From Halorhabdus utahensis DSM 12940 (GTDB lineage Archaea > Halobacteriota > Halobacteria > Halobacteriales > Haloarculaceae), in contig NC_013158.1 of assembly GCF_000023945.1 (NCBI RefSeq), positions 2,728,001 to 2,792,000 of the forward strand: DNA of 64,000 nt. The letters are read 5' to 3'. Under the pieces are notes generated by a model. The model had not been told where the DNA came from and searched no databases. It saw nothing but the letters and a program-made list of their open reading frames with translations. Shown here one piece after another: positions 1-64,000 of this stretch. Position 1 is the first letter of the stretch; every line of letters starts with the position of its first letter. Both the position numbers and the translations under genes were made by a program.

Positions 1-72
1 AACGAACACGACGGGAGGAATCATTACAGGCCGGGCCTCACGACGTGGGGATGCGTATACGACGACGAATGA
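1..72 (+). CDS. Possible C-terminal tail of a truncated gene
   Basis: Frame 1 is open from the window edge to a TGA at 70-72 and encodes 23 residues ending TTWGCVYDDE. The acidic end and mostly G/C third codon positions would suit the tail of a haloarchaeal protein. Too little is present to name a family, and a minus-strand frame over the same bases is also open, so this is only a possibility. Confidence 0.25.
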   Translation, partial: NEHDGRNHYRPGLTTWGCVYDDE

Positions 73-254
73 CTTCGGAACCTCTCTCTTCATGGACACG
101 TTCCGGAACAGTAACTTCCAGAATCGGTTCCTCAGCATGGTGACCCACGAAGTCGGGCAGTTGCTGGATGTAGGATTCGCCGGCACAGAACCACAGCCCG
201 AAACAACCGTTCCGACAGCGCGCTCTTTTTGGTCGCCAGGCGAGTACCCCGCGT

Positions 255-788
255 ATGGCCAAGGTTTCGATCGGGTTGCGCGGCTGGCGTTTCGAGGAGG
301 ACGACGTGTTCGACGACGATGGGTCGCTCAAGACACTCGTCGAGATGCCACCGGACACCCGGAGTCGCATCCTCCGGCTCACCGCGCTGGTCGGGGAACC
401 GTGTGACGCCTGCTACCTCGAGCACGGCGAGGCAAACGTCGCCGAGTGCAACGTCGGCAGCATCGTCTACGGCGAGCCGACCGGGACCGTGTTGCTGTGT
501 GGCCCCCACGAGTCGGACTTCCTCTACTGGTATCGCGAGGAAGGGGGTAGCGACCTCGCCGGCGAGCCGGAACTCGCCAACGCCTTCCAGGAGTGGTTCG
601 CCGATGGCGGGCGCGCCCCGGCGGGCTACGGCGGCCTGGAGCACGTCGAGGAGGATCGCGACGAACTTCCCGACGTGAATCCGGGCGCGCTCGACTCCCT
701 GGAGGACGAACTCTGTGCGATGGACGAATCCGAACGGGAGGAACTCGACGCCGACGTCGAGGACCTCGACCTCGATATCGACGAATGA
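255..788 (+). CDS. Conserved acidic haloarchaeal protein, function unknown
   Basis: A 177-residue protein I cannot assign to a named family. It has two N-terminal cysteines spaced CDAC (about residues 49-52), two more at about 64 and 82, and a very acidic C-terminal third ending DLDLDIDE. The spaced cysteines could bind a metal, which is inference. The start is supported by a T-rich box (CTCTTTTTGG, about 219-228) some 28 bases upstream, the normal distance for a leaderless haloarchaeal transcript. Its stop overlaps the next start as ATGA, so it is probably translationally coupled to the TrmJ-like methyltransferase. Confidence 0.8.
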
Positions 789-1498
789 ACGTGAGCGTCG
801 CCGTCGTCGATGCCCAGACCCCGGGCAACGTCGGGACGATCGCCCGCGCGATGAAGAACTTCGGCCTCTCGGATCTCAAACTGGTCGACCCGCCCGAACT
901 CGATCCCGACGGGGAGGCCTACGGCTACGCCGGTCAGGCCCGCGATGACATCATGCCCAGCGCCGACGTGGTCACCTTCGAGGAGATAGTCAACAACTAC
1001 CATACCGTTGCGACGACGGCGATCACCAACGAGGACGCGACCAAGCACGTCCGGTATCCCTTCGTGACGCCGCGGGAACTCGGAGAGGAACTCAAGGGAA
1101 TAGACAGCGACGTCTGCCTGGTCTTCGGCCGCGAGGACGTCGGTCTCTCCAACGAGGAACTCGCCGAGGTCGACCAGATCTGTTCGATCCCCGCCAGCGA
1201 CGACTACCCGGTCCTGAACCTGGGCCAGGCCGCGACGATCGTGCTCTACGAACTCCGGGCGCTGACCGTCGAGGAGACGCAGCTGCCCGAGATCACCGAC
1301 CGGGCCGACCAGCCGGCCATCGAGGGGCTACACGACCAGTTCGGGAGCTTCCTCGAGGTGATCGACCACCCCGAGGAGAAGCGAGCGAAGGCCGGCCGGC
1401 TCTTCCGGCGGGTGATCGGGCGTGCCCATCCGACAGGGCGGGAGGTTCGGACGTTGCGAGGGCTCTTCAGGCGCGTCGAGCAGAAACTGGAGGACTAG
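785..1498 (+). CDS. trmJ: TrmJ/SpoU-family RNA 2'-O-methyltransferase
   Basis: A 237-residue SPOUT-class enzyme expected to transfer a methyl group from S-adenosylmethionine to a ribose 2'-hydroxyl, most likely in tRNA. Three SpoU motifs are visible in order: [13 protein letters not shown] near residue 14 (catalytic Arg and Asn), [16 protein letters not shown] near 118, and [14 protein letters not shown] near 144, which forms the trefoil knot. The basic C-terminal helix region resembles the extra helices of TrmJ. The ATG at 785 is chosen because it overlaps the preceding TGA (ATGA) and starts directly at the SPOUT fold. Its stop overlaps the convergent membrane-protein stop by four bases. The substrate position cannot be read from the sequence. 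Confidence 0.88.
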
Positions 1499-1926
1499 GG
1501 TCGGGTTTTGTCGGCCGGGATCGTCTTGAAGTTCCGAACGTCGGCGATCAGATCGGCCAACAAGTGCGCATAGAGGACCGCCGCCGAGAGAACGCCGAAG
1601 AAGGGGTCGACGGCCAGCCAGACGCCGGGCACGAGCACGCCAGCGATGACGACGTGACTGATCAGCCGGTGGTAGGGGCCAAGCTCGTCCGCCTCGAAGA
1701 TCGTCGCGGGGTCGGTGACGACGATCCAGGGTGCCCGGAGGACGCGACGGAGTGGGTCCAGGCTCCCTGAAAGCAGCCACGCGAGCACGAAGTGATCGAG
1801 GTCGATCAGTACGCCCAGCGCCACGCCATAGCCCACCGCGAGCGCGGGATCGACCGTCGGTTCGACGGCCAAAACGACCCCGCCAGCGACGACCAGCGAG
1901 ATGGCGGCGTGAGCGCGTGAGTACAT
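1495..1926 (-). CDS. Small membrane protein, YdjM/DUF457-like
   Basis: A 143-residue protein with about four hydrophobic segments. Histidine/aspartate signatures DLDHF, PYHRLISH and YAHLLADL resemble the membrane-bound predicted metal-dependent hydrolases of the YdjM/DUF457 group; the match is judged by eye. The ATG at 1926 begins MYSRAHAAISL, and the open frame upstream of it is arginine-rich non-coding sequence. It lies 30 bases downstream of gatE on the same strand and overlaps the trmJ stop from the other side. Function is unproven. Confidence 0.72.
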   Translation of the reverse strand: MYSRAHAAISLVVAGGVVLAVEPTVDPALAVGYGVALGVLIDLDHFVLAWLLSGSLDPLRRVLRAPWIVVTDPATIFEADELGPYHRLISHVVIAGVLVPGVWLAVDPFFGVLSAAVLYAHLLADLIADVRNFKTIPADKTRP

Positions 1927-1955
1927 GGGAAGGAGTTTCCGGTCGGGCAGGGCGA

Positions 1956-3851
1956 TCAGGCGCGTTTCTGGATCTCCTCGCGGAGCACGTCGCTGACGAC
2001 ATCGCCATCGGCTTTCCCCCGGAGTTCGCCCATACACTCGCCCATCAGCCCGGAGAAGGCACCCATCCCCTCGTCCTCGATCTGGCTTGCGTTGCGTTCG
2101 ACGACGGTGACGACGGCCTCGCGGACTTCGTCCTCGCCAGCACTGCCGAGCCCCTCTTGCTCGGCTGCCTCCTCGGCGCTCAGGTCGGGGTTCTCCGCGA
2201 GGGCGGCCAGCAGATCCGGGACGCCCTCCTTGGCCAGTTCATCCTCGGCCAGCAACCCGAAGACCGACTGGAAGTGATCGTCCGTGAGGTGCTCGACCGG
2301 CGCGCCGTCCCGCCGGATCTCGGTGACGGTCGATTCGACCGTCTGGGCGGCCAACGTAGCGTCGACCCCTGACTCGACGGCTTCTTCGAACAGTTCCCAC
2401 CGCTTCCCGTAGGCGACTTGTTCGGCCAGGCCGGCGTCGAGATCGAAGTCTTCCTGGTAGCGCTCGGTCTTCTCGGTGAGGAGTTCGGGCGTTTCGACTT
2501 CCTCCGGGTCGGGTTCGACCGGCGGGACGTCGGTTTCGGGGTACATCCGCGCCGCGCCGGGCAAGGGTCGGAGATATCGGGTCGTGGCTTCTTCAGTGGC
2601 GTCGCGGGTCTCCTCGGGGACGCCGTCCATCGCGGTCTCGGCCCGCTCGGCGACGGCTTCGATCGACTGCTCGGCGATCTCGGGCGCGTCGGCGACGATG
2701 GCGACCGCGTCCTCGCTCTCCTCACCAGTGACGGCGTCGGGATCGAGGTCGACGGCCTCGGCCAGCGCTTCGACTTCAGCCTCGGTGACGCCGTAGGCCG
2801 GCAGTTCGTCGGTGTGGAAGATTCCGCCGGCCCCGTGGCGCTTGGCGTGATCGGAGAACTCGGTTCCCAGGCGACGGTCGGGCTGGATCTCCTGGCCGAC
2901 GAGGCCGCCGAAGCCGGGCAGGGCGACGGCCCAGACGTCACCGCCATCAGTGAGTGCGCCCTGGATGACGCCGCTGTCGGTCCCCTCGAAGATTTCGGTC
3001 ACGGCCTGTGGATCACCGACCGTGGCGTCCCGGTCGTCGAGTTCCTCGGCAATGTCGAGCAGTTCGGCCTGGCGGCCCACTTCATTGCGGACAATCGCCT
3101 CGATGTCTTCGAGACTCTGGACGCCTTTGATCTCGACGCGTGCTCCCTCGGCGATCGAGACGTTGACGTCCTGGCGGATCGTCCCGAGGCCGCGCCGCAC
3201 TTGGCCGGTCGAGCGCAGGAGCATCCCGATGCGTTCGGCGGCCTCCTGGGCCTGTGCTGGCGAGCGGATGTCCGGGTCGGTACCGATCTCGACCAGGGGG
3301 ATCCCGAGGCGGTCGAGGCTATAGCGCACGCCCGAATCGGTCTCCTGGACACGCTGGGCGCTCTCCTCTTCGAGCATGAGGTCCTCGACGCCGACCGGCC
3401 CCTCGCTGGTTTCGATCTCGCCGTCGGTCGCCACCATCATGGTGCGCTGGAACCCGGAGGTGTTCGAGCCGTCGATGACGAGTTTGCGCATGACGTGAAC
3501 CTGGTCGACAGCGCGCATGTCGAGTAACTGGGCGATCTCTAAGGCGACGGCCATCGCTTCGTCGTCGACTCGATGGGGCGGTTCGTCGTCGGCCTCGACG
3601 AGACAGGTCGAATCGTAGGTGAGGTACTCGAACTCGCGTTCGACCTGACTCTCCTCGAGTGCGGCCTCGTCGAGTTCGCCGAGTTCACTCTTCGTTGGAT
3701 GGAGGTATCGCGTAATGGTCGTCGTCGATTCGTCGGGCTCGCGGAGGGTCGTCGGGCACTCACAGAACAGCTTCGCCGCCGTGTCGAGTTGCTGGTGAAT
3801 CTCGAGGCCCGCGACCAGTCCAAGGGCCTCGTAATCGAAGTCCTCAGTCAT
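1956..3851 (-). CDS. gatE: Glutamyl-tRNA(Gln) amidotransferase subunit E
   Basis: The archaeal GatE subunit (631 residues) acts with the asparaginase-like GatD to convert Glu-tRNA(Gln) to Gln-tRNA(Gln). The N-terminal GLVAGLEIHQQLDTAAKLFC is the GatB/GatE core signature with a zinc-binding cysteine. The middle carries the insert characteristic of GatE, and the C-terminal 150 residues form the tRNA-binding GatB/YqeY-type helical tail ending in FSGLMGECMGELRGKADGD. The ATG at 3851 (MTEDFDYE) is preferred over longer options because the family starts there. A T-rich box on the minus strand at about 3876-3884 fits a short leader. gatD is not in this window. Confidence 0.97.
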   Translation of the reverse strand: MTEDFDYEALGLVAGLEIHQQLDTAAKLFCECPTTLREPDESTTTITRYLHPTKSELGELDEAALEESQVEREFEYLTYDSTCLVEADDEPPHRVDDEAMAVALEIAQLLDMRAVDQVHVMRKLVIDGSNTSGFQRTMMVATDGEIETSEGPVGVEDLMLEEESAQRVQETDSGVRYSLDRLGIPLVEIGTDPDIRSPAQAQEAAERIGMLLRSTGQVRRGLGTIRQDVNVSIAEGARVEIKGVQSLEDIEAIVRNEVGRQAELLDIAEELDDRDATVGDPQAVTEIFEGTDSGVIQGALTDGGDVWAVALPGFGGLVGQEIQPDRRLGTEFSDHAKRHGAGGIFHTDELPAYGVTEAEVEALAEAVDLDPDAVTGEESEDAVAIVADAPEIAEQSIEAVAERAETAMDGVPEETRDATEEATTRYLRPLPGAARMYPETDVPPVEPDPEEVETPELLTEKTERYQEDFDLDAGLAEQVAYGKRWELFEEAVESGVDATLAAQTVESTVTEIRRDGAPVEHLTDDHFQSVFGLLAEDELAKEGVPDLLAALAENPDLSAEEAAEQEGLGSAGEDEVREAVVTVVERNASQIEDEGMGAFSGLMGECMGELRGKADGDVVSDVLREEIQKRA

Positions 3852-4036
3852 TAGGGGAGAGTGACACGCCGGCGGGGAAAAACGCACCGTTGTTGGCGTC
3901 ATCTACCAGGACACTGCGATGCAATGACTGGCTATGCCGTCGTCATGTGATCTGGGATGGGTGCCTCCGAAACGACGACAGTGGGCCGTTTGCCGGTCTC
4001 CTCGTGTTTTTGATGCTGGCTCTGCTATGGTATCGT
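3852..4036. other. Divergent intergenic region gatE / lipoprotein
   Basis: 185 bases between divergent genes. It contains the presumed minus-strand gatE promoter (T-rich run near 3876-3884). On the plus strand the stretch CGTGTTTTTGATGC at about 4004-4017 could be the promoter of the lipoprotein gene starting at 4037. No RNA gene or strong repeat is seen. Confidence 0.4.
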
Positions 4037-4849
4037 ATGTCAATGCGTTTCCTGGTGGTCACGTTGCTGGTGGCGACAGCCGGGTGTACGACGTTGACCG
4101 GCTCCGAGGAACCTGAGACGGTTACTCCAGCAGCAGTCCCGACAGACGATCCGGCAGACGCTCCCGCACAAGTGGTCGTTCCGGGAGTCTACGCCGACGG
4201 AGAGATCGATGTCTCGTGGCTCGTTGATGCCCATCGAGAGGCGCTTGCCAACCAGTCGTTCGTCTGGCGAGCGACGCGTAACTGGAGTGGGCAGGTCGGC
4301 AACGTTTCCTCACAGTTCGGCACCTTCCAAGAGATCACATTCGAGGAGGGAACCCGGTACGTCCGGGACACGAATCAGGACCTCAACGAACGGGGCGAAC
4401 CGATCTACATCCGGTACAGTGAGTACGCCAACGGCAGCGATCGGTATACTCGAAGTATCCGGTACCTGTCGGGCGAAGTCGAATACAATCGGATCAATGT
4501 GTCGGACTCGACCGCGCGACTCATGCAACGGATAACGGCACCGGTCGCTCTCTATTTGAGTGCGGACTCGGTGCGTTCCGAGCCAGTTCGAATCGATGGA
4601 GAATCCCACTACCGGATCGACGTTAGGTCGGCCCCAGACACCGTCAATACGGGAATCAGTAATTATTCAGTCACGGCTTTCGTGACTCCAGATGGGATCG
4701 TTCGGAATCTCTCTGTGGTGTTCACTCGATCGAACGGCGATGCCGCCGAAACCATCCGATCCCAGTTCCAATTCGAAAAAATAGGCAATGTGACCGTCGA
4801 TGAGCCGTCGTGGGTCGCTGACGCTCGAGCCAATCTCACTGCCGGCTGA
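4037..4849 (+). CDS. Predicted lipoprotein, function unknown
   Basis: A 270-residue secreted protein with a short hydrophobic signal ending in a lipobox (VATAGC, Cys at about residue 17), so it is probably lipid-anchored on the outside of the membrane. After the cysteine comes a Ser/Thr/Pro/acidic linker containing TVTPAAVP, also found in the lipoprotein at 57817-59055. The body has several NXS/T sequons, as usual for haloarchaeal surface proteins. The rest looks like a beta-rich domain of the kind seen in haloarchaeal LolA/DUF-type lipoproteins, which I cannot confirm. Codon use is less GC-rich than in neighbouring genes. Start ATG 4037 is chosen because it leads straight into the signal peptide. 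Confidence 0.8.
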   Translation: MSMRFLVVTLLVATAGCTTLTGSEEPETVTPAAVPTDDPADAPAQVVVPGVYADGEIDVSWLVDAHREALANQSFVWRATRNWSGQVGNVSSQFGTFQEITFEEGTRYVRDTNQDLNERGEPIYIRYSEYANGSDRYTRSIRYLSGEVEYNRINVSDSTARLMQRITAPVALYLSADSVRSEPVRIDGESHYRIDVRSAPDTVNTGISNYSVTAFVTPDGIVRNLSVVFTRSNGDAAETIRSQFQFEKIGNVTVDEPSWVADARANLTAG

Positions 4850-4929
4850 GACGCTTTGTCGGCTTCTGTGGATACCCCTTGCGGAGAATCACCGAGGTGA
4901 GTATCTTTTGCCGAGGAGCACCGAGTCGA

Positions 4930-6357
<1,428 letters not shown>

Positions 6358-6421
6358 TGCGTCCGGGGACACTCACGCCAGGAATTTAAGTGTCCGCGTG
6401 GCGGCGGCTGGGACGACTTGC

Positions 6422-6703
6422 TCACTCGATCCGGAAGATCGGCGGCGAAAGGTTCTCGCTGTGGCACTCCGGGCACCGACTCGGCTCGTTCAGTCGGTCG
6501 TCGAACCCGTCAAAGCCACAGTCCTCACACGCCGGGGGCGCGACCAGCAACTGCTCGTCACTATCATCGAGCGACCGGGCGATGTGCTCGACGTGCTCGA
6601 TCACCGTCGCCGTCGAGAGTTCGAACGCCGCGGCGAGCGCCGTCGCGGACAGCGATTCCCCCCGTAATCGATCGGCGATCCGCTCGCGCGTGGTCCGCTG
6701 CAT
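6422..6703 (-). CDS. HTH plus zinc-ribbon transcriptional regulator
   Basis: A 93-residue protein with an N-terminal winged-helix region (TTRERIADRL...SATALAAAFELSTATVIEHVEHI) followed by a C-terminal zinc ribbon with CEDCGF and CPECHS knuckles. This is the architecture of the archaeal HTH/Zn-ribbon predicted regulators (COG3357-type). Start ATG 6703 (MQRTTRERI) is preferred; an upstream ATG at 6757 would add a non-conserved stretch running into the promoter. It is divergent from pth2 across 98 bases containing the AT-rich box GGAATATATACCG, which may serve one or both genes. Target genes are unknown. Confidence 0.85.
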   Translation of the reverse strand: MQRTTRERIADRLRGESLSATALAAAFELSTATVIEHVEHIARSLDDSDEQLLVAPPACEDCGFDGFDDRLNEPSRCPECHSENLSPPIFRIE

Positions 6704-6727
6704 AGCCGTCGTTGCCGGGCCGGGAAT

Positions 6728-6739
6728 ATATACCGTCGG
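6728..6739. promoter_or_regulatory. TATA-like box in the HTH regulator / pth2 divergent region
   Basis: GGAATATATACC is the only AT-rich core in the 98-base divergent gap. It lies about 25-30 bases from the regulator start at 6703, a leaderless spacing for the minus-strand gene. Confidence 0.5.
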
Positions 6740-6801
6740 CTTTCCCGACACGACCACAGTCGGAACAGTACGCCTTTACCCACTCCGGCGTAGGAGTAGC
6801 C

Positions 6802-7140
6802 ATGAAGCAGGCGATCGTCGCACGCGCTGATCTGAACATGGGCGAGGGCAAACTCGCGGCCCAGGTCGCCCACGCCGCCTTGATGGCCTACGAGGACGCG
6901 GACAGTCGAACCCAGTCGGCCTGGAAGGGCAGCGGCCAGAAGAAGATCGTCCTGCAGGCTGACGGCGAAGCAACGCTGTTCAAGCTCGCCGACAAAGCCG
7001 AACGCGAGGGGCTGGCCCACGCCATCGTCCGGGACGCCGGCCACACCGAACTCGAACCCGGCACCGTCTCGGCGCTGGCGGTCGGTCCAGCGGACGAAGA
7101 CGCCGTCGATCGCGTCACGGGAGACCTATCGTTATACTGA
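6802..7140 (+). CDS. pth2: Peptidyl-tRNA hydrolase, archaeal/eukaryotic type
   Basis: A 112-residue Pth2 enzyme that releases peptides from prematurely dissociated peptidyl-tRNA. Conserved features are the N-terminal [20 protein letters not shown] with the catalytic Lys and the nucleotide-binding AQVAHAAL helix, the central KKIVLQ strand, and the C-terminal [16 protein letters not shown] segment holding the catalytic Asp and Thr. Length matches the family. It is upstream of and co-oriented with psmAB but has a 123-base gap with its own promoter-like boxes after it, so the proteasome genes are probably transcribed separately. It is often found near truD in haloarchaea (general knowledge), as here. 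Confidence 0.96.
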
Positions 7141-7189
7141 GTGATGTTTGCCACTGAGACGCAGAACCGATGTACCGCATTCAATCGAC

Positions 7190-7220
7190 CTATTTATCTC
7201 TTACTGAAAGGTTTATGTGG
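7190..7220 (+). promoter_or_regulatory. psmA promoter region with two TATA-like boxes
   Basis: Two AT-rich boxes, CCTATTTATC (7189-7198) and GGTTTATGTGG (7210-7220), lie in the 123-base gap upstream of psmA at 7264. The downstream box would start transcription near 7238 and give a short leader. Confidence 0.5.
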
Positions 7221-7263
7221 TATCTGCCCTAACTCGGGGTGAACACATTACGAGGCTACGAGT

Positions 7264-8001
7264 ATGCAAGGGAACCAACAACAGCAGGCCTACGATCGCG
7301 GGATTACGATTTTCTCGCCGGACGGCCGGCTCTATCAGGTCGAGTACGCACGGGAAGCCGTCAAACGCGGGAGCGCAAGCGTCGGTGTCCGGACCGACGA
7401 GGGCGTCGTCCTGGCGGCGGACCGACAGACGCGCTCGTCGCTCATCGAGCGCGACAGCATCGAGAAGACGCACAAGATCGACGACCACATCGCTATCGCG
7501 AGCGCCGGGCACGTCGCCGACGCGCGAAAGCTCATCGACTTTGCTCGCCGGCGCGCACAGGTCGAACGGCTACGGTACGACCAGCCGATGGGTGTCGAGG
7601 CGCTGACGAAGGCAATCACCGACACGATCCAGGAATACACCCAGACGGGTGGCGCACGCCCGTTCGGCGTCTCGCTGATCGTCGGTGGCATGGAGAATGG
7701 CGAGCCCCGCCTCTTCGAGACCGATCCGTCGGGGACACCCTACGAATGGTCGGCACTGGCGGTCGGCGGCGGTCGCGAGGAGATCCAGGAGTACTTCGAG
7801 GACAACTACGAGGACGGCATGACCTTAGAGCAGGGTGTCGGTCTCGCCCTGGAGGGGCTAGCGGAGCCGAACGACGATGGCCTCGACCCCGACGGTGTCG
7901 ACCTCCAGACGGTCGACGAGGAAGGCGTTCTCGGTGTGAGCCAGGACGTGATCGAGGAGCACCTCGAAGAGCGCGACCTGCTCGGAGGTGACGACGAATG
8001 A
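7264..8001 (+). CDS. psmA: 20S proteasome alpha subunit
   Basis: A 245-residue alpha subunit forming the outer, gating rings of the 20S core particle. The N-terminal signature YDRGITIFSPDGRLYQVEYA (about residues 9-28) is the alpha-specific gate and H0 helix region. The body shows the usual proteasome sandwich motifs, such as GVRTDEGVVLAADRQT and GARPFGVSLIVGG. The acidic C-terminal tail ends [12 protein letters not shown]. Its stop overlaps the psmB start as ATGA, so the two subunits are probably translationally coupled. Many haloarchaea encode a second alpha elsewhere; this is the copy adjacent to beta. Confidence 0.98.
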   Translation: MQGNQQQQAYDRGITIFSPDGRLYQVEYAREAVKRGSASVGVRTDEGVVLAADRQTRSSLIERDSIEKTHKIDDHIAIASAGHVADARKLIDFARRRAQVERLRYDQPMGVEALTKAITDTIQEYTQTGGARPFGVSLIVGGMENGEPRLFETDPSGTPYEWSALAVGGGREEIQEYFEDNYEDGMTLEQGVGLALEGLAEPNDDGLDPDGVDLQTVDEEGVLGVSQDVIEEHLEERDLLGGDDE

Positions 8002-8702
8002 ACCCTGATCTGAACATGAACCCCCACGACAGCGGACGGACAGACCCCTACGCACCCGAACTCGGCGAAATCGCGACCGACGAGGGAGACGGCGAGAACG
8101 TGACGAAGACCGGGACGACGACCGTCGGCCTCGCGACCGAGGAGGGCGTCGTGATCGCGACTGACCGCCGGGCGAGTCTCGGCGGTCGGTTCGTCTCGAA
8201 CAAGAACGTCGTGAAGGTCGAGGAGATCCACCCGACGGCAGCGATGACACTCGTGGGCTCGGTCGGCGGTGCCCAGTCGTTCATCCGGACGCTGCGCTCG
8301 GAGGCCAGTCTCTATGAGACGCGTCGGGACGAGCCGATGAGTATCAACGCGCTGGCGACGCTCGCGGGCAACTTCGCCCGCGGTGGCCCGTTCCTCGCCA
8401 TTCACCCGATCCTCGGCGGCGTCGACGACGAGGGCAGTCACGTCTACACGATCGACCCCGCCGGCGGCGTCATGGAGGACGACTACGCCGTCACCGGCAG
8501 CGGGATGCAGGTCGCCTACGGGACCATCGAGGGCGAGTACGAGTCGGATCTCTCCACCGAGGAGGCCAAAGAGCTCGCGACGAACGCGGTCCAGGCCGCC
8601 AGCGAGCGCGACACCGGTTCCGGCAACGGCCTCGTGATCGCCGAGATTACCGACGAAGGCGTCGAGATCGAGGAGTTCGACGACCTCGCGGACGCGCTGT
8701 AG
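7998..8702 (+). CDS. psmB: 20S proteasome beta subunit
   Basis: The catalytic beta subunit, 234 residues as precursor. A 39-residue propeptide is followed by the autocleavage site Gly39-Thr40 in TKTGTTTVG; Thr40 becomes the N-terminal nucleophile. Asp56 (VIATDRR) and Lys73 (NKNVVKV) supply the other catalytic residues, the lysine one position later than in the Thermoplasma enzyme. The conserved GSGMQVAYG and [10 protein letters not shown] loops follow. It is coupled to psmA through a four-base overlap, and truD follows after 91 bases. Confidence 0.97.
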
Positions 8703-8793
8703 ACGGCAAGAATTCGGTTTCGATTTTCGTGCCTTCCACACGTCGACCAGCACGCTCTTTTCCGGTGACAGTGTAGGACGCCCAACTCTCGAT

Positions 8794-10152
8794 ATGCGAC
8801 AGGCACACCCCGTCGAGCAAGCGGTCGGCATGGAGTACTACGTCAGCGACAGCGACGGCGTCGGCGGGCACCTTCGTCGGGAGCCCGCGGCCTTCGGCGT
8901 CCGTGAGGTCGAAGCCTTCCAGGTCGAGCCCATCGACGCCAAGCAGGGCGCGTACCCACACGTCGTCTTCCGGGCGACGCTCGCGGGCTGGGACACAAAC
9001 GACTTCGCGAGCGTCCTCTCGGATCACCTGGGGATCAGCCGCGAACGCGTCTCCTGGGCCGGGACGAAGGACAAATACGCCGAGACGACTCAGCTGTTCT
9101 CCGTCGCGAAAGTCGACCCCGCCGATCTCGAAACGATCGACCTCTCGAACGTCGAGATCGAGGTTCTGGGCCGGAGCGGCCGGCCGATCCTCTTTGGCGA
9201 TCTGGCGGGCAACGCCTTCGAGATCGAGATCAGCGAACCCGACGCGCCCGGAAATCTCGATGGAGTTCTCGACGAACTCGCCGCGTTCGCCGGCAGCGCG
9301 TCCGGCGGTGGCGAGGACGACGGCTCGATCCGCATTGGCGTCCCCAACTACTTCGGCCAGCAACGCTTCGGCAGCCAGCGCCCGGTCACCCACGAGGTCG
9401 GCCTCGCCGTCGCCCGCGGCGGCTGGACGGACGCCGTTCTCGCGTACGTCGGGAATCCACACGACCGCGAGCGCGAGGATACTCGCAAAGCCCGGAAGTA
9501 CGTCACGGAAACCGAAGACTGGGAAGGCGCGCTCGATCGACTCCCCAAGCGCCTGGGCTACGAACGGTCGATGTGCCACCGCCTCGTCGAGAACGGGGCC
9601 GACGACCCCGAAGACTTCCAAGAAGCGCTGGAGGCGGTCCCGACCAACCTCCAGCAACTGTTCGTCAACGCTGCCCAGTCCTACGCGTTCAATCGGATTC
9701 TCTCGGCACGATTGGAGCGCGGGCTTCCCTTCGACGAACCGGTGGCCGGCGACGTGGTTTGCTTCGCTGACAGCGACGCCCCGGAGGAGATCGAACTGCC
9801 GGATACCGGCCGGACGCAGCGTGTAACCGCGGACAACGTCGGGACGGTTCGCCGCCACTGCGAGCGCGGGCGGGCGTTCGTGACCGCGCCGCTGCTCGGG
9901 ACCGACAGTGAACTGGCGGATGGTGAGCCGGGCGAGATCGAACGGGCGGTCTTTGAGGATCTCGGGATCGGTCCGGCGGACTTCGACCTTCCGGGGGAGT
10001 TCCACTCCGAGGGGACGCGACGGGCGATCCTCCTGCGGACCGACATCGCCGTCGAACGGGATCCACTGACGCTCTCGTTTGCGCTCCCGAAAGGCTCCTA
10101 TGCGACGGTCGTCTTGCGGGAGATCACGAAAGCAGATCCGGCGGACCTTTGA
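8794..10152 (+). CDS. truD: tRNA pseudouridine(13) synthase
   Basis: A 452-residue TruD-family enzyme that isomerises a uridine in the D-arm region of tRNA. The catalytic motif [12 protein letters not shown] places the nucleophilic Asp at residue 93. The second family signature, [19 protein letters not shown], lies near residue 187, followed by the TRUD insertion domain and a conserved C-terminal [16 protein letters not shown]. The length suits archaeal TruD, which is longer than the bacterial protein. A T-rich box, GCTCTTTTCCGG (about 8753-8764), sits about 30 bases upstream of the ATG. The gene converges on the next one with a nine-base gap. Confidence 0.96.
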
Positions 10153-10161
10153 GCCCGCAGG

Positions 10162-10746
10162 TCATTCGTTGGGCAGATTCTCGACGCACGTGAGGAGGTC
10201 GTCTTCGGTGGTCCATCGGCAAAGCCGGCCTGCGTCGTCGAGCATTTCGAAGATGCCCGTCTGCATCGCGCTGTAGGGATCCTCGCTGTCGACCTCGGTG
10301 TCGAGTTCGTCCAGATCGAGGGCCTCGTACTCGCGTTTGAACACGTGCGTCTTCGCGAAGTACTCCTCCAGGGCGGTGAAATAGCCCTGTTCGACGAGAA
10401 AGCCGCCGTGGGCGTGTTCGGCGACGCCGACGATGACGTCCGTATAATCGGCCAGCAGCCGGAACTTGAGGTAGGTGTTCGTCCACTCTTTGCGGACGTC
10501 GACCATCAGGAACGCGTACGCGCCGGGCCGCTGGTTGAGTCGGTCCTTGACGAGCTGGAGGCGATCGATCTCCGGCTGGCCGTAGCTGCCCAGGATGAAA
10601 TACGCCCGCTCGGCGGAGAAGATCGGCGCGAGTTCGCCGACGCTTTGCTTGAGCGATTCGTATTCCTCGGGTGTGAGTGAGGTCCCGTGGAGATACGACT
10701 TGGCCTTCTCGGCGACCTCTTCGACAGAAACCGATTGCTCGTCCAT
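10162..10746 (-). CDS. Conserved haloarchaeal protein, possible nucleotide-binding fold
   Basis: A 194-residue protein I do not recognise. It starts with a helical region (EEVAEKAKSYLHGTSLTPEEY), then an alternating alpha/beta domain with strands such as RAYFILGSYG, YAFLMVDV, DVIVGVAEHAHGGF and GYFTALEEY. That pattern recalls Rossmann-like or nucleoside-deoxyribosyltransferase-like folds (inference). ATG 10746 (MDEQSVSVEEV) is chosen because upstream codons run into the divergent regulatory region. It is divergent from a winged-helix regulator, with repeated operator-like sites between them, which suggests that regulator controls it. Confidence 0.75.
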   Translation of the reverse strand: MDEQSVSVEEVAEKAKSYLHGTSLTPEEYESLKQSVGELAPIFSAERAYFILGSYGQPEIDRLQLVKDRLNQRPGAYAFLMVDVRKEWTNTYLKFRLLADYTDVIVGVAEHAHGGFLVEQGYFTALEEYFAKTHVFKREYEALDLDELDTEVDSEDPYSAMQTGIFEMLDDAGRLCRWTTEDDLLTCVENLPNE

Positions 10747-10800
10747 CTGGGAAACGGTTCCGCACGCGAACACTTCAATCCAACTACTGCTTCCCTCTGT

Positions 10801-10862
10801 GATTCGTCTTTGATCGATTCGCCACCAACCGATTCGTATTTGAGCGAAACGCTTTTGGACGA
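10801..10862. repeat. Three copies of an operator-like motif
   Basis: GATTCGTCTTTGATCGA (10801-10817) and GATTCGTATTTGAGCGA (10831-10847) are direct repeats exactly 30 bases apart, matching at 15 of 17 positions. A third, weaker copy sharing CG--TTTG--CGA directly follows at 10848-10862. The core has dyad character (TTCG-N8-CGA). The sites lie between the divergent starts at 10746 and 10883, the position expected for an operator. Confidence 0.65.
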
Positions 10863-10882
10863 AGCGGCCGAACAGTGTGATA

Positions 10883-11293
10883 ATGAGTACGCCAGAGACG
10901 CCGCCGAGCGACCTCGAAACCGTCCGGAGTCGGCTCAACGTCGTCACCCAGGAGACGCGGTTCTCGCTGCTGCAGGACGTCCTGGGCCATCCCGACGGGT
11001 TACCGACGCTGAAGGAACTCGATTACGTCAACCCGGGAAAGAGTCGGACTACGATCCGCCAGCACCTCGCGGAACTCGTCGACGCCGGGATCGTCGAGGA
11101 AGTGTTGCTTCCCGAGGACCAGCGGCGCAACGACCGCCCCTACAAGTTCTACGGCCTCAGTGAGGAGGGACGGGCGTTCTTGGAGGAGCACAAACTTCTC
11201 CGGGCGGAAGACACGCTGCGAGAGATCTACGATCGCGTGGAGAAAACCGACGAGATCGAACGGTACGAGTCCGCACCGCGACCCGAGCGGTGA
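10883..11293 (+). CDS. Winged-helix transcriptional regulator
   Basis: A 136-residue protein with an ArsR/MarR-like winged helix: TRFSLLQDVLGHP, then a recognition region SRTTIRQHLAELVDAGIVEEV, then a wing (RRNDRPYKFYGLSEEGRAFLEEH). A C-terminal acidic helix follows. The ATG at 10883 is the second possible start; a GTG six bases upstream is less likely. It is divergently arranged with the 10162-10746 gene, and the triple repeat between them is a plausible binding site, possibly including autoregulation. No sensor domain is visible. Confidence 0.82.
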   Translation: MSTPETPPSDLETVRSRLNVVTQETRFSLLQDVLGHPDGLPTLKELDYVNPGKSRTTIRQHLAELVDAGIVEEVLLPEDQRRNDRPYKFYGLSEEGRAFLEEHKLLRAEDTLREIYDRVEKTDEIERYESAPRPER

Positions 11294-11461
11294 GTATCAA
11301 CGGATTTCAGAGCTGTCTTGGATATCGCATAGCTAATGCTGCCACTGGAACGCGCTTCGAATCGTCAGTGGCACAACGGCGACGATTGCTCTGACACTGA
11401 AGACATTTAAATAGTCGCTCTGGGAGCAGAATATTTTTACAGTTCGACTACTACATTATAG
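11294..11461. other. AT-richer intergenic stretch with a hairpin and TATA boxes
   Basis: Downstream of the regulator, the perfect 8-bp inverted repeat TGCCACTG/CAGTGGCA (11340-11347 and 11366-11373) is a candidate transcript end. It is followed by AT-rich boxes CATTTAAATAG (11403-11413) and AATATTTTTAC (11431-11441). The base composition is clearly lower in GC than neighbouring genes. Confidence 0.55.
11431..11441 (+). promoter_or_regulatory. TATA-like box for the candidate structured RNA
   Basis: AATATTTTTAC is centred about 27 bases upstream of 11462-11465, the spacing used by archaeal promoters, so transcription would begin right at the folded RNA or at the tiny ORF beginning ATG at 11462. 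Confidence 0.45.
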
Positions 11462-11549
11462 ATGAGTACGGGAGCAGGTCAACACCACGGTCCCGTGGTG
11501 CGTGGCCTGGGAAGGGAAGTGAGGTAGTGGCTCACGCCTGTTGACTCCC
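11462..11549 (+). ncRNA. Candidate structured RNA with a compact three-way junction
   Basis: The plus-strand sequence folds by eye into three adjoining stems. P1 is GGGAG (11470-11474) with CTCCC (11545-11549), then TCAACA (11479-11484) with TGTTGA (11539-11544), leaving CAGG bulged. P2 is CCACG (11485-11489) with CGTGG (11494-11498) around a GTCC loop. P3 is GCGTGGCC (11500-11507) with GGC-T-CACGC (11529-11537), with a one-base bulge and a 21-base purine-rich loop. Only single bases separate the stems at the junction. A 21-codon ORF (ATG 11462 to TAG 11527) overlaps it, so a leader peptide is the alternative reading. Its 3' end overlaps the end of the convergent RNase H-fold gene. Confidence 0.45.
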
Positions 11550-12401
11550 CAGTTGGTTTCCGGTGTCAATAATGTACTGAGAGACGTCTTCATCGTCAAT
11601 ACGGTTCTTGACAAGGGTCTCAAATTGTTGCTGGGACAACTCTCCGAGTGCGTCTTCTGATGGGCGGTGTCCCGTCAGCCACGCTGCCACCTTCGACTCA
11701 AACGTGCTCTTCTGAGCGACTCCTTTCGGAGCCAGTTCATAAATGCGCCCCTCAAAATCAACGGACGGAACAGACCGTGAGCTATCGAAACGCTGGACGT
11801 GGTCTATTCGTTCAACTGCGTCCCCCTGTTCTATTCGATAGCGAAAAGCGTTGCAGGCGCAATCTGCCACAGTGACTTCAGGGTACGTTCTGTCCCCTTT
11901 TTCAAGTGTGGCGAAAGCGATGTTGACGTTGTTTTGGTTCTCGAAGTAGTCGTCAAGTATCTCAGATCGGGAGCGGAGGATGTTCTGTTTTCCCCCGAAG
12001 TTTGAGACACGGCCATCCAGGATGACGAGACAGTTAGTCGTGTCACCGTCGTGAGAGACGCCTGCTGGGACAACTGCTTTGATCGCCTCGACGGCCATGA
12101 GTGCCCGCTGGCCGCGATTAAGTGTCCCCCAGGCTGCTCGCGCTCGGGTCGGTATCTCAGTTTGTCTGAAGAACCTATAGAGTTCACCGACATCCAAGTC
12201 TGTCGATTTTTGTAGCCAGGGCTCAACACCGGCATTGAGCAGTTCCTTCACGACATGGACTGACTGCTTTCTGTCGATGAATGAAGCGCTTACAACAGTC
12301 GGGATTCTGTTTTCGTGTATGCCGGTTTCGTCGATTGCGATTACCGACTCAAACGCCTGTCCTGACGCTGTCGTCCCGGATAATTTGACAGGCGCGACCA
12401 C
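11532..12401 (-). CDS. Orphan RNase H-fold protein (RNase HII/DUF3800-like)
   Basis: A 289-residue protein with acidic residues arranged as in RNase H-fold nucleases: SVIAIDETG near residue 20 (Asp and Glu on strand 1), LVILDGRVSNFGGKQ near 127, and EVTVADCACNAFRYRIE near 176. The DE-G, D, AD-C order resembles RNase HII and DUF3800 proteins, but it lacks the canonical GRG and C-terminal tyrosine signatures, so it is not ordinary rnhB. The start is GTG 12401, exactly where transcription would begin from the TATA box at 12422-12431, suggesting a leaderless mRNA. Lower GC, more relaxed codon use and no functional neighbours suggest horizontal acquisition. The role is unknown. Confidence 0.7.
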   Translation of the reverse strand: MVAPVKLSGTTASGQAFESVIAIDETGIHENRIPTVVSASFIDRKQSVHVVKELLNAGVEPWLQKSTDLDVGELYRFFRQTEIPTRARAAWGTLNRGQRALMAVEAIKAVVPAGVSHDGDTTNCLVILDGRVSNFGGKQNILRSRSEILDDYFENQNNVNIAFATLEKGDRTYPEVTVADCACNAFRYRIEQGDAVERIDHVQRFDSSRSVPSVDFEGRIYELAPKGVAQKSTFESKVAAWLTGHRPSEDALGELSQQQFETLVKNRIDDEDVSQYIIDTGNQLGSQQA

Positions 12402-12642
12402 AATCTATGCCGGTGACCCCTCAGTATAAACCTTCTACTCTGGCGGTATCATACGCCACTGCAGGGATCGGTCACAACGCGAGTCATTCTCCCATACGGC
12501 GGTCGAGTAGCATGACGACAGCAGAGCAGGAAAGATGAACCAGCAGAAGGGACATCTGAAAACCCTAAGCGGAACGCTGGATCAGGTACGCTCCTCGATC
12601 AACAAATCCATGATCGAATGACCCACTCATCTGCGCTCCTCG
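12402..12642. other. Upstream region of the RNase H-fold gene with two tiny ORFs
   Basis: 241 bases. The minus-strand TATA box GGTTTATACTG (12421-12431) lies about 26 bases from the GTG at 12401. On the plus strand, an 8-codon ORF (ATG 12511) overlaps by ATGA a 28-codon ORF (ATG 12535 to TGA 12621) with an amphipathic sequence (KTLSGTLDQVRSSINKS). I cannot tell whether these are translated. No terminal repeats flanking the island were found. Confidence 0.4.
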
Positions 12643-13227
12643 TCAGGCATCTGTCTCGGGCGGTTGCTCGCGCGCACTCGGGATCGCTTCGAAGTATGGA
12701 TCAACCGACTGCATGTCGAGGACGACCTCCCGGAGGGCCTGCAAGACGGCGATGGCGAAGGCGTATTGGAGATCTAATTCCCGGGCAGCCACTCGTTCGG
12801 ACATCGCGCCGTCAGCATAGGGGATGGCGTAGGTGAGGGCGGCCGCAAGCTTTCCCAGGCCGTGCTTTTCGAGCAGAAGGTCGAGATCCTGATCTCGGGG
12901 TGCGCGTCCAACCGCCTCGATGAGGGTCGGCGTGACTGTGTGTTCGTCCCCGTCGAGGGTCGCAGTGAGCGAAATCGGAACGGCCGAATACCGGTGGGTC
13001 TTCCGTGTCTCGTCTCGAGTCAGCATACCAAGTTCGACGAGCGTGCCCGTATCCGAGTACGCCGTCGTCCGTGGCATCTCCAGTGCATCGCCGATATCGT
13101 CGATGGTGACCTCCCCCTCGCGGAGGACAAACGTGTACAGTCGCGCCAGCCGTGGCTCCTCTAAGAGCTGGGCGACCGACAGGAGGCCGTTGATGGCCCG
13201 CTCGGAATTCCCGGCGGTTCTCGACAT
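12643..13227 (-). CDS. Winged-helix regulator, probable control of adjacent MFS gene
   Basis: A 194-residue transcription factor. The N-terminal half is a winged helix (RLARLYTFVLREGEVTIDDI, then ALEMPRTTAYSDTGTLVELGMLTRD), followed by a wing (RKTHRYSAVPIS) and an alpha-helical C-terminal region typical of the haloarchaeal DUF7437-type HTH proteins, named by recollection. ATG 13227 is preferred over 13236 because the minus-strand TATA at 13250-13258 would start transcription at about 13228. It is divergent from the MFS transporter with promoters nearly back to back, which suggests local regulation. The ligand is unknown. Confidence 0.8.
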   Translation of the reverse strand: MSRTAGNSERAINGLLSVAQLLEEPRLARLYTFVLREGEVTIDDIGDALEMPRTTAYSDTGTLVELGMLTRDETRKTHRYSAVPISLTATLDGDEHTVTPTLIEAVGRAPRDQDLDLLLEKHGLGKLAAALTYAIPYADGAMSERVAARELDLQYAFAIAVLQALREVVLDMQSVDPYFEAIPSAREQPPETDA

Positions 13228-13249
13228 ATAATTCATAATTCGTGTATTG

Positions 13250-13279
13250 AGTATTAACGTTTGGGGAGCACGTTTTAGA
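13250..13279. promoter_or_regulatory. Back-to-back promoters of regulator and MFS gene
   Basis: GTTAATACTC on the minus strand (13250-13259) is about 27 bases from ATG 13227, and ACGTTTTAGAC on the plus strand (13270-13280) is about 28 bases from ATG 13303. Both transcripts look leaderless. The two boxes are only about 20 bases apart, so one bound regulator could affect both. Confidence 0.6.
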
Positions 13280-13302
13280 CGGTCGGCGTTGGAGACCGAT
13301 AC

Positions 13303-14676
13303 ATGCCAGCGGAGCAGGCCGAAGCGGCAGGTCCGATCGACGCCTTCCGATCGTTCTTCGCACTCAGGCGGGACGTCCTCGTCCTCTCGATCGCGATGTT
13401 CGCGTTCAGCCTGGGCTTTCAGATGACCAGCCGCTACCTCCCGGAGTACATGACTGCGCTGGGGGCTTCGGGGTTCGTCGTCGGCCTCTACGGCACGTTC
13501 GGCAACGTCATCTCGGCGGTGTTCCCCTATCCCGGTGGTGCTATCTCGGACCGGATCGGCTCCCGGTACGCGCTGACGCTGTTTGGCTTTCTCTCGACGC
13601 TCGGCTTCGCCGTCTGGCTCGTTGCGGGCCAGTTCGACGCGATCACGGTCGCCGGCGTGACGATCGAACCCTGGGTGTGGATCTTCGTCGGCCTGGTCCT
13701 CGCCCAGGCCTGGAAATCCTTCGGCCTGGGAGCCTCCTTCGCTGTGGTCAAGCAGGCGACCGACCCCTCGCGGCTGGCGGCCGGCTTCGCGAGCACGGAG
13801 ACCTTCCGCCGGGTGGCCTTCCTCGTCGGCCCGGTGCTGGCGGCCGTCCTGCTCGAACTGCAGTGGAACGTCTCCCTGCTCTCGCCGATTCTCGGACGGA
13901 TGGGCGACTCGTTCGCGACGAACTTCCAGTACGTCCTGCTGGTCGGGGTGGTTTTCGGCGCACTCGGGACGTTGATCCAGCACTGGCTGTACGACGCGAG
14001 CGAAGACACGATCGGGGGCTCCTTCGCGGGGATCGAGCAGATCCGGGCGGACCTCCGGGAGATGCCCGCGGAGCTGCGACCGCTGCTCGTCGGCGACACC
14101 CTCGTCCGGTTCGCCAACGGGATGGTGTACGTCTTCTTCGTCCTCGTGGTGACGCAGTTCCTCGAAGTGGGGTTCGACGCGTCGTTCGGATTCCTCGGAT
14201 CGACCTATGCGGTCACCCTCTCACCGGCGGCGTTTTTCGGCATCCTCCTGGGAGTCGAGATGCTGGTCGCGCTGCTCGTGATGGCGCCCGCGGCGAAGGC
14301 CGCCGAGTACGTCGGCCTCAAACCGGTCGTCGCGCTTGGATTTGCGGTCTATGCGATCTTCCCGGTCGTCCTCATCTACGCCCCGGCGACGGAGACAGCG
14401 ATGATCGCCGTCTTTGCCTTCTCTGGCCTTCGATTCGCCGGCCTCCCCTCGCACAAAGCGCTGATCGTCGGCCCCGCCGAGGCCGATGCGGGCGGCCGGG
14501 TGACTGGCACGTACTACCTCCTGCGGAACACGATCGTCATCCCGAGCGCTGCCATCGGTGGGTATCTCTGGGACTACGTTAGCCCCGAGGTCGCGTTCAC
14601 GCTCGCTGCCGCGGTCGGCGTCGTCGGGACCGGCTACTTCCTGGTCTTCGGCGAGGAATTCGAGGCCTATCGGTAG
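13303..14676 (+). CDS. Major facilitator superfamily transporter
   Basis: A 457-residue integral membrane protein with about 12 hydrophobic segments. The loop after helix 2 carries GGAISDRIGSRYALTLFG, a good match to the MFS motif A. A longer cytoplasmic loop (roughly residues 225-260, YDASEDTIGGSFAGIEQIRADLREM) separates the two six-helix halves. Substrate cannot be told; drug or metabolite efflux is a common role for this branch. The divergent winged-helix regulator is a likely partner. A T-rich box 28 bases upstream supports the start. Confidence 0.9.
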   Translation: MPAEQAEAAGPIDAFRSFFALRRDVLVLSIAMFAFSLGFQMTSRYLPEYMTALGASGFVVGLYGTFGNVISAVFPYPGGAISDRIGSRYALTLFGFLSTLGFAVWLVAGQFDAITVAGVTIEPWVWIFVGLVLAQAWKSFGLGASFAVVKQATDPSRLAAGFASTETFRRVAFLVGPVLAAVLLELQWNVSLLSPILGRMGDSFATNFQYVLLVGVVFGALGTLIQHWLYDASEDTIGGSFAGIEQIRADLREMPAELRPLLVGDTLVRFANGMVYVFFVLVVTQFLEVGFDASFGFLGSTYAVTLSPAAFFGILLGVEMLVALLVMAPAAKAAEYVGLKPVVALGFAVYAIFPVVLIYAPATETAMIAVFAFSGLRFAGLPSHKALIVGPAEADAGGRVTGTYYLLRNTIVIPSAAIGGYLWDYVSPEVAFTLAAAVGVVGTGYFLVFGEEFEAYR

Positions 14677-14741
14677 CCGTCTCTACTGGATGCACTCGCG
14701 GATCGCCCTGCTTATTCGATGGGAGTTCCGATAGGACACTG

Positions 14742-15461
14742 ATGCAGTGCCGGCAGTGCGCCGCCGACCTCGATCGACCCGGCGACTACTGCCTGGTGTG
14801 TCACACGGCGAACGCCGACGTGGTCGTTCTGGAACTCGACCGCGAGCGTGCCCGAGTGACGACCATTGACGACGAGGACATCCTGGGGCGGCGCGTCGTG
14901 ACGACGACGCCGGAGGACGGCGAGTTGAGCGGCGTCGAGTTGCGGAACTTCGCCGGCCAGGTCGCCGACGAGGTCCATCGCAAGCGCCCCGAGGAAGTCT
15001 ACGTCACCGGCGATCGCGAGGTTATCGACGCCGTCCGATCCCAACTTCACTACGAGTGTTACCGCGTCGAGGGCGAGAATCCGGTCGATCGGGTCCTCGA
15101 GCGCCGTGGGGAGCCCGCCCTGGAGGTCGTCGAGGCAAGCGCGGCCGAGAAGATCGGCGGCACCCACTCGACGTTGATCGGTGATCGCGACGGGATGCGT
15201 GCGATCGAGACGGTCGCGGGCCACCCTCACGTCAAGAAGATCATCCCCGGCCCGATCGACGCAAGCGGATCGAGTGCCCGCGGCGGTGTCCGCGCGAAGG
15301 CGACCCGCGCCGACGAGGGAGGGAACGTCCGACTGTTGATCCGGGACGGCTCCAGCGTCCAGGAGAACCGCGTCGTCACGACGGCCAACGATCGGGAACT
15401 CGGCGAGCACGTCCGGGCGGACTTGAACGAGGCGCTGTCGGACGCCGATCTTGGGGAGTGA
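14742..15461 (+). CDS. DUF2103 predicted metal-binding protein
   Basis: A 239-residue conserved archaeal protein. The N-terminus holds a zinc-ribbon-like pair of knuckles (MQCRQCAADLDRPGDYCLVC). The C-terminal part (GGTHSTLIGDRDG...HPHVKKIIPGPI...GGVRAKATRADEGGNVRLLI) is the conserved DUF2103 core, whose His-rich segment suggests a nucleic-acid or metal role. Biological function is unknown. A TATA-like CTGCTTATTCG (14708-14718) lies about 29 bases upstream. It precedes the L37Ae-RpoP-Pcc1 genes on the same strand, a context that hints at translation or RNA metabolism (inference). Confidence 0.85.
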   Translation: MQCRQCAADLDRPGDYCLVCHTANADVVVLELDRERARVTTIDDEDILGRRVVTTTPEDGELSGVELRNFAGQVADEVHRKRPEEVYVTGDREVIDAVRSQLHYECYRVEGENPVDRVLERRGEPALEVVEASAAEKIGGTHSTLIGDRDGMRAIETVAGHPHVKKIIPGPIDASGSSARGGVRAKATRADEGGNVRLLIRDGSSVQENRVVTTANDRELGEHVRADLNEALSDADLGE

Positions 15462-15510
15462 GCGGCCCGGTCGTGGGCACCGGCCCCGTCGGCTGCCCGC
15501 AACTCAACAG

Positions 15511-15520
15511 GTTTATCAGC
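15511..15520 (+). promoter_or_regulatory. TATA box for the rpl37ae-rpoP-pcc1 unit
   Basis: GGTTTATCAG is centred about 30 bases upstream of the rpl37ae ATG at 15545, giving an almost leaderless transcript. Confidence 0.55.
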
Positions 15521-15544
15521 CCGCTGCCGTGATATTTCACCACT

Positions 15545-15829
15545 ATGGCTGACGATCGTACCGGCAGTTCCGGTCGGTTCGGCGCGCGATACGGGCGAGT
15601 CTCCCGCCGTCGCGTCGCCGAGATCGAGGCGAACATGAACGACGACCACGAGTGCCCCGAATGCGGCCGCGACCGCGTCTCCCGGCAGGGAACCGGTGTT
15701 TGGGAGTGTGGCTACTGTGGATACACATTCACCGGTGGTTCCTATAGCCCAACCACCCCCGGCGGACGCGCCGCCCAGCGGTCGATCCGCGCGGCACTCG
15801 CCGAGGAAGGCGAGGAGACGGAGGCCTGA
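15545..15829 (+). CDS. rpl37ae: 50S ribosomal protein L37Ae
   Basis: A 94-residue zinc-ribbon protein of the large ribosomal subunit. The basic N-terminus ([21 protein letters not shown]) contacts rRNA, and the zinc ribbon has CPECG and CGYCGY knuckles separated by the conserved RQGTGVWE. The C-terminal [13 protein letters not shown] helix is typical, with an acidic tail. It is the first gene of a tight unit with rpoP (one-base gap) and pcc1. Confidence 0.97.
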
Positions 15830-15830
15830 G

Positions 15831-15965
15831 ATGGCCTACAAGTGCTCGCGCTGTAAACGCGACGTCGAACTCGACGAGTACGGCGGCGTCCGCTGTCCGT
15901 ACTGCGGTCACCGGGTCCTGCTGAAGGAACGGTCCCGCGACGTCAAAGAGATCGGCGTCGAGTAA
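15831..15965 (+). CDS. rpoP: RNA polymerase subunit P (Rpo12)
   Basis: A 44-residue zinc-ribbon subunit of archaeal RNA polymerase, the counterpart of eukaryotic Rpb12. It has CSRC at residues 5-8 and CPYC at 22-25, separated by [11 protein letters not shown], then [16 protein letters not shown], the usual C-terminus. It lies one base after the L37Ae stop, and its TAA directly abuts the pcc1 ATG. Gene order L37Ae-RpoP-Pcc1 is conserved in haloarchaea. Confidence 0.96.
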
Positions 15966-16205
15966 ATGGAGTACGAGGCGGTTCTCGATTTCGCGTACGA
16001 CGATTCCGACAGCGCCGCACTCATCGAGGGCAGCGTCGCCCAGGAGATCGCCGAGATCGAGGGTGATCGCACCCGGGCACGGCTCGATCGGGATGGAGAC
16101 ACGCTCTCTATTACGATCGCCGCTGCCGACCCAGTCGCACTGCGGGCCGGCATGACGACGTGGACGACGCTTGTCGAAGTGGCCGAACGAGCTGGCGGGG
16201 TCTGA
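15966..16205 (+). CDS. pcc1: KEOPS complex subunit Pcc1
   Basis: A 79-residue Pcc1-type protein, the dimerising and tRNA-contacting subunit of KEOPS, which makes N6-threonylcarbamoyladenosine at position 37 of ANN-decoding tRNAs. The conserved end DPVALRAGMTTWTTLVEVAE matches the family helix, and short beta strands (RTRARLDRDGDTLSITIAA) precede it. It starts immediately after the rpoP stop codon, so it belongs to the same mRNA. Confidence 0.92.
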   Translation: MEYEAVLDFAYDDSDSAALIEGSVAQEIAEIEGDRTRARLDRDGDTLSITIAAADPVALRAGMTTWTTLVEVAERAGGV

Positions 16206-16250
16206 GCCGCCATCGGCACGTTTATCGGCCGACTCGCCTTCTGGGTTGAT

Positions 16251-16880
16251 ATGGCAACGAGACAACAGGGAGACCGGATCCGGAGTGACTCGCTTGTCGA
16301 CTCGGTCTCGATCGGTGGTGGACTGGCGGCCGGTGTGATCGCCTACGTACTGGGGTATGGCGTGATCGCCATCTCCAAGTCTGACGCCATCGATAGTGCG
16401 TCCGGAGTATTTGGGATTCTTAGTCAGTTCGCCGGCCAGATCGACTACCCGACAGGGTGGAAGCTCGCTGGCTGGGTTTTCTACCGCGCACACAACGTCG
16501 ACATACTCCTCGAGAGCTCAGGGACGGAATCATCGAATCCCATCGCGCTTACCGAGACGGTGTTCTGGGAGCCGTGGTTCTTTGCGGTCCCGGTGATCGC
16601 ACTGGCGCTCGCGGGGGCGGTCGTCGCCTACGCGACTGCTGCCCGGTCCACGACGGCGGGTGCCGTGGCCGGAGGCTCAGTCGTGCTTGGGTACATCCCC
16701 GTGGTGGCCGTCGGTGCGGTGGTGACCGGCTGGTCGACCGCGTCGGACGGCTCCTTCATGAGTTTTGAAGCGTCCGCCGGTCCGGATCTCCTCCCTGCCC
16801 TGCTCGTCGCGGGGTTCATCTATCCTCTTGTTGTCGGCGGAATCGGTGGATCGATCGCCGGCGCGATCCGCGGTCGGTAA
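16251..16880 (+). CDS. Four-helix membrane protein, haloarchaeal family
   Basis: A 209-residue membrane protein with about five hydrophobic segments: GGLAAGVIAYVLGYGVIAIS near 22, VFWEPWFFAVPVIALALAGA near 104, a glycine/alanine-rich segment near 130-155, and LPALLVAGFIYPLVVGGIGG near 180. It resembles haloarchaeal DUF7978-type proteins (by recollection). A TATA-like CGTTTATCGG (16219-16228) is about 27 bases upstream of the ATG. A hairpin with a T run (CGGCTTTTTCGCCG, 16880-16893) directly follows the stop. Function unknown. Confidence 0.75.
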   Translation: MATRQQGDRIRSDSLVDSVSIGGGLAAGVIAYVLGYGVIAISKSDAIDSASGVFGILSQFAGQIDYPTGWKLAGWVFYRAHNVDILLESSGTESSNPIALTETVFWEPWFFAVPVIALALAGAVVAYATAARSTTAGAVAGGSVVLGYIPVVAVGAVVTGWSTASDGSFMSFEASAGPDLLPALLVAGFIYPLVVGGIGGSIAGAIRGR

Positions 16881-16893
16881 CGGCTTTTTCGCC
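16880..16893 (+). terminator. Hairpin/T-run directly after the membrane-protein stop
   Basis: CGGCTTTTTCGCCG is a short stem with a T-rich loop immediately downstream of the stop at 16880. Either the T tract or the stem could end transcription; this is weak evidence on its own. Confidence 0.35.
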
Positions 16894-17003
16894 GAGGGGA
16901 CGGAGATGGCGACGAGATTCCCAGCCAGCAGTGGGGTTGTCACGCCGCCGGCGGTGAGACCACAAAAGGTGGGTTTTTCTGTGCTCGTCCCAACGTAGCG
17001 GGT

Positions 17004-17402
17004 ATGCAGGGAAATCTGCCACCTGAAGCACAAGAGAAGCTCGAAGAACTACAGGACCTCCAGGAGACGGCCCAGCAGGTCGCCCAGCAGAAACAGCAGG
17101 CCCAGACCCAGCTGACCGAATCCGAGAACGCCCTTGAGGCCCTCGAAGACATCGATCCCGATTCGACGATGTACCGCGAAGTCGGCGAGCTCCTCGTCGA
17201 GACCGAGTACGACGAGGCCGAGGATGACCTCAGCGAGACGGTCGACAACCTCGAAGTACGCGTCGACTCCCTCGAAAAACAGGAGGAGCGCGTCGAAGAG
17301 CAGTTCGAGGAACTCCAGGGCGAACTCCAGGAGATGCTCGGCGGTGGCGGCGGTGCGCTCGGCGGCGGTCCGGACGTCGGTCCGGGCGCTGGCGGTGCAT
17401 GA
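17004..17402 (+). CDS. pfdB: Prefoldin subunit beta
   Basis: A 132-residue beta subunit of the hexameric prefoldin chaperone, which holds unfolded proteins and hands them to the thermosome. Long heptad-rich coiled coils (residues about 3-45 and 72-115) flank the beta-hairpin region [19 protein letters not shown], the family signature. The C-terminus is glycine-rich. The start ATG is followed by [15 protein letters not shown], as expected. It overlaps the next gene by ATGA. The alpha subunit is not in the window. Confidence 0.96.
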
Positions 17403-17671
17403 GCGACGACGCCACAGCATCCACTGACGCGGAGACACCAGCGGACGAAACGGTCGTCGAGACGGCCGCGGCGACGGCCGAAGACGTCGTGTTTTCGCGC
17501 CTCGACCGGTCGGCGATCGACGATCTCGACGTGACGGTGACGTTCGAAGACAAGGTACTCGAGATCGACGTCTACCTCAACGCGCCTGACGCGCGGGCCG
17601 ACCCCGAAACGGTCGCCGACGACGCCGCACTCGCGGCTCGATCGGCTGTCGACGATCTTTTCGACGCCTGA
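17399..17671 (+). CDS. DUF3194 protein coupled to prefoldin beta
   Basis: A 90-residue acidic protein of the DUF3194 family, which sits next to prefoldin beta in many archaea. After a low-complexity acidic N-terminus, the conserved part runs from [21 protein letters not shown] through [19 protein letters not shown] to an Ala/Asp-rich helix. The ATGA overlap with pfdB suggests coupled translation and a linked role in protein folding or translation; the actual function is not known. Confidence 0.85.
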
Positions 17672-17704
17672 CCTGGCGGTCGGCGTCGCTTTTCGTCGCG
17701 TGTC

Positions 17705-17956
17705 TCAGTGCCCACGATCGACAGTCGAGGTGCCCGGACTCTCGTCGGTTCGATCGCTGATGAACCCGGTCCGGAAGCCGATCCACGCGAGCCCGCTGAT
17801 GAACAGGATCGGCGGCAGAATCATGAAGCCCCACAGCGGGTCCAGTCCCCACCCGAGCAACAGCAACAGGTCAGCGAGCCCGAGCGCGAGAAACGGCGTG
17901 ACCGCCTTCAGCGCCTGCACGCGGTCGTATTCGGGATCCGGACGGGGGTCACTCAT
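17705..17956 (-). CDS. Two-helix membrane protein
   Basis: An 83-residue protein with two hydrophobic segments (TPFLALGLADLLLLLGWGL and LWGFMILPPILFISGLAWIG) and charged ends. The ATG at 17956 begins MSDPRPDPEYDRVQALK; the longer open frame upstream is non-coding arginine-rich sequence. It is 82 bases downstream of infB on the same strand and may be cotranscribed. Family not recognised. Confidence 0.75.
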   Translation of the reverse strand: MSDPRPDPEYDRVQALKAVTPFLALGLADLLLLLGWGLDPLWGFMILPPILFISGLAWIGFRTGFISDRTDESPGTSTVDRGH

Positions 17957-18038
17957 TGGCAGTTCTTGGGGGCTCTCGCCCAAAAGCGCGCCGTTCACCC
18001 GCGGCGATTGCCTCTGAAACGGGCCGAAAACGACCCGT

Positions 18039-19847
18039 CTACTTCCCCCAGAAGGGATCCTTGTTCCGCCGCTTGTCCAGATACATCGACAGCGCCTCGC
18101 GCTCGTCGGCGGGGATCTCTTCGGTAAGCTCCTGTTCGAGGATCTTGGCGTGTTTCTCGGGGAGTTCGATCCAGAGTTCGTCGCCTTCCTCGATGTCCCG
18201 GCCGACCGTCGGGCCGTCGATCGAGACGGCGACGCGCTCGCCCGCCCGTGCCTCATCAACGTCGTCGCCCTCGTCCTGGATGCCCTTGAGCTGGCCGACG
18301 CGTTCCGGTTCGCCCCCATCGAATCGGGCAACGTGGGAGTTCCGGACGATCGTCCCCGAGAGGATCTCGACGCCGACCACGGCGGGATCGGACTGCCGGA
18401 AGGTGTGGTCGTCGAGGATCCGGAACCGCGCCGGGCGGGTGATGTTGTCGAGGATCTGTTCCTGCTGGGACTCCTCGATCGCCGTGACGTGGTCGTCGTA
18501 CTCCTCGACGAGCTGGTAGATGACGTCGTTCTCGAACAGTCGGACGTCCTCCTGTTCGGCGAGGGCGGCGGTGTCCTCGAGGATGTCCACGCCGAAGGCG
18601 AGGATCGCCCGGTGGGTCGGTTCGTTGGCGGTCTCGGCGACCCGGATGTCGCGTGGCGCGACGTCGCCGACCTCCGCGCGCATGATCGGGATCTCCTCGT
18701 CTTCGAGGGTACTCGAAATCGCTTCGAGGCTGCCGAGGGTGTCCGCCTTGACCACGATCCCTTCCTCCGCGGTCTGGACTTCGACTTCCGCGAGTTCGGC
18801 CTCGACCTCGGCGATGACTTCCTCGACTGGGCGGTCGCGAACGACGCGAACGGGCGCGCCGGCCATCGCGTCATCGAGGTCCGGCGCGGCGATCTTCACC
18901 CCGGCTGCGGCCGCCACCGAATCGACCTTCTCGAACTCCTTTTCGGTCCGGATCTCGGCCAGCGGGCGGGGCTGGAGCAGTGCGCGGACTTCGGTGACGA
19001 TCGGCTCTTCGAGTCCGCCCACGACGAGCTGGTCGTCGGCACGGATCGTCCCGTCGTAGACGACGGCATCGATCGTCGTGCCGAACCCGCGTTCGTCGGT
19101 GACCTCGAGGACTGTCCCCGCGCCCGGCCCGGTCACGTCGACCGCCATCTCTTCCTTGAGATAGCGCTGGGACAGACCCATCAGCACCGTCAAGAGGTCG
19201 GGGACGCCCTCGCCGGTCATCGCCGACAGCGGGACGACGCCGATGTTGTTCTGGAAGTTCTGGACGCGCCAGTAGAAGTCCGCCGAGAACCCCTCGTCGC
19301 TCAACTGGCCGATGAGTTCGTAGAGTCGCTCGTCGAGGTCGGACTGGACGCGGTCGGGCTGGCGTTCCTTGCTCGCCTGGATCGGCTGGTCGTCGGTGGG
19401 GTTCCAACCCGGGATCGTGTCGACCTTGTTGGCCGCGACAATGAACGGCGTCTGGGTTCGCCTGAGGATGTCCAGTGCTTCCTCGGTCTGTGGCTGGAAG
19501 CCGTCGGTGACGTCGACGACGACGATGGCGATGTCCGCCAGCGCGCCGCCCCGTGACCGAAGCGTCGAGAAGGAGTGATGGCCCGGCGTGTCGATAAACA
19601 GCAGGCCGGGCAGGTCGAAGTCCTCGGGATCGACGAGGTCACCGGCCATCTCGCCGATCACGGACAGTGGCACGGCGGTCGAGCCGATGTGCTGCGTGAT
19701 CGCGCCCGCTTCGCCTTCGGTCACTGCCGACCCGCGGATCTTGTCCAGTAGCGTCGTTTTGCCGTGGTCGACGTGGCCCAGGACCGCGACGATGGGAGTC
19801 CGGAGCGACGACGACTCGGTCGTATCAGTTGGTGTGTGTTCGGCCAT
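18039..19847 (-). CDS. infB: Translation initiation factor aIF5B
   Basis: A 602-residue GTPase that promotes subunit joining in archaeal initiation. G1 is GHVDHGKT (24-31), G3 is DTPGHHSF and G4 is NKVD near residue 145. The archaeal insertions after the switch region and the four-domain layout (G domain, beta-barrel II, domain III, C-terminal barrel IV ending [17 protein letters not shown]) are all present, at the expected archaeal length with no N-terminal extension. A TTAAATGG box on the minus strand (about 19893-19900) would give a leader of about 25-30 bases. Upstream of this promoter lies the tnpB insertion. Confidence 0.97.
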
Positions 19848-20011
19848 CCCGTCTCACCCTGAGAAGTGGTTGGTCGAGTTCGGCGTTCTCTCCATTTAAG
19901 ATGTTCGTATCGCTGTCGACAAGCCACGCGAGTACTGGGGAAAGTCGCCGATCGCGTTGTCCGTCATGCGTCCGACAGCCCGTGGCGTTTATATAAAGAG
20001 CGAGGCGAATA

Positions 20012-20033
20012 CCCCGACCCACCGTGGTCGGGG
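20012..20033 (+). repeat. Left-end hairpin of the tnpB element
   Basis: An 8-bp perfect stem CCCCGACC (20012-20019) with GGTCGGGG (20026-20033) around a six-base loop. Its loop sequence (CACCGT) resembles that of the right-end hairpin (CCACCGTT), as expected for sites recognised by the same TnpA-type protein. Confidence 0.75.
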
Positions 20034-20095
20034 GTGAAGCCGTCACACCAGGATACAAACCATTAAGTCGACATATCTCTAATCAATAGATAGCG

Positions 20096-21337
20096 ATGGA
20101 ATACAGCTACCGCTACCAAGCTTACCCGACACAAGCGGTAGCGGAGCGGCTGGAGCACCATCTCGATGTTCATCGCCAACTCTACAACCACGTCCGCTGG
20201 GATTACGAGAATCGCCCCGCGGACGACAAGCCGAGCGAGTACGAACAGAACAACAAACTCCCCGAGTGGAAGCGCAAGTGGCCGCTATTCCGTGATCTAC
20301 ACTCGAAAGCCGCCCAAGCCACCGTCGCACGCTTCCACCACAATCTCACTGTCTTGAGCAAACTCAAGGAGAGGGGGTACAACGTCGGTCGGCTCACACG
20401 CCAAGCGCCCAGTGATTACCGGAGTGTGACGTACAACCAAAGTGGTTTCGACCTCGATGAAAAGAGGGGCCACGACAAAGACGCGTACGTCCGCTTCAGT
20501 AAGATTGGGTGGGTAAAGATCCGCTACTCACGTCCAATCCCTGACCACGCCACGATTAAAGAAGTCACGGTCAAACAGGAGACAACTGGCGAGTGGTTCG
20601 TCTCTTTCGGGCTGGAAATCGACGATGCTACCCTCCCCGAGAAGCCCGACGTGGACTCGTTGGACGCGAGCAACAGCGTGGGTATCGACCTCGGCATTCT
20701 CAACTACATCCACACGTCGGACGGAACGACAGTGGAGTGGCTTGATCTCGAAGACGAATACGAGCGTCTGCGCCGCGAGCAACGCACCCTCTCACGGAAG
20801 GAGAAGGGGTCGAACAACTACGAGAAACAACGGAAGCAGGTCGCTACGGTGAAGCGTCGGATTCGTCGCAAAGTGCTGGACTACCAGCACAAGATAACGA
20901 AGTATCTCGTCCGTGAGTACGATGCGGTGTTCGTGGAAGATCTCAACGTGAAGGGGATGCTTCAGGGCGATGGAAACGCCCGGAACAAGCAGAACGCGGC
21001 GTGGCGACAATTCATCACGCTCCTCGAATACAAGGCCGACCTGCACGGCACGCACGTCGTGCAGGTCGAACCCGAGGGAACAACCAAAGAGTGTGCTCGG
21101 TGTGGCGTGGAGACGGCGAAACCCATCTGGATCAAGGAACACTCCTGCCCATCCTGTGGATTCGAGACGGATAGGGACGCGAATGCGGCGATGAACGTGT
21201 TGCAGAGAGCCTTTCAGGAGTTAGGGCTGGGATGGCCCGAAGACACGCCTGTTGAGACTGTGACCGCTACGGACACGATTCAGTTTGAATCTGTGTCTGC
21301 AAGTCACGTCGTGGAAACAGGAAGCCTGCCCTCGTGA
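20096..21337 (+). CDS. tnpB: TnpB RNA-guided nuclease of an IS200/IS605-type element
   Basis: A 413-residue OrfB/TnpB protein. The RuvC residues are intact: Asp198 in SVGIDLGIL, Glu281 in AVFVEDLN and Asp361 in ETDRDANAAMN. The zinc ribbon is complete (CARC 333-336, CPSC 351-354). The N-terminal helical REC-like region and the central basic coiled stretch (about 225-265) are typical. Known TnpB proteins cut DNA guided by an RNA made from the element's right end; activity here is inferred. The about 45-residue tail after the last RuvC Asp is usual for haloarchaeal members. Codon use is less GC-biased than in the neighbouring housekeeping genes. No TnpA partner is nearby. Confidence 0.95.
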   Translation: MEYSYRYQAYPTQAVAERLEHHLDVHRQLYNHVRWDYENRPADDKPSEYEQNNKLPEWKRKWPLFRDLHSKAAQATVARFHHNLTVLSKLKERGYNVGRLTRQAPSDYRSVTYNQSGFDLDEKRGHDKDAYVRFSKIGWVKIRYSRPIPDHATIKEVTVKQETTGEWFVSFGLEIDDATLPEKPDVDSLDASNSVGIDLGILNYIHTSDGTTVEWLDLEDEYERLRREQRTLSRKEKGSNNYEKQRKQVATVKRRIRRKVLDYQHKITKYLVREYDAVFVEDLNVKGMLQGDGNARNKQNAAWRQFITLLEYKADLHGTHVVQVEPEGTTKECARCGVETAKPIWIKEHSCPSCGFETDRDANAAMNVLQRAFQELGLGWPEDTPVETVTATDTIQFESVSASHVVETGSLPS

Positions 21338-21371
21338 GAGCAGGATTCCCCGCGCCACCGTTCGCGGGGAA
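21220..21371 (+). ncRNA. Predicted guide-scaffold (omega/reRNA) region
   Basis: In characterised elements the RNA scaffold comes from the 3' end of tnpB through the right-end hairpins, and the guide comes from DNA just outside. Here the 3' coding end is followed by two tandem hairpins at 21325-21344 and 21346-21371. The 5' limit given is a guess. A guide would then begin near AACATTCAAGTAAGAGG, outside the second hairpin. Confidence 0.45.
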
Positions 21372-21403
21372 CATTCAAGTAAGAGGATCGGGTACACCGC
21401 TGT

Positions 21404-21643
21404 ATGGCCGAAATACTCGCCGAGAACCTCTCCGGGAAAGACGTCATGGGCTCGGACGGGGCCGAACTCGGTATGCTGTACAACATCACGATGGACCTCG
21501 AATCGGGGCGACTCGAAAACCTGATTATCGAGCCCGACGAGACGCTCGGTGAGACGGCGTTCGGGCGGGACGACGACGGCCGCCTTCGCGTCCCTGTGAG
21601 CCGCGTACAGGCTGTCAAAGACCACATGATCATCGAACGCTAA
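21404..21643 (+). CDS. PRC-barrel domain protein
   Basis: A 79-residue single-domain PRC-barrel protein. The sequence GKDVMGSDGAELGMLYNITMDLESGRLENLIIEP is the family core, and the end VPVSRVQAVKDHMIIER matches typical archaeal members. PRC-barrels are found in ribosome maturation factors and in archaeal cell-division proteins. It is nine bases upstream of nob1 and likely cotranscribed, so a ribosome-maturation link is plausible but unproven. The tnpB element ends about 30 bases upstream of its ATG, so its promoter must sit at or inside the element's right end. Confidence 0.9.
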   Translation: MAEILAENLSGKDVMGSDGAELGMLYNITMDLESGRLENLIIEPDETLGETAFGRDDDGRLRVPVSRVQAVKDHMIIER

Positions 21644-21652
21644 GGTTGCTAA

Positions 21653-22117
21653 ATGAACGTTCTCGACGCCTCGGCTTTCATCAACGAGTATCACACTGAC
21701 GAGCAACTCGCCACGATCCCTCTCGTTCGCGAGGAACTCGAAGACGAGAGCGCGTATCGCTTCGACGCCCTCGAGGGGTCGGGGATGCATCTCCACATCC
21801 CCGACGAGGAGACCGTCGAACGCATTCGCCGGGCGGCCGACGAGACCGGCGACCTCGAAGAACTGTCGACGACCGACATCCGCCTGATCGCCGCCGCCTT
21901 CGAACTCGACGGCGAACTGGTCACCGACGACTACGCGATGCAGAACGTCGCCGAGAAGCTGGAGATCGACGTCGAAGTGATCGCTCAGGACGGCATCGAA
22001 GAACAACGCGAGTGGCACTTCCAGTGTCAGGGGTGTGGCCGCGAGTTCGACGAGAATCACGACCGCTGTCCGATCTGTGGCAGCCCGCTTTCGCGAAAGA
22101 ATCCCTCGAGCGCCTAA
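21653..22117 (+). CDS. nob1: Nob1 rRNA-maturation endonuclease
   Basis: A 154-residue protein with an N-terminal PIN domain (MNVLDASAFINEY with catalytic Asp5; STTDIRLIAAAFELDGELVTDDYAMQNVA with the second acidic cluster) and a C-terminal zinc ribbon (CQGCGREF and CPICGSPL). Nob1 trims the 3' end of pre-16S rRNA. Length and domain order are as in other archaea. It follows the PRC-barrel gene by nine bases. Its stop overlaps the convergent ribbon-helix-helix gene by four bases. Confidence 0.95.
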   Translation: MNVLDASAFINEYHTDEQLATIPLVREELEDESAYRFDALEGSGMHLHIPDEETVERIRRAADETGDLEELSTTDIRLIAAAFELDGELVTDDYAMQNVAEKLEIDVEVIAQDGIEEQREWHFQCQGCGREFDENHDRCPICGSPLSRKNPSSA

Positions 22118-22311
22118 AGGTCGGCGTCAGTTTTGCCGGCTGAACCACGATCAGCCCGATCGTCGACCGGTCGGTCTCCGTCGAGAGAGTCCAGACCCAG
22201 CGCCAGCAACTGCCGGAGCACTTCTTCGTCCGTGAGATCGTGCTCGCGGGCCAGTTGCTCGATGTCGCGGGCCTGGTCGTCGTCGACGACGACCGAAAAC
22301 CGGGTCGGCAT
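22114..22311 (-). CDS. Ribbon-helix-helix (CopG-like) protein
   Basis: A 65-residue protein. The N-terminal strand MPTRFSVVVDDDQARDIEQLA and helix pair HDLTDEEVLRQLLALGLDSL are those of an RHH DNA-binding domain. The C-terminus is short, charged and probably disordered. It overlaps the nob1 stop by four bases in convergent orientation. No toxin gene is adjacent, so it is more likely a small regulator than an antitoxin. Its promoter is presumably the TTATACTATGG-like region at about 22330-22341. Confidence 0.75.
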   Translation of the reverse strand: MPTRFSVVVDDDQARDIEQLAREHDLTDEEVLRQLLALGLDSLDGDRPVDDRADRGSAGKTDADL

Positions 22312-22371
22312 ACTTGTTGTGAATGGTTGCCATAGTATAAATCCGCGTCAGACAGTCGTCGGACCGCCGGC

Positions 22372-23145
22372 TCACGATACCAGGGCGACACCGGCTGGCG
22401 CGATATCGTTGACTTCGACGTAGTACTGCAGGAGGAACTGGATCGCGTTGAACACGGCGTGGATGAGGATCGGGACAGTGAGATTCCGGGTTCGGCGGTA
22501 GCTTTCCCCGAGCACCAGTGCGAGAACGAACAGGACCGGCAACGTCGCCAGCAGTGGCCTGATTCCCTGCGTGAAGTACGCCGGAATGTGGATGAGCGCG
22601 AACAGGGCGCTGGCGATGAGGACCGCGTTACGGCGGTTGAACCAGTCGTACAACGACTTCTGGATGATGTTTCGATAGAAGAGTTCCTCGGCCGGGGCGA
22701 TCACGAGAAAGGAGAGTGGCGCGAGCACGAGATAGATCTCGGCGCTGCCGGACTCCTCGACGATCCCGGAAACGCTGTGTTCGGCTGTCTGAATACCGAG
22801 TGCCTGGGTCAGCAGGCTAACCACGACCAGCCCACCCATCAGAAAGACGAACCCAAGGACGCTGTACCCGAGGTCACGGAGGCTCGGCAACTTCACGTCC
22901 AGATATTCCACGTCGAGGTCGTAGTACTGGAGGTACACGCCGGCGAGGATGACCATTCCGGCCCCGCTTGCGACTAATTGTAGCGAGTATTCGGCGGTGA
23001 CGGAGAGCGAATCAGTCAGCAGCAGGACTGCCAGAAGGAACGGGGCAGCGAGGAGGCTACTTCCGAGAAGCCCGACGAGCGACCACCCGGCCGCGAGGAC
23101 GACCGCTCGAATCTGCTTCGGGTCCACTCCGGGTTCCGATGCCAT
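22372..23145 (-). CDS. CPBP-family intramembrane metalloprotease
   Basis: A 257-residue multi-pass membrane protein of the CPBP/Abi (Rce1-like) family. Motif 1 EELFYR is at residues 153-158, motif 2 FALIH at 182-186 and motif 3 HAVFN at 229-233; these supply the Glu and His residues thought to bind metal. About seven hydrophobic segments are visible. ATG 23145 (MASEPGVDPKQIRAVVLAAG) is preferred; an upstream ATG would add nine residues. Members process prenylated or bacteriocin-like substrates in other organisms; the substrate here is unknown. Confidence 0.9.
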   Translation of the reverse strand: MASEPGVDPKQIRAVVLAAGWSLVGLLGSSLLAAPFLLAVLLLTDSLSVTAEYSLQLVASGAGMVILAGVYLQYYDLDVEYLDVKLPSLRDLGYSVLGFVFLMGGLVVVSLLTQALGIQTAEHSVSGIVEESGSAEIYLVLAPLSFLVIAPAEELFYRNIIQKSLYDWFNRRNAVLIASALFALIHIPAYFTQGIRPLLATLPVLFVLALVLGESYRRTRNLTVPILIHAVFNAIQFLLQYYVEVNDIAPAGVALVS

Positions 23146-23217
23146 GGCCAGATAGACGGCCAGCAACCCCAAAGACCCTGCGCTTTCGGGGGTTGCCTTC
23201 CGGGGGTGAAACCACCG

Positions 23218-23227
23218 CGTTTATTCG
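23218..23227 (+). promoter_or_regulatory. TATA box of the gene at 23250
   Basis: CGTTTATTCG is centred about 28 bases upstream of ATG 23250, consistent with a leaderless transcript. Confidence 0.55.
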
Positions 23228-23249
23228 CCAGCCGTGACAACGGTTCGGC

Positions 23250-23795
23250 ATGGCCGAACCCACGAGCGAAGACGCCTACGAGGGGGTGTTCGGTGCGTTC
23301 CCCTACGCCTTCGGTGCGACCGATTCGCGGCTCTGCCGGGTGTACATCGTCGTGGGTGGACTGTTCGCCGCTCTCGCCACGGTGGTGTTCGTGCTCGCGG
23401 TGATCTCGCTGATCGGGGAGACCCTCGGCACGCCGGGTGGCCTGTTGACGAGCGCGCGGGCCTTTTACGTCCTCATCGCGTTGCTGATCGTCGGGCCGCT
23501 ACTCGCGCCGACGTTGCTCGTTGCCCGACGCCACCGCCGGGGGACGGGTGATCGACGCTACGACCGCGCTCTCGGGACGACCGGCTTTCTGTTTCTCGTC
23601 TCGCTGTACCTCGGTGCCGTGGCGTCGATGCCGGCGTCGTTCGTCCTCGACGGGGAGACGATCACGCGGCCCGCCGCCGATGGCGTCTTCGGTCCGCTCG
23701 TCGAACTCCTCTACGCGATCCCCGAACCAGCCGCACCCGTCGTCCCGGCACTCGCGGTGGCGATCATGGCCCTTGTACACCGCCGGTATCGGTGA
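23250..23795 (+). CDS. Membrane protein, function unknown
   Basis: A 181-residue protein with four hydrophobic segments: VYIVVGGLFAALATVVFVLA near 31, FYVLIALLIVGPLLAPTLLV near 72, FLFLVSLYLGAVASMPASF near 111 and PAAPVVPALAVAIMALV near 159. A basic loop (RRHRRGTGDRRYD) follows helix 2. I recognise no family. The next gene starts 32 bases downstream and may share the transcript. Confidence 0.75.
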   Translation: MAEPTSEDAYEGVFGAFPYAFGATDSRLCRVYIVVGGLFAALATVVFVLAVISLIGETLGTPGGLLTSARAFYVLIALLIVGPLLAPTLLVARRHRRGTGDRRYDRALGTTGFLFLVSLYLGAVASMPASFVLDGETITRPAADGVFGPLVELLYAIPEPAAPVVPALAVAIMALVHRRYR

Positions 23796-23826
23796 ATCAA
23801 AGAGGGACGGAGTCCTGCGTTCGGGT

Positions 23827-24291
23827 ATGAGCGAGAAAACGGGGACGTTCGTGGTTACCCACGTCGACGGCGAGTCGGCGGTCCTGACGGACGTCACCGA
23901 CTCCCACGTGCATACACTTTCGGCACACCCGGATTTCCAGACCGATGACGTGATCGAGGCGACGATCCGGGCCGAACCGCCGATGGAAGTCACCTGGGAG
24001 GTGGCCGCGATCCACGACCGCCGGACCGTACCGATCGAGCGGAGTCCGGAGACCCCGACCAAACAGGCAAGGGACATCGCCACAGACCAGGCCGTCGGAG
24101 AGGTTACACGCCGGGAGCGTGCCGGCGAGGGTGAAGTACACGTTTTGACTGTTCCGGCGGAACAAACCGAACAGGCCGTCGCGGACGTCATCGACGACGA
24201 CGAGACGGTCAGGCGGGCGGCCCGTCTCGGCGTCGACCGCGTCGAGATTCGGGCTGACGATGGTGTCCTCAGTGTTCGCTATCTGCCGTAG
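23827..24291 (+). CDS. DUF5812 haloarchaeal protein
   Basis: A 154-residue acidic protein resembling the haloarchaeal DUF5812 family (MSEKTGTFVVTHVDGESAVLTDV... with an early DFQTDDVIEATI segment). It starts with an OB-like beta-rich half (VEATIRAEPPMEVTWEVAAIHDRRTV pattern) and ends with an alpha/beta half (HVLTVPAEQTEQAVADVIDD...). The function is not known. ATG 23827 is 31 bases after the previous stop. Confidence 0.8.
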   Translation: MSEKTGTFVVTHVDGESAVLTDVTDSHVHTLSAHPDFQTDDVIEATIRAEPPMEVTWEVAAIHDRRTVPIERSPETPTKQARDIATDQAVGEVTRRERAGEGEVHVLTVPAEQTEQAVADVIDDDETVRRAARLGVDRVEIRADDGVLSVRYLP

Positions 24292-24327
24292 TCACTTTTC
24301 TTCGACCGTCGCGGAGCAGCCGCTACA

Positions 24328-25392
24328 TCAATCGCTGCCGTCACCGACGACGCTCTCCCAGTCGTGATCGAAGTGTGCCCCCTCGCGCTCGCGGGCGCTG
24401 GCTGCGACTTCCATGAATTCAGCCGATGCACGCGCTTCCGGAATGGTGTGGCCGCCACAGTAACTCAGGCCGGACCGGATCCCGGCAGCGAACCGGTCGG
24501 CGACGTCAACGAGGTCGCCGCTGTATGGCGTCAGCCCCTCGACGCCCTCGTCGGCGTCCGCCGCTGCGCCGTCCTTGTCCGTCCGGTCCTCGTTGGCGGC
24601 GGTCGTCGCCATGCCCCGCGAGCGCTTGTACTGGTCGCCCTCGATCTCGACGACGTCGCCCGGGGCCTCGGCTGTCCCGGCGAACAATCGTCCGAGCATG
24701 ACCGTATCCGCGCCGGCCATCAGCGCCTTGACCGCGTCACCGGAGCTCTGGATGCCGCCATCAGCGATGACTGGCACGTCGAGGTCTTCGGCGGCGTCCG
24801 CACACTGATCGACTGCGGTGAGTTGCGGGACGCCAGCGCCCGCGACGCGCCGGGTCGTACAGTGCGAGCCGGGGCCGATACCGACCTTGACGGTGTCGGC
24901 TCCTGCCGCGTATAGATCACGGACGCCTTCGGGTGTCGCGACGTTCCCGACGATAAGGTTCGCGGGGTCGTATTCGTCGACGAGGGTTTCGACTGCCGCA
25001 AGCGCGCGTTCGAGGTGTGCGTGGGCGACATCCAGGACGATCGCCTCGGCCCCGGCTTCGAGCGCCCGTTCGGTCCGTTCGAGGTAGCCATCGGCGATGC
25101 CGACGGCCGCGCCGACGCGCTCGCCGGCTTCGACGACCGCCCGCACTTCGGCCACCTGTTCGTCGATCGCGAGGAACCGGTGGATCGTCCCGAACCCACC
25201 GGCCGCCGAGAGGGCGATCGCCGTCTCGCGTTCGGTCACGGTGTCCATGGGCGCACTCAGGAGTGGGCGCTCGAGTTCGATGTCGGGTGTGAGCGGCGTC
25301 GAGAGATCCACGTCGTCGCGACTGTCGACCGGCGAGCGCTGTGGGACGAGCAACACGTCCCCGTAGGAACGCCCTGTCGTGAGGTCTTTCAT
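24328..25392 (-). CDS. IMPDH/GMP-reductase-family enzyme lacking CBS domains
   Basis: A 354-residue TIM-barrel enzyme. The catalytic loop [15 protein letters not shown] carries Cys178, with [29 protein letters not shown] downstream for phosphate binding. The two CBS domains usual in IMP dehydrogenase are absent, and His replaces Ile/Val just before the Cys. It could therefore be a GMP reductase (GMP to IMP) or a short IMPDH paralog. A C-terminal acidic insertion ([20 protein letters not shown]) lies in the flap region. A TATA on the minus strand (GGCTTATAGG, 25419-25428) is about 30 bases from ATG 25392. Confidence 0.88.
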
Positions 25393-25420
25393 GCCGCCAC
25401 TATCACAGGGGAACCAGCCC

Positions 25421-25428
25421 TATAAGCC
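25421..25428 (-). promoter_or_regulatory. TATA box of the IMPDH/GMP-reductase-like gene
   Basis: GCTTATAG on the minus strand lies about 30 bases upstream of ATG 25392, giving a leaderless transcript. Confidence 0.55.
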
Positions 25429-25517
25429 CGTCGTCACTGGTTGGGCGGGCGTGCAAACTGGTCGAAGCATCCACACGGTGACTGTCGGCAACGAGGACAC
25501 AAAGACGCTTTAGGAAG

Positions 25518-25526
25518 GCTTATTCA
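25518..25526 (+). promoter_or_regulatory. TATA box of secFD
   Basis: GGCTTATTC is centred about 27 bases upstream of the secF ATG at 25549, consistent with a leaderless secFD transcript. Confidence 0.55.
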
Positions 25527-25548
25527 AGCCCGTGCCACACGCATTGTC

Positions 25549-26412
25549 ATGATAGAGTTCGAGGTACCGGAAGTCGATTATACGAAGTATTCCAACCGCC
25601 AGCTCGCGGCTGTCCCGCTGGCGGTGCTGGCGCTTGCGCTCGTCGTGTTGATCGGGGCGTGGGCGGTGACTGGCTCGCCAGTCGCACTCGGCATCGATTT
25701 CACGGGCGGGTCACAGATGACCGTCCAGACGGATTTGTCGGCGGCGGACATTCAGACGAACTTCACACCCGAGCCTGAGTCTGTTCAGGGGCTCGTGCTC
25801 GAAGACAACGCCTACCGCCTCACGTTCGGTAGCGGGGCGAACATCACCGAGCTAAAGGGTCAGGCCACTTCATCGGGGATGAACGTCACCTCGAGTGGGT
25901 CGACACCGGCGTCCTTTGGAGCTGACAGCATGCGGGTCGCCCTCTTCGGGATCGCCATTGCTTTCCTCGGCATGAGCGTTCTGGCGTTCGCACTCTTTCG
26001 GACGTTCGTCCCGAGTATCGCGATCGTCATTTCCGCGTTCTCCGACCTGGTGATTCCCCTTGCCGTGTTAAGCCTCTTCCAGGTCAAACTCTCGCTTGGC
26101 ACGGTGGCCGGCCTCCTCATGCTGATCGGGTACAGCGTCGACTCGGATATTCTGTTGAACAACCACATCCTCCGACGGCGCGGGGAGTTCTACGAGAGTA
26201 CGTACGCCGCGATGCAGACCGGTGTGACGATGACGCTGACGTCGATCGTCGCCATGACCGTCATGGCAATCATGGCGACGCTGTTCGGCATCCAGATCAT
26301 GGCTCAGATCGGCATCGTGCTCGTGCTGGGGCTGAGCGTCGACCTGATGAACACCTACATGCTCAACTTGAGTCTGCTTCGCTGGTATAAATTCCACGGG
26401 GTGAACAGATGA
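25549..26412 (+). CDS. secF: Protein-export membrane protein SecF
   Basis: A 287-residue SecF with six hydrophobic segments: one near the N-terminus (LAAVPLAVLALALVVLIGAW), a periplasmic-type P1 domain beginning GIDFTGGSQMTVQT, then five membrane helices including SVLAFALFRTFVPSIAIVIS and GYSVDSDILLNNHILRRRG, the SecF D4-type signature. With SecD it assists late stages of Sec translocation, probably driven by an ion gradient. In haloarchaea SecF precedes SecD, as here, and the ATGA overlap implies coupling. ATG 25549 is preferred over a much longer frame. Confidence 0.96.
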   Translation: MIEFEVPEVDYTKYSNRQLAAVPLAVLALALVVLIGAWAVTGSPVALGIDFTGGSQMTVQTDLSAADIQTNFTPEPESVQGLVLEDNAYRLTFGSGANITELKGQATSSGMNVTSSGSTPASFGADSMRVALFGIAIAFLGMSVLAFALFRTFVPSIAIVISAFSDLVIPLAVLSLFQVKLSLGTVAGLLMLIGYSVDSDILLNNHILRRRGEFYESTYAAMQTGVTMTLTSIVAMTVMAIMATLFGIQIMAQIGIVLVLGLSVDLMNTYMLNLSLLRWYKFHGVNR

Positions 26413-27941
26413 ATATTCGAGAGAACTGGCGGATCGTCCTGCTGGTCGTGTTCGTCCTGGGTAGTGGTATTGCCCTGTTCGCGCCCGTCACCGGTGGCGC
26501 AGACGATGGCGGTATCACCAACCTCCAGTACGGGATTCAACTCGACGGCGGGACCAGCATTCAGGCCCCTGCGGTGGGGATCACGGCCGAGGACGTCAAC
26601 GTCAGATTCCAGCAAGAGACCGCACTCGAACAGAACCTCTCGGAGTCGCTATCGCTTGACCTAGCCGACATCAGGGTTTCGAATGAGTCATCGACTGTCG
26701 AGGTATTCGTGCGAAACGTCACTCACGATCAGCTTCGGAACGCACTGAATGCGGAAGGATATCAACCGGGAACTGTCCGTGACGGGGTGACCGGCCAGAC
26801 TCGCGAAGATATGGTCGATGTCATTCGAGACAAGATCACCGAATCCGCACTCAGTGGCGGGAGCGTCTCGAGACTCAACGCGATCGAGGGGAACCTCATC
26901 TCGATCACTGCGCCGGATCGCGATCGGGAGGAACTTCGGTCACTCCTCAACGAGCGTGGGATCGTCCGTGTCTACGCGGTTCATCCGGACGAGAACGGAT
27001 CGTTCGTTCCGTCACAGGTACTGGGCCAGGACGAGTTCGGACGGATCGGGACAGCACAGGAACGGGAAGTGGCCGATGGAACAGAAGCTTTCGTCCCGGT
27101 GACGATCAACGATGACGTCGCCGAACGGTTCCAGCAGGATATGGTAGAGTACGGCTTCAACCAGGATCGCAACTGTGGCTACGATCGGTCGCAGATCACG
27201 AACGTTTCCGCGGTCGACGACTATTGCCTGGTTACGACACTCAACGGAGAAATCGTCTTCTCTGGCGGTGTGGATGGGGATCTCGGCAGGTCGTTCGCTT
27301 CGGGTGGGTTCGCCACCGATCCGTCGTTCAGAATGACCACCGGAGAGAACATGACCCAGGCGAAAGACCTCGAAATCAGCCTTCGAGCCGGCCGTCTCCC
27401 CGCACCCCTCGACTTCGAGAACGCGAACTATCAGGAACTCGAACCGGCGCTCGGCCAGCAGTTCCGGACTGACTCCCTGATCACGGGGATCATGGCCGTC
27501 CTGGCCGTCAGTGGCATGATCTTCTTCCGGTATCAGGACGTCCGGGTTGCGCTACCGATGATCGTCACCGCGATGTCCGAAGTGTTCGTCCTCCTTGGCT
27601 TCGTCGCGCTCGTCCAGTACCCGTTGAATCTCTCTCACATCGCCGGGTTCATCGCGGTCATCGGGACCGGGGCCGACGACCTCATCATCATCGCCGACGA
27701 GATCCTTCAGCGTGAGGAGATCGCTACCGATCGGGTGTTCCAGAACCGATTCCGGAAGGCGTTCTGGGTCATCGGGGCAGCCGCGGCGACCACGATCATC
27801 GCGATGAGCCCGCTGACCGTGCTCGGCCTCGGTGATCTGAGTGGGTTCGCCATCATCACCATCGTCGGTGTGCTGATCGGGGTCCTGGTCACCCGGCCAG
27901 CGTACGGGAACTTCCTCCGTCGGCTCGTTCTCGACACCTGA
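26409..27941 (+). CDS. secD: Protein-export membrane protein SecD
   Basis: A 510-residue SecD: an N-terminal membrane helix (IVLLVVFVLGSGIALFAPVT), then GIQLDGGTSIQAP, the SecD P1-domain signature, a long extracellular domain, the GRLPAPLDF segment and five C-terminal helices with GTGADDLIIIADEILQREE (the conserved D5 motif carrying acidic residues). It partners SecF, which is encoded immediately upstream with a four-base overlap. Length is typical of archaeal SecD. Confidence 0.96.
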   Translation: MNIRENWRIVLLVVFVLGSGIALFAPVTGGADDGGITNLQYGIQLDGGTSIQAPAVGITAEDVNVRFQQETALEQNLSESLSLDLADIRVSNESSTVEVFVRNVTHDQLRNALNAEGYQPGTVRDGVTGQTREDMVDVIRDKITESALSGGSVSRLNAIEGNLISITAPDRDREELRSLLNERGIVRVYAVHPDENGSFVPSQVLGQDEFGRIGTAQEREVADGTEAFVPVTINDDVAERFQQDMVEYGFNQDRNCGYDRSQITNVSAVDDYCLVTTLNGEIVFSGGVDGDLGRSFASGGFATDPSFRMTTGENMTQAKDLEISLRAGRLPAPLDFENANYQELEPALGQQFRTDSLITGIMAVLAVSGMIFFRYQDVRVALPMIVTAMSEVFVLLGFVALVQYPLNLSHIAGFIAVIGTGADDLIIIADEILQREEIATDRVFQNRFRKAFWVIGAAAATTIIAMSPLTVLGLGDLSGFAIITIVGVLIGVLVTRPAYGNFLRRLVLDT

Positions 27942-28008
27942 GGCCGACCGTCCCCACGGTCGGACCGGAGTCGGCGACCTTTTTGCGATCGGTTGCCTTT
28001 CGCTACCA

Positions 28009-28176
28009 ATGACTGACGACGAGCCCTTCTACTGTGAGACCTGCGAGCACCCCGTCGCTCGCGCGGACGTGATCCGCACGGAGACGATGGGCGGACTCGA
28101 TCCAACAAAGTGGCAGACGTTTTGCTGTCCGGACTGCGGGAACCGTCTGGAGACGGTGTTCGTCGGCGACGAGTAG
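28009..28176 (+). CDS. Small CxxC zinc-finger protein
   Basis: A 55-residue protein with two paired-cysteine knuckles, YCETCEHPV near residue 8 and CCPDCGNRL near 40, connected by VARADVIRTETMGGLDPTK. It has the look of the many small zinc-finger proteins of haloarchaea; the role is unknown. A T-rich box CCTTTTTTGCG (27978-27988) is about 27 bases upstream of the ATG, so a leaderless mRNA is likely. Third positions are strongly G/C, supporting real coding. Confidence 0.8.
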   Translation: MTDDEPFYCETCEHPVARADVIRTETMGGLDPTKWQTFCCPDCGNRLETVFVGDE

Positions 28177-28253
28177 GTCTCCTGCTGGGAACGTTCCTCT
28201 CGCTTTCTCAGGAAACGGAACGCTTGTTAGCCGCCGAACCCGTCTGGCAAGTA

Positions 28254-29513
28254 ATGAGTCACTCGCCGCCGGTTCGTCGCCTCGCCGACTGGGATCACGA
28301 GCAGTTACTCGCTCTCGCTGCCGAGTACGAGACCCCACTGTACGTCCTTGAGACCGGACGCGTCCAGGCAAATTACCGCCGGTTCGACGCCGCGTTCCCG
28401 GATGCCGAGGTAATGTACGCCGCAAAGGCACACACCGGCCGGGCTGTCCTCTCTGCATTGCTCGACGTCGGTGCCGACATCGAGTGTGCTGCCCGCGGGG
28501 AGTTACAGCGGGCGATCGAAGCGGGCGCAGACCCGAACACACTCCAGTACACGGCCGTCAACCCGCCCGCCGCGGACCTTGACTACGCTGTCGAACTCGC
28601 CGACGAGTACCCCGGGCTGACGATCACTGGCGGCGCTCGGGACACGTTTGACCGCCTCCAAGCGCGCGGGTACGACGGCCGCGTTGCCATCCGGATCAAT
28701 CCCGGGATCGGGACCGGCCATCACGAGAAGGTCGCGACGGGCAAGGACGCGAAGTTCGGGATCCCGGCCGAGCGCGTCCCCGATCTCGCTGCCGATCTCC
28801 GGGAGCGATTCGATCTGGTTGGTCTGCACGCCCACGTTGGCAGCGGCGTCCTGACGGGCGAAGTCGACGAGCACGCCCGTGCGCTCGGCAAAGTTGCAGA
28901 CCTCGCGCGGGAGGTCGGCGACGGCGACTTGGAGTTCGTCGACTTCGGCGGCGGGTTCGGCGTCCCCTATCGCGAGGACGAACCACCGCTCGACATCGAA
29001 GTCGTCGCCGAGACGGTCCGGGAGGCGGTGGGCGACCTCAACGCGACGATGAAGTTCGAACCCGGCCGATACGTCGTCGCCGACGCCGAGTTGATCCTCG
29101 CGAGGGTCAACACGGTCAAGGAAGCTCCCGAGACGACTGTCGTCGGCGTCGATGCCTCGCTGTCGACGCTGATCCGGCCGGCGATGTTCGATTCCTACCA
29201 TCCGATACGGAACGTCTCCGCGCCGGATCGGGCGGACGAGGCAGTCTCCGTCGGCGGCCCCTGTTGTACCAGCGCGGACGTCTTCGCGACCGACCGACCG
29301 ATCGCTCGCCCCGAACGCGAGGACATTCTCGCGATCGGCAACGCCGGCGCGTACGGGTACGAACTCGCGAACAATTTCCACTCCCAGCCCCGGCCTGCAG
29401 AGGTCGCGATCGAGGGCGACGGCGCACGCATTGTTCGTCGCCGGGAGACGATGGCCGACGTCACGCGCGTCGAGGACGAGACGGCCGGCGCGCCCGATGC
29501 GGAGCGTGAGTGA
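28254..29513 (+). CDS. lysA: Diaminopimelate decarboxylase
   Basis: A 419-residue PLP-dependent fold-III enzyme that converts meso-diaminopimelate to lysine. The PLP lysine is Lys58 in MYAAKAHT. HVGSG and FVDFGGGFGVPY (PLP phosphate loop) follow, then EPGRYVV, and GPCCTSADVFATD in place of the usual GPxCESxDxL. The GNAGAYGYELANNFHSQPRPAEV end is characteristic. Start ATG 28254 (MSHSPPVRRLADWDHE) is chosen; the longer open frame overlaps the zinc-finger gene. dapE begins at its stop codon (TGATG), so the two act in one lysine-pathway operon. Confidence 0.95.
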   Translation: MSHSPPVRRLADWDHEQLLALAAEYETPLYVLETGRVQANYRRFDAAFPDAEVMYAAKAHTGRAVLSALLDVGADIECAARGELQRAIEAGADPNTLQYTAVNPPAADLDYAVELADEYPGLTITGGARDTFDRLQARGYDGRVAIRINPGIGTGHHEKVATGKDAKFGIPAERVPDLAADLRERFDLVGLHAHVGSGVLTGEVDEHARALGKVADLAREVGDGDLEFVDFGGGFGVPYREDEPPLDIEVVAETVREAVGDLNATMKFEPGRYVVADAELILARVNTVKEAPETTVVGVDASLSTLIRPAMFDSYHPIRNVSAPDRADEAVSVGGPCCTSADVFATDRPIARPEREDILAIGNAGAYGYELANNFHSQPRPAEVAIEGDGARIVRRRETMADVTRVEDETAGAPDAERE

Positions 29514-30649
29514 TGGCGTTTGACATTCTGGATTTCCACGAGCAGGCAGTCCGGACCGAATCCCAGGAGTCGGTCGAAGCGATGCGATCGGTGCTCGTCG
29601 AGACACTCGAAGACGATGGGGTGAGTGTCCGCGTCGATGGGGGTGGCAACGTCGTCGCCCACCGGAGCGGCAGTGGTGAGACTGACGACACTTCCCATCT
29701 CCTGCTCAACACCCACCTCGACACGGTTCCGCCACACGTGCCCTTCGAGCGCGACGGCGAGATCGTCCGGGGCCGAGGTGCCTGCGACGCGAAGGGGTCG
29801 CTGGCGGCGATGGTCGGGGCCTTCCTCCGCGCCGAAATCGGCGACGGGCGCGTGACGCTGGCGATCACGCCCGACGAGGAGACGACCCAGACCGGCGCGG
29901 CCCACCTCGTCGAGACGCTCGATGCCGACCTCGACGCGGCGATCGTCGGCGAGCCGACGGACCTGGACGTCTGTTACGCCGCCCGTGGCCAGTTCGAGGG
30001 CCAGATCACCCTCACCGGCGAGAGCGCCCACGCCAGCGATCCGAGCGATGGAATCAACGCCGTTCGAGTGATCGGCCCGACGATCGAGTCGATGGATCGC
30101 TACGACGACGCACGCGGGACAGCCGCTCACGACACACTTGGATCGCCGACGCTGACCCCGACGATGGTCGAGGGCGGCGAGGCCCCGAACCAGATCCCGG
30201 CCGAGGTACGGATCACCTTCGACCGCCGGAGCGTCCCGCCCGAGCGCAGTGAGGATTTCCCCGCCTCCCTGGAGGCTCACCTTCGGAACTTGCTTCCCGA
30301 CGAGATCGGCGTCGACGTCTCCCTCGTCCGCCCGGACACGCCGTTCCCCGAAGCCTTCGAGACGGACCCAGACGCTCAAATCGTCGAGGTCCTGCGGGAC
30401 GCGAGCGGCGGGAGCGTGCGCCCCTTCGGCGCGGCGACGGAGGCGGCCCAGTTCGCGAAACTTGCCCCGACGGTTGTCTTCGGTCCGGGCGTGCTGGCTG
30501 ACGACGAGGGGCCGGTTGCTCACTCACCACGGGAGTACGTCGACCGGCAGGACGTTCTGCGGACGGCGGACGTGCTAGTCGAGACGATCGAGACCATGCT
30601 GGCGGTGGGTGATCAACCGGCAGAGCGTGACGCTTCCAGTAGCTTCTGA
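29513..30649 (+). CDS. dapE: M20 peptidase, succinyl-diaminopimelate desuccinylase-like
   Basis: A 378-residue M20-family metallohydrolase. Metal-binding signatures are LLNTHLDTVPPHVPF (His and the catalytic Asp near 68-70), GRGACDAKGSLAAM (bridging Asp), TPDEETTQTGA (catalytic Glu pair) and IVGEPT. A lid/dimerisation domain (about residues 160-275) separates the halves. Its start overlaps the lysA TGA by one base, so desuccinylation of N-succinyl-LL-diaminopimelate is the natural role. ArgE- or LysK-type specificity cannot be excluded from sequence alone. Confidence 0.9.
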   Translation: MAFDILDFHEQAVRTESQESVEAMRSVLVETLEDDGVSVRVDGGGNVVAHRSGSGETDDTSHLLLNTHLDTVPPHVPFERDGEIVRGRGACDAKGSLAAMVGAFLRAEIGDGRVTLAITPDEETTQTGAAHLVETLDADLDAAIVGEPTDLDVCYAARGQFEGQITLTGESAHASDPSDGINAVRVIGPTIESMDRYDDARGTAAHDTLGSPTLTPTMVEGGEAPNQIPAEVRITFDRRSVPPERSEDFPASLEAHLRNLLPDEIGVDVSLVRPDTPFPEAFETDPDAQIVEVLRDASGGSVRPFGAATEAAQFAKLAPTVVFGPGVLADDEGPVAHSPREYVDRQDVLRTADVLVETIETMLAVGDQPAERDASSSF

Positions 30650-30672
30650 CAGGAGGCCGCCGTTTGTCGACC

Positions 30673-31584
30673 ATGGAGCGACCGCCGGTTTCGGTCCTGC
30701 TACCGACGACGACCTGGACGCCAGCCTGCCGGCAGGTGGCCGAGCAACTCCGGGACGACGACGAACTCCTGGTTCTCCCCGATCACGAGAGCGATCCAGT
30801 TGCAAAGCAAACAGGCCACCCTCCGTCAGTGTCGGTGATCCCCGCAGGCGACCCCGATGGCTGCTCGGGCAAGGCCAACGCGATCGATGTCGGCATGGAA
30901 CGAGCCCGCCACGACCGGCTCGTCTGGACGGACGACGACTTCGAGCATCCGCCTGACTGGTTGGACCAACTCTCGGCCGACTACGACCGCCACGGCCCGG
31001 TCTCGGAGGTCCCCTTCTTCCGCGGACGCGACGCGCTTTCGGTGTTGCTCGAACCCACCAACGTCTTTGGCGGCACACTCACGACATGGGCGGCCGATAT
31101 CCCCTGGGGTGGGAGCGTGATCTTCGAGCGTGGTGATCTCGAAGTCGACGCCTTCCGGGCGGACCTGACCCGGACGATTAGCGACGATGGAACGCTGGAC
31201 GAGCATCTGGACGTGACCTCGATACGACGGGTTCATGAGGTTTCGGCCGGCGGCACGATCGATGAGTCTCTCGAACGGTTCGTCCGATTCATCAAGATCG
31301 TCCGGTTCCACGGCCCGGGTATCACTGTGTTCAACGCCCTCGCATTGCTCGCCCTCACTGCGCTCCTCGTCCTGTATCCGGTACTCACGACCGTCGCAGT
31401 GACACTGTCCTATGGAATCATCTACGCGGCTTTCGGCATCCGCCGGTGGACGTTCCTGCTTGCAGTACCGGCGACGATACTGAATCTCCCGCTTTTCGCG
31501 TACGCACTGGCCCGCCGGACGTTCGTCTGGGGCGGGCGGCGCTATCGCTGGCGAAGCATGTTCGACGTCGAGGTCGTCGAGTAA
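30673..31584 (+). CDS. Membrane-bound family-2 glycosyltransferase
   Basis: A 303-residue GT-A fold enzyme anchored by C-terminal helices. The N-terminal VSVLLPTTTW strand, GKANAIDVGME and the metal-binding VWTDDDFEHP are seen, and an acidic residue follows at SDDGTLDEHLDV. The usual QxxRW motif is replaced by ERFVRFIKIVRF. Two to three membrane segments follow near residues 215-275. It resembles ceramide-glucosyltransferase-like (GT21) enzymes in layout. The ATG at 30673 is preferred over an upstream TTG. It follows dapE by 23 bases but is unlikely to belong to lysine synthesis. Substrate unknown. Confidence 0.82.
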   Translation: MERPPVSVLLPTTTWTPACRQVAEQLRDDDELLVLPDHESDPVAKQTGHPPSVSVIPAGDPDGCSGKANAIDVGMERARHDRLVWTDDDFEHPPDWLDQLSADYDRHGPVSEVPFFRGRDALSVLLEPTNVFGGTLTTWAADIPWGGSVIFERGDLEVDAFRADLTRTISDDGTLDEHLDVTSIRRVHEVSAGGTIDESLERFVRFIKIVRFHGPGITVFNALALLALTALLVLYPVLTTVAVTLSYGIIYAAFGIRRWTFLLAVPATILNLPLFAYALARRTFVWGGRRYRWRSMFDVEVVE

Positions 31585-31706
31585 CCGTTGATTTGGATAG
31601 GATTGGCCAGGATGTCATAGAACGGTTCACAGGGTGGTTGTTTTCATGGCGGCTAGAAGTGAATATCCGCTCAGTGCGTATTACGCACCGGCCTATACTG
31701 GCCTAT
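31585..31706. other. Convergent intergenic region with a palindrome
   Basis: 122 bases between the convergent glycosyltransferase and PQQ-repeat genes. It contains TGCGTA-T-TACGCA at about 31675-31687, a perfect palindrome with 6-bp arms, and GGCC repeats next to it. A T-rich run (GGTTGTTTTC) may help terminate the glycosyltransferase transcript. No gene is seen. Confidence 0.45.
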
Positions 31707-33059
31707 TCACGTCTCGGCGGCGACGCCGTGGTGACCGAGTGTTCCCAGTCGAACCCGGGATCCGTCGCTCGATCCGTCGACGCCCGCGTCCAGGGCGTAT
31801 ACCACGCCAGCGATCGGCGCGCCGCCAGACGCCGGCGTTGGGCCCGGCCCACCGACGTAGACGATGCCATCGACGACTGTCGGCGATGAGCTGACCGCCG
31901 CTGCTGGTTTGGCGAACGCCCACTCCCGCTCGCCCGTGGCCGCATTCACCCCGTATAACACACCCAGGTACGTGTACTCGGCGTCAGTTTTGGCCGCGGT
32001 GCCGACAATGACGAGCCCATCGACGACCGTCGGCGAGGACGGGACGCTCGACAGTTCGCGATACCCCCCGGTGAATGCCCACTCCCGCTCGCCCGTCGCC
32101 GCCTCCAAGGCGTACAGCGTCCCGTCATAGGAGCCGACGTAGACGGTCCCGCTCGCGACCGTCGGCGATGAATACACGCCCGCAGACGGTTCGGTGAACG
32201 CCCATTCTTGGTCGCCCGTCTCTGTATCCACCGCGTACACCGTCCCGTCATCGGAGCCGACGTAGACGGTCCCCGCCGCGACCGTGGGCGATGAATCGAC
32301 GGAATCTGACGGCTCGGTAAACACCCACTCCTGGTCGCCCGTGGCGGCATCCACCGCGTACAACGCCGCATCTTCGTGGTCCTCGAAACGGCTCCCGGAA
32401 GATCCGACGTAGACGGTGCCCGCCGCGACCGTCGCGGACGAGTTCACGGCTCCATTCGGCCCGGTGAACGTCCACTCTTGATCGCCGGTTGTCGCGTCCA
32501 CCGCGTACAGCGTCGAACCCCAGGTTCCGACGTAGACAGTCCCGTCCCGGACGGTCGGCGAGGCGTCTATCGTGCGTGGTGGCTCGGTGAACGCCCACTC
32601 CTGGTCGCCCGTCTCGGCATCGACCGCGTACAGCGTCGGCCCGGACCCGACGTAGACGGTCCCGTTTGCGACTGCTGGCGACGAGCTGATCGATTCCGAA
32701 GGCTCGGTGAACGTCCACGATCGCTCGCCGGTGGCCGCATCCACAGCGTACAACGCCGCACTCTCAACTGAGGTCCCCATCGATCCGACGTAGACGGTCC
32801 CGTCGACGACTGTCGGCGACGACCACACGTTCCCGGCTGGCTCAGTGAATTCCCACTCCACGCTGCCACCATTTTCGTCGGAAACAGTGGTAGCATTCCC
32901 TTTCTCGTCGGTAACTGTGGTATCATCACCGTTCGTATCGGTAGAACCCGAACTCTCAGTGCCCATGCCCACACAGCCGGCGATCGTGCCGAATCCCAGC
33001 CCGGCGGCCGTCCGCAGTACGTGACGCCGACTCACTCGTTCGGTGAGATCACGGGTCAT
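31707..33059 (-). CDS. Tat-exported lipoprotein with PQQ-type beta-propeller
   Basis: A 450-residue extracellular lipoprotein. The N-terminus has a twin-arginine signal (SRRHVLRTAAGLGFGTIAGC) ending in a lipobox, so it is likely folded before export and then lipid-anchored. A Ser/Thr/Asp linker follows, then about eight tandem blades each with SSPTVVDGTVYVGS, LYAVDAATG and EWAFTEP, the PQQ/BamB-like repeat. Such propellers bind cofactors or act as scaffolds; no catalytic partner is adjacent. The repeated coding units also create DNA-level repeats. The promoter is probably the AATTATTTAC box at about 33215-33224 (minus strand), leaving a leader near 130 bases. Confidence 0.9.
   Translation of the reverse strand: MTRDLTERVSRRHVLRTAAGLGFGTIAGCVGMGTESSGSTDTNGDDTTVTDEKGNATTVSDENGGSVEWEFTEPAGNVWSSPTVVDGTVYVGSMGTSVESAALYAVDAATGERSWTFTEPSESISSSPAVANGTVYVGSGPTLYAVDAETGDQEWAFTEPPRTIDASPTVRDGTVYVGTWGSTLYAVDATTGDQEWTFTGPNGAVNSSATVAAGTVYVGSSGSRFEDHEDAALYAVDAATGDQEWVFTEPSDSVDSSPTVAAGTVYVGSDDGTVYAVDTETGDQEWAFTEPSAGVYSSPTVASGTVYVGSYDGTLYALEAATGEREWAFTGGYRELSSVPSSPTVVDGLVIVGTAAKTDAEYTYLGVLYGVNAATGEREWAFAKPAAAVSSSPTVVDGIVYVGGPGPTPASGGAPIAGVVYALDAGVDGSSDGSRVRLGTLGHHGVAAET
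32100..32860 (-). repeat. Tandem DNA repeats encoding propeller blades
   Basis: The propeller gene repeats the string GACGTAGACGGTCCCG (plus-strand view) with small changes roughly every 120 bases, together with GCGTACA and GGTGAACGCCCACTC. These are diverged in-frame copies and could recombine to add or remove blades. Confidence 0.7.
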
Positions 33060-33274
33060 TCGGCGGTGTCCCTACGACACGTCCGCGCCCCTTGCTGCCC
33101 GGATTTCGAAACCTCGATTGGGTCGACCATCTCGAAATGACGGGGCACCCCATAGGGAACGCGCGTACTATCCCCGACGAAAACACGCTGGCGGTTCATA
33201 TCGTTCAGTAGTGTAAATAATTACATAAGCCTGTTCCTGGTTTCGAATATGGATTAGCATCCGCGCGAGCGTCG
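33060..33274. other. Upstream region of the propeller lipoprotein
   Basis: The region contains an AT-rich block (TGTAAATAATTACAT, near-palindromic, about 33212-33226), the likely minus-strand promoter of the propeller gene. I see no ORF with haloarchaeal amino-acid bias in it. Confidence 0.45.
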
Positions 33275-33530
33275 CGAGGTCGCGAAGCGACCTCGGTAGA
33301 GCGAGCGGTGCAACCGCGAGCCAGCGAGCGCGGTTCACCGACGGCGAGACCGGCGGTCGAGCCGTCGGCCTTTTTCACCGCTGGGAGAGCAAGCTCTCCC
33401 GAGCCCACACTCACTGCGTTCGCGTGGACCATGTTTTTCGAGGAGTGGGTTGTGGGCCCATGGGCCCGCAACCGAATGCCGTGGCGACGAAGTCGCCACG
33501 CGGTTCCCACAGCGAGCGAAGCGAGCGAGG
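33275..33530. repeat. Array of perfect hairpins between propeller gene and proS
   Basis: At least six inverted repeats lie in about 255 bases: CGAGGTCGC-GAA-GCGACCTCG (33275-33295), AACCGCG/CGCGGTT (33314-33337), CCGACGGC/GCCGTCGG (33340-33368), GGGAGAGC-AA-GCTCTCCC (33383-33400), a 13-bp arm palindrome centred on CCCATGGG (33448-33473) and GTGGCGAC-GAA-GTCGCCAC (33481-33499). A GCGAGCGAA tandem repeat follows (33512-33530). Three hairpins share an arm-(GAA/AA)-arm design. No coding bias is present. Confidence 0.7.
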
Positions 33531-33554
33531 AAACCCGACGATGAAAAAGATGGT

Positions 33555-35009
33555 CTAGTATGTTTTGGCGAAGTATGCGGTCTCCTCGGCCTCGTCGCCA
33601 CAGATCGCACACTCGTCGTGGATCGGTTCCTCGTCGCGATCTTTGGGCACCATCACGATCTCGGCGGCGATGGCGTCCTTGATCGGCTCCTCGCACGCTT
33701 CGTCGCCACACCAGCCACACTTGACATAGCCGCCGTGCTGGCCAATGGTGCCGAGGATTTCCTCGCGGGATTCGGCCTCGCGGATCTCGCCTTCCAGGGT
33801 TTCCTCGGCGCTGGCGTACAGCTTGGCGAAGATGGTATCCAGGTGGTCCTCGACCGTCTCGGCGACGTTGTCGCGCTCGACCGTGATCTCCTCGCCGTCG
33901 GGGCGGTGGACGAGCGTGAGTTCGTCGTCAGCGACCTCGTAGGACCCGATCTCGATCCGGAGCGGGACGCCGTTGAGCTCGTGTTCGTTGTACTTGAACC
34001 CGGGGTTGCGGTGGTCGCGGTCGTCGAGTTCGACCCGGACGCCAGCGTCCTCGAGGTCCGCCTCGACGTCCTCGGCGTATGCGAGGACGTCGTCCTTGCT
34101 GTCCTCGTCCCAGATCGGGACGATGACGACCTGGGTCTCGGCGAGCGTGGGCGGCAGGACCAACCCCTGGTCGTCGCTGTGAGTCATGAACAGCGCGCCC
34201 AGGGCCCGCCAGGACAGCCCCCAGGAGGTCGTGTGGGCGGTCTTCACTTCCTCGTCCTCGTCGACGTAGGTCACGTCGTAGGCTTCCGCGAAGGAGGTCC
34301 CCAGATAGTGGGAGGTCCCGCCCTGGACTGACTTGCCGTCGGGCATCAGCGCCTCGACGGTCGTCGTCGTGTGCGCGCCGGGGAACTTGTCGTGGTCGGG
34401 CTTGCGCCCCGAAAGCACCGGCATCGCCAGGACGTCCTCGTAGAGCCGCTTGTACTGGCCCAGGCGAGTTTCCATCTCCTCGACGGCGTCTTCCTCGTCG
34501 TGGTGGGCGGTGTGGCCCTCCTGCCAGAGGAACTCCTTCGTGCGGAAGAACGGTTTGGTCTCCGTTGCTTCCCACCGGACGACGCTACACCACTGGTTGA
34601 CGCGGATCGGGAGGTCCCGGTGTGAGCGGGTCCATTGGGCGAGGAAGGGCGTGATGATGCTCTCGCTGGTGGGCCGAACCGCGAGTTGCTCCTCCAATTC
34701 ATCGTAGCCACCCTTCGTGACCCACGCCACTTCGGGGTCGAACCCTTCGACGATGTCCTTCTCCTTTTCGAGGTAGCTTTCGGGGATGAACATCGGGAAG
34801 TAGGCGTTCTGGACGCCCGTCTGCTTGAACCACCCGTCGAGATGATTCTTCAGGCGCTCCCAGATAGCGTACCCGCGGGGTCGGGTTACGATAAAGCCGC
34901 CCATGGGGGCGTAATCGGCCAGGCCGGCCTTCTGGACCAGTTCGGCGTACCACTCGCCAGTCGCGTGTTCCTTGCTCTCGGTGATCCCGAGTTCCTGCTC
35001 GCCGCTCAT
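33555..35009 (-). CDS. proS: Prolyl-tRNA synthetase
   Basis: A 484-residue archaeal/eukaryotic-type class II synthetase that charges tRNA(Pro). Motif 1 and the dimer interface lie in the region GFIVTRPRGYAIWERLKNHLD; motif 2 is within QWCSVVRWEATETKPFFRTKEFLWQEGHT; motif 3 is near HTTSWGLSWRALGALFMTHSDDQGL. An anticodon-binding domain follows, then a C-terminal zinc-containing domain (CGWCGDEACEE, CAICGDEAEETAYFAKTY), ending in the conserved Tyr. A TATA box (GGTTTATATC, 35031-35040) sits about 27 bases from ATG 35009, and the palindrome CCTCCGGAGG (35017-35026) lies between them. Confidence 0.97.
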   Translation of the reverse strand: MSGEQELGITESKEHATGEWYAELVQKAGLADYAPMGGFIVTRPRGYAIWERLKNHLDGWFKQTGVQNAYFPMFIPESYLEKEKDIVEGFDPEVAWVTKGGYDELEEQLAVRPTSESIITPFLAQWTRSHRDLPIRVNQWCSVVRWEATETKPFFRTKEFLWQEGHTAHHDEEDAVEEMETRLGQYKRLYEDVLAMPVLSGRKPDHDKFPGAHTTTTVEALMPDGKSVQGGTSHYLGTSFAEAYDVTYVDEDEEVKTAHTTSWGLSWRALGALFMTHSDDQGLVLPPTLAETQVVIVPIWDEDSKDDVLAYAEDVEADLEDAGVRVELDDRDHRNPGFKYNEHELNGVPLRIEIGSYEVADDELTLVHRPDGEEITVERDNVAETVEDHLDTIFAKLYASAEETLEGEIREAESREEILGTIGQHGGYVKCGWCGDEACEEPIKDAIAAEIVMVPKDRDEEPIHDECAICGDEAEETAYFAKTY

Positions 35010-35015
35010 ACCCCA

Positions 35016-35040
35016 ACCTCCGGAGGCGGAGATATAAACC
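35016..35040 (-). promoter_or_regulatory. proS promoter with a palindrome at the start region
   Basis: Minus-strand GGTTTATATC (35031-35040) is the TATA box for a leaderless proS mRNA. The perfect 10-bp palindrome CCTCCGGAGG lies between TATA and ATG, where a bound protein would block initiation; GC-rich palindromes also arise by chance in such DNA. Confidence 0.5.
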
Positions 35041-35080
35041 CGCCGTGTTCCTGGCGTCCCAGCCCCGATACCGCCCGGCC

Positions 35081-35899
35081 TCAGTCAGCGACCAGTCGCG
35101 GGGCGTTCTCGCAGTTCGTCTGTAACGTTCCCACGAACGATCCGGTGTAACCGAAGATGTTCTCGTAGCCATAGGCCGAGAAGAGAATGGGGTAGAACCC
35201 GTCGGCGGCGGTGAGCCCCTCTCCGTCCGCGGCGGCGTAGGTCTCGCCCGCATCGACGTACGTGAAGTTCTCGGCGAAGACCTCGTACTCCGCTGCCGAC
35301 GGCTTCTCGACGGGTTCGCTGAGGTCATAGACCGACAGATCGGTCGAGACCGTGTACCCCGGCAGCGCGCCCGTCGCCGTCAGAAACTCCAGGGCGATCC
35401 GATAGGCGTTCTCGGCGGCCTCGACCGATCGCTGGTAGCCCGTCTCGACTTCGATGATCGTCGCGTCGGTTGCGAACAACCGTCCCTCGACGTCGTGACC
35501 GGTGCGCACCAGCGCAGCGACCGAAAGCTGGGGGACGATCGCCCGCGTCGTATCGTCGAGTCCCGGGCTGATCGCAAACGGCGTCGCCGAGGACTGTGTC
35601 GAGTGTAGCGACAGCACGGTACACCCGCGGATCTCAGCTGCGAGTTCTCGTGCGAGCTCCCGCTCGTGGGCATCTTCGGGGACGTCCTCGTCGAACGCCC
35701 GGTTGAGATCCGTCTCGAGGTACCGCTCGCCGGCTTCCAGGGCTTTCTCGTTGGCGACAATCAGTTTTACGGGCCGCTCGACGGTCGCCCCGTTCGAACG
35801 CAGTCGCTCGATCGCCTCGACGCCGCCGGGCTCGTCGCCGTGGATCGCCGCCACGATCGCCAGTTCCGGCTCGCCGTCTCCGAGCTGTTCGACGCGCAT
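35081..35899 (-). CDS. Succinylglutamate desuccinylase/aspartoacylase-family protein
   Basis: A 272-residue zinc carboxypeptidase-like hydrolase. The zinc ligands expected of the family are His20 and Glu23 in AAIHGDEPGG and His99 in LSLHSTQS, with the substrate-binding DLNRAF at 64-69. A Glu in IIEVETGYQRS may be the catalytic base. The C-terminal beta domain (SVYDLSEPVEKPSAAEYEVF...) is also typical. ATG 35899 is chosen because it starts directly on the core (MRVEQLGDGEPELAIVAAIHG). Whether it removes an acyl group from an amino acid or from another substrate is unknown. Confidence 0.85.
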   Translation of the reverse strand: MRVEQLGDGEPELAIVAAIHGDEPGGVEAIERLRSNGATVERPVKLIVANEKALEAGERYLETDLNRAFDEDVPEDAHERELARELAAEIRGCTVLSLHSTQSSATPFAISPGLDDTTRAIVPQLSVAALVRTGHDVEGRLFATDATIIEVETGYQRSVEAAENAYRIALEFLTATGALPGYTVSTDLSVYDLSEPVEKPSAAEYEVFAENFTYVDAGETYAAADGEGLTAADGFYPILFSAYGYENIFGYTGSFVGTLQTNCENAPRLVAD

Positions 35900-35974
35900 G
35901 TTCACCAGTTCAGTGTCGACCCTCAAGAGCGCGTCGGGTCCGACTGTCGTCGTGCCGTGTCTCCTCGCTTCCGG

Positions 35975-36463
35975 TCACTCGGGGTCGACGCTGAACGGAC
36001 TCGCCGTGGCAGTCCACTTCCAGCCGGGTAGCCGCGTCTGGAACCCTGCAGCCAGTGCGGCGTCGAGATCGTCGAGCCCCGCAACGTCGTCATCGCTGCC
36101 ATGCGTGTGGACGTCAGCGTAGTGGTATGTCGCTTCGGCGAGCGTCCCACGCGGCTGTCCGCCGGCGATCGTGGCGGCGAGTTCCCGTCCGAGAAACTCG
36201 TCGACGACGAACCCCGGGTAATCGTCTGTGACGTCGAGTTCACGCAAGAGGCCGACCAGTGCAGTGACGTTGACTGCCAGGTCGCCGTCGGCGAAGACTG
36301 CTGTTACGGCCTCTCGATACTGTTCGTCAGTGATCGCTTCGACGTCGGTGTCGAATGCGTCCCCCAGGTGCTCCCGGAGTTGATTGATCAGTGGAACCAC
36401 GACAGTCGCTCGATCAGCGACCCACGTTCGCTCGGACTCGACACGGTCTCGCGTCACGTTCAT
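35975..36463 (-). CDS. Conserved haloarchaeal protein, function unknown
   Basis: A 162-residue protein, mainly helical by appearance, with no motif I recognise. Features are a central VAVNVTALVGLLRELDVTDDYPGFVVDEFLGRELA-like helical region (shown here as composition only), an HTHGSDDDV segment near residue 120, and a tryptophan-containing end (RLPGWKWTATASPF). It is 75 bases upstream of the aspartoacylase-like gene on the same strand and may be cotranscribed with it. The region up to fttA is divergent. Confidence 0.65.
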   Translation of the reverse strand: MNVTRDRVESERTWVADRATVVVPLINQLREHLGDAFDTDVEAITDEQYREAVTAVFADGDLAVNVTALVGLLRELDVTDDYPGFVVDEFLGRELAATIAGGQPRGTLAEATYHYADVHTHGSDDDVAGLDDLDAALAAGFQTRLPGWKWTATASPFSVDPE

Positions 36464-36720
36464 AGATCGATCTCGGGGGCGGGGAGCCTCAACGTTTCCG
36501 AAGGTTTTTATTAACCGAGGGGAATAAGCAGGTACGGAATTCGGTTTTCCGGGCTCCCACTGCTAGTGCTACGGGACCGGACCGATGCGGATGCATCACT
36601 GTCGCACCATGACATTACTAATCAGTCGTCGTCGTTCCAGTCGGCTCTGTTCACGTCGTCCGAGTCGCTCGGGTATCGACGTGACGGCCACCCGGGAAAC
36701 GACGGGGGCGTCTTGCAGCT
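36464..36720. other. Divergent region upstream of fttA with a long leader
   Basis: 257 bases. A plus-strand TATA-like GGTTTTTATTAACC (36505-36518) would start transcription near 36545, leaving a leader of about 175 bases before the fttA ATG, unusual where most genes look leaderless. The leader has no clear hairpin and only a basic, non-haloarchaeal frame (36579-36726). Confidence 0.5.
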
Positions 36721-38646
36721 ATGAGTAACGTAGATCAGCAACTTGCGGATACGAAAGAGACGATTGTTAGCGAAGTACCCAATGACATTTCGATCACGGA
36801 TGTCACCTACGAGGGGCCGGAACTGGTCATCTACACGCGCGATCCAAAGTCTTTCGCGGAGAACGGCGACCTCGTTCGTCGGCTTGCGTCGAAACTCCGC
36901 AAACGGATCACCGTCCGTCCGGACACCGACGTCCTTTCGCCACCTCGGGAGGCCCGTGACGAGGTCCACTCGGTCATCCCCGAGGAGGCCAGCGTCACCG
37001 ATCTGGACTTCCACGAGGACACCGGCGAGGTCGTCATCGAGGCCGAGAAGCCGGGGATGGTGATCGGTCGGCACGGATCGACGCTCCGGGAGATCACCCA
37101 GAAAGTTGGGTGGACGCCGGAGGTCGTCCGGACCCCGCCGATCGAGTCCTCGACGGTCAGCAACGTCCGGAACTTCCTCAAACAGGAACGCGACGACCGC
37201 CGGGACATCCTCGAACGCGTCGGTCGCCAGATCCACCGCGAGGAGATGTCCGACGACGAGTGGGTCCGGATTACGACGCTTGGCTGCTGTCGGGAAGTCG
37301 GCCGCGCGTCGTTCATTCTTTCGACCCCCGAAACCCGGGTTCTCATCGACGCCGGTGACAAACCGGGCGCGGAAGACGAGTATCCCTATCTGCAGGTACC
37401 CGAGGCCCTCGGTGTCGGCGCGAGTTCGATCGACGCGGTCGTCCTCACCCACGCCCACCTCGATCACTCCGCGCTCATCCCGCTGCTGTTCAAATACGGC
37501 TACGACGGGCCGATCTACACGACAGAGCCGACGCGTGACCTGATGGGGCTGCTCACACTCGATTATCTCGACGTCGCAGCTAAGGAAGGGCGCGCCCCGC
37601 CGTACGACTCCGAGATGGTCCGGGAGGCGATCAAACACACCATCCCGATCGAGTACGGCGACGTGACCGACATCTCGCCGGACATCAAGCTCACGATGCA
37701 CAACGCCGGCCACATCCTCGGTTCGGCGATCTCACACTTCCACATCGGCGACGGCCTGTACAACGTCGCGTTCTCGGGGGACATCCACTACGACGACACG
37801 CGGCTGTTCAACGGCGCAGTCAACGAGTTCCCCCGCGTCGAGACGCTCGTTCTGGAGTCGACCTACGGCGGGCGCAACGACTACCAGACCGACCAGGCGG
37901 ACTCCGAACAAAGGCTCAAGGAGATCATCCGGGAGACCTACGAGCGCGACGGCTCGGTCCTGATCCCCGCCTTCGCTGTCGGGCGATCTCAGGAACTCAT
38001 GCTCGTCCTCGAAGAGGCGATGCGTGAGGGTGACATCCCGGAGATGCCGGTCCATCTCGACGGGATGATGTGGGAGGCGACGGCCATCCACACCACCTAT
38101 CCCGAGTATCTCCGGGACGACCTGCGGGATCGGATCTTCCACGACGACGAGAACCCCTTCCTCGCCGACCAGTTCAACCATATCGACGGCGGCGAGGAGG
38201 AGCGCCAGGAAGTCACCGACGGCGAACCGGCGATCGTCCTTTCGACGTCGGGGATGGTCACTGGCGGGCCGATCATGTCCTGGCTCGAACACTTCGGCTC
38301 CGATCCGGACTCGACGCTCACCTTCGTCGGCTACCAGGCCCAGGGGACCCTCGGCCGGCGGATCCAGAACGGCTGGGACGAGATCCCGATGAACAACGGT
38401 AACGGTCGCGGTCGGGGCAACACGCTCTCCCTGGAGATGAACGTCGAGACCGTCGACGGCTTCTCCGGCCACGCCGACCGCCAGGGCTTAGAGAACTTCG
38501 TGAAGACGATGAACCCCCGTCCGGAGAAAGTGCTCTGTGTCCACGGCGACGAATCCTCGGTCCAGGACCTCTCGTCGGCGCTCTATCACGAGTACAACAT
38601 GCGGACGTTCGCGCCCAAGAACCTCGAAACCTTCCGGTTCGTCTAG
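36721..38646 (+). CDS. fttA: FttA/aCPSF1 beta-CASP ribonuclease (transcription termination)
   Basis: A 641-residue archaeal CPSF73 homologue. Two N-terminal KH-like domains (about residues 1-70 and 70-175, with VIGRHG at 114-119) precede the metallo-beta-lactamase core, whose HAHLDH motif is at 244-249. Further conserved residues are the GHILGSA, FSGDIHYDD and VDGFSGHADR segments, and the beta-CASP domain includes STSGMVTGGPI and a C-terminal VLCVHGDESS. In archaea this enzyme trims transcript 3' ends and terminates transcription. The length is that of the full three-part protein. It has an unusually long apparent 5' leader. Confidence 0.97.
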   Translation: MSNVDQQLADTKETIVSEVPNDISITDVTYEGPELVIYTRDPKSFAENGDLVRRLASKLRKRITVRPDTDVLSPPREARDEVHSVIPEEASVTDLDFHEDTGEVVIEAEKPGMVIGRHGSTLREITQKVGWTPEVVRTPPIESSTVSNVRNFLKQERDDRRDILERVGRQIHREEMSDDEWVRITTLGCCREVGRASFILSTPETRVLIDAGDKPGAEDEYPYLQVPEALGVGASSIDAVVLTHAHLDHSALIPLLFKYGYDGPIYTTEPTRDLMGLLTLDYLDVAAKEGRAPPYDSEMVREAIKHTIPIEYGDVTDISPDIKLTMHNAGHILGSAISHFHIGDGLYNVAFSGDIHYDDTRLFNGAVNEFPRVETLVLESTYGGRNDYQTDQADSEQRLKEIIRETYERDGSVLIPAFAVGRSQELMLVLEEAMREGDIPEMPVHLDGMMWEATAIHTTYPEYLRDDLRDRIFHDDENPFLADQFNHIDGGEEERQEVTDGEPAIVLSTSGMVTGGPIMSWLEHFGSDPDSTLTFVGYQAQGTLGRRIQNGWDEIPMNNGNGRGRGNTLSLEMNVETVDGFSGHADRQGLENFVKTMNPRPEKVLCVHGDESSVQDLSSALYHEYNMRTFAPKNLETFRFV

Positions 38647-38683
38647 ACGATCCTCTTGTCTCTGGCCGTCGACGCGGACTTGT

Positions 38684-40174
38684 TCACTCTTCGTTGGATT
38701 CGTAGACGAACCGTTCGACCACTGCATTCGACTCGCAGGTCCGCCCGCGGCCGGTCGCGTACGGCCCGATCATGACGCCGGTGAAGCCGTCCGCGACCTC
38801 TGTCGCGAGATAGCGCGTCGACGCGGTCGCCACCTCTTCGCCGTCCACGAGGAAGCGATACGTCTGCGTGTCAGCCTCGACGGCGAGGTCGGCGGTCGTC
38901 CCGACCGGAGTGCGACCGACCACCTCCGTCGCGTCACCGATCCGGAGGCGCACGACGGCTTCCCGGCGGCCGTCCTGCTGGGTCACCCCGACCTGGTAGT
39001 GGTGGTCCTCGTTCATCACGAGGGCGAGGCCGGCCTCCTCGTCCTCGTCGGGATCGAAGGCGAGCGTCGCTTCGGCGGAACAGTCGAAGGCGGTCTGTCG
39101 GCGACCGACGAACGTGGCCCCGGGTTCGTCCAGGGTCTCCGGGCCGCCGTGGAGGGTGAGTCCGTCCGGCCCCGTCTCGTAGCGCTCGCGGTCGGGGTTG
39201 CGGCGGAACTCCCACTCGACACCGAGACCGTCGGCGAAGGTCGTGTCGGTGCGATCGACCGACGTCACATCGCCTCGGGGCTCGCCCGGGAGCGGGGCAT
39301 CCATCTCGGTGGTGACCGGATCGCCGTCGTTAACGACCGGCCAGCCGTCCGCCCAGGAGACGGGCGCAAGGAAGGTCTCGCGGCCGAGGTGGTGAAAGCG
39401 CGGCCACATGCTGTGCTGGCGGATGCCGAGGAAGACGAGCCACCACTGCCCCTCAGTGTCGACGGTGAGGTCGGCGTGGCCGGTCGCGCGGATTTCGTCA
39501 CGCGGGCGACCCCAGTGAGTCAGGACCGGATTGTCGGGACAGCCTTCGTAGGGACCGGCAGGGTCGTCGGCGCGCGCCGCGACGACCATGTGGCCGGCGT
39601 GGGTGCCGCCCTCGGCGACGAGCAGGTAGTAGGTCCCGTCGCGCTCGATGACGTGCGGGGCCTCGGCGTAGGGATCGCGGAACCCCTCCCAGACAGGGTA
39701 GGGCTCGCCGAGTTCCCCCGTCTCCAGGTCGAGTTCGGCCTGTTTGATGGGTGCGTCGGGGTCGTCGGCGTGGTAGGTGAAGTAGCAGGTGTCGCCCTCG
39801 AAGAAGAGATCCGGGTCGATCCCCGGCGCGTCGACCCACGTCGGGTCGGACCATTCGCCGGCCGGATCGTCAGCGGTGACAAAGAAGTGCCCGCCGTTGG
39901 TGACGTTCGTGGTGACGAGATAGAAGGTCCCGTCGTGGTGGCGCAACGTCGGTGCGAAAATCCCCATCGAGGAGCGGGCACCCTCCAGGGGCAGCTGGGC
40001 GTCGCGGGTGAGTGCGTGCCCGATCGGTTCCCAGTCGACGAGGTTCTGACTCCGATACAGCGGGACGCCAGGGAAGTACTCGAAGGAACTTGTTGCGAGG
40101 TAGAACGTCTCTCCGACCCGGCAGATCGTCGGATCGGGGTGAAAGCCCGGGATGATGGGGTTTTCGTACTGCAT
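38684..40174 (-). CDS. GH43 beta-xylosidase / alpha-L-arabinofuranosidase
   Basis: A 496-residue glycosidase. The five-bladed GH43 propeller occupies about residues 1-300 with Asp14 (GFHPDPTICR, base), Asp120 (APGIDPDLFF, pKa modulator) and Glu171 (DPYAEAPHVI, acid). A C-terminal beta-sandwich (about 310-490) is typical of the XynB-like GH43 subgroup and helps shape the active site. No signal peptide is visible, so it probably acts on imported xylo-oligosaccharides. ATG 40174 starts directly on the family N-terminus. It is divergent from GH95, with the hairpin element between them. Confidence 0.92.
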   Translation of the reverse strand: MQYENPIIPGFHPDPTICRVGETFYLATSSFEYFPGVPLYRSQNLVDWEPIGHALTRDAQLPLEGARSSMGIFAPTLRHHDGTFYLVTTNVTNGGHFFVTADDPAGEWSDPTWVDAPGIDPDLFFEGDTCYFTYHADDPDAPIKQAELDLETGELGEPYPVWEGFRDPYAEAPHVIERDGTYYLLVAEGGTHAGHMVVAARADDPAGPYEGCPDNPVLTHWGRPRDEIRATGHADLTVDTEGQWWLVFLGIRQHSMWPRFHHLGRETFLAPVSWADGWPVVNDGDPVTTEMDAPLPGEPRGDVTSVDRTDTTFADGLGVEWEFRRNPDRERYETGPDGLTLHGGPETLDEPGATFVGRRQTAFDCSAEATLAFDPDEDEEAGLALVMNEDHHYQVGVTQQDGRREAVVRLRIGDATEVVGRTPVGTTADLAVEADTQTYRFLVDGEEVATASTRYLATEVADGFTGVMIGPYATGRGRTCESNAVVERFVYESNEE

Positions 40175-40225
40175 GAATGGGGACACTCGAAGCGAAATAT
40201 TAGTCCTGTCGGTGTCGTGGCTGAT

Positions 40226-40541
40226 GGTGTTCAGATAAGAGATCTAAACTGGAGACAATGCACCGAAAGCCCTCGTGCAGTTCCGGTCCCGCGGCTCGTT
40301 GCGGTCCTCACTGCGTTGCGGTCCTTACGTCGCCGGGGTTCCCGGAACTGCACTCGCCCTTTCATCCGCCAGGAGTCAGATTGTGAGACCGTCTACGTGC
40401 CTGGTGGATGAAATGGCGAGCGGGGCTCGAACCCTCCTGGACGATGCAAGCACCGACGGAGCGCAGCGAGTCCCGGAGCGGTCGAGCCCCGCGAGGGCTT
40501 TCGGCGTCTGCCCTCCAGCAGTCGGTGCTTATCTGAACACC
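40226..40541. mobile_element. 316-bp non-autonomous element with terminal inverted repeats and nested hairpins
   Basis: Perfect 14-bp terminal inverted repeats GGTGTTCAGATAAG (40226-40239) and CTTATCTGAACACC (40528-40541) enclose DNA that encodes no protein. Inside are a second inverted pair, CCGAAAGCCCTCG/CGAGGGCTTTCGG (40263-40275, 40492-40504), and three hairpins in a row: GTGCAGTTCCGG (40275-40286/40342-40353), a 21-bp arm pair with two mismatches (40353-40373/40400-40420) and CGGGGCTCGA/TCGAGCCCCG (40421-40430/40482-40491). The whole would fold as a cloverleaf. No target-site duplication was found. It looks like a MITE. Confidence 0.7.
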
Positions 40542-40562
40542 GCCGTATTGTCACTCCATGCG

Positions 40563-40570
40563 GTTTTAAG
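40563..40570 (+). promoter_or_regulatory. TATA box of the GH95 gene
   Basis: GTTTTAAG is about 28 bases upstream of ATG 40594 and 22 bases outside the right end of the 316-bp element, so a leaderless GH95 transcript is likely. Confidence 0.5.
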
Positions 40571-40593
40571 TGATTTCTCACGCTTGGCGAACC

Positions 40594-42948
40594 ATGACTC
40601 TCGACTTCGATCCGCGGACCACCACGTGGTACGACGAACCGGCGTCGGCGTGGCTCGAAGCACTACCGATCGGGAACGGCCGCCTCGGCGGGATGATCTT
40701 CGGCCGCCCCGGGTGTGAGCGGGTGCAGTTCAACGCCGACACGCTCTGGGCGGGTGGCCACGAGGATAGAACCAATCCGGACGCTCGGGAACATGTCGAG
40801 GAAGTCCGCCGGCTCCTCTTCGACGGCGAAGTCCAGCGCGCACAAGCCCTCGCCGACGAGAAACTGATGGGCGACCCCATTCGCCTGCGGCCCTACCAGA
40901 CGTTCGGTGACCTCTCCATCGACGTTGGCCACGACGCCGTCACCGATTACCGGCGTGAACTCGACCTCTCAGCCGGCGTGGCGCGGGTCCGCTACGACCA
41001 CGAGGGGACGACCTACGTCCGGGAGTACTTCGCTTCCGCTCCGGACGATGCGATCGTGATTCGGCTTACGGCGGAGGAACCCGGGGCCGTCACTGCGACG
41101 GTCGGACTCGACCGAGAGCAGGACGCCGACGACAGTGTTCGCGACGGGACGCTTCAACTCCGGGGACGAGTCGTCGACGACCCTGACGACGACCGCGGTG
41201 CTGGCGGCGAGGGGATGGCCTTCGAGGCTCGAGCCAGCGTGACCGCCGACGCCGGGAACGTACAGCGAGTGACCGGCGCGGACGCGCCGGAGGAGTCGAG
41301 TGTCGGCTTCAGGGCTGAAGCAGCCGATGCGATGACGATCGTGCTAACCGGCTTCACCGGCCACGAGACGGAGGATCCGGGTGCGGCATGTGAATCGGTC
41401 CTCGACGCGGTAGCGGACCAGTCATATGACGACCTGCGGGATACCCACGTCGCCGACCACCGGGAGCTCTTCGATCGCGTGGAACTGGATCTGGGCGAGC
41501 CCCTCGACCGGCCGACCGACGAGCGCCTCGATCGGGTCGCTACGGGCGAGGCAGACCCGAACCTTACGGCGCTGTACGCCCAGTTTGGCCGGTATCTCCT
41601 CATCGCGAGTTCCCGACCCGGGACCGAACCCGCCAACCTCCAGGGGGTCTGGAACCAGGAGTTCGACCCGCCGTGGAACAGCGGCTATACGCTGAACATC
41701 AACCTCGAGATGAACTACTGGCCAGCGTTGCAGACGAACCTCGCGGAGTGTGCGGCCCCGCTGTACGACTTCGTCGATGACCTGCGGGAGCCTGGCCGAC
41801 GCGTCGCCGAGACCCACTACGACTGTGCGGGCTTCGCCGTCCACCACAACTCGGATCTCTGGCGGAACGCCGCGCCGGTCGACGGCGCTCACTGGGGGCT
41901 CTGGCCGATGGGCGCGGCGTGGCTCTCCCGGCTGGTGTTCGACCACTACGCGTTCACCCGTGACGAGGATCACCTCCGGGAGACGGCCGAGCCGATTCTG
42001 CGGGAGGCGGCAGCGTTCGTGGCCGACTTCCTCGTCGAGCACCCTGCGGAAGAAGGGGAGGCGGAGGACTGGCTGGTGACCGCGCCCTCGAACTCGCCGG
42101 AGAACGCCTACGTGACTGATGACGGTCAGGAAGCGACGGTCACCTACGCGCCGACGATGGATGTCCAGTTGACCCGCGACCTCTTCGAGCACACTATCGC
42201 CGCCGCGGAGATTCTCGAGGTCGAAGACGAGTTCCACGACGATCTGCGGGCCGCCCTCGATCGGCTCCCGCCGATGCAGGTCGGCGAACACGGCCAGTTA
42301 CAGGAGTGGATCGAGGACTATGACGAGGCCGACCCGGGGCATCGCCACATTTCGCACCTGTACGGCGCGCATCCGAGCGACCAGATCACATCCCGGAATA
42401 CCCCGAAGCTCGCGGACGCGGTCGAAACCACCCTCGACCGCCGCCTCGAACACGGTGGCGGTCACACCGGCTGGAGCGCTGCGTGGCTGGTCAACCAGTT
42501 CGCCCGGCTGGAAGACGCCGAACGGGCTCACGAATGGGTCAGGACGCTGCTCGCCGACTCGACGGCCCCGAACCTCTTCGATCTCCATCCGCCGTTCCAG
42601 ATCGACGGGAACTTCGGGGCTACGGCGGGTATCACCGAGATGCTGCTGGGGAGCCACGCTGACGAGATTCGCCTCCTGCCCGCACTGCCCGACGCGTGGG
42701 CCGAGGGGTCGGTCTCGGGACTCCGGGCCCGCGGCGATTTCGGGGTCGACATCGAGTGGTCCGGTGGCAGTCTCGATAGCGCGACAATCCGGTCGGGGTC
42801 CGGCGAGCGCTGTCGGGTGCGGGCGACATCGGCGGTTCGTGTCGCGACAGCGGATGGCACGCCCGTTGACACGGATCGCGATGACGGCACCGTTGCCTTC
42901 GAGACGACGCCGGGCGAGCGCTACCACGTGACTGCACTCTCGGGGTGA
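40594..42948 (+). CDS. GH95 alpha-L-fucosidase-like enzyme
   Basis: A 784-residue glycoside hydrolase family 95 protein. The N-terminal beta-sandwich contains [18 protein letters not shown], a family hallmark. The (alpha/alpha)6 barrel carries [10 protein letters not shown] (asparagines positioning the water), SNSPENAY (catalytic Glu region) and [13 protein letters not shown] (Asp region). The C-terminal beta domain ends at the stop. Expected activity is inverting cleavage of alpha-1,2-fucosides or the related alpha-L-galactosides. No signal peptide is visible, so the protein is probably intracellular. An aldo/keto reductase follows 94 bases downstream. Confidence 0.92.
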
Positions 42949-43011
42949 CTCGGCGACAGTCGAGACGCCCGCGGCGGGCACTCGGAACACGGTACGAACT
43001 ATCACATCGGA

Positions 43012-43019
43012 CTTATACG
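43012..43019 (+). promoter_or_regulatory. TATA box of the aldo/keto reductase
   Basis: CTTATACG is centred about 27 bases upstream of ATG 43042, so the reductase appears to have its own leaderless promoter rather than depending on GH95 readthrough. Confidence 0.55.
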
Positions 43020-43041
43020 CGAGGGACGCTACCCTCTATTC

Positions 43042-44019
43042 ATGGAGTACGTCAGACTCGGAGAGACTGGACTCGAAGTATCGCCGATCGCGCTCGGGAC
43101 GTGGCGTTTCGGGCTGGAACACGAGGAGACGGGTGTCGTCGAGACGGACCGCGAGGACGCCCATGAGCTTCTGGACGCTTACGCCGAGGCGGGCGGGAAC
43201 TTCATCGACACGGCCAACGGCTACGGCGGCGGCGACAGCGAACGCTGGATCGGCGAGTGGCTCGACGACCGGGATCGCGAGGACTTCGTGATCGCCTCGA
43301 AGTGCTTCTGGTCGGATGTCTCGCGCTTCCAGGAGAACCTCTCGGCGAAGAACGTCCGCGCGGAGGTCGAAGGCTCCCTTGAGAAACTCGACACGGACTA
43401 CCTCGACATCCTCTATCTTCACCGCTTCGACGACGAGACGCCGATCGAGAAGACACTACGGACTATCGACGACCTGATCAGCGAGGGCAAGGTCCACTAC
43501 GTCGGCCTCTCGACGGCCGACGCCTGGAAACTCACCAAGGGGCTCTGGAAGGCCGACGTCAACAACTACGAGGCCTTCACCGTCACCCAGCCACAGTACT
43601 CGGCGGTCCACCGCGAGCCCGTCGCCGAATATCTGGACGTCTGTGCAGACCAGAACATCGCTGTCTGTCCGTATTCGCCGCTGCACGGCGGCTTCCTCAC
43701 CGGCAAGTACGAACGCGTCGGCGAGAGCGAGGTCGAGGCTCCCGACGGCTCGCGTGGCGACATCGACGAGCACTTCGCGGACTGGTACCTCCGAGAGGAG
43801 GCCTGGGACGTCCTCGACGAGATCCGTGCGGTCGCCGAGGAAGTCGACGCCTCCCCCGCCCAGGTCTCGCTGGCCTGGTTGCTGGCTCACGAGGACCTCA
43901 CCGTCGTCCCGATCATCGGCGCGCGGACGACCGACCAGCTCGAGGAGAACCTCGGCGCGATCGAGGTCGAGCTCACCGACGAACAGTTCGAGCGGATCGA
44001 CGCCGCGATCGAAGCGTAA
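43042..44019 (+). CDS. Aldo/keto reductase
   Basis: A 325-residue NADPH-dependent TIM-barrel oxidoreductase. The catalytic tetrad is Asp56 and Tyr61 (FIDTANGYGGG), Lys87 (VIASKCFW) and His127 (ILYLHRFD). The C-terminal PIIGARTTDQLEENLGA segment binds the cofactor phosphate. It resembles the YajO/Kv-beta-like AKR branch. Its position next to GH95 and its own promoter make sugar or sugar-aldehyde reduction plausible, but substrate is not readable from the sequence. Confidence 0.9.
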   Translation: MEYVRLGETGLEVSPIALGTWRFGLEHEETGVVETDREDAHELLDAYAEAGGNFIDTANGYGGGDSERWIGEWLDDRDREDFVIASKCFWSDVSRFQENLSAKNVRAEVEGSLEKLDTDYLDILYLHRFDDETPIEKTLRTIDDLISEGKVHYVGLSTADAWKLTKGLWKADVNNYEAFTVTQPQYSAVHREPVAEYLDVCADQNIAVCPYSPLHGGFLTGKYERVGESEVEAPDGSRGDIDEHFADWYLREEAWDVLDEIRAVAEEVDASPAQVSLAWLLAHEDLTVVPIIGARTTDQLEENLGAIEVELTDEQFERIDAAIEA

Positions 44020-44139
44020 TCCGGGGTTTGCGTCGGAGGGGACAGCAATTCGCCTGACTCTTCGTTCGATACATTGGGCGACCGCGAGCGACCGGCCCCT
44101 TTCGATACCTCCCGTGTCGGCCAAGGGTCTCCCGTTCTC

Positions 44140-44964
44140 TCAACGTTCAACTGTCTCAGCCGGATCGACGACATCGCCGCTCGCCGGCTCGATACCGACG
44201 CGATCACAGAGATCGTACAGCGGGCACGCCTCGGGACCGTCGAGACACGCCGGCTCCCGGGCGCTGCAGTACTCCCGGCCGAACTGGATGCTCGCGGTGT
44301 GACCGAAGCCACATTTCCCCTCGGGCACTTTCTTTTCGAGCACCTCGCGGACTGCCTCGTGATCGGCCCCCGGCGGGGCGATACCGAGGCGGCGGTAGAT
44401 CCGGTGGACGTGCGTGTCGACGGGGAAGACGCCGTCGCGCCCACCAGCAAAGAGGAGGACACAGTCGGCGGTCTTGGGGCCGACGCCGTTCATCGCGAGC
44501 AGTGTTTCCCGGACTGCCTCGGCGGGCTCCTCGCGGACGAACGCGTCGAAGTCGTCTTCGCCGCCGTACTCCTCGCGGATGCGTTGGGCGATCTCGATGA
44601 TCCGGGCGGACTTCTGGTTGTAGAGGCCGGCCCCGGAGATCGTCTCTGCGAGTTCGGCCTGTTCGGCGTCGGCGAGCGCGTCGACGAGATCGACTTCCTC
44701 CTCATCCTCGGACCCGTATCGGTCCATCAACGCGTCGTGGGCCGGCTGGCTCGCCACGTCGCTCGTGTTCTGGCTGAGTATCGTCCGGACGAGACACTCG
44801 AAGGCGTCCTGGCCGCCGTAGGTCTTCTGCCAGTACAGTTCGCCCAGGCGGTCGACCACCTTGGCAGCCCGCGTGTCGGCGTCGCTCGGCTCGAAGGTAT
44901 CCATCGAGCCGCCGCTGCCGGGGCCACCGCTGATGTTCTCGACCGGTTCGGCGTCCTCGCTCAT
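44140..44964 (-). CDS. nth: Endonuclease III-like DNA glycosylase
   Basis: A 274-residue HhH-GPD glycosylase/AP lyase that removes oxidised pyrimidines. The helix-hairpin-helix motif is MNGVGPKTADCVLLFAGG with the catalytic Lys; the catalytic Asp is in FPVDTHVHRIYRRLG. A four-cysteine Fe-S cluster loop follows (CSAREPACLDGPEACPLYDLC region), spaced CX6CX6CX5C, so the second gap is longer than the usual CX2C. An acidic N-terminal extension of about 25 residues precedes the core. ATG 44964 is chosen because upstream codons are non-coding. Confidence 0.88.
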   Translation of the reverse strand: MSEDAEPVENISGGPGSGGSMDTFEPSDADTRAAKVVDRLGELYWQKTYGGQDAFECLVRTILSQNTSDVASQPAHDALMDRYGSEDEEEVDLVDALADAEQAELAETISGAGLYNQKSARIIEIAQRIREEYGGEDDFDAFVREEPAEAVRETLLAMNGVGPKTADCVLLFAGGRDGVFPVDTHVHRIYRRLGIAPPGADHEAVREVLEKKVPEGKCGFGHTASIQFGREYCSAREPACLDGPEACPLYDLCDRVGIEPASGDVVDPAETVER

Positions 44965-45017
44965 ACTGGGGTGTGGGTCGCGGCTTGTCAAAAACGGCCG
45001 GCTTCCGTACCGAGCGA

Positions 45018-45431
45018 TCACTCGACGGTGAGGCGCATCGTCACCGACGCCCCGGCGGCCAGCGCGTCGACGAGTTCGCGATCCAGATCCGCCGCAGCGG
45101 CGTCGGCGTCGATCATGACCGTTCGGTCGTCGACGTATTCGCTGGTCCGGATCACCAGCGAACGGTCGTTCTCGAAGGAGAGGCCCGGGTGGCCTCGACC
45201 GGTGATCCGGGCCTCCTGGTCGGCTGTCGAAAGCGTGGCCGTGATCTCCGCGGTGGCGTCCTGACACGCCTCGACGAACGCCGGATCGAAATCCGCGGGA
45301 ACGCGATCGGCCTCGATCCCGACGATGCAGTCCCCGGCCGGGGTGAGGAAGTCGTCGCTCGTGAGTTCGAGCGTGCTTTCGTGGGTCGCTGTGACGTGCT
45401 CGTGACCGGTGGCGTGAATCACTTCGTCCAT
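45018..45431 (-). CDS. DUF371 protein
   Basis: A 137-residue protein of the archaeal DUF371 family. The N-terminal signature EVIHATGHEHVTATHESTLE and the TPAGDCIVGIEAD segment are family-specific; the rest is beta-rich with an acidic C-terminus. Function is unknown. ATG 45431 gives MDEVIHATGHE, the expected start. It is 53 bases upstream of nth on the same strand. Confidence 0.85.
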   Translation of the reverse strand: MDEVIHATGHEHVTATHESTLELTSDDFLTPAGDCIVGIEADRVPADFDPAFVEACQDATAEITATLSTADQEARITGRGHPGLSFENDRSLVIRTSEYVDDRTVMIDADAAAADLDRELVDALAAGASVTMRLTVE

Positions 45432-45515
45432 ACTCGCCGGTTCGGTTCGGCGTACTTCAGCCGTCTGATCCGGCTGCCCGTCTCCGAACACAGCGTGGTT
45501 TCACGAGGAGAGGCC

Positions 45516-46661
45516 TTACTCAGCCGCCCGCTCATCGACCAGTTCCTCCTCGATGTTCGTCTCGCTGAAGTAGGCGGCAAAGCGGACGCCGACGAGACTG
45601 ACGACGATCCCGGCGATGAGGAACACCGCGAGTCGCGTCCCCGGCGTGAGCGTGAATCCCTCGATGGAGATGATCCCGAGATCGACCGATGAGACCGACA
45701 TCGACGCGAACACGTCGGCGCGTTCGAGGAAGTATCCGCTGACACCCCGGACGACGAGACCGACCGCGACGACGCCGAACGGAAGGTTGAGATATGCGTT
45801 TCTGACGCCGTCCCGGCGGAGCAACTCGTCGAGTAACCGACCGGAGCTCGCTGCCAGGGCAGCTGCCGTCAGCCAGGGTACAGCGTCGAACCCGAACCGC
45901 ATTGCCAGGATCAGGACGCTGTCGGAGGCCGTCGCCGAGACGCCGAGTGCCCCCACGAACAGGCCGATCAGTCCGAGCCCCGCGGCGACGACGTACGTGA
46001 CGAGGGACACCTGTCCGGAGTACAGCGCGTTGTGTATCTGGCCGGGCAGCGTCTCGACGTACTCGTCGATCCCCAGTCCCTTGTACAACAGGAGCAGGCC
46101 GACGGCCGCGGCGATCGCGCCCAGCGCCATCGTGACGCTGTTGACGACCAGAAGGAGGATCGGCATCGCAAGCAGCGCGGCTCCGATCGGCACCAGGACG
46201 GTCTCCCGGAGCTCCTCGTCGGCCAGGAACTGCTTGAGCAGGTAGTACGTCGACTCGATGTCCCGGGCTTGCCGGACCACGACCCGATCGACGGCGTCGA
46301 CGGCTACCCGGCTCTCGATGATCGGGACGAGGCGTTCGTCCTCCGTACTGTCGGTGACGACGATCGCCGAATCGGGCTCGTGGGCCGAGAGCAACTGCTC
46401 GGTCTGTCTGGCGACCGATCGGCTCACGCCGACCGTCTCACCGCTCCCCGAGATGACGGCGACAGTGACCGCTTCGCCGTCGGCTTCGAGATCGCGGGCG
46501 ACACGCAGCCCTTCAAGCAGGCAGTTGACCCGGCTGTCCTCCGGGTCGTCGATGCCGAACTCGGTGACGAGCGATTCGACTGCGTCGGTCCCGACGATCG
46601 GCGGCTCCGCAACGCTCGCCAGGTCACCCCCGCGGTCCAGGCACACCACCAGTGTGCTCAC
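45516..46661 (-). CDS. DUF373 family membrane protein
   Basis: A 381-residue protein with a soluble N-terminal half and six or seven C-terminal membrane helices. The N-terminus STLVVCLDRGGDLA, then TEFGIDDPEDSRVNCLLEGL and VTVAVISGSGETVG, are recognisable DUF373 features suggesting a nucleotide- or ligand-binding alpha/beta domain. Helices begin near LRETVLVPIGAALLAMPILLL. DUF373 is widespread in Euryarchaeota with no assigned function. It is 69 bases downstream of the coiled-coil gene. Confidence 0.88.
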   Translation of the reverse strand: MSTLVVCLDRGGDLASVAEPPIVGTDAVESLVTEFGIDDPEDSRVNCLLEGLRVARDLEADGEAVTVAVISGSGETVGVSRSVARQTEQLLSAHEPDSAIVVTDSTEDERLVPIIESRVAVDAVDRVVVRQARDIESTYYLLKQFLADEELRETVLVPIGAALLAMPILLLVVNSVTMALGAIAAAVGLLLLYKGLGIDEYVETLPGQIHNALYSGQVSLVTYVVAAGLGLIGLFVGALGVSATASDSVLILAMRFGFDAVPWLTAAALAASSGRLLDELLRRDGVRNAYLNLPFGVVAVGLVVRGVSGYFLERADVFASMSVSSVDLGIISIEGFTLTPGTRLAVFLIAGIVVSLVGVRFAAYFSETNIEEELVDERAAE

Positions 46662-46730
46662 GTCTCATCAGACGCTGCCGATCCATAAAAATCCCAAGCA
46701 ATCCGGGGTAGAGAGTGAACGAGGTAAAAC

Positions 46731-47621
46731 TTACAGCAGTCCCGTCTTCTGGAGCTTCATCAGGTCCTCGGTGTCGAGGGTCTCGCCGTCTTTGAACTCC
46801 TGGTAGATCTCCTCGGCTTCCTCGCGAGCGGCTTCCTGTTTCTCCTCGCGGCGCGACCGTTCTTCCTCTTCCTCTTCCTTGTCGAGTTCGCGAAGTCGCT
46901 TCTGGACGCGCACGAAGTCCTCGTGATGCTGGTCGGCCGCTTCCTGGGCCTCGACGAACTTCTCGTGCATCTCGTCGGCCTCGTCGCGGATCTCGTCGGC
47001 CTCGCGATAGGCCTCGATCATCTCGTTGTGATGTTCCTGGGCCTCGTCGGCGAGCTCGGTCACCTTCTGGTGGTGTTTGCTCGCCTCGGATCGGATCTCC
47101 TGGGCCTCCGCTTTGATCTCGTCGATGTCGTCGGTCTGTTCGAGCTTCTCCTTGCGCTCGGCGAGTTTCTCGCGCTTTTGCTCGATCTTCTCGATGAGTT
47201 CCTGCTCGTCCTCGGAGCTCAGGACCTCAGTCTGCTGTTTGAACTCGAGATCCTCGATCTCGTCTTCGAGCTGGTCGACGCTTTTGCCCTCGTCGAGCTC
47301 CATCTCCTCTTTCTTGTCCTCGACCTGCTCGAAGAGCTCGTTGGCCTCCGCGTTGAGCTCGTTTCGCTTCTCCTTGTGTTCCTGGACCTGCTCGTTGAGC
47401 TCGTCGCGCTTCTCGCGGTGTTCCTGGGCTTCGTCGACCTTCTCGCGGGTCTTGGCGTTGAGATCGTCGCGCTGTGAGGCACGCTCGCTCGCCATCTGGT
47501 TGAGGTCGTTTCGTCGATCCCGCAGTTGCCCGGCGAGTTTGATGAGCTCGCCCTTCGATTTGGTCTCGAGATCCTCGTCTGTTACCGATACGTTCTTTGA
47601 TTCTTCAATCGAGTCTGTCAT
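46731..47621 (-). CDS. Archaeal coiled-coil protein (COG1340-like)
   Basis: A 296-residue protein that is almost wholly charged coiled coil, with heptads from about residue 20 to 275, many EKR/EEL repeats and a short non-coiled end (DTEDLMKLQKTGLL). It resembles the uncharacterised archaeal coiled-coil family COG1340, whose members look SMC-like without ATPase heads. A TATA box (GTTATAAGG on the minus strand, 47688-47696) gives a leader of about 45 bases. Function unknown; a structural or translation-associated role has been suggested for relatives (inference). Confidence 0.82.
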   Translation of the reverse strand: MTDSIEESKNVSVTDEDLETKSKGELIKLAGQLRDRRNDLNQMASERASQRDDLNAKTREKVDEAQEHREKRDELNEQVQEHKEKRNELNAEANELFEQVEDKKEEMELDEGKSVDQLEDEIEDLEFKQQTEVLSSEDEQELIEKIEQKREKLAERKEKLEQTDDIDEIKAEAQEIRSEASKHHQKVTELADEAQEHHNEMIEAYREADEIRDEADEMHEKFVEAQEAADQHHEDFVRVQKRLRELDKEEEEEERSRREEKQEAAREEAEEIYQEFKDGETLDTEDLMKLQKTGLL

Positions 47622-47869
47622 GATTACTCCTCTGTGCCATTCCCGCTCCGGCGTTCGACAGTACAGTCGCTACCGACTTGCTTTCGCCTTATAACTAGAT
47701 TCCCTGTCATGTTGGGCGTCGCACGATACTGCCGAACGCACGGGGCGTTCAGGTATTTCGTATTACAGGAGACACTCATTTAAGTATTCCGGTGGATCCA
47801 GTCCATGAGTCGGCGTATCACACGTCTCAGGTCCCCTCTCGGGGGGATGTGAACCCGTCACATGAACCT
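47622..47869. other. Intergenic region with dyad ATGTGA/TCACAT
   Basis: About 248 bases between the co-oriented coiled-coil gene and the end of the GH2-like gene. It holds the coiled-coil promoter and a perfect 6-bp dyad ATGTGA-ACCCG-TCACAT at 47847-47863, a few bases past the GH2-like stop codon. That position would suit a transcript end. Confidence 0.45.
47688..47696 (-). promoter_or_regulatory. TATA box of the coiled-coil gene
   Basis: GTTATAAGG on the minus strand lies about 70 bases upstream of ATG 47621, so this gene probably has a short leader, unlike most neighbours. Confidence 0.5.
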
Positions 47870-49717
47870 TTATAACTGATATGTGTTTGAGACTGAGTGG
47901 CCGGCCAGCGACAGCGTGATCGTCTCGGCATCTTGCGGAATCGAGATCGACGTCACTGTCTCACTGCTCGCAGCGCCGATGGCGACGTCGGCTTCTCCGG
48001 TTTCACCGCCAACCTCCCAGGTGAGGCGGTCGGTGACGTCGGTTGGCAGGTCGTTGTGGACGACGACGTCCGATTCTCCACCCGCACGCGGATCGGCAAG
48101 CATCGCTTGCACTGGCTCGAAGGCGCTGGCGAGTGCGTCGTGTGCATCCTTGGGTGTACCGTCGCGCGCCAGGACGCCCATGCCGGCGTCGCCAAGATCA
48201 CGGAGCGATCCAGCCACGAGTACGTCCGTCCCCCGCAGGCGAAGTCGTTCGGTGACCGTCGCGATCACGGACCGCTGGTAGGCCTGGGAGTCCTCGACGC
48301 CCCCGGAGACGTGATAGTCGTGAACCTCACGATCGAACCCGTCGACGTCGACGGGGTCTTCGACGCCCAGCGATCCCGCACCGTACTCCCCAACCACGGA
48401 ATCGAGCGAGGGATTCCGCTCCAGTAGCTGATCGACGTCCACCGCCTGGCCGTATCTCCAGCCGGGATACAGCGACGTCGCGTCCGGCTCGATCCCGGGT
48501 GGCCCGACGACTGGCAGCGTGACGATACCGTCGGGAACCTCGGCGGCGACGGTTTCGGCGGGTTCGTGATCGTAGTCCGCCCGAAAACGCCGCCACCGGA
48601 GACGCAACCGGTCGAGGAACCCGGACCCGAGCGGTCCGTCACTCACCGTGACCGGATCGTCGTGGACGCTGATCGCGGCGAAGCCGGGGTGATGTTCGTA
48701 CGCTGAGACGAGTCGACCGGTCAGGTCCCGGCCACGCTCGATGTCGAACGGGCCCGGCCCGGTCAGCGGGAGGTCCTGCCAGACCAAGACGCCGGCCTCG
48801 TCGGCCGCCTCGTAGACGGCCGGCGACGGGACGTGAGCGTGTGCCCGGACCAGGTTGGCGTTGAGGTCGACCGCTCGTTCGATGTCCTCTGGCTCGGCTG
48901 CGAGGAGACCAACGCCACGGGCCGTCATCGGCGTGTCGTTGACCCGGAGCCCATCGCTTTCGTCGTCGTCGACCGAGCACAGCCCCGTGGTCAGCGTGCG
49001 TTCGTCGTCGTCGAGCTTCGCCCGGATGACGTAGCGGTTCTGCTCGCCGAGGTCGTGGGGCCACCACAGGGCGGGATCCCGGATATCGATCGTGTATTCG
49101 ACCGTCGTCCGTTCGCCGGCATCCGCCTCGATCGCCGTGCGATCCATCATTCCCCGACCACGGCGTGACCCCTCGGGCTTGACGGAGAACGTCAGCCGAT
49201 CGTCGAGCGCTGTCTCGGCGAGGACGGTCGCCCGGACGTCGAAGCGCGCATCCTCGTCGTCGACCCGCGGGCGGGCCGAGAGATCGAGGATGTGGTGGTC
49301 CGTGTATGTCTCGACATCGACATCCCACCAGATACCGGGGACCGCGAGTTCGTCGGGGACCTCGTCGGTTTCGTAACTCCCACCGAAACGGTCCTCCGGC
49401 GGTCGGCATTCGACAAGCAGCTCGTTTTCGGCAGCGAGCGCGGCGTCGAGGCGGAGTCGGAGCGGCTCGAAGTAGGCGTCGTGTTCACCCAGAAACGTGT
49501 CGTTGAGCCAGACGCGAGCGTGCGCGTAGACTCCTTCCAGGACGAGCGTCGCGTGTTCGTCTTCCGCTGTCGGATCCGCGAACGTCGATCGGTAGGCCAC
49601 GGCGTCAGCGCCAGCAAATGCCGCCGGCCGCCCCGGCACCTCGACCGGCTCCCAGGTCGCCGGATCGGGCCGGTCGCCGCCCGGCTCGACTCTCGCCGCC
49701 CGCCACTCGTTCATCAT
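47870..49717 (-). CDS. Degenerate GH2-family glycosidase-like protein
   Basis: A 615-residue protein with the GH2 order: jelly-roll sugar-binding domain (WLNDTFLGEHDAYFEPLRLR), an Ig-like domain (LWWPHDLGEQNRY), then a TIM barrel (AVDLNANLVRAHAH, VLVWQDLPLTGPGPFD). The nucleophile region is kept as Glu444 in SVVGEYGAGS, but the acid/base Asn-Glu of normal GH2 (HPS..W..NE) is replaced by Asp353-Asp354 in HHPGFAAISVHDDPV. Activity as a beta-mannosidase or beta-galactosidase is therefore doubtful. There is no signal peptide. Start is ATG 49717 or 49714. Confidence 0.8.
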   Translation of the reverse strand: MMNEWRAARVEPGGDRPDPATWEPVEVPGRPAAFAGADAVAYRSTFADPTAEDEHATLVLEGVYAHARVWLNDTFLGEHDAYFEPLRLRLDAALAAENELLVECRPPEDRFGGSYETDEVPDELAVPGIWWDVDVETYTDHHILDLSARPRVDDEDARFDVRATVLAETALDDRLTFSVKPEGSRRGRGMMDRTAIEADAGERTTVEYTIDIRDPALWWPHDLGEQNRYVIRAKLDDDERTLTTGLCSVDDDESDGLRVNDTPMTARGVGLLAAEPEDIERAVDLNANLVRAHAHVPSPAVYEAADEAGVLVWQDLPLTGPGPFDIERGRDLTGRLVSAYEHHPGFAAISVHDDPVTVSDGPLGSGFLDRLRLRWRRFRADYDHEPAETVAAEVPDGIVTLPVVGPPGIEPDATSLYPGWRYGQAVDVDQLLERNPSLDSVVGEYGAGSLGVEDPVDVDGFDREVHDYHVSGGVEDSQAYQRSVIATVTERLRLRGTDVLVAGSLRDLGDAGMGVLARDGTPKDAHDALASAFEPVQAMLADPRAGGESDVVVHNDLPTDVTDRLTWEVGGETGEADVAIGAASSETVTSISIPQDAETITLSLAGHSVSNTYQL

Positions 49718-49861
49718 ACGTGTGGCGGGGGCCGCCGCGGGCATATCCTTTACGTCCGCCGACGCCCCTCCTCTGTCTCGTCCCCGGATCGTCGTCTGTC
49801 ACTTTCAGTTTCACTCCGGGGTTGGCTTGCCTTCATGCTCCTTGGGGGACACTGCTGATAC

Positions 49862-50014
49862 ATGCTCGAATCACTCACGCCGACCTGTGAAGCCGAGGGG
49901 TGTGATCGGGGGCTCCGCGACGACGATCGGCAGATCGTCTACGATTCGCCGGGCGGCACCCGTCACGTCTACGAGTGTGCGTGTGGGGCCGTCACGGTCA
50001 CCGTCACGCGCTAG
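49862..50014 (+). CDS. Small cysteine-rich protein
   Basis: A 50-residue protein with Cys residues at CEAEGC (14-19) and CAC near 41, spaced as a small zinc-binding unit (C-x4-C and C-x-C), within a haloarchaeal-style acidic/basic mix (RDDDRQIVYDSPGGTRHVYE). Third positions are mainly G/C. It sits between the divergent GH2-like gene and the dph6-like gene, 73 bases upstream of the latter. Function unknown. Confidence 0.65.
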   Translation: MLESLTPTCEAEGCDRGLRDDDRQIVYDSPGGTRHVYECACGAVTVTVTR

Positions 50015-50087
50015 TCGTCGCCGTTTGCCCGCCGTCAGCGCCGGGGACGACCGCAACACTCAACCACCCGGTTCGACTAGCCGGCAC

Positions 50088-50816
50088 ATGACCGACACCG
50101 CCGACAGCGCGTGGGTGAGTCTCTTCTCCGGCGGCAAGGATTCGTCGTGGGCGCTGTATCGCGCGCTCGAAGACGGCCTGCCCGTTGAGCGACTCGTCAC
50201 GGTCCACCCAGCCGGGGATTCGTACATGTATCACGTCCCGGCGACAGACCTGGCTCGTCTGGCTGCCGAGAGCATCGACATTCCGCTTCTGGAGATCGAG
50301 CCCGATGACTTCGGGGCCGGGGATGTGAGAGACGCCGGCGTGCAGGGCGACCGCGAACTCGAACCTCTGGAGGGTGCCCTGGCGGAACTCGACGACGAAC
50401 TCGACGGTGGCGTAGCTGGCCTTGTTGCGGGTGCTGTCGAGAGCGAGTTTCAGACCAGTCGCATCGAGGGACTGTCCGACCGGCTCGACGCGGAACTGTT
50501 CGCCCCGCTGTGGCAGCGAGATCCCGTCGACCTCGCGGAATCGATGCTCGATGCCGGCTTCGAGATCCGGATCGTCAGCGTCTCGGCGGCCGGTCTCGAC
50601 GAGACGTGGCTCGGGCGTCGACTCGACGCCGACGCGCTTGCGGACCTCCGGGAACTCAATGCCGAATACGGCGTGCACGTCCTGGGCGAAGGTGGTGAAT
50701 TCGAGACGCTGGTTACGGACGGCCCGCACATGGATCGGCCGATCGAACTCGACTACGTGACCGACTGGGATGGGACCAGGGGATCGATCCGGATCGAGGA
50801 TGCGTGGCTCGGCTAG
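50088..50816 (+). CDS. dph6: Diphthine-ammonia ligase-like PP-loop ATPase
   Basis: A 242-residue protein of the Dph6/adenine-nucleotide alpha-hydrolase type. The PP-loop SLFSGGKDSSWALYRAL is at residues about 11-27. The conserved region LVAGAVESEFQTSRIEGL and the C-terminal LGEGGEFETLVTDGP are signatures of diphthine-ammonia ligase, the last step of diphthamide formation on elongation factor 2. ATG 50088 begins MTDTADSAWVSLFSGGKDSS. The diphthamide partner genes are not in this window. Confidence 0.9.
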   Translation: MTDTADSAWVSLFSGGKDSSWALYRALEDGLPVERLVTVHPAGDSYMYHVPATDLARLAAESIDIPLLEIEPDDFGAGDVRDAGVQGDRELEPLEGALAELDDELDGGVAGLVAGAVESEFQTSRIEGLSDRLDAELFAPLWQRDPVDLAESMLDAGFEIRIVSVSAAGLDETWLGRRLDADALADLRELNAEYGVHVLGEGGEFETLVTDGPHMDRPIELDYVTDWDGTRGSIRIEDAWLG

Positions 50817-50902
50817 CCCTTCTCGCAGTTAATCCGACAGATCCGGGACACGACGGTGTTTTTGCGCCCGCTGAGGCAGTACTATGGTCCGCTTGGACAG
50901 TG

Positions 50903-51871
50903 TTATGGCCCGTTGGTTATCTCCGTGTGCGCCCCGATGAGCGCCCCGGCGAGGTCGAGATGCTCGACGTGTGTGTTCTCGTCGATGATCGAGTTCCGGA
51001 TTTCACAGTCCCGAATGGTTGCGTCGGCGAAGACGATCGAGTCCTCGACGGTCGAATCCACGATCTCCGCGTCGGGGAGGATGTGGACGTTGCCGCCGAT
51101 CTCGGCGTTCTCGACGGTCGCCGAGTTGGCGATCACGCTATCACCGTCCAGGGCCCACTGGATCGCCTCGAGATAGCTGTCGGGCGTCCCGATGTCGAAC
51201 CACGCCCCGTCGAAAGTAAAGGCATTGACGTCACCGCGGTCGACCAGCCACTCGATGAACCAGCCCGGTTCGTCCGGGTTGTTGCCGCCGTCGAGGTACT
51301 CCTCGAACCGGACATCCTCGGCCGGGAACGCGTAACACGCGATCGAGACGAGCGTGCTGTCGGGATCCTCGGGTTTCTCCTGGAAGTCGACGACCCGGTC
51401 GCCATCGACGGTGATGAGTCCGTACGCCTTCGCCCGCTCGCGCGAACCGACGTCGTAGGCGGCCAACGTCGGTGCGTCGTTTCGCTCGAAGGCATCGACG
51501 AACTCGCTCAGGTCGAAGCTGATGAGGTTGTCGCCGGCGACGACCAGCAGATCGTCGTCGGCCAGCCCCTCGCGGTCGACGAGCTGGGCCAGTGCTCCGA
51601 TGACGCCGAACTTTTCGTCTTCCTCGACTGTCTCTTCGACGGAGAGCCTCGGTTTCTCGAAGTCGGTCTCGGCGATGTGATCGAGAAAGTCGTCGGCGAA
51701 GCGTTCGTTCGTGGAGACGTAGACGTCCTCGATCCGATCGTCGGATTCGAGTTCGCCGAGGACACGATCGATGACGGTCGTGTCACCGATCGGGAGGAGC
51801 ATTTTCGGGCGATGACGGGTCACCGGCCACAGGCGAGTTGCGTACCCGCCTGCGAGGACGACGGCTTGCAT
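50903..51871 (-). CDS. Sugar-phosphate nucleotidyltransferase with beta-helix
   Basis: A 322-residue enzyme. The N-terminal nucleotidyltransferase domain has LAGGYATRLWPVTRHRPKML, where Ala replaces the Gly of the usual GGxGTRL, then LLVVAGDNLISFDLSEF and GLITVDGDRVVDFQEKP. The C-terminal part shows hexapeptide left-handed beta-helix repeats (VENAEIGGNVHILPDAEIVDS). It probably activates a hexose-1-phosphate to an NDP-sugar for glycan synthesis. ATG 51871 (MQAVVLAGGY) is the family start. No glycosyltransferase cluster surrounds it. Confidence 0.88.
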   Translation of the reverse strand: MQAVVLAGGYATRLWPVTRHRPKMLLPIGDTTVIDRVLGELESDDRIEDVYVSTNERFADDFLDHIAETDFEKPRLSVEETVEEDEKFGVIGALAQLVDREGLADDDLLVVAGDNLISFDLSEFVDAFERNDAPTLAAYDVGSRERAKAYGLITVDGDRVVDFQEKPEDPDSTLVSIACYAFPAEDVRFEEYLDGGNNPDEPGWFIEWLVDRGDVNAFTFDGAWFDIGTPDSYLEAIQWALDGDSVIANSATVENAEIGGNVHILPDAEIVDSTVEDSIVFADATIRDCEIRNSIIDENTHVEHLDLAGALIGAHTEITNGP

Positions 51872-52035
51872 GTCCAACCACTGGTGGCCCCCTGCCAAGT
51901 TCTTTTTCCATTCGTTCGCATTTCGATGCGGTATTTCCGGACGCTATTGCCGGATTACCGGCCACGCCGTTCGTTTTCACTGGTTGAGAATGGCCCGTTG
52001 GATTATCCCGACAGTTCCCCTATGTGTAGACAGCA

Positions 52036-52674
52036 ATGCCCGGTATGCGCGCGGAGATCGAAGTCCTGTCCCCGGAAGCCTGTCCAGTCGCCGGACTCTC
52101 CGAACAGGCGGACGACCCACTGACGTCCGTTTCCCGGGCCGGTAACGCCGAAGGCACGGTCACCGAGGAGTTTACGGTCAGCGGTGACGCGACCCTCACC
52201 GACGACCGACTCAGCCAGTTGTTCGAGTACCGCTCTGCGAGCGTCTACCGGTTTCACCACGAGTCCCTGGACTGTGTCTGTGAGTTCGTCGAGGACCACG
52301 ACCATCCCATCTCGGAGATCCGCGCCCAGGATGGGTCGCTCGTCCTCTCGCTGCACCTGACGACGATCCAGGACCTGCGTGACCTCGTGACGGACCTCCG
52401 GGAACGGTACGGGGCCGTCCGGATCCGGTATCTCCTCCAGGTCGAGAGCGACGAGGAGGGCAGTACCGACGTGATCCCGATCGATCGCAGTCGGTTGACT
52501 GACCGTCAAAAAGAGGTCCTCGAGACGGCCTACCGGATGGGCTACTTCTCGTACCCACGAGACGCGAACGCGACCGACGTCGCCGCCGAACTCGACATCG
52601 ACGGGTCGACGTTCACGGAACACCTTGCGGCCGCCCAGTCGAAGCTGATGGACGAACTCCTCGCGGAGATGTGA
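52036..52674 (+). CDS. HTH-10 (Bat-like) transcriptional regulator
   Basis: A 212-residue regulator. The C-terminal 60 residues form the HTH-10 domain ([35 protein letters not shown] then [19 protein letters not shown]), found in Bat-like haloarchaeal transcription factors. The N-terminal half is a beta/alpha domain with CPVAGL and CVCEF cysteines, possibly a sensor. A second ATG nine bases downstream ([11 protein letters not shown]) is an equally good start. It is upstream of cysK, which has its own TATA box. Confidence 0.88.
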
Positions 52675-52757
52675 GCTATCGTCGACGACAGTCGCTTGAT
52701 CTCGAATCCGTCTCATCCGGGTATTCGAATTCTCGAAGGCTGAGAGTTTCGGCCGGC

Positions 52758-52766
52758 CTTATTTGT
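52758..52766 (+). promoter_or_regulatory. TATA box of cysK
   Basis: CTTATTTGT is about 29 bases upstream of the cysK ATG, giving a leaderless transcript. Confidence 0.55.
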
Positions 52767-52790
52767 ACAGACGGCGGAGCGCCATCCACG

Positions 52791-53705
52791 ATGCACGTCG
52801 CAGACGACGTTACCGAGTTCATCGGGGACACACCGCTGCTTCGACTCGATGACGGAACCGGGACGACCGTCCTGGCCAAGGTCGAATCGTTGAATCCCTA
52901 TTCGGTCAAGGATCGGATCGGCAAGTCGATGATCGAAGCCGCCGAGGACGCCGGGGAGCTCACTGACGACACCGTCGTGATCGAACCGACAAGCGGGAAC
53001 ACGGGGATCGCACTCGCGAGTGTCTGTGCCGCCAAGGGGTACGACCTCGTACTCACGATGCCCGAGTCGATGACCGAGGAACGGAGGCAGTTGCTCGCCG
53101 GCCTCGGCGCGGAACTCGAACTCACTGACGCCGACGGTGGGATGAGTGGTGCGATCGACCGTGCCCACGAACTCGCCGCGGAACACGACGACGCCTTCGT
53201 CCCCCAGCAGTTCGAGAACCCTGCGAACCCGGCCGCCCACCGCGAGGGAACCGGCCCGGAGCTGTGGGCGGACACCGACGGCGAACTCGACGCGTTCGTC
53301 GCCGGGATCGGTACCGGCGGCACGATCACCGGTGTCGGGCAGTTCCTCCAGGAAGATGTCGAGGCCGATGTGGACGTGATCGGCGTCGAACCCGCGGATT
53401 CGGCCGTCCTCTCCGGTGAAGAGGCCGGCAGCCACGGTATTCAGGGGATCGGTGCCGGCTTCGTGCCGGACATCCTCGAGATGGATCTCCTGGACGATGT
53501 CGTGACTGTGGATCGCGAGGAGTCGATCGCTGAAGCCCGCCGGATCGCCAGCGAAGAGGGACTTGCAGTCGGCATCTCCTGTGGCGCAGCGGCCCACGCA
53601 GCCAGAGAGGTTGCGGCCGATTACCCGGACGACGCCGTCGTGGCGACGGTGTTACCCGACACGGGCGAACGGTACCTCTCGACTGATCTGTACGCCGACT
53701 CGTAG
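52791..53705 (+). CDS. cysK: Cysteine synthase A
   Basis: A 304-residue PLP-dependent O-acetylserine sulfhydrylase that makes cysteine. Lys40 in [10 protein letters not shown] binds PLP, the TSGNTG loop is at 67-72, and [15 protein letters not shown] holds the phosphate. Full length and standard domain order. The much longer frame upstream of 52791 lacks protein character, so ATG 52791 is used. An HTH-10 regulator lies just upstream on the same strand. Confidence 0.96.
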
Positions 53706-53762
53706 GCCCCGGACAGTTCTCATCCGTCGTTTTTGGCCTGCCACCGTCCGGTGGTCCGCACC

Positions 53763-53771
53763 AATTTATAA
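53763..53771 (+). promoter_or_regulatory. TATA box of the DUF1508 membrane protein
   Basis: AATTTATAA is about 38 bases upstream of the ATG, so a leader near 12 bases is expected. A second AT-rich block (TATTTAA at about 53784-53790) follows closer to the start. Confidence 0.5.
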
Positions 53772-53805
53772 GTATCTGCCATGTATTTAATCAGACGGAT
53801 ATACT

Positions 53806-55377
53806 ATGGCAGCTGACTCTTCACAGAATACGCGACTCGTGGAGTGGTACGAGGAACGGATCGGACAGCCAGGTACCGACGACGAAGTGACGGGTTACTG
53901 GATCTTCGTCCTCGGGCTGTTGCTCGGCATCCTCGGAATCTTCATGGTGATCATCAGCGAGCCAGCCTCCGTGCTCAGGGGCTGGGGGATCGTCGCCGGG
54001 GCGATCGCGCTGGCGTTGATCATCGCCGGCCCGCTGGTCCGTCTCCCGCTCGATCAGTACGCTTCGATACTGATTCTGGTCGGGTTGGTCGTCAGTATCG
54101 TCGGCGTCCTGTGGTTTACCATGGCGTACCCGGACAACTGGCGAGTGCAATCCAGCCCGATCATCGCGGTGTATGGGGTCGGCCTCCTGATCATGGCCGT
54201 CGGGGGCGTCTTCGCCCCGCTGTTGACGACCCGCTCCGAAGCGGAAGCCAGTCGTCTCCGGGACGAACTCGCCGACGCGATCCAGGACGAGACTGACCTG
54301 GCGGGCGTCGTCGACGACCTGCGGGCCGCACTCGCGGACGCCGACGCGGACGAGGCCGATCTCGCCGGTGAGATCGACCGCCTCCGGGCGGAGCTGACCG
54401 ATACTGCCGCAGACGAGGACGATCTGTCCCGCCAGCTTCGGACGCTCCGAACGAGCCAGTCGCGGTTCGAACTCTACGAGGACGCCGGCGGGCAGTGGCG
54501 CTGGCGACTCCGCCATCGGAACGGCAACCTGATCGCCAACGGTGGCGAGGGCTACACCCGGAAACACAACGCCCAGAAGGGGATCGCGGGCGTCCGCCGG
54601 GACGCCCTCGGTGCGGAACTCCTGTTGATCGAAGCCGAGGAAGACCTCCCGGCCGAAGACGAGACCTTCGAACCGGTGGCGGTCGCCGAGAGCCAGGCCA
54701 CCTTCGAGGTGTACACTGACAACGCGGGTGAACACCGGTGGCGGCTCCGGCACGACAACGAAAACGTTCTCTGTGATTCCGGTGAGGGGTATGATTCCCG
54801 GAGTAACCTCAAGCGGGCGATCGACCGAGTCAAAACATACGCCGGGTCGGCGGCGTACCTCCGGTTCGATCCGACCGGCTTCGAGATCTACGAGGACAAC
54901 GCCGGCGAGTATCGCTGGCGGTTGGTCCACCGCAACGGGAACGTCCTCGCCGACGGCGGGCAGGGCTACTCGCGGTATCACGACGCCCGACGGGCCGTTG
55001 ATCGGCTCCGTGAGGATCTCGATGATTACGAGTTCGAGATCTACGAGGACAACGCCGGCCAGTTCCGCTGGCGGCTGACGGCCAGCAACGACCGGATCGT
55101 CGCCGACAGCGGCCAGGGATACAACGACCGCGACGAGGCAGAATCGGCGGTCGAGCGGGTCGAGACGTACGCGCCCGACGCTGATGCCCTCGACGTGGGG
55201 CCGGCTGCCTTCGAGATCTACGAGGATGCTGGTGGCAAGTGGCGCTGGCGGCTCCGTCACCGCAACGGCAATATCCTCGCCGACAGCGGCCAGGGATACG
55301 ACGACCGTTCGGGTGCACGCGACGGGATCGAGAGCGTCAAGCGCAACGGCCCGAACGCGGATACTGAAGACGTCTGA
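53806..55377 (+). CDS. Membrane protein with five DUF1508 (YegP-like) repeats
   Basis: A 523-residue protein. Four hydrophobic segments (about residues 31-50, 60-80, 86-106, 118-140) are followed by an acidic coiled-coil linker (about 143-218) and then five copies of a DUF1508-type unit beginning near 220, 313, 356, 408 and 477. Each reads like FELYEDAGGQWRWRLRHRNG followed by NGGEGY. Such units form beta-rich domains thought to bind small molecules or stabilise proteins. The repeats probably face the cytoplasm or outside depending on the even helix number. The multi-repeat, membrane-anchored architecture is unusual. Confidence 0.85.
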   Translation: MAADSSQNTRLVEWYEERIGQPGTDDEVTGYWIFVLGLLLGILGIFMVIISEPASVLRGWGIVAGAIALALIIAGPLVRLPLDQYASILILVGLVVSIVGVLWFTMAYPDNWRVQSSPIIAVYGVGLLIMAVGGVFAPLLTTRSEAEASRLRDELADAIQDETDLAGVVDDLRAALADADADEADLAGEIDRLRAELTDTAADEDDLSRQLRTLRTSQSRFELYEDAGGQWRWRLRHRNGNLIANGGEGYTRKHNAQKGIAGVRRDALGAELLLIEAEEDLPAEDETFEPVAVAESQATFEVYTDNAGEHRWRLRHDNENVLCDSGEGYDSRSNLKRAIDRVKTYAGSAAYLRFDPTGFEIYEDNAGEYRWRLVHRNGNVLADGGQGYSRYHDARRAVDRLREDLDDYEFEIYEDNAGQFRWRLTASNDRIVADSGQGYNDRDEAESAVERVETYAPDADALDVGPAAFEIYEDAGGKWRWRLRHRNGNILADSGQGYDDRSGARDGIESVKRNGPNADTEDV

Positions 55378-55493
55378 GAAACGGGAACGTGGACGTTGAG
55401 GGACGTCGCGGAATTTTCGACCGCCGGTTTTCGGATCACGCTGCCATGTCTGCCCGTCGCTGATTTTCGGCGTTCACCGACCCAGACCGTGGT

Positions 55494-55502
55494 CTTTTAT
55501 TC
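55494..55502 (+). promoter_or_regulatory. TATA box of dcd
   Basis: CTTTTATTC is about 27 bases upstream of the dcd ATG at 55525, giving a leaderless transcript for dcd and thiR-like. Confidence 0.55.
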
Positions 55503-55524
55503 GCGTCGGCTCCGAGACGCCGGT

Positions 55525-56112
55525 ATGATCCTCTCAGACGCGGACATCCTCGACCGGCTCGAAGCGGGCGACCTCGTGGTCGAGCCGCTCGACGAACCGG
55601 ACCTCCAGATCCAGCCTGCCAGCGTCGATCTCCGACTCGGCCGGGAGTTCCTCGAATTCCAGCATGCGAACATCCCGTGTATCCACCCGACGAGCGAGCA
55701 GGAGGTCGCCGAATACGTCGAGGAGACTGTCGTCGACGAGGGGGGCGAGTTTATCCTCCACCCCGGCGATTTCGTCCTCGGCACGACCGTCGAGACCGTC
55801 GAGATCCCCGACGACCTGATCGCCCACGTCGAGGGGCGTTCGTCGCTTGGCCGTCTTGCGGTTGTGGTGCATGCCACTGCGGGGCTGGCCGATCCGGGGT
55901 ACCGGGGCCAGATCACGCTCGAACTCTCGAATCTCGGCACCGCCCCGGTCGCGCTCACGCCAGGCATGCGCATCTCTCAGCTGACCTTCACCGAGTTGAG
56001 CAGTCCCGCGGAGCGCCCCTACGGCGAGGAGCGCGGCTCGAAGTATCAGGGTCAGGAAGGGCCACAGGCGTCCCGGATCCAGGGCGACAGGGAATTTGGG
56101 GGGGACCAATGA
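55525..56112 (+). CDS. dcd: dCTP deaminase
   Basis: A 195-residue dCTP deaminase (possibly bifunctional with dUTPase activity in archaea) of the dUTPase-like trimeric fold. Signatures are [13 protein letters not shown] near residue 32, [12 protein letters not shown] and [24 protein letters not shown] region near 109-133, and the C-terminal [17 protein letters not shown] substrate loop. ATG 55525 starts MILSDADIL, the normal N-terminus. It overlaps the next gene by ATGA. Confidence 0.95.
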
Positions 56113-57008
56113 AATTCATCGAGGAGGTGGTCGTCGAGGAGTTCCTGCCGACGTTTCGGTCGATGCTGGCCGAGCGTCTACGGGATCGCGGACTGACCCA
56201 ACTCGAAGTCGCTGATCAACTCGGGATCAGCCAGAGCGCCGTCTCGAAGTACGCACATGGTGAGGTCGATCGCAACGAGCGGCTGCTCGAAGACGAGCGA
56301 CTCCAGGAGCTGACTGACCGTCTCGCCGACGGACTGGCTGCAGGCGATGTCAGCCCGGTCCAAGCGCTGGCCGAGGCGGAAGTGTTCGTTCGGCAACTCG
56401 AGCAGGGAGACCTCCTGGCTCAACTGCACGAGGAGTCGTTTTCACCGCTCGCGGAGCACGCCGGCACGCTCGCGATTCACGATCCCGAAAGTCGGGTGCG
56501 CCAGTCCGAACAGGTCCGGTCGTCCGTGCGGCGGGGGCTGGGGATGCTCGAAAACGCCAGCGGGTTCGCCCGGTTGATCCCGGCGGTCGGGTCGAATCTG
56601 GTCGAGTGCGTCCCGGATGCCGAGGGGATCGACGACGTGGTGGCCGTCCCGGGCCGGATCCTCGACGTCAAGGGGCGGGCGGCAGTGCCGGGCGACCCCG
56701 AGTTCGGCGTCAGCGAACACGTCGCGAACGTCCTCCTCACCGCACGCCGCCAGGGGAGCGACGCGCGCGCAACGCTGAACGTCGCCTACGACCCGTCGGT
56801 CGTCACTGCGCTGGAGGCACAGGGTCACGTGGCTGTCGAATTCGATGCCGATACCGACCTCGATGCCGCCTTCGAGGCGATTGACGCCGCCGCCGCAGAC
56901 GTGCTCTATCAGACTGGTGGGTTCGGCGTCGAGCCGATCGTCTACGTTCTGGGGCCCGATGCACCCACGACTGTCTCGCGGGTCCGGGAGATTCTCGAGC
57001 AGGTGTGA
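56109..57008 (+). CDS. ThiR-like regulator (HTH plus ThiN domain)
   Basis: A 299-residue protein with an N-terminal HTH ([25 protein letters not shown], about residues 29-54) and a C-terminal ThiN-like domain (about 120-299, with [25 protein letters not shown] and [19 protein letters not shown]). The combination defines the archaeal ThiR family of thiamine-gene regulators, in which the ThiN part senses thiamine phosphate rather than making it. It is coupled to dcd by ATGA. thi4 with a palindromic operator-like site lies about 2 kb downstream. Bifunctional ThiN enzymes carry a ThiD domain instead of this HTH. Confidence 0.88.
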
Positions 57009-57011
57009 CGG

Positions 57012-57677
57012 ATGGTCGACGTCGACGCTGTACGCCGGTTCTACGGCCGCTGGGCGAGGTATTACGACGTCCTTGCTGACACGGCACTCGTCGGTTCCTG
57101 GCGGCGGCGCGTCGTCGACGGGCTCGATCTCGAAACAGGTGACCTGGTGGTCGAGATGGGGTGTGGGACCGGGGCGAACCTCCCGCTATTGCGAGAGCGG
57201 GTTGGTCCCTCGGGCACAGTGATCGGCGTCGATCTCACGCGTGGCATGCTTCGAAAGGCACACCGACGAGTCGAGCGCGGCGGCTGGTCGAACGTGCATC
57301 TCGTTGCGGGTGACGCGACTCACCCCCCGACCACCGCCGACATCGATGCCATTCTCGGGACGTTTGTCGTGGGGCTGTTCGACGACCCGGCGGCTGTGGT
57401 CGACGAGTGGGTGGATCTGCTCGCCCCGGGTGGCCGTCTCGGCGTCCTCGAAGCCGGGCCGAGCGACCGACCGATCGCGAGACCGATGAACGTCGCATTC
57501 CGGGCGTTCACACGGTTCTCCGCCCCGTCTGGCCGCCGAGCTATCGAATCGCCGGCCAGGTCGCTACACCGTCGAATTCAGGACGTGCGTGATCGGCTCG
57601 ATACCCGGACGACCGACACCAGTCACGACGAGTTCGGGCTCGGGTTCCTGTTCTGTTCGGTCGGCCGTCGTCCGTGA
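57012..57677 (+). CDS. Class I SAM-dependent methyltransferase
   Basis: A 221-residue Rossmann methyltransferase of the UbiE/phospholipid-methyltransferase-like type. Motif I is VVEMGCGTGANLPLL near residue 46, the acidic end of strand 2 is GVDLTRGML, and motif IV/post-IV is DAILGTFVVGLFDDP. A tyrosine-rich N-terminus (FYGRWARYYDVLAD) is typical. It starts three bases after the ThiR-like stop, so it is in the same transcript. Substrate unknown. Confidence 0.88.
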   Translation: MVDVDAVRRFYGRWARYYDVLADTALVGSWRRRVVDGLDLETGDLVVEMGCGTGANLPLLRERVGPSGTVIGVDLTRGMLRKAHRRVERGGWSNVHLVAGDATHPPTTADIDAILGTFVVGLFDDPAAVVDEWVDLLAPGGRLGVLEAGPSDRPIARPMNVAFRAFTRFSAPSGRRAIESPARSLHRRIQDVRDRLDTRTTDTSHDEFGLGFLFCSVGRRP

Positions 57678-57816
57678 GTCCCTCTGCCTGGCTGGGTCTG
57701 ACTCATCGTCGGTGAGTCCCGCCAGTCCGGCCGGGGCTGTACACGTGCCCACGGGTTGCCACCGTCTGTCGGGGACCTGAACGTTTATGCGGTCAGCCGA
57801 CTGCAGTTGCGGGTAG

Positions 57817-59055
57817 ATGGGTTCTCGAGTGGTTCTCACGGTAAGCGTGCTGTTGCTTTTCCTGACAGCTGGCTGTCTCGGGCTTGGGGATGATCCCGAT
57901 GTCCCGACTGTCACGCCGGCTGCGGTACCGGACGAGGGGACACCGGAGCAAGTTGTTCCGACGGCCGTGACGACTGAGCAGCCGGCCACGTTCACGCCCG
58001 AGAACCTCCCGACTGCTGGCCCACTGCAGATGAGCAACCAGGCCTCGACCCCGGTCGCACTGTGGCGACTTCGATCGCTGCTTTCGGTTACGGCCATCGA
58101 GCCGACGGTCGACTATCGACTCGGCCCGATGATCGATCCAGGCCCGGACCCGCTCTCGCTTTCGGATTCTATCACGGCGGCCCTCGGACCGGATGTCTCG
58201 GCGGACGGCGGGACCCTGTACGGTCGCGTCGACAGCGCCAACGCGACGATCCATCTCGTCAAGGGCATGCACGGGTCAGCCCAGATCGAGTATCACCTTG
58301 CGTATTTCCACACACAGGTACTCCAGGAGCGGCTGGGCTGGACAGCGTCGATCCCCAGCCAGGCGAACAGCACGCTCGACGAGCGACTGGTTGCGTTCGG
58401 ATTGCGTCGTGGGGCTGCCGCGCTTGCGGCAGACGCCTACGCCGAGGAGTACTCGCTTTCGATCGAGGAGCAGATCCGTGAGTGGGACTTTGCCTGGCAG
58501 GAGTCGTCCTGGCTCGCACGTGGCGCACTCGATGCCGGATACGATTATGCCGAGGGGCGGACCACTTCGCCAGATTCCCTCGCGGGCGTCTACGCCAATC
58601 CACCGAACACGACTGAACAACTCCGCTACGGCCTCCCGCCGGAAAGCGAACCACCGCGACCACTCAACGTGACCGTCTCCGGCGATGGCGACTGGGAACG
58701 GACGGCGACCGAGCGGTTCGGTGAGCTCGGCATCCGTGCGTTGCTGTCGACACGGCTGGACCGTGAGGCGGCCGGCCGGGCGGTCAGAGGCTGGGGAACC
58801 GACCGCTTGCTCGCGTTCGAAAACGGGACCGCATCCGGGGTTGTCTGGGTTACGACCTGGGATCAGGCCAGCTACGCGGACCAATTCGCCGCCGGATTCG
58901 AGCGGTACGCCGCGGCGGGCGATCCGCCACAGGCGTCCCAGCGTACGCGTTCAGGGCCGAAAACGGTCGTCGTCACAGCGGGGTCACCGGCCTTCGTCGA
59001 TGGCGTTGCGGTGGCAGGCGACAACGAGTCGGTTTCGATCTCACTGCCGGATTGA
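57817..59055 (+). CDS. Predicted lipoprotein, function unknown
   Basis: A 412-residue secreted protein with a hydrophobic signal ending in a lipobox (LFLTAGC, Cys about residue 20), so it is probably lipid-anchored on the outside of the membrane. The linker contains TVTPAAVP, shared with the lipoprotein at 4037-4849. A mostly helical body follows (residues about 75-290) with several sequons, then a beta-rich end (TVVVTAGSPAFVDGVAVAG). No family is recognised. A TATA-like ACGTTTATGCG (57780-57790) is about 30 bases upstream. It ends 24 bases before the convergent thi4. Confidence 0.82.
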   Translation: MGSRVVLTVSVLLLFLTAGCLGLGDDPDVPTVTPAAVPDEGTPEQVVPTAVTTEQPATFTPENLPTAGPLQMSNQASTPVALWRLRSLLSVTAIEPTVDYRLGPMIDPGPDPLSLSDSITAALGPDVSADGGTLYGRVDSANATIHLVKGMHGSAQIEYHLAYFHTQVLQERLGWTASIPSQANSTLDERLVAFGLRRGAAALAADAYAEEYSLSIEEQIREWDFAWQESSWLARGALDAGYDYAEGRTTSPDSLAGVYANPPNTTEQLRYGLPPESEPPRPLNVTVSGDGDWERTATERFGELGIRALLSTRLDREAAGRAVRGWGTDRLLAFENGTASGVVWVTTWDQASYADQFAAGFERYAAAGDPPQASQRTRSGPKTVVVTAGSPAFVDGVAVAGDNESVSISLPD

Positions 59056-59079
59056 GGCCTGCCCGTTCTGGTTGTGGCT

Positions 59080-60006
59080 TCAGTCGTCGGCCGGCGCGGG
59101 TGTCGTCATGTCGACCGGGTCGGCGTCAACGCCGAGTTCGTCTAGGGCAACCTGCGCGCCGCGCTTTCCTGACAGCAACATTGCACCGAAGGTCGGTCCC
59201 ATCCGCGGGAGACCGTGGGCCGTGGCGACCGCCATCCCGGTCGCGATGAGGCCGTCGTGGACGAGGCCAGTGTGCTCGACGACGGCGTCCTCGCTTTCGG
59301 CGACCCACATCGAGTCGTGGCCCGGCGAGTCGTGGCCCGGCGCGCCGTAGCTCTCGTCGCCGGTCGCGTCCATGCCGGTGTCGCCTTCCTCGGCGATTCC
59401 GTCGGTCTCCAGGACGCCACGCTCGTCGAGTTTCTTGATCGCTAAGGCCTCGTGACCGGTCGCGTCGATCACGAGTTTAGACTCGACGGCGATCGGGTCG
59501 ACGCAAGTGATCTCCCGTGGCAACGCGTGGACGGGCGTCCAGTTCATCACGATGCCGCCGACGCGGTGGTCTTCGCGGACCACGATGTCGGTGAACTCCG
59601 TCATGTTCTGCATCTTCGCACCGGCATCACAGGTCGCCTTGATGAGCCCGGAGGTCGCTTCAGGGCCGTTTGCGACGTACAGTCCGTCTTCCTGTTCGGA
59701 TTGGGTATACTCGACGTCGAGCTCGTCGAGAACGCTCTGGGCCGGATCGCGGACCGTGACCTTGTTCATCAGGAAGCCACCGAGCCAGAACCCACCGCCG
59801 AGATAGTTGTTCTTCTCGACGACCATGGTCTTGACTCCCCGCTCGGAGAGTTCCTTCGCGGCCATCAACCCGGACGGCCCACCGCCGATGATGATGACGT
59901 CACTCTCGGTGAAGTCCATGAACTCGTCTGTCCACTCCTCGGTGATCGCGCGGGTGACTGCTGCTTCGCCGACATCGCTGAACTGATCGAACTCGCTCAC
60001 TTGCAT
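59080..60006 (-). CDS. thi4: Thiamine thiazole synthase
   Basis: A 308-residue Thi4 enzyme making the thiazole half of thiamine from NAD and glycine. The dinucleotide-binding [18 protein letters not shown] is at residues 37-54. The sulfur-donor position is a cysteine (Cys168 in [11 protein letters not shown]), so it may be of the single-turnover, backbone-sulfur type, as in yeast and some haloarchaea, rather than the His-type sulfide-using methanogen enzyme. The C-terminal region [20 protein letters not shown] is conserved. A 15-bp palindrome overlaps the start, pointing to tight regulation. Confidence 0.95.
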
Positions 60007-60020
60007 ACCACTTAGTGGTA
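60006..60020. promoter_or_regulatory. Palindromic operator-like site at the thi4 start
   Basis: TACCACT-T-AGTGGTA is a perfect palindrome with 7-bp arms. It begins at the A of the thi4 ATG and lies between the start and the minus-strand TATA box (ACTTTAATATTTATCAG region, 60024-60040). A bound repressor would cover the transcription start. The ThiR-like regulator encoded at 56109-57008 is the obvious candidate. Confidence 0.7.
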
Positions 60021-60025
60021 CTACT

Positions 60026-60038
60026 GATAAATATTAAA
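60026..60038 (-). promoter_or_regulatory. TATA box of thi4
   Basis: Minus-strand TTTAATATTTATC is centred about 26 bases from the thi4 ATG, so the thi4 mRNA is probably leaderless, with the palindrome in the initiation region. Confidence 0.6.
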
Positions 60039-60102
60039 GTGTTACGATCGCTACACCTGCGTGGCTGGATCGGTCTCTCACAAACGGTGCAAACGGGCTG
60101 GT

Positions 60103-60774
60103 CTATTCTGAGCCGTCGACGTCACGCGCCAGCCCGAGCGTCTGGGCCGTCGGGAGATGCCATCCCCGTGAGACAGCGACCAGGCGGGTTCCAACGGTGA
60201 CGGTCGCACACATGGCCGCCGCGGGGGCGACCGTCCAGCCAACTGTCGTCACTGCCCAAAACGAGAGGCCGCCAAGCACGGCGGGGCTGGCGTAGAAGTC
60301 CTCAAAGAGGATAAACGGGGAGCGATCGAGCAGGATGTCGGCGTACGCACCGCCGCCGACCGCGTTGATGGTGGCGACGGCGACCACACCGAAGGAGGGA
60401 ATTCCGGCCTCGGTCGCGACGATCGCTCCCGCCGTGGCGAAGGCGGCCAGCCCGATCGCGTCGGCCACGAGCGTGATCGGGTGATCGTCCGGCGAGTCGA
60501 GCAGAAAACTCAGCGCCAGTGCGAGACTCACGCCGAGGGTCCCGAGCGCGATCTCGCCGACGTTCTGCAGCGCCAGTGGAATCCGACCCACCAGTACGTC
60601 GCGGGTTGCGCCGCCGCCGAAGGCGACCACGAGGCCGACGACCAGGATGCCGAAGACGTCGAAACGCTCGCGGATCGCCTTCGCCGCCCCCACCAGGGCG
60701 AACGCGACCAGCCCGATCGTGTTCATCACCGCGAACGGATCGATCAGCACTTCGCCGAGGAACGTTTCGACCAC
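60103..60774 (-). CDS. TRIC-type (UPF0126) cation channel protein
   Basis: A 223-residue membrane protein of the YadS/UPF0126 (TRIC) family with seven hydrophobic segments in two repeated halves. The repeat hallmarks are GLVAFALVGAAKAIRERFDVFGI with AFGGGATRDVLVG in the first half, and GLAAFATAGAIVATEAGIPSFGVV with AVGGGAYADILLD in the second. Homologues form trimeric potassium-type channels. The start shown is GTG 60774; ATG 60726 (MNTIGLVAFALVG) would shorten it by 16 residues and is also possible. Confidence 0.85.
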   Translation of the reverse strand: MVETFLGEVLIDPFAVMNTIGLVAFALVGAAKAIRERFDVFGILVVGLVVAFGGGATRDVLVGRIPLALQNVGEIALGTLGVSLALALSFLLDSPDDHPITLVADAIGLAAFATAGAIVATEAGIPSFGVVAVATINAVGGGAYADILLDRSPFILFEDFYASPAVLGGLSFWAVTTVGWTVAPAAAMCATVTVGTRLVAVSRGWHLPTAQTLGLARDVDGSE

Positions 60775-60843
60775 TGACTGACACAACGACGAGTGGGGTC
60801 TTGAGCCCTCCGTTCTTCGCAAGTCCCGTCGCTTTCGGCCGGA

Positions 60844-61497
60844 TTACATTTCGTCCGTGATGTCCGTGGACACTGTCGTGTCCTCGCCGACAACCGTCGA
60901 GACGTCGATGCCCTGGATCAACTCGACGAGATCGACCAACTTCGGGAAGGTGTAGATCGTCAGCGAGACGTCGTTGTCGCCGTCGCCAGCCGTGATGCGT
61001 GAGTCGATGACGAACGCGATGTCCTCGTCGGGCCAGCCCCCCATCTTGTCGACGATGCCGTCAGCTGGCCCGTACGCGAACGACGGCGTCGACATGCCGA
61101 TCGTCGTATCGAGGACGTTCGCCCACCCGTCGATGTACCCGGAGGTCATGATGTTGCCGATCTCCTGGATCGCCGATCGTTCCATGTCGGTAAACCCGTC
61201 GGCGTCGTCGCCACCGCCACCCACGAGCATCCCCGCAAGATCCTTCGCGTCGGCGGGTTCGAGCATAAAGAGGACGTAGCCGTAGGGTGATTCGGTCAGC
61301 TCGACGAAGATCCCGACGCGATCCCCGCTGCCCATGTGGGTTCGAACGTCTTCGATGTCGAGGAAGTTGATCTTCGAGACCGCAATTTCGGTCGAAAGCC
61401 CCGCCATCTGGTTGAGGTGATCCGAGACTTTCTCCGAGCCCTCCTTTGCGATCTTGTTGAACAGATCGAGTTTCCGGATGTCGACTTCGAGACTCAT
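60844..61497 (-). CDS. cheC: CheC-type chemotaxis phosphatase
   Basis: A 217-residue CheC/CheX/FliY-family protein that helps dephosphorylate CheY. The helix signature ERSAIQEIGNIMTSGYIDGWA (Glu and Asn catalytic pair) is near residue 106, while the second site is less well kept. ATG 61497 starts MSLEVDIRKLDLF. It is 61 bases downstream of the phosphopantothenate synthetase gene. No other chemotaxis genes are nearby, so it may be an orphan or part of a scattered system. Confidence 0.88.
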   Translation of the reverse strand: MSLEVDIRKLDLFNKIAKEGSEKVSDHLNQMAGLSTEIAVSKINFLDIEDVRTHMGSGDRVGIFVELTESPYGYVLFMLEPADAKDLAGMLVGGGGDDADGFTDMERSAIQEIGNIMTSGYIDGWANVLDTTIGMSTPSFAYGPADGIVDKMGGWPDEDIAFVIDSRITAGDGDNDVSLTIYTFPKLVDLVELIQGIDVSTVVGEDTTVSTDITDEM

Positions 61498-61558
61498 GTG
61501 GGCTCTTTTTCGGTGCGTTCACGTAAGTACTCTGCTGGTCACCGGGTACCGCGCGGGG

Positions 61559-62308
61559 TTACTCCAGTTCGCCGGATCTAATCGCTTCCTCGGCAGCGCC
61601 GAGTGCCTGCGCTGGATCAAAGTCGTCGACTATCTGCTGGAGGGCATCCGCCGGGGTGTCCTGTAGCGATCGGGCATGCGCTGTCATATTTGGCACGGCC
61701 CGGAGCACGTTGTCGATGATCGGCACCGCCGCGACCTGTGCCGATCGGGACAGCGGATTGAGGTCGATCACGATCTCCGTTTTCCCCATCTCACCGAGTG
61801 CTTCGGCCCGATCGCCGTCCTCAAGTGGAACCACGACCGTGTCGGCATTGTAAATCCCGTCTGCGTCGACCTTCGCGCGTTCGTGATCGAGTCCGGGGAT
61901 GCGTGCGTCAGCCGTCAGTCCCTTCACCTCGTTTGCGCCGTGCTCGCGGAGGTGGTCGGCGATCGCTTCGATCCGCTGCTCAGTACGATTGAACAGGTTG
62001 ACCTCCAGGTCGGCTCCCGTCACCGCAGCCAGCTCGACGACTTCCCCGGGGACGAGCGCGGCGACGTTCCCGTTGACCGAGAGCACTGGGTGGTCGGCGA
62101 GCAGAAGGTGTGCGGCCCCAACCCGCTCGGCCCGGTCGGCGCTCTCGATGGTCCGCTCGCCCAGCAGGTAATCGAATGCTTCGCCCCGCCCTTGGGCGAT
62201 GAGACCCTGCTGGCTCGTGATCCCCTTCTCGACGCCGGTTTCGATACGATGGCGGGTCAACAGCGATTCGTACCGTGGGTGACTCTCCGGGACGTCAACC
62301 TCGCTCAT
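61559..62308 (-). CDS. 4-phosphopantoate-beta-alanine ligase
   Basis: A 249-residue archaeal phosphopantothenate synthetase (PPS), which joins 4-phosphopantoate and beta-alanine with ATP, replacing the bacterial PanC step. The N-terminal HPRYESLLTRHRIETGVEKGI and the GNVAALVPGEVVELA region are family features. The C-terminal region MGKTEIVIDLNPLSRSAQVA and VPNMTAHARSL are conserved. It lies 35 bases downstream of pantoate kinase, completing the archaeal CoA shortcut. Confidence 0.93.
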   Translation of the reverse strand: MSEVDVPESHPRYESLLTRHRIETGVEKGITSQQGLIAQGRGEAFDYLLGERTIESADRAERVGAAHLLLADHPVLSVNGNVAALVPGEVVELAAVTGADLEVNLFNRTEQRIEAIADHLREHGANEVKGLTADARIPGLDHERAKVDADGIYNADTVVVPLEDGDRAEALGEMGKTEIVIDLNPLSRSAQVAAVPIIDNVLRAVPNMTAHARSLQDTPADALQQIVDDFDPAQALGAAEEAIRSGELE

Positions 62309-62343
62309 GGCTCCCGATCGGACCCAGACAGTGAAAAACGTCG

Positions 62344-63225
62344 CTACTGCGACGCGTTACTCGACAGGGTGGAATTCTCTGTGCCCGCGTGCCTGCCATC
62401 GACCAGCGTCGCTCCCGTTGGGTCGACTCGACAGACTGCAGGATCGTATCCTGCCGCCGACAGTCCCTCACCGGTCGCAAAGACTGTCTCCCCGAGCATC
62501 GCCATCGAGGCCTCACCGTCGGCCGCTGCGACGTCCATAATCACGTCCCGGACCGTCTCAGTCAGGAGTCCGGCTTCACGAGCGAACCGCCGGGATGCGT
62601 ACATGAACTGCTCGACGGTCGGCTCTCCGACGACGGTCGAAACCCCCTCGTTTCCAGCTTCCGTCAGCCGGTCGGTGTCACCGCCGATGACTGTGGCCGT
62701 GTCGAGTTCGCCGAAGGTGACGTACTCGATTCGAGACTGCGCGGGAATCGCGTCGAGGCGGTTTTCCATGGGTCCACCCGGCTCCAGTCGGAGGCTGATT
62801 CCGCCGGCTGCCTGCGCGACGACGTCGCCAAGGCCTGTCCCGGCCTGCACCTCCGCACCGTGGGCGATCGTCACGAGTTCGTCCCGCGAGAGTCGCCGGT
62901 CGAACGCGCTATTGGCGGCGAGTGCCGTCCCGAGTGCCATCGCCCCGGAGACCCCGAACCCCGCACCGATCGGCAGATCGGTCTCGCCGGTCACCGCCGC
63001 CTCGACTTCCAGGGCGTCGAGAACCCGTTCGACCGCTTCGATCTGAACGGGCTCTCCATCGAGCGTCACCGTCGTCTCGGGTGCGGATTCGACGGTCACT
63101 CTGACGCCGTCTGAGAGCGCGATCCCGCCACCGCGTGATCCCGTCGTCGTCGGGTCATCCGTCCGCACGACGGAGAAAAATCCCGTCACGTGCCCCGGGA
63201 CGAAGGCACTCGCTTTCTCGGTCAT
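62344..63225 (-). CDS. Pantoate kinase
   Basis: A 293-residue GHMP-fold kinase that phosphorylates pantoate in the archaeal CoA pathway. The N-terminus FVPGHVTGFFSV and the glycine-rich LPIGAGFGVSGAMALGTALA (ATP loop) are signatures. A later GTGLGDVVAQAAGG segment is also conserved. ATG 63225 (MTEKASAFVPGH) is preferred over the GTG one codon upstream. It precedes the PPS gene by 35 bases in the same orientation, which supports the assignment. Confidence 0.93.
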   Translation of the reverse strand: MTEKASAFVPGHVTGFFSVVRTDDPTTTGSRGGGIALSDGVRVTVESAPETTVTLDGEPVQIEAVERVLDALEVEAAVTGETDLPIGAGFGVSGAMALGTALAANSAFDRRLSRDELVTIAHGAEVQAGTGLGDVVAQAAGGISLRLEPGGPMENRLDAIPAQSRIEYVTFGELDTATVIGGDTDRLTEAGNEGVSTVVGEPTVEQFMYASRRFAREAGLLTETVRDVIMDVAAADGEASMAMLGETVFATGEGLSAAGYDPAVCRVDPTGATLVDGRHAGTENSTLSSNASQ

Positions 63226-63293
63226 CACCCGGGTTTCGGCTGCCGCCCGCTAGAACCCTTCGGGACGCGTCCGGGAAGCCGCCAGATTGATGG

Positions 63294-63303
63294 GTGTTTA
63301 CGC
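63294..63303 (+). promoter_or_regulatory. TATA-like box of the UPF0175 gene
   Basis: GTGTTTACGC is about 25-29 bases upstream of ATG 63323, giving a leaderless transcript for the pair. Confidence 0.45.
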
Positions 63304-63322
63304 TGTCTTCGGACGTATACAC

Positions 63323-63625
63323 ATGCCCACAGTCAGTGTCCGGCTTCCCGACGAAGAGAAGGACGAACTCGAAGCCGTCGCCGACCTGCTCGAGGAGGAT
63401 TGGAGCACGATCATCCGGAAGTCGTTGCGTGATGGTCTGCATGATCTTCGGGTTCGCCACGCGGTCGAGCGCTACCAGTCCGGCGAGGTCGCGGTGAACG
63501 AGGCGGCCAGGCTGGCAAACGTCACCGTGGCCGAGTGGCTCGAAATCAGTCGGGAGAAGAATCTGACCGTGCAGTTCCGGCGCGAGGATCTCGAGCGCGA
63601 GGTCGAGGCGGCCCACGAACTATGA
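63323..63625 (+). CDS. UPF0175 family putative antitoxin
   Basis: A 100-residue UPF0175 protein. The N-terminal RHH-like part (TVSVRLPDEEKDELEAVADLL) is followed by a helical HTH-like segment (YQSGEVAVNEAARLANVTVAEWLE) that is the UPF0175 hallmark. It overlaps the next gene by ATGA. UPF0175 genes commonly sit directly before PIN-domain genes and act as antitoxins (general knowledge), so this pair is probably a VapBC-like toxin-antitoxin unit. Confidence 0.85.
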   Translation: MPTVSVRLPDEEKDELEAVADLLEEDWSTIIRKSLRDGLHDLRVRHAVERYQSGEVAVNEAARLANVTVAEWLEISREKNLTVQFRREDLEREVEAAHEL

Positions 63626-64000
63626 CCCGGATCTACGTCGGGCCAGGCCCACTGGTCGACCTCGGGACGGTCGGCGAGACAACGTTACTCAGGGCGTTCG
63701 ATGGCGAAATCGTGATTCCTGAGGCGGTCGCCGAACACGTCTCGACCGAACCGGCGAAGACGAACATGGAGAAGCTGATCGCCGACGGTGTCGCGACCCG
63801 CGAAGCGGCCGAGACCGAGTTCGAAGCGCAGGCGACGGGTATGCTCGGTGTCGAAGCGCCAGTGGTCGAGAGTCGGCTACTGGAACCCGTTTTGGCGGCA
63901 ACTGACGATCCATCTGACGACCCACGGGACGACGATCCGACGATCGGACTCGTCACCGACGACCGCCGCCTCCGGACGGTTGCTGCGGGCTTGGGGGCGA
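63622..64000 (+). CDS. PIN-like toxin candidate, truncated by the window end
   Basis: The first 126 residues of a protein in the toxin position after UPF0175. The start RIYVGPGPLVDLGTVGE resembles the PIN strand-1 region normally written as LDSGPLIALAxIG, but the catalytic Asp is replaced by Val/Gly (YVGPGPL). Later acidic residues (GLVTDDRRLRTVAAGLG) match the second PIN acid pair. The pair may therefore be a degenerate toxin, or use another residue. The remainder lies outside the window. Confidence 0.65.
   Translation, partial: MTRIYVGPGPLVDLGTVGETTLLRAFDGEIVIPEAVAEHVSTEPAKTNMEKLIADGVATREAAETEFEAQATGMLGVEAPVVESRLLEPVLAATDDPSDDPRDDDPTIGLVTDDRRLRTVAAGLGA

Follow-up and report, generated by a model that had tools for sequence, protein, structure and literature searches.

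A predicted haloarchaeal structured RNA family with its own promoter, convergent with an RNase HII-fold, DUF3800-like gene

Does the short interval at the 3′ end of an RNase H-fold gene of Halorhabdus utahensis DSM 12940 specify a structured RNA with a promoter of its own and, if it does, what might that RNA have to do with the gene? The interval lies in a stretch of 64,000 nucleotides (NC_013158.1, positions 2,728,001 to 2,792,000), referred to here as the window. An earlier note, made from the letters of the window, had read positions 11462-11549 as a new RNA folded into a tight three-way junction, leaving a leader peptide encoded by a 21-codon ORF as the alternative. tRNA and Rfam searches of the window returned nothing.

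RNAs lying beside DUF3800 genes were reportedly listed by Weinberg et al. in 2017. DUF3800 proteins have an RNase H fold and are associated with putative non-coding RNAs (PMC10910872, citing Weinberg 2017), and they are also found beside Cas12a2 and in some V-A2 and VI-F CRISPR loci (PMC10910872, PMC12669027). In the papers that we consulted we found no function for the RNAs beside DUF3800 genes.

Results

A covariance model placed the core of the RNA on the plus strand (Table 1), and comparison of 30 distinct sequences gave a common structure composed of a P1 of five pairs, a P2 of seven pairs with a lineage-variable tip, and a P3 of nine positions with a 7-base loop. No base is unpaired between P1 and P2, and five are unpaired on each remaining side, rather than the single bases drawn at the junction in the earlier note. 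Two of the three stems proposed there had to be redrawn. The GGGAG/CTCCC helix does close the junction as P1, but its supposed extension, TCAACA/TGTTGA, is not a conserved pairing. P3, drawn as GCGTGGCC with GGC-T-CACGC, is not conserved in that form, the conserved pairing being GTGAG/CTCAC around the loop GTAGTGG. The hairpin CCACG-GTCC-CGTGG was recovered as proposed; it sits at the tip of a single long arm that it forms together with the P2 base (CAGGTCA/TGGCCTG). The tip sequence differs lineage by lineage, and the P3 loop is conserved inside clades (GTAGTGG, or GTCACAG in another clade). Loop-loop pairing of the P2 tip with the P3 loop could be matched by eye in one clade and failed in all the others.

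Table 1. Features of the locus in window coordinates.
Feature	Position	Strand	Basis
RNA promoter: BRE-like AA (11430-11431), TATA element TTTTT (11434-11438)	11430..11438	+	ungapped register
Inferred transcription start region (A)TGAG, start near 11462-11463	11462..11466	+	TGAG conservation, TATA distance
Predicted structured RNA core, three-way junction	11470..11549	+	covariance model R1 match, 71.8 bits
P1 5′ strand GGGAG	11470..11474	+	pairs with 11545-11549
P2 base 5′ strand CAGGTCA	11475..11481	+	pairs with 11503-11509
P2 tip hairpin CACCACG-GTCC-CGTGGTG	11483..11500	+	sequence, pair probabilities 0.97-1.0
P2 base 3′ strand TGGCCTG	11503..11509	+	pairs with 11475-11481
P3 hairpin, GTGAG/CTCAC core, 7-base loop GTAGTGG	within 11515..11539	+	comparative pairing
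P1 3′ strand CTCCC	11545..11549	+	pairs with 11470-11474
Partner gene, predicted RNase HII-fold, DUF3800-like, 289 aa, GTG start	11532..12401	-	ORF and homologue model
TATA-like promoter of partner gene, AAGGTTTATAC on the minus strand	12423..12433	-	identical in four close relatives
Accessory unit	11350..12449		88% identical to three loci with unrelated flanks

The core pairs (21 pairs across the 30 distinct sequences) comprise 549 Watson-Crick, 50 G-U, 9 A-C and 22 other combinations. Since a G-U pair on one strand reads as A-C on the opposite strand, the ratio of 50 to 9 establishes the plus strand. A minus-strand RNA, sense to the gene, which had been our initial reading of the conserved 3′ flank, was ruled out by these counts and by the direction of the promoter. 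In the structural alignment of the same 30 sequences 95% of the paired cells were in fact paired, compared with 77% in shuffles. The covariance-model alignment (A4), biased towards the structure through having been fitted to it, had 90.5% of core-pair cells paired and a covariation of 0.413, against 0.146 after shuffling and at most 0.106 in slid registers; a MAFFT alignment (A3) that was not fitted to the structure gave 85.8% and 0.348. Cells of P1 were 100% paired in 29 distinct sequences, with column 4 switching between C-G, U-A and A-U, and changes on both sides were seen in six of the seven pairs of the P2 base. RNAalifold, run on the plain MAFFT alignment, returned 13 pairs, among them P1, some of P3 and an incomplete P2 tip, and missed the P2 base because stem lengths vary among clades; the full fold required structural alignment and covariance modelling.

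Within the window sequence itself, pair probabilities reached 0.94-1.0 for P1, P2 and the P2 tip and at least 0.98 for the P3 core, and were 0.24 for the outer two pairs of P3. Folding of this single sequence against shuffled controls gave z scores of -0.37 (11440-11570), -1.90 (11462-11549) and -2.07 (80-nt core); folding alone is a weak chance test at this locus, and the comparative evidence is strong. The argument that such packing is unlikely to arise by chance is borne out by the homologues, through their covariation and a mean z of -3.84 across 29 distinct sequences, rather than by folding of the segment 11440-11570 on its own. The plus strand had the lower folding energy in all 29 (mean -43.1 versus -35.9 kcal/mol). 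Compared with three relatives, the RNA core was 95.0-97.5% identical, the gene 89.4-89.8%, and other non-coding parts and flanks 68-80%.

Haloarchaeal promoters are laid out as a BRE, a TATA element and a -10 element. Upstream of the RNA, the ungapped alignment of 30 sequences has AA at -33/-32 (1.44 bits each), a T-rich box from -29 to -25 (0.9-1.8 bits), T and A at -10/-9, and TGAG at positions 0-3 in 25-29 of the 30 sequences, a pattern that we take to be this layout; the window sequence is without the -10 TA. A TATA-like box had been proposed at 11431-11441, and a box does lie upstream of the fold, but the conserved register shifts both the TATA element and the probable start (Table 1), the latter being assigned from its distance to the TATA. 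The predicted product is a non-coding RNA of roughly 90 nt. With the covariation, the promoter register and the distribution described below, the segment is almost certainly a real structured RNA with its own promoter, as first proposed, albeit in a different fold.

The gene on the opposite strand is convergent (tail-to-tail) with the RNA and in the window overlaps it by 18 bases, in agreement with the antisense overlap that had been described. The spacing of its own promoter appears to fit a leaderless GTG start. The structural model of the window protein was poor (pLDDT 53), whereas that of a homologue (L040) reached a pLDDT of 73.4 and a pTM of 0.83 and matched RNase HII (PDB 1eke) with a Foldseek E-value of 4.5e-8 and a VIA Z of 11.9 (163 residues at 3.4 Å, residues 26-215). 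On this model the protein is predicted to have an RNase HII fold, the structural match covering most of the catalytic domain. All 24 proteins compared keep D24, E25, D129 and D180 (window numbering), presumably as an active site of the RNase HII type would require, and the protein is a putative metal-dependent nuclease that would use these four residues. It resembles RNase HII in its predicted fold and, presumably, in the DE near the N-terminus and two further invariant Asp residues, but it differs in its low identity (14-16%), its patchy accessory distribution, an additional helical part at the C-terminus and the linked RNA.

Sequence searches did not place the protein in a known family. Pfam gave no match to DUF3800, RNase HII or TnpB (up to an E-value of 1 for the window protein and of 10 for three homologues); the window protein had no Pfam match of any kind, none in PADLOC, none in the PDB by sequence, and a match of chance level only in NCBIfam; and no relatives were found in IMG/VR or phages. 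The protein combines an RNase H fold with a DESG motif and has no Pfam match to DUF3800. Alignment by hhalign to haloarchaeal DUF3800 proteins reached a probability of 55.6 over 50 columns, aligning the last of the Asp motifs, and for this reason we call the protein DUF3800-like rather than DUF3800.

The covariance-model search of haloarchaeal genomes that the earlier note had suggested detected the RNA, with abundant compensatory changes, in 39 of 391 Halobacteria genomes, about one in ten. The protein was found in 34 of the 391, and the two occur together in 31. A similarity search with the window segment found it in three other genomes, and the segment was also matched directly 3′ of divergent relatives of the gene (24-30% protein identity). 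At every locus examined the RNA is downstream of the gene and convergent with it, and all intact family genes examined carry it, the protein-only genomes being G036 (fragments), G342 (a weak 41-residue match) and G418 (gene end replaced). Plasmid copies in Halorubrum, Haloferax, Halarchaeum, Haloterrigena and Halococcus likewise have the RNA directly 3′ of the gene; databases label the gene in these copies hypothetical and once DUF4823, and plasmid gene tables omit RNA genes. In a phylum-wide sample, under strict filters, matches were confined to the same order, and among viral contigs three had the 17-base P3 motif only, with partial scores at chance level.

Eight of the 39 genomes have the RNA only, some of them with gene remnants. 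This excess suits an inhibitor RNA that has outlived its toxin; it could also suit simple decay, because deletions would hit an 870-nt gene more readily than an 80-nt RNA. RNA and protein have diverged in parallel (Mantel r 0.77 between their distances, with 0 of 2000 permutations reaching it), a correlation that is expected from co-inheritance alone and is no proof of contact.

Several individual loci depart from the common form. In Halorhabdus amylolytica (L038, G001:C1:335896-336569) about 400 bases are deleted from the interior of the protein gene, of which a 161-codon in-frame ORF is left; the RNA is intact there, as is its promoter. In G418 (L063) the RNA is missing, and the place of the 3′ end of the gene is taken by a sequence that long inverted repeats border on both sides (GGGTCATAGGGTCGTGCGTAGA and a near complement of it); the replacement looks like a small mobile element. 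Two identically scoring copies (L008 and L016, G054:C1:1250597-1251421 and 1350336-1351160) lie 100 kb apart on one chromosome, which suggests a recent duplication or an assembly artefact.

The RNA and the gene lie together in an accessory unit whose GC content (52.7%, versus 64.1% for the window) confirms the AT-richer island that had been noticed. Units of 1.1-1.3 kb are found on chromosomes and plasmids, at unrelated sites, and three copies have about 1.26 kb in common. These comparisons mark the unit as mobile or accessory. In a Halorhabdus relative both flanks of the window locus (10702-11292 and 12612-13000) are present, with different DNA between them. In this relative (G005:C1:1898458-1900553) the intervening DNA measures about 2.1 kb, so that the site resembles a small hotspot of accessory insertions. 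The ends of the 1.26 kb unit (G302, G093, G001 and G070), left GCAGCACGGCAAC and the complement of right GCAGCCCACAAC, look like imperfect inverted repeats and are a possible clue to how the unit moves. At one locus (L062), 110-210 bases beyond the gene end, a direct repeat of about 30 bases (CCGTGTTACAGGATA...TTGCTACTATAC) duplicates the TATA region of the RNA.

No Rfam family matched the RNA, and no DUF3800 family was among the matches up to an E-value of 10 (12 loci, the window segment and L060). By these searches it is a haloarchaeal RNA family absent from Rfam 15. The nearest known kind are the DUF3800-associated RNAs (DUF3800-I RF02969, DUF3800-VI RF02915 and DUF3800-IX RF02968), which are likewise small structured RNAs adjoining an RNase H-fold gene of the DESG type. 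In the one bacterial case of DUF3800-VI that we compared, a sub-threshold match, the RNA, typed as cis-regulatory, is upstream of the gene and co-directional with it; the haloarchaeal RNA, in contrast, is downstream and convergent and has its own conserved promoter. That case is on a Paraburkholderia megapolitana plasmid (L154, 1392-1444; 29.8 bits, cut-off 35), 60 bases upstream of a DUF3800 gene that shares its strand, in a plasmid whose gene table is without RNA genes. Genuine haloarchaeal DUF3800 loci had no copy of the RNA nearby, with the sole exception of L102, which was found through its RNA. There (G021:C1:2023700-2029800) a lone RNA and a true DUF3800-like ORF are about 660 bases apart, with an apparent restriction-endonuclease-type ORF between the two. 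The RNA resembles the DUF3800-RNA arrangement and, judged by the Rfam models, is outside the described RNA families.

Discussion

The comparisons suggest that the RNA and the RNase HII-fold protein probably constitute a two-part accessory module, with the RNA serving the nuclease as a dedicated partner, and a physical partnership of the two is, on the same comparative grounds, rather likely. In the mechanism that we propose, the RNA would be transcribed independently, on the plus strand and under an archaeal promoter of its own, would bind the RNase HII-fold protein as its dedicated partner, and would either hold the nuclease inactive or set its target. The module would then act like a toxin-antitoxin or defence cassette and spread on plasmids and accessory regions. 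Between these roles we tentatively favour an inhibitor over a guide or scaffold, given the resemblance of the modules to cassettes carried on plasmids and the lack of a visible guide segment. In type III toxin-antitoxin systems a single operon encodes an antitoxin RNA of tandem repeats and, downstream of it, a ToxN-like toxin. The module may share with such ToxIN-like systems the logic of a nuclease-restraining RNA on plasmids and accessory DNA, but its RNA is a single fold without tandem repeats, its partner has the RNase HII fold, and the two are convergent rather than in the same operon.

Could the RNA instead be loaded into the RNase HII-fold protein and direct it to nucleic acid, in the manner of the omega RNA of TnpB (IS200/IS605, IS607)? 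One mobile unit that joins an RNase H-fold protein with a structured RNA next to the 3′ end of the protein's gene would invite this reading, as would the DUF3800 proteins near CRISPR nucleases mentioned above. We nevertheless consider it unlikely. The RNA has no variable segment, its 5′ side being the promoter and its 3′ side entering the gene end, and conserved sequence on both sides of the fold leaves no guide segment visible beside it. No repeat-spacer array was found, and upstream of the RNA promoter there were no repeat arrays, with short direct repeats in a few loci. Unlike omega RNA, the RNA is on the strand opposite to the gene, as judged from the G-U count and the promoter; it has a promoter of its own, and the modelled protein is of the RNase HII type.

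The convergent layout and the 18-base overlap of the ORF make antisense control possible in the clade of the window, where the RNA overlaps the gene end, and the RNA might then merely dampen expression of the RNase H-fold gene through pairing with its mRNA. This too seems improbable as the general explanation. In other clades the stop codon of the gene is outside the fold, yet stems and loops are conserved with compensatory changes, and pure antisense pairing would not preserve a three-way junction. That the RNA is separate from the 5′ leader of the gene argues for an action of the RNA molecule itself, beyond cis-regulation.

We regard as very improbable that the inverted repeats are ends used in recombination or transposition rather than parts of an RNA: the mobile or accessory character of the unit would agree with such a DNA-level element, but DNA does not explain the excess of G-U over A-C, the unit runs on for about 110 bases past the fold, and the promoter is conserved in register. 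The chance that the 21-codon ORF present in the clade of the window is a leader peptide or attenuator is negligible, the start being ATG, GTG, TTG or absent among homologues, the ORF ranging from 9 to 48 codons, the peptides being unrelated between clades, and the gene to be led lying on the other strand.

The family supplies an archaeal counterpart to the RNAs beside DUF3800 genes, with clear covariation and a conserved promoter, and its putative partner is of the RNase HII type with intact acidic residues. Haloferax and other haloarchaea have copies on small plasmids, and since some of these hosts are genetically tractable, direct tests of binding, cleavage and toxicity are feasible. It is quite possible, although we hold this with some reserve, that haloarchaea possess a ribonucleoprotein system in which an RNase HII-fold nuclease would be armed, aimed or restrained by an RNA made from a convergent promoter, and which would spread on plasmids as a defence or addiction module.
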